Shown piece by piece: positions 1-32,536 of a stretch of 32,536 nt of DNA; within the stretch, counting starts at the first letter, position 1; every line of letters begins with the position of its first letter. The notes under the pieces are model-generated. The model was not told the DNA's origin. It ran no database searches and saw only the letters and a list, made by a program, of their open reading frames with translations. Made by a program: the position numbers and the translations under genes. The stretch comes from a virus: positions 1 to 32,536 of IMG/VR virus record IMGVR_UViG_3300017739_000050; one strand, given 5' to 3'.

Positions 1-13
1 AAACGAGGGTCGA

Positions 14-826
14 ATGGGAGCCCCAAATGTCCCACAACCACAGGAAGAACAGAAGAAGAGTCTATTAGACTTTGTATCACCAACACAGTTCGTGGTTCTT
101 CCATCAAAGGGAAAAGGGTATCCTGAAGGTCACCCTTTAAAAGATCAGGAAACAGTAGAAGTACGGTATATGACAGCTAAGGATGAAGACATACTAAGCT
201 CCCAACATCTCCTGAAAAAAGGAATAGCCATTGACAGATTTTTAGAAAATGTCTTGATGGATAAGCAGTTTCCTGTTGATAGTCTTTTGATAGGCGACAA
301 GAACGCGATAATTATTGACACGAGAGTATCTGGTTATGGAAATCTTTATGAAACAGGCTTGAATTGTCCTGCTTGTGGGAAGAAAAACGAAATGACATTC
401 GATCTGAACGACAAGTGCTACAAAGAGGGAGAGCTTCCAGAAGGTGTCTCTATGAATGAAAAAGGCAACTACGTATTTGTTTTGCCTGCATCGAAAGTGG
501 AGCTTGAAATTAGGCTTTTAACTAGTAAAGATGAGAAACAAATGATTAAAAAGGCCACTTTAATTGAGAAAAATAAAGTAGAAAGTAGCCTAGTAACTGA
601 TCAATATAAAATGATGATTGTATCAGCACAGGGAGAAACAAGCCCGGCTTTGTTGAGCAAGTTTGTTGATATGATACCTATTGAAGATTCAAAAGCACTT
701 AGAGAGGTTTACAAGTCAGTCAGCCCTAATGTAGAAATAAAAGAACAATTTGCCTGTTTTTCCTGTGGACATAGTCAGGAATTGGAGGTGCCCTTTGGGG
801 CAGACTTTTTTTGGCCTGACAGATAA
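14..826 (+). CDS. T4 gp26/gp51-like baseplate hub assembly protein
   Basis: A 270-aa protein that resembles the T4 baseplate family (Pfam T4_baseplate; T4 gp26 and relatives), which helps build the central hub of the baseplate and is not an enzyme. The N-terminal part (about residues 20-60) carries the family-like run FVVLPSKGKGYPEGHPL, followed by a region on mapping ordered residues (ILSS, KKGIAIDRFLENVL). Two CxxC pairs, CPAC near residue 119 and CFSC near 252, suggest one zinc site. A GAGGGT ribosome binding site precedes the ATG, so the gene is complete. It lies directly upstream of the tape measure block, where tail assembly chaperones normally sit, and ends in a T7 run that could allow frameshifting into the next ORF. 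The assignment rests on motif and context recognition. Confidence 0.65.
   Translation: MGAPNVPQPQEEQKKSLLDFVSPTQFVVLPSKGKGYPEGHPLKDQETVEVRYMTAKDEDILSSQHLLKKGIAIDRFLENVLMDKQFPVDSLLIGDKNAIIIDTRVSGYGNLYETGLNCPACGKKNEMTFDLNDKCYKEGELPEGVSMNEKGNYVFVLPASKVELEIRLLTSKDEKQMIKKATLIEKNKVESSLVTDQYKMMIVSAQGETSPALLSKFVDMIPIEDSKALREVYKSVSPNVEIKEQFACFSCGHSQELEVPFGADFFWPDR
806..812 (+). other. Candidate ribosomal frameshift run (T7)
   Basis: Seven consecutive T residues lie five codons before the stop of the gp26-like gene, read there as GAC TTT TTT TGG. The next ORF is open through this run in the frame reached by a -2 (or +1) shift, reading TTT GGC CTG ACA. Mu-like phages use a -2 shift, and lambda or P2 types a -1 shift, in the tail chaperone genes just upstream of the tape measure gene. 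Function here is inferred from position and frame only. Confidence 0.3.
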
Positions 827-830
827 CTAT

Positions 831-1010
831 ATGGAACAAGTGTATGAACAAATGTTCAACCTGATCCAGCATGGAAATTGGTCGTTTTCTGAAGCTTATA
901 GCTTACCAGTTGGTTTGAGATATTGGTTCTTCAATCGTATGGTAAAACATTTTGAAGAAAAAAAGAAGCACCATGATGAAGAGATGAAAAAATCAAAAGC
1001 CCGAAGATAA
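831..1010 (+). CDS. Small tail-assembly protein, possible frameshift partner
   Basis: A 59-aa ORF from the ATG at 831, four bases after the stop of the gp26-like gene. The open frame extends upstream to about 750, inside the preceding gene. The sequence has the pattern HGNWSFSEAYSLPVGLRYWFFNRM and then a charged lysine-rich tail. Short proteins with this SEAY..LP..LR.W pattern sit beside gp26/gp51-like genes in T4-like phages and recall the second half of tail assembly chaperone pairs. No convincing ribosome binding site precedes the ATG, which fits translation either by coupling or by frameshifting from upstream. Its stop codon falls in the loop of a terminator hairpin. Role in tail or hub assembly is inferred. 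Confidence 0.5.
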   Translation: MEQVYEQMFNLIQHGNWSFSEAYSLPVGLRYWFFNRMVKHFEEKKKHHDEEMKKSKARR

Positions 1011-1026
1011 CTTCGGGTTTCTGTTT
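997..1026 (+). terminator. Intrinsic terminator at end of small chaperone-like gene
   Basis: Stem CCCGAAG (1000-1006) and CTTCGGG (1011-1017) with loop ATAA, extendable through AAG/TTT to about 10 pairs, then TTTCTGTTT. The stop codon of the upstream ORF is in the loop. The T tract is interrupted, so termination may be partial, which would step down transcription into the tape measure genes. Confidence 0.6.
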
Positions 1027-1057
1027 ATAAACTATTTACTGTACCGAGGGACTAATA

Positions 1058-1429
1058 ATGAAAATAGATTTTACAAAAAAACGCCTATTGATGGAAGCAA
1101 ACTGGCTGTCTGCTTTTGGAGAGTGGAACAAGACGTTACTTAGATATATCTATGGTAAGGACGTAACAGTCACAGCGGATGCTACTGTTCACAAGAATCT
1201 TAAAGAAGATGAAGAAGGTGCAGACAACAGCCTCAAGTTTGTGATACGTGGTGAGCACAAAGATGTTCAAGCATACGCAAGAGCGTTGTTCGCAGAAAAA
1301 GAGTATTTAGATGTCTTTATGAAGTTTGGAGAAGATCATTTTCAAGCAAAAAAACAAAAGCAAATATTGGACAATGCTGTGAGGAACTTTGAACAAGTCA
1401 CAGGCATAAAATGGCCATTTAAAGATTGA
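1058..1429 (+). CDS. Conserved tail-region protein of unknown function
   Basis: A 123-aa, charged, mostly helical-looking protein. A GAGGGA ribosome binding site precedes the ATG. I do not recognise a named family. It lies between a chaperone-like gene and the tape measure gene, starting 32 bases after the upstream terminator and ending 10 bases before the tape measure start. The N-terminal half is rich in basic residues and aromatic residues (FTKKRLLMEANWLSAFGEW), and the C-terminal half has a regular helical pattern ending in KWPFKD. By position it is probably a tail assembly or baseplate accessory protein. No catalytic motif is visible. Confidence 0.45.
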   Translation: MKIDFTKKRLLMEANWLSAFGEWNKTLLRYIYGKDVTVTADATVHKNLKEDEEGADNSLKFVIRGEHKDVQAYARALFAEKEYLDVFMKFGEDHFQAKKQKQILDNAVRNFEQVTGIKWPFKD

Positions 1430-1439
1430 GACCTAATGT

Positions 1440-3806
1440 ATGAGTCAAGAAAAAATAAAAAGTGCAAAAGAATTAAAACAGATATTAAAAGACATCGCCG
1501 ATGATCAGGCGCGTATGTCAGATGCAGAACTGAATGCAATTAAAATTGCCGGTGATGCCAGAAGGGCTATGCTGGAAGAAACCCAAAGAGCCGGAGATGC
1601 ACTTATAGCACTTTCAGAAACCGAAGCAGCGGCCCTAAACCAACAGGGAGAGCTTCAGGAAGCTTTAATTCAACAGCTTAGAGAGCAGGCTGGTCTGACA
1701 GACGAACAGATAGATAGAATAGAAAAATCAAATGATCGCGCAGCAGAAATGGTTGAAATTGCCAAAGAAAGGAACAAACTACAACAAGAGCATAATGATT
1801 TAGCCAACGAATATGATTCAATGCTTGGCGGGATTGCTGCTAAAATCGGCATTGGAAACTCTGCTTTAAACAAGTCTGTTAATAAGTTTAAAGAGCAGGC
1901 AACTTTGCTAAAAACTAGTGAAAAGCATCAAAATGCATTTAAAGATTCTTTAGTCAAAACGTTCTCACCCGGTAACATATTGGGTAGTATCCTTGAAGGA
2001 ATAGTTGCGGCAACTGTAATGGCTGTTATACAAATTGACAAATTACAATCTTCATTTTCATCTCTTGCCGGAACTGGTGAAAAATTTGATTCTCAAATGG
2101 CATCAGTGGCTAGAAATAGTCTTGACTTCGGTATAAATGGCCAAATAGCAAGTGAGGCATTTACCGCACTTCAGCAGGGCCTTATAGGGTTTAATAACGA
2201 GTCTGATACTTCTATAGAGAACCTAACAATGCAAGTGGGACAACTCAAGCGTTTTGGCATTGAAGCAGAGCTTGCAGTCGGTATAATTAATGACCTAAAT
2301 GCTGTGCTTGGTGTAAACGCTGATGAAGCCGCTGAGATGACAAAACAAATAGCGATGTCAGCAACCGAACTAGGGATTGGGCCTAAAATGATGGCTGAGA
2401 GTTTTAGAAAAGCCTCATCAGTGTTAGCTGTGCATGGTAAGAAATCGATTGACGTATTCAAGGGCTTAGCTGTTGCTGCTCGTAACGCTGGTACATCTGT
2501 TGACACCTTGTTATCTATAGCCGGTAAGTTTGATACTTTTTCCGATGCTGCCGATGCAGCAGGCAAATTGAACTCAATATTAGGGTCGACAATGTCCGCA
2601 ACTGAAATGCTTATGATGACAGAAGATCAGAGGATAGAGACACTTATAAAGACCGTTAATGGACAGGGAGTGGCGTTCAGAGAAATGGACCGCTTTACTC
2701 AAAAAGCCATCGCTCAAGCTGCCGGTATCAGCGATATGGCAGAGGCAAATAGGATATTTGGAATGTCCTTGGGAGCTTATCGCCAACAAGCTGCTGATGC
2801 GAAAGCCGCTGAGATAAGACAAAACAAGTATAATGATGCAATAAGAGCCACTGTTCCAATACAGGAAAAACTAACTGAAGCTTTAGCAAAAATCGCAGCC
2901 AACTCAGAAACGGTAAATGGAGCAATCGATGCTCTAGTTGGTCTAATTGACCTATTTTCAGCTGGGTTGAGTGCGCTTGGTCCAAATGGGGTCACTGTTA
3001 TTGGTGTCCTAACTTTAATCGGCTTTGTTGGAACTAAACTTGTAACAATATTTAGCGGTTTGTCGACTATATTCACAGCACTCAGTGGCACAAGTAAAAT
3101 GGCAGGCAAATCTGTTCAGATGAGCGGAAAGCAAATGAATCAAGGCCTACAACAAACCGGGCAAGGTGCTGGTGCTGCTGCTGGTGGTTTAATAAAACTC
3201 GGTGTTGCTGCTCTACTAATAGGTGGTGGAATTGCAATCGCTGCTTTAGGTCTTGCTGAGTTGGCAAGATCCTTCCAAGGTCTCGGTGATGCGGCTCCGT
3301 ATGCAATGGGGGCAATTATCGGCTTCACTCTTTCTTTTGCCATACTGATGGGTGTTATGATGGCAATGGGTGCAGGACCTCAAGCAGCCGCAATTGGTAT
3401 TGCTGTGGGTTTGCTTCTCGGAATTGGAGTTGCTGCTCTAATGATTGGAGTTGCTGTTGAAAAAGCTGCTGGCGGCATAGAAAAAATGGCCAACTCTTTA
3501 GGAACAATGTTTGAAGCTATGACGGGTGCCGGTGATATAATTGGCGAGGTCAAAGAAGGAGTTGTGCAACTTGCTGATGCGATAATGGGTTTGCCAAGCG
3601 ATAAGAGAGTTGCTCTTCAAGCAACGTTACAAAATTTAGCGCTTATTTCATCAGGTCAAGCAGCGTCCTTGGCAGGTACAGCTGGTTTCTCAAACATTGT
3701 TAATGTCGGCGGAACTAGTGTTGATAACAATGTAAGTGTTATTGTTGAAATTGACGGAGAACAGTTTGACGGTAGAATCAGGAGAGTTAGCAATGAAGAG
3801 GAGTAA
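1440..3806 (+). CDS. Tail tape measure protein
   Basis: A 788-aa protein with the layout typical of tape measure proteins. Residues about 1-150 are a long, low-complexity helical and coiled-coil region rich in A, E, Q and R. The middle (about 180-470) has the tape-measure-like pattern of alternating A/G/S-rich helices. The C-terminal third contains several strongly hydrophobic glycine-rich segments (around 500-540, 580-610, 620-680), which in this class help pass the host membrane. It spans the tail tube lumen and sets tail length. At roughly 0.15 nm per residue it would imply a tail near 118 nm, an estimate only. The ribosome binding site is weak. It is the T4 gp29 counterpart by position, followed by a tube-initiator-like gene. 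Confidence 0.85.
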   Translation: MSQEKIKSAKELKQILKDIADDQARMSDAELNAIKIAGDARRAMLEETQRAGDALIALSETEAAALNQQGELQEALIQQLREQAGLTDEQIDRIEKSNDRAAEMVEIAKERNKLQQEHNDLANEYDSMLGGIAAKIGIGNSALNKSVNKFKEQATLLKTSEKHQNAFKDSLVKTFSPGNILGSILEGIVAATVMAVIQIDKLQSSFSSLAGTGEKFDSQMASVARNSLDFGINGQIASEAFTALQQGLIGFNNESDTSIENLTMQVGQLKRFGIEAELAVGIINDLNAVLGVNADEAAEMTKQIAMSATELGIGPKMMAESFRKASSVLAVHGKKSIDVFKGLAVAARNAGTSVDTLLSIAGKFDTFSDAADAAGKLNSILGSTMSATEMLMMTEDQRIETLIKTVNGQGVAFREMDRFTQKAIAQAAGISDMAEANRIFGMSLGAYRQQAADAKAAEIRQNKYNDAIRATVPIQEKLTEALAKIAANSETVNGAIDALVGLIDLFSAGLSALGPNGVTVIGVLTLIGFVGTKLVTIFSGLSTIFTALSGTSKMAGKSVQMSGKQMNQGLQQTGQGAGAAAGGLIKLGVAALLIGGGIAIAALGLAELARSFQGLGDAAPYAMGAIIGFTLSFAILMGVMMAMGAGPQAAAIGIAVGLLLGIGVAALMIGVAVEKAAGGIEKMANSLGTMFEAMTGAGDIIGEVKEGVVQLADAIMGLPSDKRVALQATLQNLALISSGQAASLAGTAGFSNIVNVGGTSVDNNVSVIVEIDGEQFDGRIRRVSNEEE

Positions 3807-3812
3807 ACAACG

Positions 3813-4508
3813 ATGTCAATAGATGGAATACCAAGTGAAGAGGGAACGCCGGCAACAGGGAACGCCAGTGATGTGTTTTTAAAAGGCATGGCTGCTCTAA
3901 GAGCAGAATTCGGAGAAGCCGCTCTACCTTTTGAGATCTTTAGTTTAATCGAAGGTGAAGGAAGCAAGCTTGAAATTATCGGTGTTATCACGAATTTTTC
4001 ACAAAATTGGAATTCTACTTACAACGAAGAGGTTGTCTATGGAAGAATAGATCCGATACCAACATTTTCCAATACCACTAGGACGATCTCCTTTGGTTTA
4101 GATTTGGTCACACCCTCGGTGAACAACATAAATTATAGTGAAAGTGAGATAGCCAGAGCACAATCAATGACAGTTGGTTTGTTGGCACAAATGTGCTACC
4201 CAGGTTACGACACTCAAGGGACAGCGACCGACTTTAACATCTCAACCCTCAAATCAGCGCCACTAGTGAAGATAAGGTATGCTAATTTGATATCAGGAGA
4301 TGAAGAGGGAAGTTTTTTAACAGCATATATGAAGTCCATGAGTGTGTCTTTTGCAACTGATAAGCTGACTGTTGTTAATTCCAATAAACAAATAGATTAC
4401 AGAAGAATGTCACTATCTATGGAGTTTGGTGTTGTTCACGACTTTGATGTTGGGCATAACGCTTCAGGCGGACAACTTAATCCGAAATACCCATTCAACT
4501 TCGAATAA
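3813..4508 (+). CDS. Baseplate tail-tube initiator-like protein (gp48/gp54-like)
   Basis: A 231-aa protein with a GAGGAG ribosome binding site, starting 6 bases after the tape measure gene. It contains VVYGRIDPIPTFSNTTRTI near residue 85, which resembles the tail-tube fold found in T4 gp48, gp54 and related baseplate tube initiators, where a loop of this type precedes a beta strand set. The fold polymerises as a hexameric ring that caps the hub and nucleates the tail tube. Gene order (tape measure, then this, then a LysM protein) matches T4 29-48-54 style clusters. It could instead be another tube-like baseplate ring. No enzyme motif is present. Confidence 0.55.
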   Translation: MSIDGIPSEEGTPATGNASDVFLKGMAALRAEFGEAALPFEIFSLIEGEGSKLEIIGVITNFSQNWNSTYNEEVVYGRIDPIPTFSNTTRTISFGLDLVTPSVNNINYSESEIARAQSMTVGLLAQMCYPGYDTQGTATDFNISTLKSAPLVKIRYANLISGDEEGSFLTAYMKSMSVSFATDKLTVVNSNKQIDYRRMSLSMEFGVVHDFDVGHNASGGQLNPKYPFNFE

Positions 4509-4519
4509 GGAACTAACAC

Positions 4520-4858
4520 ATGTCAAGATATAGAAATAGAAAAACAGCAGTAAATAGCAAAGAAGAGTACTCAAGTAGCGATATATTTGAAAAACGAGGT
4601 GTAAAAAAGATACGTCAGTATAGGACACCAGAATTTCGAAGATTCACGCGTGAGGAATATAACAGTGTTAGGTTTGACAGACACTATTGGACAGCTGGTG
4701 ATAGGTATTGGAAGTTAGCGAATCAATATTATGGAGATCCAACGCTTTGGTGGGTTATTGCTAGGTGGAATTTTGCGCCAACAGAATCACACGTTGAAGA
4801 AGGACAAGAGATAAGAATACCGACAGATTTGGCGAGGGCACTTGAGGTTCTAAGATGA
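4520..4858 (+). CDS. LysM-containing baseplate wedge protein (gp53-like)
   Basis: A 112-aa protein. The basic N-terminal half is followed by a LysM-type segment at about residues 52-100: WTAGDRYWKLANQYYGDPTLWW, then IARWN and EGQEIRIPTD. T4 gp53 and the small X-type tail proteins of other myophages carry this arrangement, with the LysM acting inside the baseplate as a structural clamp and not for peptidoglycan degradation. An AAGGA site precedes the start. The stop overlaps the start of the next gene (ATGA), so translation of the two is probably coupled. Confidence 0.7.
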   Translation: MSRYRNRKTAVNSKEEYSSSDIFEKRGVKKIRQYRTPEFRRFTREEYNSVRFDRHYWTAGDRYWKLANQYYGDPTLWWVIARWNFAPTESHVEEGQEIRIPTDLARALEVLR

Positions 4859-7800
4859 GTTTGCTAAATAACTTCGGCGGGTTTTACAGATTAACTAATG
4901 GTAAGATCTTATTGACCGGTAATAATGAGCCGGAAGGTGACAAATCTGAATATGTTAATGCGGAAAAACTAAGCCCACAAGACAATCCGGAAGCTTTTAA
5001 CTATGGTGCAATTGTCGATTTTACAAATGGTGCTAGTCTTTATCTATCATCACTTGATGCTGGTGAGCCATACAACTATCCAGGGGATTACATTGACAAT
5101 GCGGGCTCTATTTCTTCAGCAGCTTACGACGATGAAGATTTCAAATGGATAGTATCTAATTTTAACGTCATTACTGCTGGTTTTTTGCAAATTTCTCATG
5201 GTAATGATGACGTTAAGCAAAAATTTGAAAGCTATCTACTCTCAAAAAAGTTCACACTTGCACCGAGTGAAGATGGATATGCTGAAGCCGCAGAACTTGC
5301 CGATGTCTTGCAAGAATACCTTCAACTAATACAAGCTGATCCTAGAAGATTTGATGGATTCTTTGGAAATCCTGGTAATGCTGTCATTGAAAATATCAAA
5401 AAAAACATAGTTGGAGCAACAGGGACGTACGAAAGTATCGTTCCCGTTCTGAGTACTCAGCAGTTTGGTCTTGATAATTTTAAAACAAAGGTGTCAGCAT
5501 ATGCCAACAACATTGTAAATCCTAATTATCTATTAGACTCGATAGGTGGGTATGTATCTATAGATGACGGGGGTTATTTTCCACCTTCTTTTGGTGATGT
5601 CGGAGAGTATACAACTATTGGTGACAACGGACAAATAACGGTTCTAGATCCTGCATTCACTGCTGATTCTCTTCTTAGTGATATTGAATTTTTTGCGAGA
5701 CGGGATGCTTTTGAAGTTAAAAATGTAACACTCTCATCGGGACCCAGACTTGACTGGTCATATCGACAAGAAACGGGCGGTGTTGATGCATATGATGGCG
5801 AGAGGCAGACAGAAACAGTGATACCTCACTGGGTTCCAACTGTTGGCATCCCTGGTCGGTTTATAGAATATACAGAGGATGAACTCTCAGATCAACAGAA
5901 AGCTGTGAAGGGCAAAATACTGAATAGCCTAGATTTAATCACATGGGACAGTTTAAGGGAAATTTTCAAACCAGACGCACCTATAACATTTACCAGCAAC
6001 AGTGAAATCATTGCAGGTGACGGCAAAGTGCCGGTTATATTTAATACTGATGACTTAATACTGGATAAGTACCTTGAGGCAATTGAAGACGCAGAGGCTT
6101 TTGACCCAACGCAAACCGATGAGATAACATTTAGTTCATTCTATAGAACAAAGGCATATGAAGCTGCTGATTTTATAATTGGGTTTTATGCTGATCAAAT
6201 TACCAATCAAAACAAAGCACTCCTTTTAAAAGCATTTATAGACTCATTAGCTGATGATGTTGATATAAATGACGCTTTACAAAATGCTTTGGCCGAGCAG
6301 CAATCAAATACTCAAGAAATAGCAGATAGTTTAAATGAAATAGATGACGAAGCCCTCGACGTAGGTCTGATTAGAAAATCTGCTAATCAATGTGCTCTTT
6401 TGGCAAATCTCCAAGACTTGGCATTTGAATATAAGCAAAGAAAAAACCAAGAATTTGACGTACCAGGTACAATACACCACCAAGGTTATTATCAAAACCG
6501 TTTTTACAGTGTGTCGTCTGATGTTCCAAGCCAAACCATAAATAAGATACAATCTCCCTTAAGAAGCGAGGTTGAGCCTTTTTTGATGTCTTCAACGTTC
6601 TTGCAAAGCCTTTTGGTTCCTAAAATAAAACTTCAAAAAGTGTTTATAAATCAAGCAGGGGTTCTAGAAACTGTGGACATACCATTTGACAGATACACCA
6701 GAGAACCTGATAGTATAAAAACTCCAATAGATTATGAAACTAGATTTAGAACACCAAACGTATCGTTTAGAGGAGGAGCTTCAGGGATTAAATCGATTAG
6801 CTTTGATTTCGATGGAGAGACGCCAGTTACAGCGGAAAAGTATGTTTCTGCTGAGCTTGTCTTGTTTTTTCAAGATTTTAATGCGTTTGTTCAGCCAAAG
6901 CTAACTAAGACATCGGCTATTGAAGGCCAAGTAACGAATATAACAACAACAAAGTTCAGATATGTTGATCTTGTTGTCAATCCTCTAAACGTAAAAAGAC
7001 CTCCAGCTATTGATGGTTCGAGCAAACTTGAGCACTACGATCCGTCTTATTATAGAATTAAAGTTGAGGTTGGATGGGCCATTGGCGATTCTCCAGAAAT
7101 TCAGACCGCCATAGCAGAAGCTGGCTATAACTACTCTGAGTTTAAGAACGCAATAGAATTAGCCAATAAGACTTTTATGATGTGTGCTTTGGACCACGAT
7201 ATAAACATCAATAATGATGGTTCGGTCCAAGTGACAATAAACTATCGTGGATATGCTGATGTTCTTCTTAATACCAATCGCTTTAATGCTTTGTTGCCTT
7301 TGGATGAGCAAAATGAAATAAACCTTGAAATTCAAAAGTATCAGGATGTGGTGAATAGTGGGATATGCACACAGGAACAAAAAGCCGAATATCAAGCGAC
7401 AATAGCCTCGTTGGTTAAAGAAGTGGCTAGAAGGGCCTATCAAAGAATAAACAACAGAATGAGCCAGCTTGGCATGATTCACAGAGCAAGATTTGATAAC
7501 CCAGCAGATGCAAAAACATTCGAAATCAGCGGAAATTTCAAACATATACCAGGACTACTCACAGAAATTTCTGGTGATGACCTGGCTCAGACCGATGTGA
7601 ACGATTTCACTTTCTTTTACCTTGGCGATTTGATATATGTTGTCTTAGACTCGATGTATTATGAAGGCGCTCCGGCGCTCGGGGCAGAGCGAATGAAAAT
7701 GATATTATGTGATTTTGAATACAAGCCGTATCTTGCTCCTGCTGGTGGTGGTATGCCAAATGTAACTCACTATACCTGTCCGCTGTCTTGTTTGCCCATA

Positions 7801-8766
7801 ACAGTGAGTAATTTTTCAAATTGGATGGCGAATGATGTTCTAGGCACTGAGAGGTATAACATACCTGTTATGGATTTTATCTTGACTTTTATCAATGATG
7901 TTTGCGGATGTTTTATATCTGAGGTTTGCTTTTCGCGAGAAGAAGACAAGAGTCTGTTCTTCAGACAGTCAAATATCTTGGCACCGGTAGTACAGGATGA
8001 AGAGATTCAGTTGGTTATTAATAGCTCTGATAGCACTAGTGACATGGGAGGAGAAACAAACATTGATGAAAATGCTGACTTTGTAGGTACAACAAATTAT
8101 TTCCCACTCCAGAGCCCAAATGGCCTAATAGCAGACCAAATAATGGATTATACTTGTATCTATATGGATACTTCGCCAAAGCTAGCAACAGGAACGGGTG
8201 AGTATAACTACAATCTTGACAACAGAATATTACACTTTTACATAGGCGCAGACAGAGGTCTACTAAAAACTGCTTCTTGGTCAAAACAGAATGTTCAATA
8301 CCAAAGAGAATCTAGAATGTTTAGATCCCAAGGTATTGGGGACTTTGCCCAATTAGCCACATATTACAATGTGACGGTCAATATGTTTGGTAACTTTTTA
8401 CTGTTTCCGGGTATGCGTTTTTACTTAGATCCCTTCAGCATTGGTGGTCTAGACTTTGGACGCCCCAACGAACCAGGCCTTGAAGCGGGTGTCGGAGATG
8501 AAATAAACTTTTCTCGTCTCATGGGAATAGGAGGTTATCATCTTGTAACCGGTGTAAAGGTTAAAATAACCCCTGAGAAGTTTGAAACAACTGTTGAGGC
8601 AAGGTTTGAATATTCAGGGGACTACCAAGCAGTTGATGGCCAATATGTTGATACCTTGAGAGATGTTGTACAACAAGAAGATGCGGACATTGGTGATCCC
8701 GACACAGTCATATCAAACACCTCTGATTGCATCAGGGCAATTAATGCCGCTCAGAGAAAACAATAG
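4855..8766 (+). CDS. Giant baseplate hub-like structural protein
   Basis: A 1303-aa protein, the largest in the window. The first 550 residues are acidic and not recognisable. The middle (about 600-850) is beta-rich with strand patterns such as SISFDFDGETP and DHDININNDGSVQVTINYRGY, which look like a hub or tube beta domain. The C-terminal 150 residues include PGMRFYLDP, then MGIGGYHLVTGVKVKITPEKFETTVEARF, a pattern similar to the end of contractile-tail hub proteins (gp27/gpD-like). It is likely to combine several hub or wedge functions in one chain. No lysozyme or peptidase motif is visible. It overlaps the gp53-like gene by 4 bases and is followed by a GGAGG-led gene. The structural role is well supported by context, and the precise part is inferred. 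Confidence 0.55.
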   Translation: MSLLNNFGGFYRLTNGKILLTGNNEPEGDKSEYVNAEKLSPQDNPEAFNYGAIVDFTNGASLYLSSLDAGEPYNYPGDYIDNAGSISSAAYDDEDFKWIVSNFNVITAGFLQISHGNDDVKQKFESYLLSKKFTLAPSEDGYAEAAELADVLQEYLQLIQADPRRFDGFFGNPGNAVIENIKKNIVGATGTYESIVPVLSTQQFGLDNFKTKVSAYANNIVNPNYLLDSIGGYVSIDDGGYFPPSFGDVGEYTTIGDNGQITVLDPAFTADSLLSDIEFFARRDAFEVKNVTLSSGPRLDWSYRQETGGVDAYDGERQTETVIPHWVPTVGIPGRFIEYTEDELSDQQKAVKGKILNSLDLITWDSLREIFKPDAPITFTSNSEIIAGDGKVPVIFNTDDLILDKYLEAIEDAEAFDPTQTDEITFSSFYRTKAYEAADFIIGFYADQITNQNKALLLKAFIDSLADDVDINDALQNALAEQQSNTQEIADSLNEIDDEALDVGLIRKSANQCALLANLQDLAFEYKQRKNQEFDVPGTIHHQGYYQNRFYSVSSDVPSQTINKIQSPLRSEVEPFLMSSTFLQSLLVPKIKLQKVFINQAGVLETVDIPFDRYTREPDSIKTPIDYETRFRTPNVSFRGGASGIKSISFDFDGETPVTAEKYVSAELVLFFQDFNAFVQPKLTKTSAIEGQVTNITTTKFRYVDLVVNPLNVKRPPAIDGSSKLEHYDPSYYRIKVEVGWAIGDSPEIQTAIAEAGYNYSEFKNAIELANKTFMMCALDHDININNDGSVQVTINYRGYADVLLNTNRFNALLPLDEQNEINLEIQKYQDVVNSGICTQEQKAEYQATIASLVKEVARRAYQRINNRMSQLGMIHRARFDNPADAKTFEISGNFKHIPGLLTEISGDDLAQTDVNDFTFFYLGDLIYVVLDSMYYEGAPALGAERMKMILCDFEYKPYLAPAGGGMPNVTHYTCPLSCLPITVSNFSNWMANDVLGTERYNIPVMDFILTFINDVCGCFISEVCFSREEDKSLFFRQSNILAPVVQDEEIQLVINSSDSTSDMGGETNIDENADFVGTTNYFPLQSPNGLIADQIMDYTCIYMDTSPKLATGTGEYNYNLDNRILHFYIGADRGLLKTASWSKQNVQYQRESRMFRSQGIGDFAQLATYYNVTVNMFGNFLLFPGMRFYLDPFSIGGLDFGRPNEPGLEAGVGDEINFSRLMGIGGYHLVTGVKVKITPEKFETTVEARFEYSGDYQAVDGQYVDTLRDVVQQEDADIGDPDTVISNTSDCIRAINAAQRKQ

Positions 8767-8777
8767 GAGGAACATGC

Positions 8778-10022
8778 ATGTCTTTTAAAGGAAAAAACAA
8801 CACAAAAAGTCTCAAATTCTTGTTTCAAGAAAGAGCAAAGTATTACGCTCAAGCTTTAGCTGATGGAGACAATCAAAGAAAGCTGGGTGTTTCGGATATT
8901 AATTCTTTTGAAACAGTGTTCTATGGTAAAACAAACGGTGGGCTAGATTCTATGTTTCCAAAAGAAAAATTAATTAAATCTGGGCGGGATATCGGAACCA
9001 GAAATCTTCATTACGTTGTTGATGCCTTCGAAGGGTTCAGAAGAGACTTCGAGACTGCCATACTAGCTGGTGGCGGTGTTGGCAACAAAGGTGGTGGATT
9101 CAACAATAAGCATCCTTACTTGTCAAGGATCAGAGTTTATCGGTCATATGAATCTCCACGGGTTAAGTACCTATCTTACGTAAATAGGCTTGTTAGCAGC
9201 ATGCTAAGCGAAATTAAGGAATTGAGGCTTAGTAACAATATAACAGATTTTAAAGACTTTGTCAACTATTTTGTCAATTTTTTATCAAAAAAAGGTTCAA
9301 CTTTTCCACTAACACGTACTGGTTTTCAAAAATCGACCAGAACCAATATCTTTACAACCGGCTTGGCTTTTTCTATAGCAAATTTAGATTGCGGAGATGA
9401 TGTTCAAAAGACTGAATTCTTCTCTGATGAGACTAACTTAAACCTATACCTCACCACAGCAAGAAATTGGGGTTTCACAGTTTCATTGATATGTCCATGG
9501 ATAATGATTGCCAACCCAGTTAATGGCAACTCGAATAAGATGAACACAGCTCTAGTTGATAACGAAATTATAAATACAGGTTTTGGAGTATTCTCTCTCA
9601 CGCATGACACGTTATATCAAAATGATATAATTAATTTAATTAATATATTAAGAGAGAATTATAATTTATTTATAATCAATAATCCTGTTATTAATAGTAT
9701 AATATTTAATGGTAGAAAAACTCGTCAATCTAGATTCTTCAGAACAGAACTTTCATCATCAGAATTGAATGAAGTATATTCAGAACAACAACAGATGATC
9801 TTATATGCTAAGATAAGAAACATTGAGGAGAACAACGTTTTAACACCAGCTGACTTTGATAGATTGCAACAAAATTCAGTTTTTTTGCTAAATAAATTTG
9901 ACATCCAACAGGCCTTGAGTTATATTAATGATACGTTTCGCAATTCATATATTCTCAAGCCAGGAGGTCTTAATGATTACTTGAGGAGGAAAACCGAAGC
10001 GCAACAAAATTCGGAGGAATAA
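8778..10022 (+). CDS. Conserved structural-module protein of unknown function
   Basis: A 414-aa protein with a strong GGAGG site. It is the last gene of the tail block. I do not recognise its family. It begins with a basic helix (KSLKFLFQERAKYYAQAL), has a glycine-rich stretch near residue 105 (GGGVGNKGGGFNNK) and a C-terminal helical region. An alternative ATG at 8774 is out of frame. About residues 275-315 (around bases 9600-9720) are unusually rich in I and N and the DNA is almost pure A/T. The stop overlaps the start of the polymerase gene by one base. A virion or tail completion role is inferred only from position. Confidence 0.45.
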   Translation: MSFKGKNNTKSLKFLFQERAKYYAQALADGDNQRKLGVSDINSFETVFYGKTNGGLDSMFPKEKLIKSGRDIGTRNLHYVVDAFEGFRRDFETAILAGGGVGNKGGGFNNKHPYLSRIRVYRSYESPRVKYLSYVNRLVSSMLSEIKELRLSNNITDFKDFVNYFVNFLSKKGSTFPLTRTGFQKSTRTNIFTTGLAFSIANLDCGDDVQKTEFFSDETNLNLYLTTARNWGFTVSLICPWIMIANPVNGNSNKMNTALVDNEIINTGFGVFSLTHDTLYQNDIINLINILRENYNLFIINNPVINSIIFNGRKTRQSRFFRTELSSSELNEVYSEQQQMILYAKIRNIEENNVLTPADFDRLQQNSVFLLNKFDIQQALSYINDTFRNSYILKPGGLNDYLRRKTEAQQNSEE

Positions 10023-11209
10023 TGATATTTCAAGTCATTGATGATAAAAAAGAGTGTGTCGGGTACTACGCTAACGGAAAATTGAGGTTTCGAAAGCCCG
10101 ATGACACACTAACGGCAACTTGGGATTGGTCAGAACACGTTCACAACCTAGATATCCAACTAGCCAGAATATATGCTGGAGGCAAGTCGATAGCAGATGC
10201 TTGTCCCGAACATCTCAAAACGAGATGGGAGACACACGAAAGGAGAATCAAATCTCATATTCGGTCTTTCGTTCATTCCGGGGTCAAATTTGAGGATGTA
10301 TGCTTCTATGACCTCGTCCCAGAGCGCCATGTGGCTCATTATTATGAGACGTTAAACGAAATAACCCAATGGGTTCTTGATAACCACGAAAGACCCGGTC
10401 ATTACCGGTTATTGCACGATACAATAATAATGTGTAAAGAACTAGCCTTACAAGACGTAAGGGTCGACTGGGAACTGCTCAAAAAACATGCAGAGACAGA
10501 CCAAAAGGCCTTTTACATTGCAAAAAAGTATTGGAAACAACAGGTTAGTGTGAAATATAACCCTTTTGGAACAGTTACAGGCCGTTTAGGGCTTGAAGAG
10601 GGCTCGTTTCCAATACTAAACTTCAAAAAAGAGATACGAGACGTTATCGTTCCGAAGTGGGACGGTTTTGTTGAGTTAGATTTCAACGGTGCTGAGCTGA
10701 GAACCCTACTACACCTCTCCGGGCACCCACAACCCACAGGAGATATACATGATTGGAATCAAAGGAATTTGTTTACTGGCGATATTAGCCGCGATGATGC
10801 AAAGACAAAGATATTTGCATGGTTATACAACCCAACTTCACGAGTCATTGAATCGGACTATTACGACAAGACACGAGTACTTGATAGATTCTATGAGGGT
10901 GGAGTTGTTAAGACTCCGTTTGGAAGAAGAATCGAGACAGATGACCATCATGCACTCAATTACCTTATCCAATCTACCTCCTCTGACAACTTCCTTGACA
11001 GAGCGAACGCTATCCACCGATACTGTCGGGGACTCAAAACAAACGTAGCTTTTCTTATACACGACTCAATTATATTAGACGTACACAAGACCGAGATAGA
11101 TGAGTTGAAAAAAATGATAAAGTTGTTCTCCGACACTAAACTTGGAGAGTTCAAAACAAACGTTTCCATGGGCAAGACTCTTGGAGCAATGGAGAAGGTA
11201 GAATGGTAG
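10022..11209 (+). CDS. Compact family A DNA polymerase
   Basis: A 395-aa protein with the palm and fingers motifs of DNA polymerase I: TGRL near residue 186, motif A LDFNGAELR (D220, E225), DIHDWN near 241, the O-helix-like motif B R257-D-D-A-K261 with FAWLY, then TPFGRR and NYLIQST, and motif C FLIHDS (H347, D348). Known members use two metal ions bound by the motif A and C aspartates to add nucleotides. Here motif C reads HDS, not the usual HDE. The first 180 residues do not show the 3'-5' exonuclease motifs, so proofreading is apparently absent or supplied elsewhere. At under 400 aa it is far shorter than PolI or T7 polymerase. It has no visible promoter and follows tail genes directly. 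Confidence 0.85.
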   Translation: MIFQVIDDKKECVGYYANGKLRFRKPDDTLTATWDWSEHVHNLDIQLARIYAGGKSIADACPEHLKTRWETHERRIKSHIRSFVHSGVKFEDVCFYDLVPERHVAHYYETLNEITQWVLDNHERPGHYRLLHDTIIMCKELALQDVRVDWELLKKHAETDQKAFYIAKKYWKQQVSVKYNPFGTVTGRLGLEEGSFPILNFKKEIRDVIVPKWDGFVELDFNGAELRTLLHLSGHPQPTGDIHDWNQRNLFTGDISRDDAKTKIFAWLYNPTSRVIESDYYDKTRVLDRFYEGGVVKTPFGRRIETDDHHALNYLIQSTSSDNFLDRANAIHRYCRGLKTNVAFLIHDSIILDVHKTEIDELKKMIKLFSDTKLGEFKTNVSMGKTLGAMEKVEW

Positions 11210-12015
11210 TTATAGGACTAGGACAAGGAGGAGCCGAGATATGCTCTAAAATAGGCCATATAAGGACGATAGTGGTTGACGGGGGTAAGAACCTTCCCAA
11301 GTGTAAAACACACGAGGAATACGAAGCTAGCGTCCCTAAAATGGCAAACAAGCTTAAACTTGGTAAAGAACAAGACATTTGGCTCATTGTTGCTGGCGCT
11401 GGTAAGGTTTCTGGTGCTACACTTGCTCTGTTGGAGCAACTAAATGGTCGGAATGTTAATGTTGTTCATATCACTTCTGATCCGGTGCTGCTGACAAAGA
11501 CACAGAAAAAACAGGAAAAGGTCGTATTCAATGTTTTACAAGAATTTGCAAGATCTGGACTGATTGATGGTTTGTGGCTTTTATCAAACCAACAGATACA
11601 AAGTTGGGTTGGAGAAGACTCGATTGGTTCGTACTATGACAAGATCAACGATGCTATAGCAAATTTCATATCCAATATAGCTTGGTTTGATAACAATCCG
11701 CCATTTATGGGTTCCCTGTTTGAACCAAATAAGATCTCAAGGATAAAGACGGTCTCTCTCGGAGATCCAAATAAAGATGAAGAAAACTTATACTTTTTAC
11801 TTGACAACATAACTGAAACGTGTTATTATTATAGTGTAAGTGAGGAAGACCAAGAGGATAACCCTGGGTTTCTAAAGAGTATTAGAGCCAAGATAGCAAA
11901 TGATGACGACAGTGGAATTGAAGCTTCATTTGGTATTTGGAAGAATACCTCTGGTCTTTCTTACTTTTACTCTATTAAATACACACATTACATTCAAGGA
12001 GGACAATATGAGTAA
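11203..12015 (+). CDS. Divergent tubulin/FtsZ-superfamily protein
   Basis: A 270-aa protein with the order of elements of the tubulin/FtsZ GTPase fold. The N terminus has VIGLGQGGAEICSKIG (residues 3-18, T1-like loop) followed by a strand ending VVDGG (T2-like). Residues 64-71, AGAGKVSG, sit where the GGGTGTG signature belongs, followed by a helix and VVHITSDP (T5-like). A later helix reads YYDKINDAIANFISNI, with N149-D150 at the nucleotide-base contact position of the H7 helix. The T7 catalytic loop (about 171-182, LFEPNKIS) lacks the usual acidic pair. Phage tubulins such as PhuZ form filaments that position replicating DNA. Here GTP hydrolysis looks doubtful. It overlaps the polymerase gene by 7 bases. 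Confidence 0.6.
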   Translation: MVVIGLGQGGAEICSKIGHIRTIVVDGGKNLPKCKTHEEYEASVPKMANKLKLGKEQDIWLIVAGAGKVSGATLALLEQLNGRNVNVVHITSDPVLLTKTQKKQEKVVFNVLQEFARSGLIDGLWLLSNQQIQSWVGEDSIGSYYDKINDAIANFISNIAWFDNNPPFMGSLFEPNKISRIKTVSLGDPNKDEENLYFLLDNITETCYYYSVSEEDQEDNPGFLKSIRAKIANDDDSGIEASFGIWKNTSGLSYFYSIKYTHYIQGGQYE

Positions 12016-12502
12016 CATTAATGATTCACGTTATAAAAAACATCTCTCTCCGGAGTTAAGCGACTGGTTGAAAGACAGCCGAATGGCAAGAATAGCTATG
12101 GCAGGAGCAATATCAGAACTTGAAGCTTATATATATATTAAATCACATCTTGGAGAAGATTGGTCTCTTGTTCATAACAAAGACGGTGGAGCTGACTTTA
12201 CTGTAACAAATATTCGCACGGACCAAGTTATTAAAATAGAGGCAAAAAGAACAGGAACTGGAAAGGTTGATTTCCAAAGAGCCATTAGAGAAAAACAGGA
12301 AGTTCGGTTATATGAATATGATTTTTGCGACGTGATATGCGTTGATATGTATGACGTCACAGGTATTGAGAACGACTATCGTTTTATAAACACATCATCA
12401 CTTCCAAATCATAATAAACTTACACACAAAGTTAAGCCTTCAATTATTGTTGAAGGGAATTCGACATCCCTAAAAGCCTCGATAAAAAAACTTCAAAAAT
12501 AA
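12008..12502 (+). CDS. PD-(D/E)XK nuclease-like protein
   Basis: A 164-aa protein from the ATG at 12008, chosen because AGGAGG lies 5 bases upstream. A longer in-frame start at 11900 lies inside the preceding gene. It shows the core of the PD-(D/E)XK nuclease fold: GGADFTV with D63, then after a short turn VIKIEAKR with E78 and K80, followed by a basic strand-helix (TGTGKVDFQRAIREK). Members cut DNA using metal bound by the D and E residues. Family (restriction-like, resolvase-like or repair nuclease) cannot be told. It overlaps the tubulin-like gene by 8 bases, so the two are co-translated. The stop is directly followed by promoter P1. Confidence 0.6.
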   Translation: MSNINDSRYKKHLSPELSDWLKDSRMARIAMAGAISELEAYIYIKSHLGEDWSLVHNKDGGADFTVTNIRTDQVIKIEAKRTGTGKVDFQRAIREKQEVRLYEYDFCDVICVDMYDVTGIENDYRFINTSSLPNHNKLTHKVKPSIIVEGNSTSLKASIKKLQK

Positions 12503-12503
12503 T

Positions 12504-12531
12504 TTGACAAACTTTTTCAACGTGTTATATT
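12504..12531 (+). promoter_or_regulatory. Promoter P1 (sigma70-like)
   Basis: TTGACA at 12504-12509, 16-base spacer, TG-extended -10 TATATT at 12526-12531. It begins one base after the stop of the nuclease-like gene and drives a 27-codon minigene. Confidence 0.75.
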
Positions 12532-12550
12532 ATAAAGACAAGGAGGGAAT

Positions 12551-12634
12551 ATGTCAAAACCAAGTTTAGGCTACTCCAATTACTATTGGAAGAAGGTCGA
12601 AAAGAAAGAGAAAGAAACTCAAAAAAATACTTGA
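12551..12634 (+). CDS. 27-aa minigene, unknown
   Basis: A short ORF behind its own promoter P1 and a perfect AGGAGG site 5 bases before the ATG. The product begins MSKPSLGYSNYYWKKVEKK and continues lysine- and glutamate-rich. Its TGA stop is part of the TTGACA of promoter P2. The good start signals argue that it is expressed. It has no recognisable family and may be a small takeover peptide, which is speculation. Confidence 0.5.
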   Translation: MSKPSLGYSNYYWKKVEKKEKETQKNT

Positions 12635-12659
12635 CAAACATAACAGAATATGTTATAAT
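12631..12659 (+). promoter_or_regulatory. Promoter P2 (sigma70-like)
   Basis: Consensus TTGACA at 12631-12636, 17-base spacer, TGT plus TATAAT at 12654-12659. It drives the two small membrane protein genes. Confidence 0.85.
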
Positions 12660-12685
12660 ATAGATATTCAAATGACGGAGGAAAA

Positions 12686-12868
12686 ATGAATAGCGAAAAT
12701 AAATTATCAAACTTTTGCTTTGCAGCTTCACTAGTATCAGTGGCTGTTTCAATAGCAACCTGGGTTACAGTCGGCGACGGTGATCCACAACACGCAGAAA
12801 GATTCGGCATCTTTATAGGACTATGGGCCCCAACTCTAATGGGACTTGCAAACTACTATAAGGAGTAA
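12686..12868 (+). CDS. Small membrane protein
   Basis: A 60-aa protein behind promoter P2 with a GGAGG site. It has a hydrophobic segment at about residues 10-30 (FCFAASLVSVAVSIATWVTV), a polar acidic turn with DGDPQHAERF, and a second hydrophobic segment (GIFIGLWAPTLMGLANYY), so two membrane passes are likely. Short proteins with an ERFGIF-GLWAPTLMGLA type ending occur as unknowns in aquatic phages and bacteria. Role unknown. Confidence 0.55.
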   Translation: MNSENKLSNFCFAASLVSVAVSIATWVTVGDGDPQHAERFGIFIGLWAPTLMGLANYYKE

Positions 12869-12871
12869 GAA

Positions 12872-13027
12872 ATGAATCTATTTGAGTTTTTATTCACTGT
12901 ATCCCTCGTGTTCTTTGTCAGTGGATTTATTACCTGGGTCAGACATATGGTCTATACCATTGTTTCTGAAACAAAAGAACAAGAAAATGAAAAAAATAAT
13001 TTGACAAGTTTAAACAACGTGTTATAA
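12872..13027 (+). CDS. Small single-pass membrane protein
   Basis: A 51-aa ORF starting 3 bases after the upstream stop, with an AGGAG site overlapping the end of that gene. The N-terminal 20 residues (FLFTVSLVFFVSGFITW) form a membrane segment, then a charged tail with KEQENEKNN. The last codons, stop included, run through promoter P3, and the TAA stop lies in its TATAAT box. Function unknown. Confidence 0.45.
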   Translation: MNLFEFLFTVSLVFFVSGFITWVRHMVYTIVSETKEQENEKNNLTSLNNVL

Positions 13028-13028
13028 T
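13001..13028 (+). promoter_or_regulatory. Promoter P3 (sigma70-like)
   Basis: TTGACA at 13001-13006, 16-base spacer, extended -10 TATAAT at 13023-13028. It lies inside the end of the preceding small ORF and 79 bases upstream of P4. Its leader has a short hairpin GGTTG/CAACC before P4. Confidence 0.8.
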
Positions 13029-13079
13029 ATAAACATCTTGGTTGTTAAAGTTCAACCGAAAAAAAACTTAAAAAAATAT

Positions 13080-13108
13080 TTGACAAACTTTCAAAAGTAT
13101 GTTATAAT
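13080..13108 (+). promoter_or_regulatory. Promoter P4 (sigma70-like)
   Basis: TTGACA at 13080-13085, 17-base spacer, TGT plus TATAAT at 13103-13108. With P3 it forms a tandem pair in front of the beta-barrel protein and the gp32 operon. Confidence 0.85.
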
Positions 13109-13139
13109 ATAAAAGACATTACAACAACAAGGAGGAAAT

Positions 13140-13391
13140 ATGTCTAACATCCAAACTAACGTAACAGTTCACACAGGAACTTTCACCAAGCTTAACGGTC
13201 AAAAGCGCACTATGCGTTTCGTAAAGTACGAAGATGTACCATCTTCAATCAAAGGCAATAGCATTCGTGCAATGTCTTCTGGCTTCGAAACCGTATACGA
13301 TATTGATTCAAAAGGCTTTCGAACTTTCAATAATGCAACTGTTATTGGCGAAGTAACAAGAAATACAGAATCAGTTACTTTCTCACGATAG
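13140..13391 (+). CDS. Small Sm/SH3-like beta-barrel phage protein (WYL_2-like)
   Basis: An 83-aa protein with a strong AGGAGG site behind tandem promoters P3 and P4, which implies high early expression. It is strand-rich: GTFTKLNGQKRTMRF, then TVYDIDSKGFRTFNNATVIGEV. This arrangement resembles the small Sm-like SH3 beta-barrel family (WYL_2) found in many T4-like phages, where function is mostly unknown. The product is basic and could bind nucleic acid. It precedes the structured leader of the ssDNA binding protein gene. Confidence 0.5.
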   Translation: MSNIQTNVTVHTGTFTKLNGQKRTMRFVKYEDVPSSIKGNSIRAMSSGFETVYDIDSKGFRTFNNATVIGEVTRNTESVTFSR

Positions 13392-13406
13392 AACTACATA
13401 ATACTT

Positions 13407-13414
13407 TATAAATA
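13407..13414 (+). promoter_or_regulatory. Possible T4-type late promoter box
   Basis: Exact TATAAATA in the AT-rich interval after the beta-barrel gene and upstream of the gp32 leader. T4 late genes use this octamer with the gp55 sigma factor. No gp55 gene is visible in the window, and the string can arise by chance in AT-rich DNA. Confidence 0.2.
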
Positions 13415-13432
13415 ATATAATTCAATAACAAT

Positions 13433-13585
13433 GCGAACCTGTTGTTTGCCGAGATAACCAACATTAGTAAAAAACTTGGCGCCCTTTTACCCTCTTATTG
13501 AAGGAAATCAAATAGAGGCGAACCCCCGGTTGGTGGTGACATTTGATCACTGGCCTTAAACAGTTAAGTTATTAAAACGTAAGGA
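13433..13585 (+). ncRNA. Structured leader of gp32 mRNA, likely autoregulatory element
   Basis: The 200 bases before the ssDNA-binding protein gene hold no ORF but several paired elements: GCGAAC/GTTTGC (13433-13438, 13444-13449); GCCGAG/CTTGGC (13448-13453, 13475-13480), whose loop has ACCAAC (13457-13462) complementary to GTTGGT (13529-13534); and CCTCT/AGAGG (13491-13495, 13514-13518), next to ATCAAAT (13507-13513) complementary to ATTTGAT (13541-13547). This gives two possible pseudoknots. Downstream are TTAAA, TTAAG and TTAAAA repeats and then the AAGGAG site. In T4, gene 32 represses its own translation by binding a pseudoknot plus unstructured UUAAA repeats. The likeness is inference from layout. 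Some of the pairs are mutually exclusive, so the real fold needs testing. Confidence 0.5.
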
Positions 13586-13594
13586 GATAAAACT

Positions 13595-14350
13595 ATGGCT
13601 ATTAATTTAGAAGCAATGCGAGCAAAACTTAATGCTAGCAAAAACGGTGCGAAAGCATCTAGAAATAACACGAAGTGGCGACCAAAGGAAGGCGATCAGA
13701 CTATTCGTATTCTTCCCGCATCTGATGGAGACCCCTTCAAACAGTTTCACTTTCACTACAATGTAGGAAAGAATCCTGGTATCCTTTGCCCCAAAGCTAA
13801 CTTTGGAGAAGAATGTCCTATTTGCAACTTTGCATCTCAACTTTGGAGAGATGGAGTTCAAAACAATGACGATACAGCGAAACGAGAAGCAAAGAAATTG
13901 TTTGTTCGTAAGCGGTTTTTCTCTCCAATCTTAGTTCGTGGTGAAGAAGATGAAGGAGTGCGAGTCTGGTCTTATGGCAAGATGGCATATGAAACTCTTC
14001 TGGGATATGTTATTGACCCTGACTATGGCGATATTACAGACCCAGAGTCCGGAACCGATATAGTGCTAAACTATAACATCCCCGGAACACCCGGTTCTTT
14101 CCCTAAGACTATTCTTAAGCCCCGACGTCGACCATCTGTCCTGTGTGACGATGACGTTGCAGACTGCGAGACTCTTATCCAGTCCGTACCAGATATATCG
14201 GCGCTGTTTGAACGTAAAACCTCCGATGAAGTTCAGGCTTTGTTAGATGATTTTCTTTCCTCTGACTCCAACTCCGAAGGTAGGTCCTCTGAGACAAGAA
14301 AATACGGTACAGACGCAGTTGAAGATGCTTTCGATAAGCTGATGGCATAG
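13595..14350 (+). CDS. Single-stranded DNA-binding protein, gp32-like
   Basis: A 251-aa protein of the T4 gp32 type. It coats ssDNA in replication and recombination and coordinates helicase, recombinase and polymerase. The N terminus is basic (about 1-30) for cooperative self-interaction. A zinc site of gp32 layout is visible: H54, C65, C74 and C77, with CPICNF. The core has OB-fold-like strands and KRFFSPILV, and the C terminus is acidic (DDFLSSDS.. and VEDAFDKLM), as expected for partner binding. It is shorter than the 301-aa T4 protein. An AAGGAG site precedes the ATG, behind a long structured leader that probably regulates translation. The downstream genes to UvsX form the same operon. 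Confidence 0.88.
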   Translation: MAINLEAMRAKLNASKNGAKASRNNTKWRPKEGDQTIRILPASDGDPFKQFHFHYNVGKNPGILCPKANFGEECPICNFASQLWRDGVQNNDDTAKREAKKLFVRKRFFSPILVRGEEDEGVRVWSYGKMAYETLLGYVIDPDYGDITDPESGTDIVLNYNIPGTPGSFPKTILKPRRRPSVLCDDDVADCETLIQSVPDISALFERKTSDEVQALLDDFLSSDSNSEGRSSETRKYGTDAVEDAFDKLMA

Positions 14351-14363
14351 AACCCCAAGCCAC

Positions 14364-14386
14364 GCCCTCCGGCTTTATAGGAGGGC
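14364..14386 (+). other. Hairpin between gp32 and mini-lipoprotein genes
   Basis: Perfect 7-bp stem GCCCTCC (14364-14370) and GGAGGGC (14380-14386) with a 9-base loop. No T run follows, so it is not a classic terminator. It may act as an RNA stability or processing element, which is inference. Confidence 0.45.
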
Positions 14387-14407
14387 ATATCAAAACTAGG
14401 AGACGCA

Positions 14408-14548
14408 ATGATATTATTTTTAAACCTTCTTTTTGCTTGTAGCGACGAAGAAGAAGCTGTTGTAGAACCGGCAGAAGAGGCAGCGGATAGCACCCCTGCC
14501 GAGGAAGCGCAAGATACTTCCACTGATTCCGGCGCACCAGCGGAATAA
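14408..14548 (+). CDS. Mini-lipoprotein
   Basis: A 46-aa ORF with an AGGAG site. The first residues, MILFLNLLFAC, form a very short hydrophobic leader ending in an LFAC lipobox, so C11 would be the lipidated residue. The rest is a polar, Glu/Ala/Pro/Ser/Thr-rich tail (CSDEEEAVVEPAEEAAD), suited to an extended surface linker. The mature peptide would be about 36 residues, anchored in the inner or outer membrane. It recalls phage outer-membrane spanins or superinfection exclusion lipoproteins in style. No partner spanin is adjacent. The leader lacks the usual positively charged residues. Function not established. Confidence 0.55.
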   Translation: MILFLNLLFACSDEEEAVVEPAEEAADSTPAEEAQDTSTDSGAPAE

Positions 14549-14587
14549 CGTGTAAATGCCTCATAGTTATCTAAAAGAGGTGTTTAT

Positions 14588-15139
14588 ATGGATGTTTTAA
14601 TAGTTTGTGGTTTTCTTTACTTGGGTTTTGTTTATGCTCAACTACTCGAATGGGTAATACATAAACATCTTTTACACAAACTAGGAAAGGATAAAAAGAA
14701 TAAATTTTTTGCTTATCACTTTTATGAACATCACAGGAACTCTAGAAACAATCTGTTTCAAGATGAGCCTTCTCTAAAAGAAACCCTTTCAATTATCTTT
14801 TTAGTTATTATACATTTACCTACCATAATTATCTCCTTTGGTTTATACGGCGGAATCGTCGTCGGTGCTCTCCGGTACTATTATGTTCACCGGAGGGCCC
14901 ACTTAGAACCAGAATGGTGCAAAGAACACTATCCTTGGCATTATGCCCACCATATGGCAACAACACAGGAAATGAACTGGGGAGTTACAACAGATAAGTT
15001 TGATAGGTTGTTTGGAACCCGACTTGTGTATGTCGGAACTGAAAAGGAAATAAAAGACACACAAAGAAGAATCAAAAGGTTCAACAAAAGGAGAAACAAT
15101 GAACAAGAACAACATATTGAGTATAAACGTCCCACTTGA
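14588..15139 (+). CDS. Fatty acid hydroxylase/sterol desaturase superfamily-like membrane enzyme
   Basis: A 183-aa membrane protein carrying the di-iron histidine clusters of the fatty acid hydroxylase superfamily: H25KHLLH30, H44FYEHH49, H101RRAH105 and H118YAHH122, followed by WGVTTDKFDRLFGTR, which matches the family ending. Members use di-iron and oxygen to hydroxylate or desaturate lipid chains. Two hydrophobic segments (about 3-22 and 65-98) fit an inner membrane enzyme. Its presence in a phage suggests editing of host lipid A or membrane lipids, or lipid-linked carotenoids. The substrate cannot be inferred. The final 41 bases overlap the next gene, and the basic C terminus (IKRFNKRRNN) is the part affected. 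Confidence 0.75.
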   Translation: MDVLIVCGFLYLGFVYAQLLEWVIHKHLLHKLGKDKKNKFFAYHFYEHHRNSRNNLFQDEPSLKETLSIIFLVIIHLPTIIISFGLYGGIVVGALRYYYVHRRAHLEPEWCKEHYPWHYAHHMATTQEMNWGVTTDKFDRLFGTRLVYVGTEKEIKDTQRRIKRFNKRRNNEQEQHIEYKRPT

Positions 15140-16661
15140 TTACAGCAACATACTAAGATCGCTAGATGCAACAAATGTAAAAGAGATGTCGGTTGTTAAA
15201 GAGATAATAAACAATTTCTTTGCAGCCGTAGACTCAGATATAAAAACAGGCGCCAAGCGTGATGTTTACAACTTTAAAATGGCAGTTGCCTTTGATAAAG
15301 ATAAGAATGCAAAGACCTTGTCGTATGCTGATGACGTTATAGGTATTGATCCAAATGAGTTAGGAGAATGTATAGCCTTCAGGCACCCAAAGGGTTCAAC
15401 TGGTTCATTTAAAAATGAACACAATAATGGTCTAAATTTGGCTATCGTGAAGACATCATCTGGATTGGAAAACGACTGGAAAATTGTCAACATACATAAG
15501 CACCAAAAAATGGTTGTTACGGAACTGGGTCTAGGGCTACACGAAATTGAAATAGAACAAACCGATGTGGCGTCTGGCTTGGAGCTTTGGTTTGAGAATC
15601 CGAAATTTGATCTGTTTTCACCAAATCTAAGGCACAACAGCAAGTTCTTTGGCTTTTTGAACAAATTGGGATCAGATTATGGCTTACTCATAAACCAGTA
15701 TGAAAAGAGAGGTATAACCATCAACATATACGTTGAATATACCTATCCTCCCGGCGGCACAGTTTCCAAGAGAGTCAGGCCAATTACGTGTCCAATAATT
15801 AATCCAGATAATCAGGAAAGCAGCTTCATGCTTGTCTTTCCGGTAGAGACTAACAACAAGAAAGGACTAGTCAAAGTAGGCTACAAAAAAGAACCAGAAG
15901 ATTCGTCTTATAAGGAAAATATATATGGCTCTGTTCATCCGCATAAAGTATCAAATACTGATTTCGGAGCAGACATCTATTTAGACGATATTAAAATTTG
16001 CGGTGGCTTCGATGGTATGGAGCTGCTAGGAATGTCTACTGGTTTCACAAGAGGTGGCAATCAAGGTCTACACAATCGTCTGTACATCGAGGTCCACTTG
16101 GAACCCACAGACTTTAGCACAACCAACACTAAGGACGGAATAAACACAGATACTGAAACTAGAAAATGGTTTGACAAAGTCAGAGAAATCCTGATAGGAA
16201 AGAAGCCAAATCCACAAACTGGCAAGGCCATAAACTATATGAGTAGATATTTTACAAAGCGCTCTTATGTTAAAGAAAAAGCCAAGCAAGATAAAATTTA
16301 CAGTCAACTAGCAGACATGTCAGAATACACAGGGTTTCACAACATCAGTCGCGAGAGACATACTGAAACTGGCGGTAGACTAGATATCAGTTATTTTGAT
16401 AGGAACAACAATCTCTATGTTCATGAAATAAAAAACGGTCCAGCAAAGAGAGAACATATCAATCAATGTATGGGTTATGCCATAGAATTATTAAGAGAAA
16501 GAGAGGGAAACGTTTATCTAACTCTAATATGTGATGACATTGATGAAAAAATGGTTATGCTGAAGGATCGTTATTTGGAACGTTTAAACGACCCAAGACT
16601 TAGTTTTAAGATAGAGAAATTAAGTGAAAGTAAAATGTTCAGAACACTATTCCAATACTAA
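15099..16661 (+). CDS. GHKL ATPase fused to PD-(D/E)XK nuclease-like domain
   Basis: A 520-aa protein with two distinct parts. The N terminus has GHKL ATPase signs: helix EIINNFFAAVD (E35, N39; N-box), strand YADDVIGID (D78-D79, G82; DxGxG-like), and EHNNGLNLAI (107-116; G2-like lid). This recalls Hsp90, MutL and prokaryotic MORC-like ATPases, in which ATP binding drives dimer closure. The C-terminal domain (about 400-520) has GGRLDIS (D429) and YVHEIK (E443, K445), then a helix with Q near 456, typical of PD-(D/E)XK nucleases. An AAAGGAG site precedes the ATG inside the previous gene. DNA handling or anti-host restriction are both possible. I do not know a named phage family for it. Confidence 0.55.
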   Translation: MNKNNILSINVPLDYSNILRSLDATNVKEMSVVKEIINNFFAAVDSDIKTGAKRDVYNFKMAVAFDKDKNAKTLSYADDVIGIDPNELGECIAFRHPKGSTGSFKNEHNNGLNLAIVKTSSGLENDWKIVNIHKHQKMVVTELGLGLHEIEIEQTDVASGLELWFENPKFDLFSPNLRHNSKFFGFLNKLGSDYGLLINQYEKRGITINIYVEYTYPPGGTVSKRVRPITCPIINPDNQESSFMLVFPVETNNKKGLVKVGYKKEPEDSSYKENIYGSVHPHKVSNTDFGADIYLDDIKICGGFDGMELLGMSTGFTRGGNQGLHNRLYIEVHLEPTDFSTTNTKDGINTDTETRKWFDKVREILIGKKPNPQTGKAINYMSRYFTKRSYVKEKAKQDKIYSQLADMSEYTGFHNISRERHTETGGRLDISYFDRNNNLYVHEIKNGPAKREHINQCMGYAIELLREREGNVYLTLICDDIDEKMVMLKDRYLERLNDPRLSFKIEKLSESKMFRTLFQY

Positions 16662-16676
16662 ATAAAAGGAGAACAA

Positions 16677-17768
16677 ATGGGACAAGTAATTCAAATGAAA
16701 GCAGGTAAAATTAATATTGATGAAATGAAAAAGAAATTAAACAAGAAAGCGGGACTTGAAGTCGCCCACTCTCTTGGCAACGGCAACGACCCTTCGTCTG
16801 TCGTCGATTGGATACCAACCGGTTCACGCTGGTTAGATTCTATCATATCTATTAAAGGAATGGCAGGAATACCAATCGGAAAAATAACGGAACTCGCTGG
16901 TCTTTCCGGTACAGGAAAGTCCTATATGGCAGCACAGATTGCAGCAAATGCACAGAAGAAAGGCATCTTTGTCGTCTACTTCGACGCAGAGTCTGCTGTT
17001 GACCCAGAGTTCCTCCAACAGTCAGGTTGCAACGTAGATGAGAACTTCTTGTACTACCAAGCTATCTCTGTTGAAAAAGTTCTCGAATCTATCGAGATGC
17101 TTATGGATAGTTACCCATCACAAAGGTTTCTGTTCATTTGGGACTCTATCGCTGCAACTTCTTCCGAGAAGGAACTAGAGTCTGACTTCAACCCTCAAAG
17201 TACGATGGCTGTTAAGCCGAGGATCTTTTCAAAGGCATTTCCAAAACTAACTATTCCAATGGCGAATAATCAGTGCGCTTTGCTTTTGATAAACCAGCTT
17301 AAAACCAACATCACTACTAACATTGCGGAAGCAATGACAACACCTTACATAGCACCGGGCGGTAAAGCGATTGAGTACTTTAGTTCTCTTCGTGTCTGGT
17401 TAACAGGGCGCAAGTCCAAAGCATCATACATCTATGATGACGTTGGTCGAGTTATTGGTTCTGAGGTGAAGGCAACTATTCAGAAGTCTCGCTTCGGTTC
17501 TTTAAAGGCAAACTGTACGTTTAAGATTATGTGGGGTGAGGGCGTTGGTATTCAAGATGAGGAATCTTGGCTTACTGCCATCAAGCTTTCTGGGACTGAC
17601 AAGTTAAAACAGGCAGGCGCGTGGTACACTATAACTGGAACAGACGGTAAAGAATATAAGTTTCAAGCAACTAAGTGGCTTGAGATGTTGAAGAAAAAAG
17701 AATTTAGAGAAGCGGTTCTCGCAATCATGGATGAAGCTGTGGTCAAGGGAATCAAGTTAGAAGATTAG
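16677..17768 (+). CDS. uvsX: UvsX/RecA-like recombinase
   Basis: A 363-aa RecA-family strand-exchange protein, the phage UvsX type. Walker A GLSGTGKS at 75-82, a Walker B-like strand LFIWDSIAAT near 150, and LLINQLKTNI near 205 with the loop that contacts DNA. It forms filaments on ssDNA coated by gp32 and drives recombination-dependent replication and repair. A short N-terminal extension with KAGKINIDEMKKKLNKKAGLE precedes the core. An AAGGAG site lies 6 bases before the ATG. It is the last gene of the gp32 operon and ends 22 bases before a strong terminator. Confidence 0.9.
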   Translation: MGQVIQMKAGKINIDEMKKKLNKKAGLEVAHSLGNGNDPSSVVDWIPTGSRWLDSIISIKGMAGIPIGKITELAGLSGTGKSYMAAQIAANAQKKGIFVVYFDAESAVDPEFLQQSGCNVDENFLYYQAISVEKVLESIEMLMDSYPSQRFLFIWDSIAATSSEKELESDFNPQSTMAVKPRIFSKAFPKLTIPMANNQCALLLINQLKTNITTNIAEAMTTPYIAPGGKAIEYFSSLRVWLTGRKSKASYIYDDVGRVIGSEVKATIQKSRFGSLKANCTFKIMWGEGVGIQDEESWLTAIKLSGTDKLKQAGAWYTITGTDGKEYKFQATKWLEMLKKKEFREAVLAIMDEAVVKGIKLED

Positions 17769-17790
17769 TGTTCATAAAAAACTCCTTTTT

Positions 17791-17817
17791 CCCCGACCTT
17801 TGTCGGGGTTTTTTTTT
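17791..17817 (+). terminator. Strong intrinsic terminator after uvsX
   Basis: Stem CCCCGAC (17791-17797) and GTCGGGG (17802-17808), CTTT loop, then nine T residues. It closes the gp32-uvsX operon just before promoter P5. Confidence 0.92.
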
Positions 17818-17826
17818 CTTTTTTTC

Positions 17827-17854
17827 TTGACAAAATACGGTATCGTGTTATAAT
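17827..17854 (+). promoter_or_regulatory. Promoter P5 (sigma70-like)
   Basis: TTGACA at 17827-17832, 16-base spacer, extended -10 TATAAT at 17849-17854. It drives the UV endonuclease and exonuclease genes immediately after the terminator. Confidence 0.85.
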
Positions 17855-17873
17855 ATAAACATCGGAGGACAAT

Positions 17874-18806
17874 ATGACCAATTACAATTTGGGTTATGCT
17901 TGTATTAACCATGGCTTTTCAGAAAGACCAAAAAACAAGCGCATTACAACAAACAGAAGTATGATTAAGAGAACTTTCAAAGAGAAGGGCTCTGCATACG
18001 CTTCAGAACTTGCACTACTGAACTGCAAGGACTTACTTGAGATCCTTAAGTGGAACGACCAAAATGACATTCGTTTCTTTCGATTGTCATCTAACCTATT
18101 CCCTTGGGCATCTGAATATGAACTATCGGACCTACCAGACTTTGATGCTATTTCAGAAGCATTGTATGAGGCTGGTTTGTTCGCATCAGAACGTAACATT
18201 CGTATTACCAGTCATCCTGGGCCTTTTAACAAATTGACTAGTCCAAAAGAGTCTGTGATACTAAATACTATCCGTGATCTAGAGATTCATGGCGAGATCT
18301 TTGATCTTATGTTTCTTGAACGATCACCATTTGCTAAAATCAATATACACGTAGGAGCAGCATATGATGACAAATCTATGGCCATTGGTAACTTTTGCAA
18401 GAATTTTCAAAGGTTATCGGAAGCCGTCAAAACAAGACTAACTGTCGAGAATGATGACAAACCGTCACTATATACAACGAGGGAACTATATGATAATATC
18501 CATAAAAACATTGGCATTCCTGTGGTATTTGACTATCATCACCACGATCTTCATGATGGAGGTCAAACCGAGAAAGAAGCTCTTGACATGGCTCTTTCTA
18601 CTTGGCCTGTGGATATTCGTCCTGTTGTCCACTACTCAGAATCTAGATCAGATGAACATAATGATCCCAAGATCAAACCACAAGCCCACTCAGACTCCTA
18701 CGTCCGACCAGTAAATACTTACGGACATGAAATGGACATTATGCTTGAGGCAAAGCACAAGGAATTGGCTCTCTTCAAGATGCGAGAACTCATGGAGGCA
18801 GTATGA
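17874..18806 (+). CDS. UV damage endonuclease (UvsE/UVDE family)
   Basis: A 310-aa protein of the UV damage endonuclease family, a TIM-barrel metalloenzyme that nicks DNA 5' of cyclobutane dimers and 6-4 photoproducts. It starts NLGYACINHGFS, as in the family, and shows FRLSSNLFPW, RITSHPGPF, INIHVGAAY, LTVENDD and VVFDYHHHDLH, the metal-binding histidine, glutamate and aspartate clusters in the usual order, then VVHYSESR. A GGAGG site follows promoter P5. It overlaps the exonuclease gene by 4 bases. Light-exposed phages often carry such repair enzymes. T4 uses an unrelated enzyme, DenV. Confidence 0.9.
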   Translation: MTNYNLGYACINHGFSERPKNKRITTNRSMIKRTFKEKGSAYASELALLNCKDLLEILKWNDQNDIRFFRLSSNLFPWASEYELSDLPDFDAISEALYEAGLFASERNIRITSHPGPFNKLTSPKESVILNTIRDLEIHGEIFDLMFLERSPFAKINIHVGAAYDDKSMAIGNFCKNFQRLSEAVKTRLTVENDDKPSLYTTRELYDNIHKNIGIPVVFDYHHHDLHDGGQTEKEALDMALSTWPVDIRPVVHYSESRSDEHNDPKIKPQAHSDSYVRPVNTYGHEMDIMLEAKHKELALFKMRELMEAV

Positions 18807-19753
18807 AAAAAGTAGTAATAATTGATGGTCTTAACATGTTTTTGAGATCGTATATCATAAACCCAACGATGGACCCAAAGGGTAATATCATAGGAGGAGC
18901 GATAGGGTTCATCAAGTCGCTCCAGAAAACTTGCAACGATTTCAATCCGAACGAAGTGATTATCGCTTGGGATGGTAAAGGCGGCTCTCAAAAGCGCAAA
19001 GAAATGAACAAGGGATATAAGGAGGGTCGAGCACCTGTACGGTTCAACCGAAGGATGTTCGATCTCTCTGAGACGGAACAGGAACACAATAAAGCCTATC
19101 AACACGTTAGACTAATGGAGTACTTAAATGAGTTACCAATTATTCAAATCATTCTTGACTATGTGGAAGCCGATGATATTATCGCTTATCTTAATGGACA
19201 CGATAAGTATCGAGACCACCACAAGTATATTATCTCAAGCGATAGAGATTTTTTCCAACTCATCGGAGACCGAACAAGTCTCTATAGGCCAATACAGAAA
19301 AAACTTGTTACAAAAGATAGTCTCTTGTCTGAACATGGTATTCATCCCAATAATTTTGCCCTTGCTAGGGCTATTGCAGGAGATAAGTCAGATAACCTCG
19401 ACGGGGTGCCTCGTGTTGGGCTTAAAACAGTTAAAAGTCGTTTTCCTTTTATGGCTGACCCACAAGTTCAAACCGTTGAGTCACTTACAGAATATTGCAG
19501 ACAAGTGGACAAACCGGTTAGCGTTCACACAAAAATTATCGAGTTTGCTGACCTGATAGAAAACAACTACGAAATCATGCAGTTATATGAACCAGTGATT
19601 AGCAACTATGCAAAAAAACAAATAGAATATGCTGTCCAGAATTTTGAAGCAGAATACAACAAGATTGGGTTTCAGAAGCTCCTGATGGAAGACGGACAGA
19701 TCACACTGAAACTTGACAATTTATACAGAGTTCTTAAACAGATAAATTCTTGA
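18803..19753 (+). CDS. 5'-3' exonuclease/flap endonuclease (T4 RNase H-like)
   Basis: A 316-aa PIN-domain nuclease of the FEN/T4 RNase H type, which removes RNA primers and 5' flaps during lagging-strand synthesis. Metal-site residues are visible in VIIDGLNMFLRSY (D8-G-x-N), VIIAWDGKGGSQKRK, YVEADDIIAYL, IISSDRDFFQL and GDKSDNLDGVPRVGLKT, the last being the helix-hairpin-helix that holds the flap. Near-family-typical length. A GGAGG site precedes the ATG, which overlaps the end of the upstream gene. Its TGA stop is part of promoter P6. Confidence 0.88.
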   Translation: MKKVVIIDGLNMFLRSYIINPTMDPKGNIIGGAIGFIKSLQKTCNDFNPNEVIIAWDGKGGSQKRKEMNKGYKEGRAPVRFNRRMFDLSETEQEHNKAYQHVRLMEYLNELPIIQIILDYVEADDIIAYLNGHDKYRDHHKYIISSDRDFFQLIGDRTSLYRPIQKKLVTKDSLLSEHGIHPNNFALARAIAGDKSDNLDGVPRVGLKTVKSRFPFMADPQVQTVESLTEYCRQVDKPVSVHTKIIEFADLIENNYEIMQLYEPVISNYAKKQIEYAVQNFEAEYNKIGFQKLLMEDGQITLKLDNLYRVLKQINS

Positions 19754-19777
19754 CAGAACGAAAAAACATGTTATACT
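19750..19777 (+). promoter_or_regulatory. Promoter P6 (sigma70-like)
   Basis: TTGACA at 19750-19755, 16-base spacer, TGT plus TATACT at 19772-19777. The TGA stop of the exonuclease gene lies in its -35 box. It drives the helicase operon. Confidence 0.78.
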
Positions 19778-19799
19778 TATTAGAACATCGGAGGTAATA

Positions 19800-21161
19800 A
19801 TGGATAAGAGAGAAACATTTGGAAACATTGGCGGAAGACACTTTCAAGAGAGTTTGTGCCAAATAATGCTAGAGGATCGACCCTTTTGCGATCAACTAAT
19901 GGAGGTGTTGGAGATAGACTTTTTTGAAAGCGTTGACATCAGAGCCTTCGTACAAATAATAACAGAATATAAGCAAAAATATTCACCGACACCGCATCCA
20001 AGCTATGATATGATGGCGTCGCTAATTAAAAGCAATCTTAAAAGCTTTGACAAAAGCACAGGAGACAAACTCAAAAAGCTTTTCATTTCATTCAAAGACA
20101 GACACATAGAAAACAAAGAACACGTTGTTAATACATCTATAGACTTTTGTCGAAAACAAGCCCTAAAGAAAGCTATGATGAAGTCAGTAAAGCTAATACA
20201 AAACTCTTCATTTGATGAGATAGAAAAAGAAATCAAAACAGCCCTCACTTTGGGAACTGACAATAACTTTGGACATGATTATCTTATCGATGCCGAAGAT
20301 AGGTTTGTGAAGAAAACTAGAAACCCAATTACAACAGGTTGGCCTGAGCTTGACGAGATTACAAGAGGCGGTATTGGAGTTAGAGAACTAGGTGTCGTTA
20401 TAGCTCCAACAGGGGCTGGTAAGTCGATGGTTTTAGTTCACCAAGGGGCAACAGCATTGGAGCTTGGAAAGACCGTTGTACACTACACTCTAGAGCTTGC
20501 AGACACTGTCGTAGGTGGTAGGTATGACTCAAAAATAAGTGGAGTCGGTCTAGTTGATTTAATACATTCTAAAGAAATTGTGATGGAAAAAATCAAAGAC
20601 GTCCCAGGTAAACTAATTATCAAGGAATATCCAACTAAGTCGGCTTCGACAAAAACGCTGGAGAATCACATAGAAAAGTTAATGAAGCGAGGCATCAAGC
20701 CTGATATGGTCATTGTTGATTATGCAGACTTGTTAAGGCCCCGATCATCATCAGCAGAGAAGAGGCATGAATTGGAAAACATATACGAAGAACTTAGAGC
20801 CATAGCACAGAAATACGAGTGTGTTGTCCTAACAGCCTCACAAACTAACAGAAGCGGTCTCAATGCAGAAGTCATAACGATGGAAGCAATATCAGAAGCT
20901 TTCAATAAGTGTTTCGTTGCTGATTTCATCTATTCGTTGTCTAGAACACCTCAAGACAAACAATCTAACAAAGGAAGAATCTTCATCGCTAAAAATAGAA
21001 ACGGCCCAGATGGGCTTGTTTATAATGCGTTTGTCGATTGGTCAAATGTTAGCATAAAAATACTTCAAGAGGCCCATGATGGTGATGGGCCTGATATGGG
21101 GGCCCAAGATGCGCTTTCATATCTAAAAAACAAATATTCAAATTTATCAGGATCAAAATAA
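19800..21161 (+). CDS. DnaB/gp41-like replicative helicase
   Basis: A 453-aa hexameric helicase of the DnaB superfamily (T4 gp41). N-terminal helical domain (about 1-150), then the RecA-like motor. Walker A APTGAGKS at 202-209, Walker B VIVDYADLL near 303-311, and the sensor-like LTASQTNRSG near 340. It unwinds DNA at the fork and normally works with a primase and gp32; no primase is in this window. A GGAGG site follows promoter P6. The C terminus carries a GxGPDMGAQ acidic tail encoded over a perfect 8-bp inverted repeat. Confidence 0.88.
   Translation: MDKRETFGNIGGRHFQESLCQIMLEDRPFCDQLMEVLEIDFFESVDIRAFVQIITEYKQKYSPTPHPSYDMMASLIKSNLKSFDKSTGDKLKKLFISFKDRHIENKEHVVNTSIDFCRKQALKKAMMKSVKLIQNSSFDEIEKEIKTALTLGTDNNFGHDYLIDAEDRFVKKTRNPITTGWPELDEITRGGIGVRELGVVIAPTGAGKSMVLVHQGATALELGKTVVHYTLELADTVVGGRYDSKISGVGLVDLIHSKEIVMEKIKDVPGKLIIKEYPTKSASTKTLENHIEKLMKRGIKPDMVIVDYADLLRPRSSSAEKRHELENIYEELRAIAQKYECVVLTASQTNRSGLNAEVITMEAISEAFNKCFVADFIYSLSRTPQDKQSNKGRIFIAKNRNGPDGLVYNAFVDWSNVSIKILQEAHDGDGPDMGAQDALSYLKNKYSNLSGSK
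21070..21092 (+). repeat. Inverted repeat in helicase C-terminal codons
   Basis: AGGCCCAT (21070-21077) and ATGGGCCT (21085-21092) with a 7-base loop inside the reading frame. No T run follows. It may be chance, an RNA stability hairpin, or a protein binding site. Confidence 0.5.
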
Positions 21162-21171
21162 GGAGAACAAC

Positions 21172-23028
21172 ATGGGAACTGCGAATAAAATATTATCAGA
21201 GATAACCGTACATATGAAGTACGCCAGGTATTTACCTGAACACGAAAGAAGAGAAAACTGGAATGAACTTGTCACAAGAAACAAACAAATGCATTTAAAA
21301 AAGTTTCCCGATCTTCGTGTTGAAATTGAACAGGCATACGAGTATGTTTATGACAAAAAAGTGCTACCTTCTATGAGGTCAATGCAATTTGGTGGAAAAC
21401 CTATTGAAGTCTCCCCAAATCGTGTTTTCAATTGTGCTTACGCCCCAATTGACGACATCAGAGTATTTGGTGAGATCATGTTTCTCCTTTTAGGTGGAAC
21501 AGGCGTTGGTTATTCCGTACAGACAAATCACATCGAGAAACTACCAGCCATCAACAAACCCAATCCGAAAAGAACTAGACGGTACTTGGTTGGTGATTCG
21601 ATTGAAGGCTGGGCAGACGCAGTGAGCATATTGATCAAATCGTACTATAAAGGAACCAGCAAGGTAAAATTTGACTATTCAGATATCCGCCCGAAAGGAG
21701 CAAGACTAGTTACATCCGGTGGAAAGGCGCCTGGTCCGCAACCACTGAGGGAATGTCTTGTTAAGGTTGAAGGAATATTGGATTCAAAAGATGAAGGAGA
21801 TCAACTTTCGTCTATCGAGGTACACGATATTGTCTGCCATATCGCAGATGCCGTACTTGCTGGTGGTATTCGTCGTGCTGCTCTTATTTCGCTATTCTCA
21901 GCAGATGATCAAGCGATGTTATCTGCGAAGGCAGGTAGTTGGTGGGAGACAAACCCCCAAAGAGGACGAGCGAATAACTCAGTGGTAATCATGCGACACC
22001 GTATAGATAAAGATAGGTTTATAGACCTTTGGGAGCGTGTAAAGGCTTCTGGAGCTGGAGAACCTGGCTTTTATTTTACAAACGATAAAGACTATGGTTG
22101 TAACCCTTGTTGCGAAATATCTCTTCGACCCTATCAGTTCTGCAATCTTACTGAGATAAATGTTTCTGATGTTGATTCTCAACATGAGTATGAAAACAGA
22201 GCCAGAGCGGCTTCAATCATTGGTACTCTTCAGGCAAGCTATACGGACTTTCACTATCTCAGACCAGTTTGGCAAAGAAATACAGAGAAGGATTATCTGA
22301 TCGGGGTGTCAATGACTGGTATTGCCTCTGGAAACGTCCTCGAACTTGATATGCCAAAAGCTGCGGAGATTGTAAAGGAAGCCAACGCATATATTGCGGA
22401 GAAAATAGGAATCAAACCAGCGGCTCGATGTACTACCGTCAAGCCAGCAGGAACAACATCACTGACCCTAGGAACATCGAGTGGCATTCATGCTTGGCAC
22501 AACGACCACTACATTAGAAGACTACGTGTTGGAAAGAACGAAGCCATATACCAGTATCTCGCTGTAAACCACCCAGAACTCGTCGAAGATGAATATTTCA
22601 GACCACACGATACTGCGGTTATCTCCGTCCCTCAGAAAGCCCCAGAAGGCTCCATAACGCGTCATGAAACTGCCTTAGAACTATTAGATAGGGTAAAAAC
22701 GGTTCATCTTGAATGGGTTAAAAAAGGACATCGTTCTGGTCAAAATACAAACAATGTATCTGCGACTATCACTATCAAGCCTGACGAATGGGAAGAGGTT
22801 GGTGAATGGATGTGGGAGAATAAGAACAACTATAACGGCCTTTCGGTACTACCATACTCTGATCACACTTATATACAAGCACCTTTTGAGGACTGTGACC
22901 AAGAAACATATGAAAAACTACTTACTACGTTAGTCGATATAAATCTAGACAAGATTGTTGAAGTCGAAGACAACACTAATTTAAAAGGCGAATCGGCTTG
23001 TGCCGGTGGAGCTTGTGAAATAACATAG
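21172..23028 (+). CDS. nrdJ: Class II (cobalamin-dependent) ribonucleotide reductase
   Basis: A 618-aa monomeric adenosylcobalamin-dependent ribonucleoside triphosphate reductase. It reduces ribonucleotides to deoxyribonucleotides for phage DNA synthesis. The active-site cysteines are in place: C88 in FNCAY, C313 in NPCCEI with E315, C324 in FCNL (11 residues after C313, as in Lactobacillus RTPR), and the C-terminal redox pair C610/C615 in ACAGGACE. It is about 120 residues shorter than the Lactobacillus enzyme. It needs vitamin B12 from the host but no oxygen. AAGGAG site; 10 bases after the helicase gene. Confidence 0.93.
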   Translation: MGTANKILSEITVHMKYARYLPEHERRENWNELVTRNKQMHLKKFPDLRVEIEQAYEYVYDKKVLPSMRSMQFGGKPIEVSPNRVFNCAYAPIDDIRVFGEIMFLLLGGTGVGYSVQTNHIEKLPAINKPNPKRTRRYLVGDSIEGWADAVSILIKSYYKGTSKVKFDYSDIRPKGARLVTSGGKAPGPQPLRECLVKVEGILDSKDEGDQLSSIEVHDIVCHIADAVLAGGIRRAALISLFSADDQAMLSAKAGSWWETNPQRGRANNSVVIMRHRIDKDRFIDLWERVKASGAGEPGFYFTNDKDYGCNPCCEISLRPYQFCNLTEINVSDVDSQHEYENRARAASIIGTLQASYTDFHYLRPVWQRNTEKDYLIGVSMTGIASGNVLELDMPKAAEIVKEANAYIAEKIGIKPAARCTTVKPAGTTSLTLGTSSGIHAWHNDHYIRRLRVGKNEAIYQYLAVNHPELVEDEYFRPHDTAVISVPQKAPEGSITRHETALELLDRVKTVHLEWVKKGHRSGQNTNNVSATITIKPDEWEEVGEWMWENKNNYNGLSVLPYSDHTYIQAPFEDCDQETYEKLLTTLVDINLDKIVEVEDNTNLKGESACAGGACEIT

Positions 23029-23037
23029 GAATTTAAA

Positions 23038-23223
23038 ATGAAAGATAAAATAGAACATTTAATTGAACAACTTCAAAGCATCGTCCCGGATGTTGAAAAA
23101 GTAGAAGAACACTCATACGGCTACAAGTCAGCTGCTGTTAGGGCTAGAAAAAAGCTTCTAGAACTTAGAAATGCAATGCAAGAACTTAGAAAAGAAGTCC
23201 AAGAGAAAAAAGTTCTAGATTAA
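23038..23223 (+). CDS. Histone H1-like Hc1 family small protein
   Basis: A 61-aa charged protein with the pattern EHSYGYKSAAVRARKKLLELRNAM. It resembles the N-terminal part of bacterial Hc1 proteins, which are small helical DNA-associated proteins. The family pattern is K-A-A-x-R-x-R-K-x-L. It could coat or condense phage or host DNA, or be a coiled-coil adaptor. AGGA precedes the ATG with a long spacer. It ends just before promoter P7. Short length makes the family call tentative. Confidence 0.42.
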   Translation: MKDKIEHLIEQLQSIVPDVEKVEEHSYGYKSAAVRARKKLLELRNAMQELRKEVQEKKVLD

Positions 23224-23225
23224 AT

Positions 23226-23254
23226 TTGACAAAACCAGTATAAAATGTTATAAT
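23226..23254 (+). promoter_or_regulatory. Promoter P7 (sigma70-like)
   Basis: TTGACA at 23226-23231, 17-base spacer, TGT plus TATAAT at 23249-23254. It starts 2 bases after the stop of the Hc1-like gene and drives the co-chaperonin operon through a structured leader. Confidence 0.85.
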
Positions 23255-23263
23255 ATATATATG

Positions 23264-23326
23264 CTATCCTATCTTGTGTATGGGATAGAGCCTGTGGCAA
23301 CTCCTATTTGCGTGACAGGCGTTTTA
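23264..23326 (+). promoter_or_regulatory. Structured leader/attenuator before co-chaperonin gene
   Basis: Just after the expected start of transcription lies CTATCC (23264-23269)/GGATAG (23283-23288), then GCCTGT (23290-23295)/ACAGGC (23315-23320) with inner GCAA/TTGC (23297-23300, 23308-23311), followed by GTTTTATTATT. The second hairpin plus T run looks like an attenuator. Any ligand or antiterminator is unknown. Confidence 0.5.
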
Positions 23327-23340
23327 TTATTGGAGGCAAA

Positions 23341-23631
23341 ATGAACAAATTTATACCACACAACAGGCATATACTCATTGAGGTGCTTGAAGAACAAGAA
23401 GAAACCAGTGACAAACCATTCTTACTACCCGATGACTACAAAAAACCAAAGTCACCGTATGCACTTTGCAAAGTTTTAGATTTCTGCTGTGAATGTAAAC
23501 TAGACATAACAACACAATGCACAATAGTTGTGCAAAGAAGTATGATAGAGACCATAGAGATTCTAGATAAAACTTACTATTTAGTGTTAGAAAACTACGT
23601 TTATGGGAGTATTGAAAATGAAGTTGAATAA
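23341..23631 (+). CDS. GroES/gp31-like co-chaperonin
   Basis: A 96-aa protein with the strand order of a 10-kDa co-chaperonin. It starts NKFIPHNRHILIEVLEEQEE, resembling the IKPLNDRVLVK..EEE start of GroES. A mobile-loop-like part with FLLPDDYK follows, and the end reads DKTYYLVLENYVYGSI, like the closing strand. T4 gp31 uses this fold to make host GroEL fold the major capsid protein. Three cysteines (CCEC) in the middle are unusual. The ATG at 23341 is chosen because of the GGAGG site. It lies behind promoter P7 and overlaps the next gene by 14 bases. Confidence 0.65.
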   Translation: MNKFIPHNRHILIEVLEEQEETSDKPFLLPDDYKKPKSPYALCKVLDFCCECKLDITTQCTIVVQRSMIETIEILDKTYYLVLENYVYGSIENEVE

Positions 23632-24442
23632 AGAAATATTAAAAGAAATGGTTTCAAAAGCAATAAAAAAAGATCCACGCCTTACATTACAAAAACCAGC
23701 AGAAGAATACGAAATGGCTAAAAGAGTGTTTGAGCAGCAAGCTAACTCAAAAAATCCAAATGAAAATCTACAAAAAGCTTCTTTCAACACAATGATGTCC
23801 TATAGCGTGTTTGAAAGCGAGATGCTAGAGGAAGAAATTGAAGAAGAGGCCCAGCAGACTCAATATGTGCTTGAGGAAAGCATACCAACTAATCCAAATA
23901 AGGAGGTTGTGGCTAGGTTTTTTGATTCCCTGTATGCCGGTAAGAGGTCAGGCTTCTTATCGTATTATAGTATAGAGGATTTAGCACAAATGCACTTATA
24001 TTTGATAAAAGGCCACAATGCCGGATTTGCCCTCAAGGGCGGAAATGACATTGTCTCAGTACACAACAATTCCAGTCTAAAGGGTCTTGGCAAGTTCTTC
24101 ATGAAAGCGGCCAAAGAAAAGGGCGGAACCAAGCTGGATCACTTTGATGGATTTCTCAGCGGACTATATAGGAAAAATGGCTTTGTGAATGTTTACGAAG
24201 TATATCAGTGGGAAGAGCAATACAAGCCAAGCAATTGGAGCTATGACGTAGTTGATATCTTGAATCCGAAAACTAGCATATACGCCTCTTCTCTTAATGA
24301 CCACTCAGTTCAAAGTTTATTGACAATGAATGAACCAATAGAGATCAAAGCAGAATCAAACTTTAAGGTTGTGATTGTACCTTCGTTAAAGTTTAATCAA
24401 TATAGGTATGGCAGACCTGATGTTGTTTTTAGGTCTTTATGA
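23618..24442 (+). CDS. GNAT-like protein, possibly virion-associated
   Basis: A 274-aa protein from the ATG at 23618, preceded by GGGAG; an earlier in-frame ATG is at 23603. The C-terminal part has GGNDIVSVHNNSS, KGLGKFFMKAAKEKGGTKLDHFDGFLSGLYRKNGFV, which follows the strand-helix layout of GNAT acetyltransferases with a modified cofactor loop. GNAT proteins move acyl groups from CoA. The N-terminal 110 residues are helical and acidic (MLEEEIEEEAQQ). The start MKLNKEILKEMVSKAIKK resembles basic N-terminal tags seen on phage internal proteins, so it may be packaged. Activity unproven. Confidence 0.4.
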   Translation: MKLNKEILKEMVSKAIKKDPRLTLQKPAEEYEMAKRVFEQQANSKNPNENLQKASFNTMMSYSVFESEMLEEEIEEEAQQTQYVLEESIPTNPNKEVVARFFDSLYAGKRSGFLSYYSIEDLAQMHLYLIKGHNAGFALKGGNDIVSVHNNSSLKGLGKFFMKAAKEKGGTKLDHFDGFLSGLYRKNGFVNVYEVYQWEEQYKPSNWSYDVVDILNPKTSIYASSLNDHSVQSLLTMNEPIEIKAESNFKVVIVPSLKFNQYRYGRPDVVFRSL

Positions 24443-24450
24443 GGTGTGAT

Positions 24451-25185
24451 ATGAATGAAGAAAACCCTCGAACAATTTATTTATACGACGATAAGATCGG
24501 CTCGGTTAGTCTTATTACTCATATGGGTACTGACCTTACCATCGTTAATAGTGCTCGTGTCAGCTTTGGTAATACAAAAACTGAACTTGATGATAAAGAT
24601 AGAAGACTTATTAAGTTTCTCGTTAAGCACAAACACACTTCTACGTTTGAGCATAATGTCGCTACTTTTAAATTTGTCGTCCCTCTCTTTGTTCGTTCTC
24701 AGCATCATCGTCACAGAACGTGGAGTTATAACGAAATATCTCGACGCTATACAGAAAAGGATATGGCTTTTTACTTACCGAGCGAGTTCAGAACACAGCA
24801 TAAATCCAATAGACAAGCCTCCAACCCGGAAGAATTAATCAACCCCGGTATTTGGGAAGAAGGGTGGGGACGCATCTCAAAATACAATATGACGATGTCT
24901 GAGTTACTTGAGGTAAAAACTAAAGAATGTTTAGAAACCTACAAGACCATGTTAGAAAAGGGTGTGTGCCGAGAACAAGCAAGAATGATTCTACCACAAA
25001 ATCTCTACACAGAATATTATGGAACTTGCAATCTTTCTAACCTACTTAAATTTATAGACCTGAGAACACATGAAGGAGCACAATGGGAGATTCAAAAGGT
25101 TGCTGAAGCATGCTTGGACATCGCTAGCGACCTATGGCCTGTGGCTGTTGAGTCGTATCGTAAAACCAAGGATGAGGGATTTTAA
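24451..25185 (+). CDS. thyX: Flavin-dependent thymidylate synthase ThyX
   Basis: A 244-aa enzyme that makes dTMP from dUMP with FAD, NADPH and methylenetetrahydrofolate. The ThyX signature RHR-x7-S is present as R87-H88-R89 to S97 in the stretch HHRHRTWSYNEISRRY. EQARMILP and the C-terminal LRTHEGAQWEI match the FAD and dUMP contact regions. Start at 24451 is preferred because of GAGGTG; 24439, which overlaps the previous stop, is the alternative and adds 4 residues. With NrdJ it supplies dNTPs without needing the host ThyA. It overlaps the next gene by 14 bases. Confidence 0.95.
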   Translation: MNEENPRTIYLYDDKIGSVSLITHMGTDLTIVNSARVSFGNTKTELDDKDRRLIKFLVKHKHTSTFEHNVATFKFVVPLFVRSQHHRHRTWSYNEISRRYTEKDMAFYLPSEFRTQHKSNRQASNPEELINPGIWEEGWGRISKYNMTMSELLEVKTKECLETYKTMLEKGVCREQARMILPQNLYTEYYGTCNLSNLLKFIDLRTHEGAQWEIQKVAEACLDIASDLWPVAVESYRKTKDEGF

Positions 25186-25453
25186 AAAAGCGCCGCCTAA
25201 GTACAAGATTGGTGATTTAGTTATAATCAACAACTTGGGCTTGATATTTGTTCAAAAAGAAACAAGTATTGAGTACGGACTTATACACTGCGAAGCTTAT
25301 CATTGTACTCATACATCTAGTAAAGACCTGATACTGTTTGGTTGGTGGACTTATGATGTTTTAGTAGCAGGCGAACTAGTTAAGATGATGCCAGAAACAT
25401 TCTTAAAAGAGGTAAAAGTAAATGAAAGTCCGGATAGTGAAGACGTTGAATGA
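25172..25453 (+). CDS. Small SH3-like beta-barrel protein
   Basis: A 93-aa protein starting at 25172 inside the end of ThyX. It begins RDFKKAPPKYKIGDLVIINN, then beta-rich segments (GLIFVQKETSIEY, DLILFGWWTYDVL). The KIGDLV start of the first strand is typical of SH3/KOW-type barrels. Two other genes (29771 and 30617) share KVGEIV or KVGELV. Function unknown; it may be a protein- or RNA-interaction module. The start is an ATG with GGATGAG-type context inside the upstream gene. It overlaps the next gene by 32 bases. Confidence 0.4.
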   Translation: MRDFKKAPPKYKIGDLVIINNLGLIFVQKETSIEYGLIHCEAYHCTHTSSKDLILFGWWTYDVLVAGELVKMMPETFLKEVKVNESPDSEDVE

Positions 25454-26474
25454 ACAAGTCGAAAAATCAAATACAGCCCCAATGGAAATACAACAAGCAA
25501 GAATATCCATCGCGATGAAGATAGACGGAATACTCCAGAGGCCGTTCTTAAACGTAGGGCAGGAACAGCTCGTCTACAATAAAAATACAGGCAAGATGGA
25601 AACCAAAAAGATTACTGATGCAAAACAAACATCGATGCTGTATTATGTTTACAAGGGCATAACACCAGACGGACAAATAGGGGACCAAGAAAACGTAAAG
25701 GAGGTCAACAAGGAAATAAACACAAGAGTGGGCCATTTTGTTGATGAACTGTCCAACTTAGAGAAAAAGGTACTAGCAGCAGACATTGATGCAATATTGC
25801 ACTATATGGCACAACAACGAGAAATGGATCAAAAAGAAACACACCAGTCGACATACATGCTTAAAAAAGCCCCCGGAGACTTTGATTCATTCAACTTTGC
25901 AACCAGATCCAGAAGTGTATATAAAGATACACGAGCTGGTAAGGACTTCATGCTTAAGAGCACACCGGAACTAAAAAACATACCAAGTGAGCACCACTTT
26001 CTTTTCTCAATGGAAAACATGATTGGTCGGCTGAGAAACAGACTCCCGAAAGGAGACGGAACAGTCGCTATCAAAAGAGGAGAGCAAAGCGAAACAGTTA
26101 AGGTACCCACATTGACACCAGATGGTTATGACTCTAACTACACACTGGGAACCACAACTAAACCAGAAACTGGCATGGAGGCGGACGTTGAAAGAGACGA
26201 GAAGATGTATCGGACGTTTATCACAAAGTTTTACAGCAATCCGGACAACTATAAGGAAATGCCCCTGCAAAAGCAGCTTGAACTTATAGCACCATTTATG
26301 GAAAGTCTGTTAGCCAGAGCAGAGCAGCAAATTGAAAATGATCAAAGGCCGAACGAGTTTTATGACTTTATAAACACCTCAGACAACATACCAGAACAGT
26401 TGGTGGATTTATACGAGGACAGAATAGAAAAGATATTAGATGTTATTGAGGACAAATACGGCGTGGGGGGATAG
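25422..26474 (+). CDS. Conserved phage protein of unknown function (350 aa)
   Basis: A 350-aa, charged, mainly helical-looking protein with an AGAGGT site. It starts KVRIVKTLNEQVEKSNTAPMEIQQARISIAMKID. No catalytic motif is clear. A middle stretch has FNFATRSRSVYKDTRAGKDF, and the C terminus has several helices ending in LDVIEDKYGVGG. The next gene starts inside its final codon with GTG. It is followed by two genes that look like a nucleotide-binding and a transferase-like protein, so the three may act together. Also possible is an internal head or scaffold protein. I cannot assign it. Confidence 0.4.
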   Translation: MKVRIVKTLNEQVEKSNTAPMEIQQARISIAMKIDGILQRPFLNVGQEQLVYNKNTGKMETKKITDAKQTSMLYYVYKGITPDGQIGDQENVKEVNKEINTRVGHFVDELSNLEKKVLAADIDAILHYMAQQREMDQKETHQSTYMLKKAPGDFDSFNFATRSRSVYKDTRAGKDFMLKSTPELKNIPSEHHFLFSMENMIGRLRNRLPKGDGTVAIKRGEQSETVKVPTLTPDGYDSNYTLGTTTKPETGMEADVERDEKMYRTFITKFYSNPDNYKEMPLQKQLELIAPFMESLLARAEQQIENDQRPNEFYDFINTSDNIPEQLVDLYEDRIEKILDVIEDKYGVGG

Positions 26475-27280
26475 TGAATAATTTGTATTTTAACAAGGTA
26501 GTCGTTGGTGGCTCCTTAACAGCAGTGTTATACGCGTACAAAAACAACCTACCACTAATAGTCGATATACCGCACATACCATTTCAACTCGACGAATGCC
26601 CAGAACATTGGGACTTGTCGTTCATAGGTTTCTCCAACAAGCTTGTCCATAAGAAAAGCCAAGTGTGGGATAGACTATTGTTTGTAATGGCAATGTCCGG
26701 ACTTGTGATATTTCCCAACAACATCAGAAGTTTCCGAAACGAAGACAACGAGATAACTATAATAACATTATCAAACACCAAGATAAAAATAGGCTATGAC
26801 GAGATAGTGGAGTTCGATAGAGAACGAACAGATCAAATGACAGTATATGATTGGTTCGCAGTGCGCTCAGGCACAAGACACGAGTTTGAGGTTTTAGCAG
26901 ACCCAACGTCTGATTTTTGCCACACCCTCTTGTTTCACCCCTCAACCAGAAAGACCACAAGAAAAGACGTAAAAGACGTTTGCTCAGTCTCTACCATATC
27001 AGAAAAGCTCTTAAATGACTTAGACTACTCAGAGGGCTATGCCAGAATAAAGACGCTTAAAATGATGAAAGAAGCCGGTATACGAGGCCAATCAAACGGA
27101 TACAACAAGAAAGGCCTGCAATTACACTACGCTGTCAAGATAGAACATATGTACCGAGAGGTATACTACAAGTACAATAATGGATACTCTATCGAAGACT
27201 TACTTCAACAACAACTGGATATAAAAAGTGACTTATGGAAATTGACTCAAAACCTCATAGTACGAACGCTTTTCACTTAG
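26474..27280 (+). CDS. Rossmann-like protein of unknown function
   Basis: A 268-aa protein beginning with GTG, which overlaps the previous stop TAG by one base. Residues 5-31, FNKVVVGGSLTAVLYAYKNNLPLIV, form a strand-Gly-helix-strand of the nucleotide/FAD-binding type (VVGGS.TAVLYA). The rest has many aromatic and charged residues (DQMTVYDWFAVRSG, DFCHTLLFHPSTRKTTRKDV) and ends in a helical region. FAD or NAD binding is likely, but the reaction is not known. It overlaps the next gene by 46 bases, which is long for this window. GTG start with no clear ribosome site indicates coupling to the previous gene. Confidence 0.45.
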   Translation: MNNLYFNKVVVGGSLTAVLYAYKNNLPLIVDIPHIPFQLDECPEHWDLSFIGFSNKLVHKKSQVWDRLLFVMAMSGLVIFPNNIRSFRNEDNEITIITLSNTKIKIGYDEIVEFDRERTDQMTVYDWFAVRSGTRHEFEVLADPTSDFCHTLLFHPSTRKTTRKDVKDVCSVSTISEKLLNDLDYSEGYARIKTLKMMKEAGIRGQSNGYNKKGLQLHYAVKIEHMYREVYYKYNNGYSIEDLLQQQLDIKSDLWKLTQNLIVRTLFT

Positions 27281-28146
27281 CAGGCATCGTGCCATGTGCC
27301 GGGCAACCACTAGACTTTGGAATGGAATGGCCTGACTTTATGATGCCTGTCGCTGCTGACTACACGATGCTCGAAGCGGCAATCTATGAATGTGCTTATG
27401 CCGGGTGTGAAACGATATGGGTTGTTCTCCATGCAGACACCGCACCGTTTGTTCGTCATCGGATTGGAGACTTTATTCAAGATCCGGTGTGGGCATTTCG
27501 AAAGCACGACCCTTACCCAGACGAGTCGAGAAGAAGGATACCGATATTCTATGTGCCGATACATCCGAAGGACAGAGACCGAAGAGATTGTCTCAGTTGG
27601 TCAGTAATACAAGGAGCCTTGACGTGCCTCAAGGTATCGTCCAAGTTATCTAAATGGTTGATACCAGATAAGTATTGGGTTTCGTTTCCGTATGGTATCT
27701 TTAACCCAGTGGAAATAAGAGAGCACCGCGCGAAAATTTCCTCGCCTAAAAATTTTTACATAACTCACAACGGGGAGGCTATGGATCACAACCATTTCAC
27801 CTCGTTTTCATTTGGGAAAGACGAGTTCATCCGATATCGACGGAATATCCGAACGGGAACCGGGATGTATGCCGATGGTGAGTACAACGCTTCGGGGGCG
27901 CCCTCAAGAGTGCTTCCAACGATAGAGCAATATTCCGCAAGATGGTTTGACCTTAAGTGCGTTTTTACCGAGTTAGACATCCAATCGGACAACTCGTATG
28001 AGCCAAAAGAATTCTACAATCTTGGCTCTTGGGATGATTATCGAAACTATTTATCTTCGGAGTATTCACGTTCCGTCAAGCGCCCACACGAAAGAATAAT
28101 GAAATATTCAGAATTTCAAAGAATTGCACTTGACAGAACAGACTAG
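27235..28146 (+). CDS. NTP-transferase-like (GT-A-like) protein
   Basis: A 303-aa protein whose N-terminal region resembles sugar nucleotidyltransferases: LAGIVPCAGQPLDFGMEWPDFMMPV, AAIYECAYAGCETIWVVLHAD, then APFVRHRIGDFI. In the family, the glycine-containing loop binds NTP and a later aspartate binds metal. Later parts have YWVSFPYGIFNPVEIREHR. The usual GxGTRxxP loop is altered (GQPLDFGMEWPD), so the substrate may differ. It may act with the preceding Rossmann-like protein in surface or DNA modification, which is inference. The start overlaps the upstream gene by 46 bases without a good ribosome site. The stop lies inside promoter P8. Confidence 0.42.
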   Translation: MEIDSKPHSTNAFHLAGIVPCAGQPLDFGMEWPDFMMPVAADYTMLEAAIYECAYAGCETIWVVLHADTAPFVRHRIGDFIQDPVWAFRKHDPYPDESRRRIPIFYVPIHPKDRDRRDCLSWSVIQGALTCLKVSSKLSKWLIPDKYWVSFPYGIFNPVEIREHRAKISSPKNFYITHNGEAMDHNHFTSFSFGKDEFIRYRRNIRTGTGMYADGEYNASGAPSRVLPTIEQYSARWFDLKCVFTELDIQSDNSYEPKEFYNLGSWDDYRNYLSSEYSRSVKRPHERIMKYSEFQRIALDRTD

Positions 28147-28158
28147 ATATGTTATAAT
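28130..28158 (+). promoter_or_regulatory. Promoter P8 (sigma70-like)
   Basis: TTGACA at 28130-28135, 17-base spacer, TGT plus TATAAT at 28153-28158. It overlaps the end of the preceding gene and the proposed ATG (28157) of the J-domain gene. Confidence 0.82.
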
Positions 28159-28744
28159 GTTATTAACAAAGAAAAAGTATAAAAAAATATTGCAGGAGGT
28201 GAAGTATCTTCGATCAGAATTGGATTATCAAGAAGCAGTTCTTTCAGAAGCACATTTGGAATTTGAATTCTATTATAGAGAATGGTGTGCAAATAACGAT
28301 TTTGATCTCGTTCAGTTAAATCAGGACAATGCAAAACAAGTAGAGCAAGTTTTCAAGACTAGAGAAGAGAAGTTGGTCCCCTTGGAAGCACCAGTGGTGA
28401 AACGCGACGAAAAGAAGATCAGCAAGCTATACAAAAAATTAGCCAGAGAACTTCACCCAGACAAAGAAACAGGGGATGTGAAGAAATTTAAAAAAGTAGC
28501 GGAAGCTTATAAGAATGGAGATTGGTCACTCTTGCTAGAGGAGGCCGTAGAGTTGGAGATAGAACCAGAGAACCTGGCGGAGCTTATACCGCTCTTAAAA
28601 GAGGAAGCAAAGACACTTAAAGGAAAGATAAAGCACAACGAAGAGATGTATTCTTGGAAATATCATTTATGCGACGAGGATGATGAATGCAAACAAAAAC
28701 TCGTCAAGTGCTTTTTAAAACAATTATTTAATTTGGAGTTATAA
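28157..28744 (+). CDS. J-domain (DnaJ-like) protein
   Basis: A 195-aa protein with a J-domain core: SKLYKKLARELHPDK (HPD at 100-102), then VKKFKKVAEAYKNGDWSLLLEEA. The HPD motif stimulates Hsp70 (DnaK) ATPase. The first 90 residues form a coiled-coil region. It may recruit host DnaK to phage or host targets. The start is uncertain: the ATG at 28157 lies in the -10 box of P8, so that promoter cannot make it. A strong AGGAGGTG at 28194 has no ATG, GTG or TTG at a normal distance; TTG at 28220 is the nearest in frame. A transcript from an upstream promoter would use 28157. Confidence 0.62.
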   Translation: MLLTKKKYKKILQEVKYLRSELDYQEAVLSEAHLEFEFYYREWCANNDFDLVQLNQDNAKQVEQVFKTREEKLVPLEAPVVKRDEKKISKLYKKLARELHPDKETGDVKKFKKVAEAYKNGDWSLLLEEAVELEIEPENLAELIPLLKEEAKTLKGKIKHNEEMYSWKYHLCDEDDECKQKLVKCFLKQLFNLEL

Positions 28745-29631
28745 TGTTATTATCAATATTGTTGGCATGTCGCCAAGGAGATATAGGAATCGTAAAAGTC
28801 TATGAAGAGACAACGGATTCTGCTGTCAAAGACACACAAGTCACGTCACCCGAACCAGTAGATGGGCCTGATGATGGGCCTCATGATGGGCCTCAAAGAA
28901 GCGGTATCACCGGGTATACAAACTTACACCTCAGACAAGTGGCTTGCCCTGCTTGCGTTGGTGAATCTCAAGAGATCACCATAACGTTCTCGGCCGAGTT
29001 CCATCAGCCGATATCAGATAACCACACAAGCTGGATTCCCGCCGGTGATCAATGCACCACAAATCTTATTAGCGTCAGCCCATCGACCAACCCTATAAGT
29101 GTTGGGCCAAGCATCATAGTCGATGCTGGCGCGCACAACTTTGGAGCAGAGCAGATTGTCGCTGGACTTTATGAGACAACAAGCATTTGGGAGTCTCAGC
29201 TTTTGAGGGACGCCACCTATAACGTTGCAACAACAGAAGGCGGTTATAGTTTTGTATCCACTCATGGCTTTGACTTTATTGAGCCTTACAATATGTTGTG
29301 GGTTGATCCTTCATATGCCTTTGAGGCTCCGATATATCGATCCGGGGCAACCTTCAGTTGGGCACCAACTAGCACCGACTCAACCTTTATGATTACAGTG
29401 GCGGTATATTCTTGGGATGGTAGCCAGTTCTTAGGTTATGTTACCTGCTCTGGTCCGGACAATGGGATCATGACTATTCCTGCTCAATACCTACAATCTT
29501 ATCAAGCCGGGTCCTTAGCGGCTATTCATCTAGAAAGACACAAAGTCGAACTGGTCGAGACCGATATTAATAATTCGTTTGTAGAAACACACATGAGTTG
29601 GGAAGTCGTAGGTACTGGCACTATTTACTAA
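28744..29631 (+). CDS. Surface lipoprotein with DGP repeats
   Basis: A 295-aa protein with a very short lipoprotein leader, MLLSILLAC, lipobox LLAC and C9 as lipidated residue. A linker rich in acidic and polar residues (residues about 25-55) contains three DGP repeats (DGPDDGPHDGPQ). The remaining 230 residues are beta-rich (ITITFSAEF, ATFSWAPTSTDSTFMITVAVYSWD), suggesting a beta-sandwich domain, with a CPAC motif. Lipid anchoring at the envelope fits superinfection exclusion or receptor modification. The leader lacks the usual basic residues. It overlaps the J-domain stop by one base, with GGAG 5-6 bases before the ATG. Confidence 0.6.
   Translation: MLLSILLACRQGDIGIVKVYEETTDSAVKDTQVTSPEPVDGPDDGPHDGPQRSGITGYTNLHLRQVACPACVGESQEITITFSAEFHQPISDNHTSWIPAGDQCTTNLISVSPSTNPISVGPSIIVDAGAHNFGAEQIVAGLYETTSIWESQLLRDATYNVATTEGGYSFVSTHGFDFIEPYNMLWVDPSYAFEAPIYRSGATFSWAPTSTDSTFMITVAVYSWDGSQFLGYVTCSGPDNGIMTIPAQYLQSYQAGSLAAIHLERHKVELVETDINNSFVETHMSWEVVGTGTIY
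28861..28896 (+). repeat. 12-base tandem repeat encoding DGP units
   Basis: Three tandem copies of GATGGGCCT(G/C)A(T/A), starting at 28861, 28873 and 28885, code for DGP-D, DGP-H and DGP-Q in the lipoprotein linker. The first unit also matches 12 bases in the helicase C terminus at 21084. A linker-length polymorphism would be expected from slippage. Confidence 0.85.
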
Positions 29632-29645
29632 AAGGAGGAAACGAT

Positions 29646-29774
29646 ATGTCAAATCAAGAAAAATGCGAATGCTGCGGCTGCAGTTCTGCTGAATGTAGCT
29701 GTGAATGTTGCTGCGGAGCCAGCCAAGAGTTTAATGTGGCTGATGAACTTATGATCATTTGGGGTGCTAAGTGA
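29646..29774 (+). CDS. Cysteine-rich metallothionein-like small protein
   Basis: A 42-aa ORF with a strong AGGAGG site. Nine cysteines are packed between residues 7 and 23 (KCECCGCSSAECSCECCCG), a density typical of metallothioneins or zinc/iron binding peptides, followed by a hydrophobic tail (NVADELMIIWGAK). It could buffer metals or act as a zinc scaffold. The stop is overlapped by the GTG start of the next gene, whose N terminus is again cysteine-rich. It lacks the length or motif of any named family. Confidence 0.5.
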   Translation: MSNQEKCECCGCSSAECSCECCCGASQEFNVADELMIIWGAK

Positions 29775-30205
29775 AATCTATTTGTTCTGTTTGTGAATGC
29801 GATCCTTGCGATTGCGGTTGGGGTACTTATGAACTTGAAAACGGGAAGCCTAATCGAATACACCTCACTGAAAAATATTGGTGGGATTACGATGGGAGTG
29901 ATTCTGAATCCACCGTCTCAACTAATTGGGGCATCGACTATGATAGTATGGAATATCCCCAAAGCCTGCAAGGAGTCGGTGGATTTGCGAGAACTTATTA
30001 TGGTCAGATGGTTTTAGAATTCAAAGTTGGTGAGATTGTAAAGTACTTCCCCAACTGCAACCTCGCAAACGACCTCGGTGTCTGGCTCGTTAAAGAGATT
30101 GTGAATCAAAGTCCTGTTGAGTGCTCTTGGTATGACTATGAGATCACAAATGGTATTAAAAGCGTCTTGTGTAGGCAAGAAGAGCTAATAGCTATAGGAG
30201 AGTGA
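29771..30205 (+). CDS. Cysteine-cluster plus SH3-like protein
   Basis: A 144-aa protein with a GTG start overlapping the end of the preceding gene (GTGA). The start has ICSVCECDPCDCGWG, five cysteines in 14 residues, consistent with a small metal site. A tyrosine- and acid-rich middle is followed by LEFKVGEIVKYFPN, a beta-barrel start shared with 25172 and 30617. No enzyme motif. The two adjacent cysteine-rich genes may be functionally linked. The ribosome site is weak, so translational coupling to the upstream gene is likely. Confidence 0.45.
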   Translation: MKSICSVCECDPCDCGWGTYELENGKPNRIHLTEKYWWDYDGSDSESTVSTNWGIDYDSMEYPQSLQGVGGFARTYYGQMVLEFKVGEIVKYFPNCNLANDLGVWLVKEIVNQSPVECSWYDYEITNGIKSVLCRQEELIAIGE

Positions 30206-30610
30206 ATGAAAAGCGAAAACATTTGGCGAAGACTGAAAGCCCATATGCCCGATGACATGGAAAGCTACGTCTATCAGGTGTTTGGTGAATGTTTTGACTA
30301 TTCAATCCCGGAGTATTGGGATCAAGTAATAGCTGACGTCGTGATGTTGGCTTATTGGCGCTCAAACCACAAAGAGAAAACGGTTAACATAGTGCAAGTT
30401 AAGCAAAAGTTTGGCTTCCTGAGATTCTACATCAACGGAGATGACGATGAATACATGTACGGTGCCATCCAGATGGCCGAAAGGCAATGCGCAAAAATAT
30501 GTGCACACTGTGGTTCACACCTGGTTCAAAAAGAGAAGCCAAAAGTACGAATGGGTGTTTCAACCCAAAGATGGAACAAAAAATGCGAGAAATGCAAAAA
30601 TAGGATATAA
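30206..30610 (+). CDS. Phage zinc-ribbon-like protein
   Basis: A 134-aa protein directly after the previous stop, with GGAGAG overlapping the end of that gene. It contains QVKQKFGFLRFYINGDDD, then AERQCAKICAHCGSHL and a later NKKCEKCKNR, giving four cysteines for zinc. Proteins with KFG-LRFY followed by an AE..C..CG unit are common but uncharacterised in phages. Role unknown; a nucleic acid or protein contact is likely. Confidence 0.5.
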   Translation: MKSENIWRRLKAHMPDDMESYVYQVFGECFDYSIPEYWDQVIADVVMLAYWRSNHKEKTVNIVQVKQKFGFLRFYINGDDDEYMYGAIQMAERQCAKICAHCGSHLVQKEKPKVRMGVSTQRWNKKCEKCKNRI

Positions 30611-30616
30611 TATGAA

Positions 30617-30919
30617 ATGAGCATGATGCCCAAAAGCTTTCACAAAATAAAAAAAGAAGATCTTCCGGAGGATGTATATCCAAAATATAAGGTCGGAGAA
30701 CTAGTGAAGGTCAATCAAGGAAACCCTGAAAGTGTATATGGTTTTTACTTATCGGCTGGTATGGGAGTCATAGTTGGCATATCTTATTACAAAACACACG
30801 GATTTAAAGCCTATAGTCCTCAAGTCTTTTATATGATTGAATATAAGATAAAATGGATAGAAAATGACGAGTTTGGCTTCGTCTTAGAACATTCAATAGA
30901 AACAGTGGAGATAGAATGA
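30617..30919 (+). CDS. Small SH3-like beta-barrel protein
   Basis: A 100-aa protein with PKYKVGELVKVNQG and VIVGISYYKTHGF, then VFYMIEYKIKWIE, a strand-rich layout similar to KIGDLV proteins at 25172 and 29771. The start is uncertain, as ATGs at 30617, 30623 and 30626 are close and none has a strong ribosome site. The ATGA end overlaps the next ORF. Function unknown. Confidence 0.4.
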   Translation: MSMMPKSFHKIKKEDLPEDVYPKYKVGELVKVNQGNPESVYGFYLSAGMGVIVGISYYKTHGFKAYSPQVFYMIEYKIKWIENDEFGFVLEHSIETVEIE

Positions 30920-31065
30920 ATATTATATTTAGTGTTTTTGTGTTGTGTTGTTTTGTTGATCTAACGATTCGACACAACAAACTTAAAAACAAAATAAAAG
31001 AAAACAAAGCAGAACACAAAGCGTTCTTGCTTGAAGCAAAAAGAATACAAAAGGAGATAGAATGA
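30916..31065 (+). CDS. Small membrane-anchored coiled-coil protein
   Basis: A 49-aa ORF overlapping the previous stop (ATGA). The first 15 residues are hydrophobic (NIIFSVFVLCCFVDL), then a lysine/glutamate-rich helix (KLKNKIKENKAEHKAFLLEAKRIQKEIE). GGAGAT precedes the ATG. The ATGA-overlap chain continues into the next ORF. Function unknown. Confidence 0.4.
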   Translation: MNIIFSVFVLCCFVDLTIRHNKLKNKIKENKAEHKAFLLEAKRIQKEIE

Positions 31066-31151
31066 TAACAGCACATACAGCTTTATTTGGCATAGCTTTT
31101 ATAAGCCTATGCATTTTAATTACCAGTTATTTAAGTGACTTACAAGGGTAA
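31062..31151 (+). CDS. 29-aa membrane peptide
   Basis: A very short ORF overlapping the previous stop (ATGA) with GGAGAT upstream. It is almost entirely hydrophobic (ALFGIAFISLCILITSYL), so a single membrane helix is likely. The tiny size makes it uncertain, but the overlap chain 30919-31062-31135 suggests coupling. Confidence 0.3.
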   Translation: MITAHTALFGIAFISLCILITSYLSDLQG

Positions 31152-31320
31152 AAATTTTGTAATTATAAGAGAGCTTGGCATACTTAAGCCTGGTATGCTT
31201 TGCTACTGCTTTGACGAAGATAAAGACTTTGTAAGGCTATGGTTTAACGTACCTGTCTTGGGCGACACTCAAGAAATTAAAATATCAAAGACACAGGCTT
31301 ACATTCTAAAGGAGAGATAA
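31135..31320 (+). CDS. Small beta-barrel-like protein
   Basis: A 61-aa protein with a GTG start inside the end of the preceding peptide. Pattern: NFVIIRELGILKPGMLCYCFDEDKDFVRLWFNVPVLGDTQEIKISKTQAYIL, a strand-rich module. Similar in feel to the KIGDLV proteins nearby, but that motif is absent. An alternative start is not evident. Function unknown. Confidence 0.35.
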   Translation: MTYKGKNFVIIRELGILKPGMLCYCFDEDKDFVRLWFNVPVLGDTQEIKISKTQAYILKER

Positions 31321-31583
31321 TGTTTAAAAAACTTTACACAAAATACTACAAAAGCCGAAAAACAGTATCAAAAGATCAGGCTAAAAAATTAAAAAAAGAC
31401 ATACTGGCGCTCAAAGAAGACGTCTATGCTCGTAGGAAACAAATTGAAAAATTTGAGCTGCTAATGCAAACCGACGAAGAACACAGGGACCGATATGCAC
31501 GCAGGGTGTCTGTACACAAAGAATTCATAAAAAGCTCCTTGGCTAAAATTGAAGAAATTGAGATGATTTTACTTGACAGTTAA
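31320..31583 (+). CDS. Small coiled-coil protein
   Basis: An 87-aa protein directly after a GGAGAG site, starting at the last base of the preceding stop. The first 15 residues are basic (FKKLYTKYYKSRKTVSK) and the remainder is a long charged helix (AKKLKKDILALKEDVYARRKQIEKFELL), consistent with a coiled coil. Its last codons form the -35 of promoter P9. Function unknown. Confidence 0.4.
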   Translation: MFKKLYTKYYKSRKTVSKDQAKKLKKDILALKEDVYARRKQIEKFELLMQTDEEHRDRYARRVSVHKEFIKSSLAKIEEIEMILLDS

Positions 31584-31601
31584 ACGATTGCATGTTATAA
31601 T
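31573..31601 (+). promoter_or_regulatory. Promoter P9 (sigma70-like)
   Basis: TTGACA at 31573-31578, 17-base spacer, TGT plus TATAAT at 31596-31601. It overlaps the end of the coiled-coil gene and drives the adenosine deaminase gene. Confidence 0.85.
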
Positions 31602-31622
31602 GTTAGTATCATTGGAGGAAAC

Positions 31623-32510
31623 ATGGTTGAACTACACTGCCATCTGGACGGTTCTATGCGGTTATCGACACTCACGGACCTTCTTAGGCAAAAGAACTTA
31701 GAAATACCAAATAAAATCAAGTTTTACCCCGGTATGGGGATTGATGAGGCACTGTCTCGGTTTAAGACAACACTGTCGATACTACAAGATCCAGAGTCCA
31801 TTGAGAGAGTTACTGAGGAAATTTGCTTGGATGCAATAGCTTTCGGACATTCATACACCGAGATACGTTTCGCCCCACAACTTCATCAGGGCGCTCCAAT
31901 CGAGAAGATAATCGATGCCGCCATCAGCGGTTTATCCGAACACTCATCGATTATCTTATGTGGACTATATGGAGAGCCACCTGACGTTCTAAATACTCTC
32001 GTTGAGATGGCAAGAGGCAAGCCGAGAGTTGTCGGTATAGATTTAGCAGGTGCACCATTGCCGACTCATCGTTGGTCCTTGATGGATTACATCGAACCAT
32101 TTGAGAAAGCTAAGAAATATGGAATAGGTCGAACTGTGCATGCCGGAGAAGGTCGATCTCCAAACGAGATTGAGGTCGCTATAAATTTTCTTCACGCACA
32201 AAGAATAGGCCACGGCACAACGCTAATGGAAAGCCGAAAGGTGCTCGACCTCGTCAGAGAAAGAGAAGTGACCATAGAGGCATGCATAACATCAAACTGG
32301 CACACTGGCGCTATAGACGCCCTGTCAAAACACCCTATCAAAAAGTGGATAGACGAAGATGTACGTGTCGCCATCTGTGCTGACAATACACTATTGTCTG
32401 ACACAATCTTGCCGATGGAGTATCGAAGGGCTGTCGCACACTGTGGACTGTCGTATCAAGATACAAAGAAATGTAAACAATATGCAATAGAGGCTTTATT
32501 TAGGAGGTAA
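31623..32510 (+). CDS. Adenosine deaminase-like enzyme
   Basis: A 295-aa TIM-barrel metalloenzyme of the adenosine/AMP deaminase family, which converts adenosine (and deoxyadenosine) to inosine. Zinc ligands and catalytic residues align: H5 and H7 in ELHCHLDGS, DLAG near 140-143, H173 and E176 in TVHAGEG, H197 in RIGHGT, and D254 in ICADNTLLSD. The second acidic residue of the NTDD motif is N, as in some bacterial forms. It starts very close to the first motif, so it is short compared with the 330-350-aa enzymes. GGAGG site behind promoter P9. Purine salvage or evasion of nucleotide-based host signalling are both possible. Confidence 0.88.
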   Translation: MVELHCHLDGSMRLSTLTDLLRQKNLEIPNKIKFYPGMGIDEALSRFKTTLSILQDPESIERVTEEICLDAIAFGHSYTEIRFAPQLHQGAPIEKIIDAAISGLSEHSSIILCGLYGEPPDVLNTLVEMARGKPRVVGIDLAGAPLPTHRWSLMDYIEPFEKAKKYGIGRTVHAGEGRSPNEIEVAINFLHAQRIGHGTTLMESRKVLDLVREREVTIEACITSNWHTGAIDALSKHPIKKWIDEDVRVAICADNTLLSDTILPMEYRRAVAHCGLSYQDTKKCKQYAIEALFRR

Positions 32511-32511
32511 C

Positions 32512-32536
32512 ATGAAGAAGTGTACAAAATGCGGAA
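32512..32536 (+). CDS. Start of a zinc-ribbon-like gene (cut by window end)
   Basis: ATG at 32512 with AGGAGG overlapping the adenosine deaminase stop. Only MKKCTKCG is visible, ending at the window edge. The CxxC suggests a small zinc-binding protein. The product cannot be described further. Confidence 0.45.

Follow-up and report, generated by a model that had tools for sequence, protein, structure and literature searches.

A phage gene between gp32 and uvsX predicted to join a diverged GHKL-S5 ATPase to a NucS-like nuclease

A reading frame of 520 codons (ORF520) lies between the genes for a gp32-like single-stranded DNA-binding protein and a UvsX-type recombinase in a viral DNA of 32,536 nucleotides (IMG/VR record IMGVR_UViG_3300017739_000050), the whole of which is referred to here as the window. 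The initial annotation placed the frame correctly beside these two genes and read it as a GHKL ATPase joined to a PD-(D/E)XK nuclease-like domain, a layout that it did not know from phages. Two questions follow: whether both folds are present on one chain, and what a phage might gain from such a protein within its recombination genes.

ORF520 is a real open reading frame, with an ATG start codon and a GGAGA element closely upstream, and the observation of both folds on one chain is confirmed by profiles, alignment and AF2 fold matches. The division into a GHKL-S5 module (about residues 12–350) and, C-terminal to it, a PD-(D/E)XK nuclease domain (residues 411–520) holds in both sequence comparisons and predicted models. 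The residues named initially (E35/N39, D78-D79-V-I-G82, G111-L-N113 and D429/E443/K445) are all found where they had been placed. The GC content of the gene is 37.6%, and its codon divergence is inside the range of other phage genes; codon usage gives no sign of a recent foreign origin. The features of ORF520 and its locus are collected in Table 1.

Table 1. Positions of ORF520, its predicted domains and motifs, and the neighbouring features in the window
Feature	Position	Strand	Basis or remark
Two perfect-consensus sigma-70-type promoters, 5' of gp32-FAH-ORF520-uvsX	13001..13108	+	
gp32-like ssDNA-binding protein	13595..14350	+	Pfam gp32, E 2.7e-15
Fatty-acid-hydroxylase-like (FAH) gene; 3' end overlaps ORF520 start	14588..15139	+	Pfam FA_hydroxylase, E 3e-10
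Ribosome-binding site GGAGA of ORF520; left insertion junction adjoins	15090..15094	+	
ORF520, predicted GHKL-S5 ATPase and NucS-like PD-(D/E)XK nuclease, 520 aa	15099..16661	+	ORF list, Pfam, hhalign, alignment, AF2, fold search
Predicted GHKL (Bergerat-type) ATP-binding domain, ~residues 12–175	15132..15623	+	hhalign, MAFFT alignment, AF2 model, fold search
Motif I (N-box) SVVKEIINNFFAAVDSDI, E35 and N39	15189..15242	+	Aligned with N-boxes of AEFVDNSIDA type in 39 phage GHKL proteins
Motif II LSYADDVIGIDPNELGECI; D78 and G82 retained, V80 at first Gly position	15318..15374	+	Alignment
Motif III / ATP lid TGSFKNEHNNGLNLAIV; G102, G111, N113, A115; 6-residue insertion	15399..15449	+	Alignment
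Predicted S5/transducer domain, ~residues 205–350; candidate catalytic lysine K345 (DFSTTNTKDGI)	15711..16148	+	Alignment; fold matches
Predicted NucS/EndoMS-like PD-(D/E)XK nuclease domain, residues 411–520; D429, E443, K445	16329..16658	+	Profiles, AF2, folds, phmmer
Right junction ACTAAATAAAAGGAGAACAAATG, identical to the L006 empty site	16657..16679	+	Gives ORF520 stop, uvsX RBS and start
UvsX/RecA-like recombinase	16677..17768	+	PHROG UvsX-like, E 2e-59
Intrinsic terminator 3' of uvsX	17791..17808	+	

Nuclease and ATPase halves

The assignment of the C-terminal domain as a nuclease is secure as far as profiles and models can carry it, and the signal is far beyond chance. On whole ORF520, the Pfam NucS_C profile matches residues 411–500 (E 4.6e-4, 20.6 bits), and on residues 390–520 alone it passes its cut-off of 24 bits (E 3.2e-5, 24.4 bits). 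The NCBIfam NucS model matches as well (E 6e-5, 22.2 bits), restricted to residues 411–484; its whole-protein cut-off as an equivalog is 216 bits, and ORF520 is accordingly rejected as a NucS protein, its N-terminus differing from that of NucS. There is also a short match to PADLOC PDC-S11 (residues 416–462, E 9e-4). In a weak phmmer pairing (E 0.16) with NucS of P. abyssi (PDB 2vld), D429, E443 and K445 sit on the D, E and K of NucS, and Q456 and Y460, beyond the catalytic lysine, are also common to the two. AF2 run without an alignment modelled about residues 430–510 (pLDDT about 70–90). The clearest Foldseek match of this single-sequence model is NucS/EndoMS, and in VIA-align 2vld (Z 9.2, rmsd 3.7, 105 aligned) and EndoMS (Z 9.1; 5gke/5gkj) are followed by the nickase Nt.BspD6I (Z 8.2). 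NucS and ORF520 thus appear to have a common nuclease fold, whereas NucS has its own N-terminal domain and no ATPase fusion. The initial description of this region was right about the fold and missed its specific likeness to NucS/EndoMS.

For the N-terminal half, the GHKL assignment is convincing through a convergence of sequence and model evidence in which no single score decides. On residues 1–174, the best Pfam match is HATPase_c (E 0.03, 15.1 bits against a cut-off of 26.4), and HATPase_c_3 is third of three (E 0.14, 12.6 bits against a cut-off of 25). Both are correctly placed on ORF520, though sub-threshold, and neither the Pfam nor the PHROG profile library gives a GHKL call above threshold. 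Scores below the cut-off are expected of a very diverged member of the family and so do not speak against membership. hhalign of the single ORF520 sequence against a 48-sequence GHKL profile gave a modestly significant p 0.0014 over residues 7–94, with both the N-box and motif II aligned on their counterparts; the GHKL comparison set was drawn from phage contigs, three phage records and plasmids. In controls, 1 of 200 shuffles scored above ORF520, which ranked third among 285 real ORFs (itself counted in), below a GHKL protein that had not been filtered out and one short C-terminal match.

When ORF520 and 39 phage GHKL proteins were aligned in MAFFT without guidance, five motifs came into register, the last being the S5 lysine. 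E35 and N39 align with the E/D and N of motif I; the columns of N39, A43, D78, G82, G102, G111 and G290 show no variation, and that of K345 almost none (FSTTNTKDGI in ORF520, FELNNTKTSI in L068). ORF520 departs from the family in having V80 at the first glycine of motif II (DxGxG) and six extra residues inserted into the lid. Because of these two departures, ATPase activity is not certain, and the half as a whole looks very diverged.

Single-sequence AF2 of whole ORF520 left the N-terminus unmodelled, without a GHKL fold. When the GHKL alignment was supplied, pLDDT reached about 80–87 over much of residues 31–80 (whole model: mean pLDDT 62.9, pTM 0.54). The best 50 Foldseek matches listed for this model are all GyrB/ParE-type topoisomerases, SMCHD1, Hsp90/TRAP1 or Topo VI, and VIA-align pairs it with SMCHD1 (Z 13.2, rmsd 4.9, 281 aligned), MORC3 (Z 12.7) and GyrB (Z 12.6), in matches that span residues 12–419. 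Such a model is biased by its GHKL input and supports the sequence evidence without being independent of it. The profile searches and structure models proposed initially gave results of unequal strength: NucS_C is above cut-off on the isolated domain and HATPase_c is weak and correctly placed, while the nuclease fold comes from a single sequence and the GHKL-S5 fold from an alignment-guided model.

An accessory gene in the gp32–uvsX region

The consensus promoters at 13001–13108 and the terminator at 17791–17808 suggest that gp32, FAH, ORF520 and uvsX form one transcription unit. A near-repeat array at 12481–13112, TTGACAAACTTTT...TATAATATAAA, contains several perfect or near-perfect sigma-70-type promoters in tandem, 5' of this unit, and one more perfect sigma-70-type promoter lies beyond the uvsX terminator (17827–17854). 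It is followed by a UvdE-type UV endonuclease gene of the phage replication region (17874–18806), which is also found 3' of uvsX in several relatives. Most near relatives retain the FAH-like gene between gp32 and uvsX.

Scanning with UvsX brought up 29 further viral contigs that are related (UvsX 62–99%), and none of the 29 carries ORF520 at this locus. In 12 of them (L006, L007, L008, L009, L011, L012, L013, L014, L085, L093, L094 and L095) FAH runs directly into uvsX. The empty junction of L006, whose UvsX is 99% identical, reads ...AAAAGACTAAATAAAAGGAGAACAAATG-uvsX, and in the window the last 23 bases at the 3' side of ORF520 are the same as this junction, with the ORF520 stop codon within them. 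The empty junction and the shared bases indicate that what was gained, or lost, at a ribosome-binding site was the bare reading frame of ORF520. Among 17 related records searched whole, one twin contig alone has ORF520; from the other 16 it is absent elsewhere in the record as well. The twin comes from another sample, is 99.9% identical over 15 kb and has zero differences within ORF520. It is the only other carrier in the collections searched: 50,697 phage records, 72,556 plasmids, IMG/VR and GTDB yielded no further homologue to tblastn (phages and plasmids), to 8-mer scans run over viral and genome contigs, to degenerate motif scans (whose hand-made variant rows served as a pattern only) or to an S5-motif DNA pattern, the pattern scans relying on short conserved peptides that distant homologues may escape. 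Two other matches to the S5-motif pattern lay in unrelated frames and were rejected.

Relatives carry other genes in and near the gp32-FAH-uvsX-uvdE stretch. In L012 and L014 this is an unrelated GHKL protein of 546 residues with a nuclease-like tail motif (LDL..HEFK); its GHKL half is recognised by Pfam HATPase_c_3 (L014:3573-5213, E 8e-18), and its nuclease is a motif only. It has the same domain order as ORF520 at the same gp32–uvsX locus, but its gene stands before the FAH gene and that of ORF520 after it. Pairwise comparison detects neither sequence similarity nor direct homology between the two proteins, so that two very different GHKL proteins appear to have entered one locus. An MvaI/BcnI-family restriction enzyme lies beside a complete N6/N4 DNA methylase in L008 (1984-3410), which has the look of an entire type II restriction-modification pair within a phage recombination region; in L011 (4035-4986) such an enzyme stands before a methylase-like frame of which the contig end leaves only the start. 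GmrSD_N is found in the stretch in L085, a 418-residue protein in L088 is GmrSD-like by eye and has no Pfam match, PDDEXK_5 nucleases occur near the stretch in L092 and L098, and GIY-YIG genes occupy the locus in L086 and L102. Taken together, these comparisons show that ORF520, at the level of sequence, is accessory and that its locus is a hotspot for DNA-targeting cargo.

At ORF520's own junction, between FAH and uvsX, L010 has a 191-aa ORF (2528-3103) with an IELK that may be of a PD-(D/E)XK nuclease, without Pfam support. Adenylosuccinate synthetase-like proteins (332 aa) are encoded 3' of uvsX in several relatives (L007:3945-4343, L008:3410-4405, L010:4310-5305 and L086:8210-9205) and could possibly be PurZ, which would mean 2-aminoadenine DNA; in the window such a gene is absent 3' of uvsX. 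None of the window proteins that were scanned could be recognised as the product of a protective modification gene.

Known proteins of similar layout

ORF520 appears to be a phage-borne, NucS-type variant of an architecture already known in bacteria. The paraMORC3 proteins combine GHKL, S5 and a C-terminal restriction-fold nuclease; some members are stand-alone, without restriction-modification neighbours, and their nucleases give RecB-like matches with E-D-ExK motifs (Iyer, Abhiman and Aravind 2008, PMC2292703). ORF520 has this layout when architectures rather than sequences are compared, but it is very diverged, phage-borne and NucS-like in its nuclease. The link drawn initially with MORC-like restriction ATPases is right, and membership of the MORC family itself fails: when the S5 motif GhXhhpXXRhl is aligned to G290-ADIYLDDIKI, the arginine is missing.

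VcSduA, encoded on VSP-II of Vibrio cholerae, is a Shedu type I-D anti-phage protein in which ATPase and nuclease residues are both required, as mutants of each show (PMC12137116). As in ORF520, a single gene encodes a chain that runs from a GHKL ATPase at the N-terminus through a clamp-like middle domain to a PD-(D/E)XK nuclease at the C-terminus. This likeness is one of layout; the nuclease of ORF520 matches NucS_C and not SduA_C. With the SduA_C profile (DUF4263, PF14082), nothing matched in the window or on the isolated nuclease domain when E was allowed up to 10, or on ORF520 when it was allowed up to 1; Shedu membership fails on this signature. SduA chains are absent among the fold matches listed, which excludes nothing. 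VcSduA is an anti-phage protein from a bacterial island, whereas ORF520 comes from a phage's own recombination operon and its activity is predicted only. The initial annotation had overlooked these bacterial precedents for the layout, paraMORC3 and VcSduA.

Among phage proteins, T4 rIIA has an N-terminal GHKL domain, and its orthologues, likewise GHKL proteins, vary strongly in their C-terminal domains and are discussed as counter-defence factors; rIIA is not described with a nuclease domain (PMC7824862). Its genome context is unlike that of ORF520, the N-terminal half of which has no PHROG match at E up to 1.

Predicted function and its alternatives

We favour, with confidence a little better than even, the reading that ORF520 encodes a stand-alone DNA nuclease under the control of ATP and that one phage population carries it as optional cargo. 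In known GHKL-S5 ATPases, ATP drives dimerisation and closure of a clamp, and a basic residue of S5 aids hydrolysis (PMC2292703). By analogy with these families, the GHKL domains of two ORF520 subunits would close on ATP to form a clamp round DNA, with the S5 lysine K345 completing the ATPase active site, and closure or hydrolysis would bring the paired nuclease domains together to cut the DNA. The target may be DNA that competes during infection, such as that of a rival phage, of a plasmid or of the host chromosome; this is suggested by the cargo of the locus and by the example of VcSduA. ATPase, nuclease and foreign target are each predicted components of this clamp-and-cut scheme. An ATP-gated nuclease directed against competing DNA is the most likely role by analogy, with a role in repair as a less likely alternative. 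The initial annotation had offered a repair clamp and an anti-host or anti-rival restriction machine side by side; the accessory status of the gene in a hotspot of DNA-targeting cargo favours the latter. Several observations weigh against this reading: the homing-type GIY-YIG genes at the same locus mean that its cargo is not purely one of conflict, and an operon with gp32 and uvsX would suit recombination or repair. The lack of a recognised protective modification gene, the departures in motif II and the lid, and the missing SduA_C signature count on the same side. A more ambitious proposal, which we regard as speculative and rather unlikely, is that a MutL-like ATP clamp fused to an EndoMS-type nuclease makes ORF520 a single-protein counterpart of a restriction or mismatch-repair machine and an exchangeable phage-versus-phage weapon, with at least two GHKL-nuclease proteins separately acquired at one locus in one lineage.

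The alternative with the strongest claim, though still an unlikely one, is a repair or recombination clamp in which a MutL-like ATPase works with gp32 and UvsX and the EndoMS-like domain nicks phage DNA at mismatches or branches. Each half resembles a mismatch-repair protein (the GHKL-S5 module MutL, the nuclease most closely EndoMS/NucS), and ORF520 shares its predicted transcription unit with gp32 and uvsX. The recombination machinery nevertheless does not need ORF520, given that all 29 relatives found through UvsX are without it; in addition, the N-terminus is not of NucS type, the NCBIfam match being limited to residues 411–484, and the neighbouring cargo of relatives is restriction-like or homing-like. 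The clean insertion at an intergenic ribosome-binding site, the intact empty site in sister phages and the GIY-YIG genes that occupy nearby sites in relatives would all fit a selfish, free-standing homing-type endonuclease that cuts the empty FAH–uvsX junction to spread among related phages. We nonetheless hold this to be the most improbable of the readings, ORF520 having turned up in a single population whereas homing genes tend to spread; known homing nucleases, moreover, are small, of GIY-YIG, HNH, LAGLIDADG or Vsr-like type, and have no GHKL clamp.

The N-terminus might also be no active GHKL ATPase, being decayed or unrelated, which would leave a nuclease with an unknown partner domain. 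The absence of any Pfam or PHROG match over the cut-off, the valine at a conserved glycine and the appearance of the fold only in the model that was given a GHKL alignment lean that way. We consider this improbable in view of five motifs in register, the S5 lysine included, an hhalign p of about 0.001, and HATPase_c ranking first, and HATPase_c_3 third, among the Pfam models that match the isolated domain. Marginally less remote, and still distinctly doubtful, is a counter-defence or host-takeover protein akin to T4 rIIA, with the nuclease degrading host or defence-element DNA. The variable C-termini of the rIIA orthologues and their proposed counter-defence role (PMC7824862) would accommodate it, as would the consensus host-type promoters of the ORF520 unit; on the other side, the GHKL half has no PHROG match at E up to 1 and nothing in the context is rII-specific. 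If host DNA is attacked, this reading overlaps with the ATP-controlled nuclease that we prefer.

GHKL-nuclease fusions are known bacterial anti-phage enzymes, and the swappable ORF520, together with the restriction enzymes of sister phages and the second GHKL protein at the locus, suggests that phages carry such machines too. ORF520 would offer a small model for an ATP clamp that gates a NucS-type nuclease, and for phage–phage competition. Its GHKL call, never above threshold, indicates that profile libraries can miss such proteins. The initial annotation had itself overlooked other phage GHKL proteins, namely T4 rIIA (PMC7824862) and about 45 HATPase_c_3-type IMG/VR loci. Among these, 43 viral contigs (L040–L082, with L038/L039 in addition) encode MORC/paraMORC-like proteins of HATPase_c_3 type, little-described GHKL ATPases of phages or prophages.
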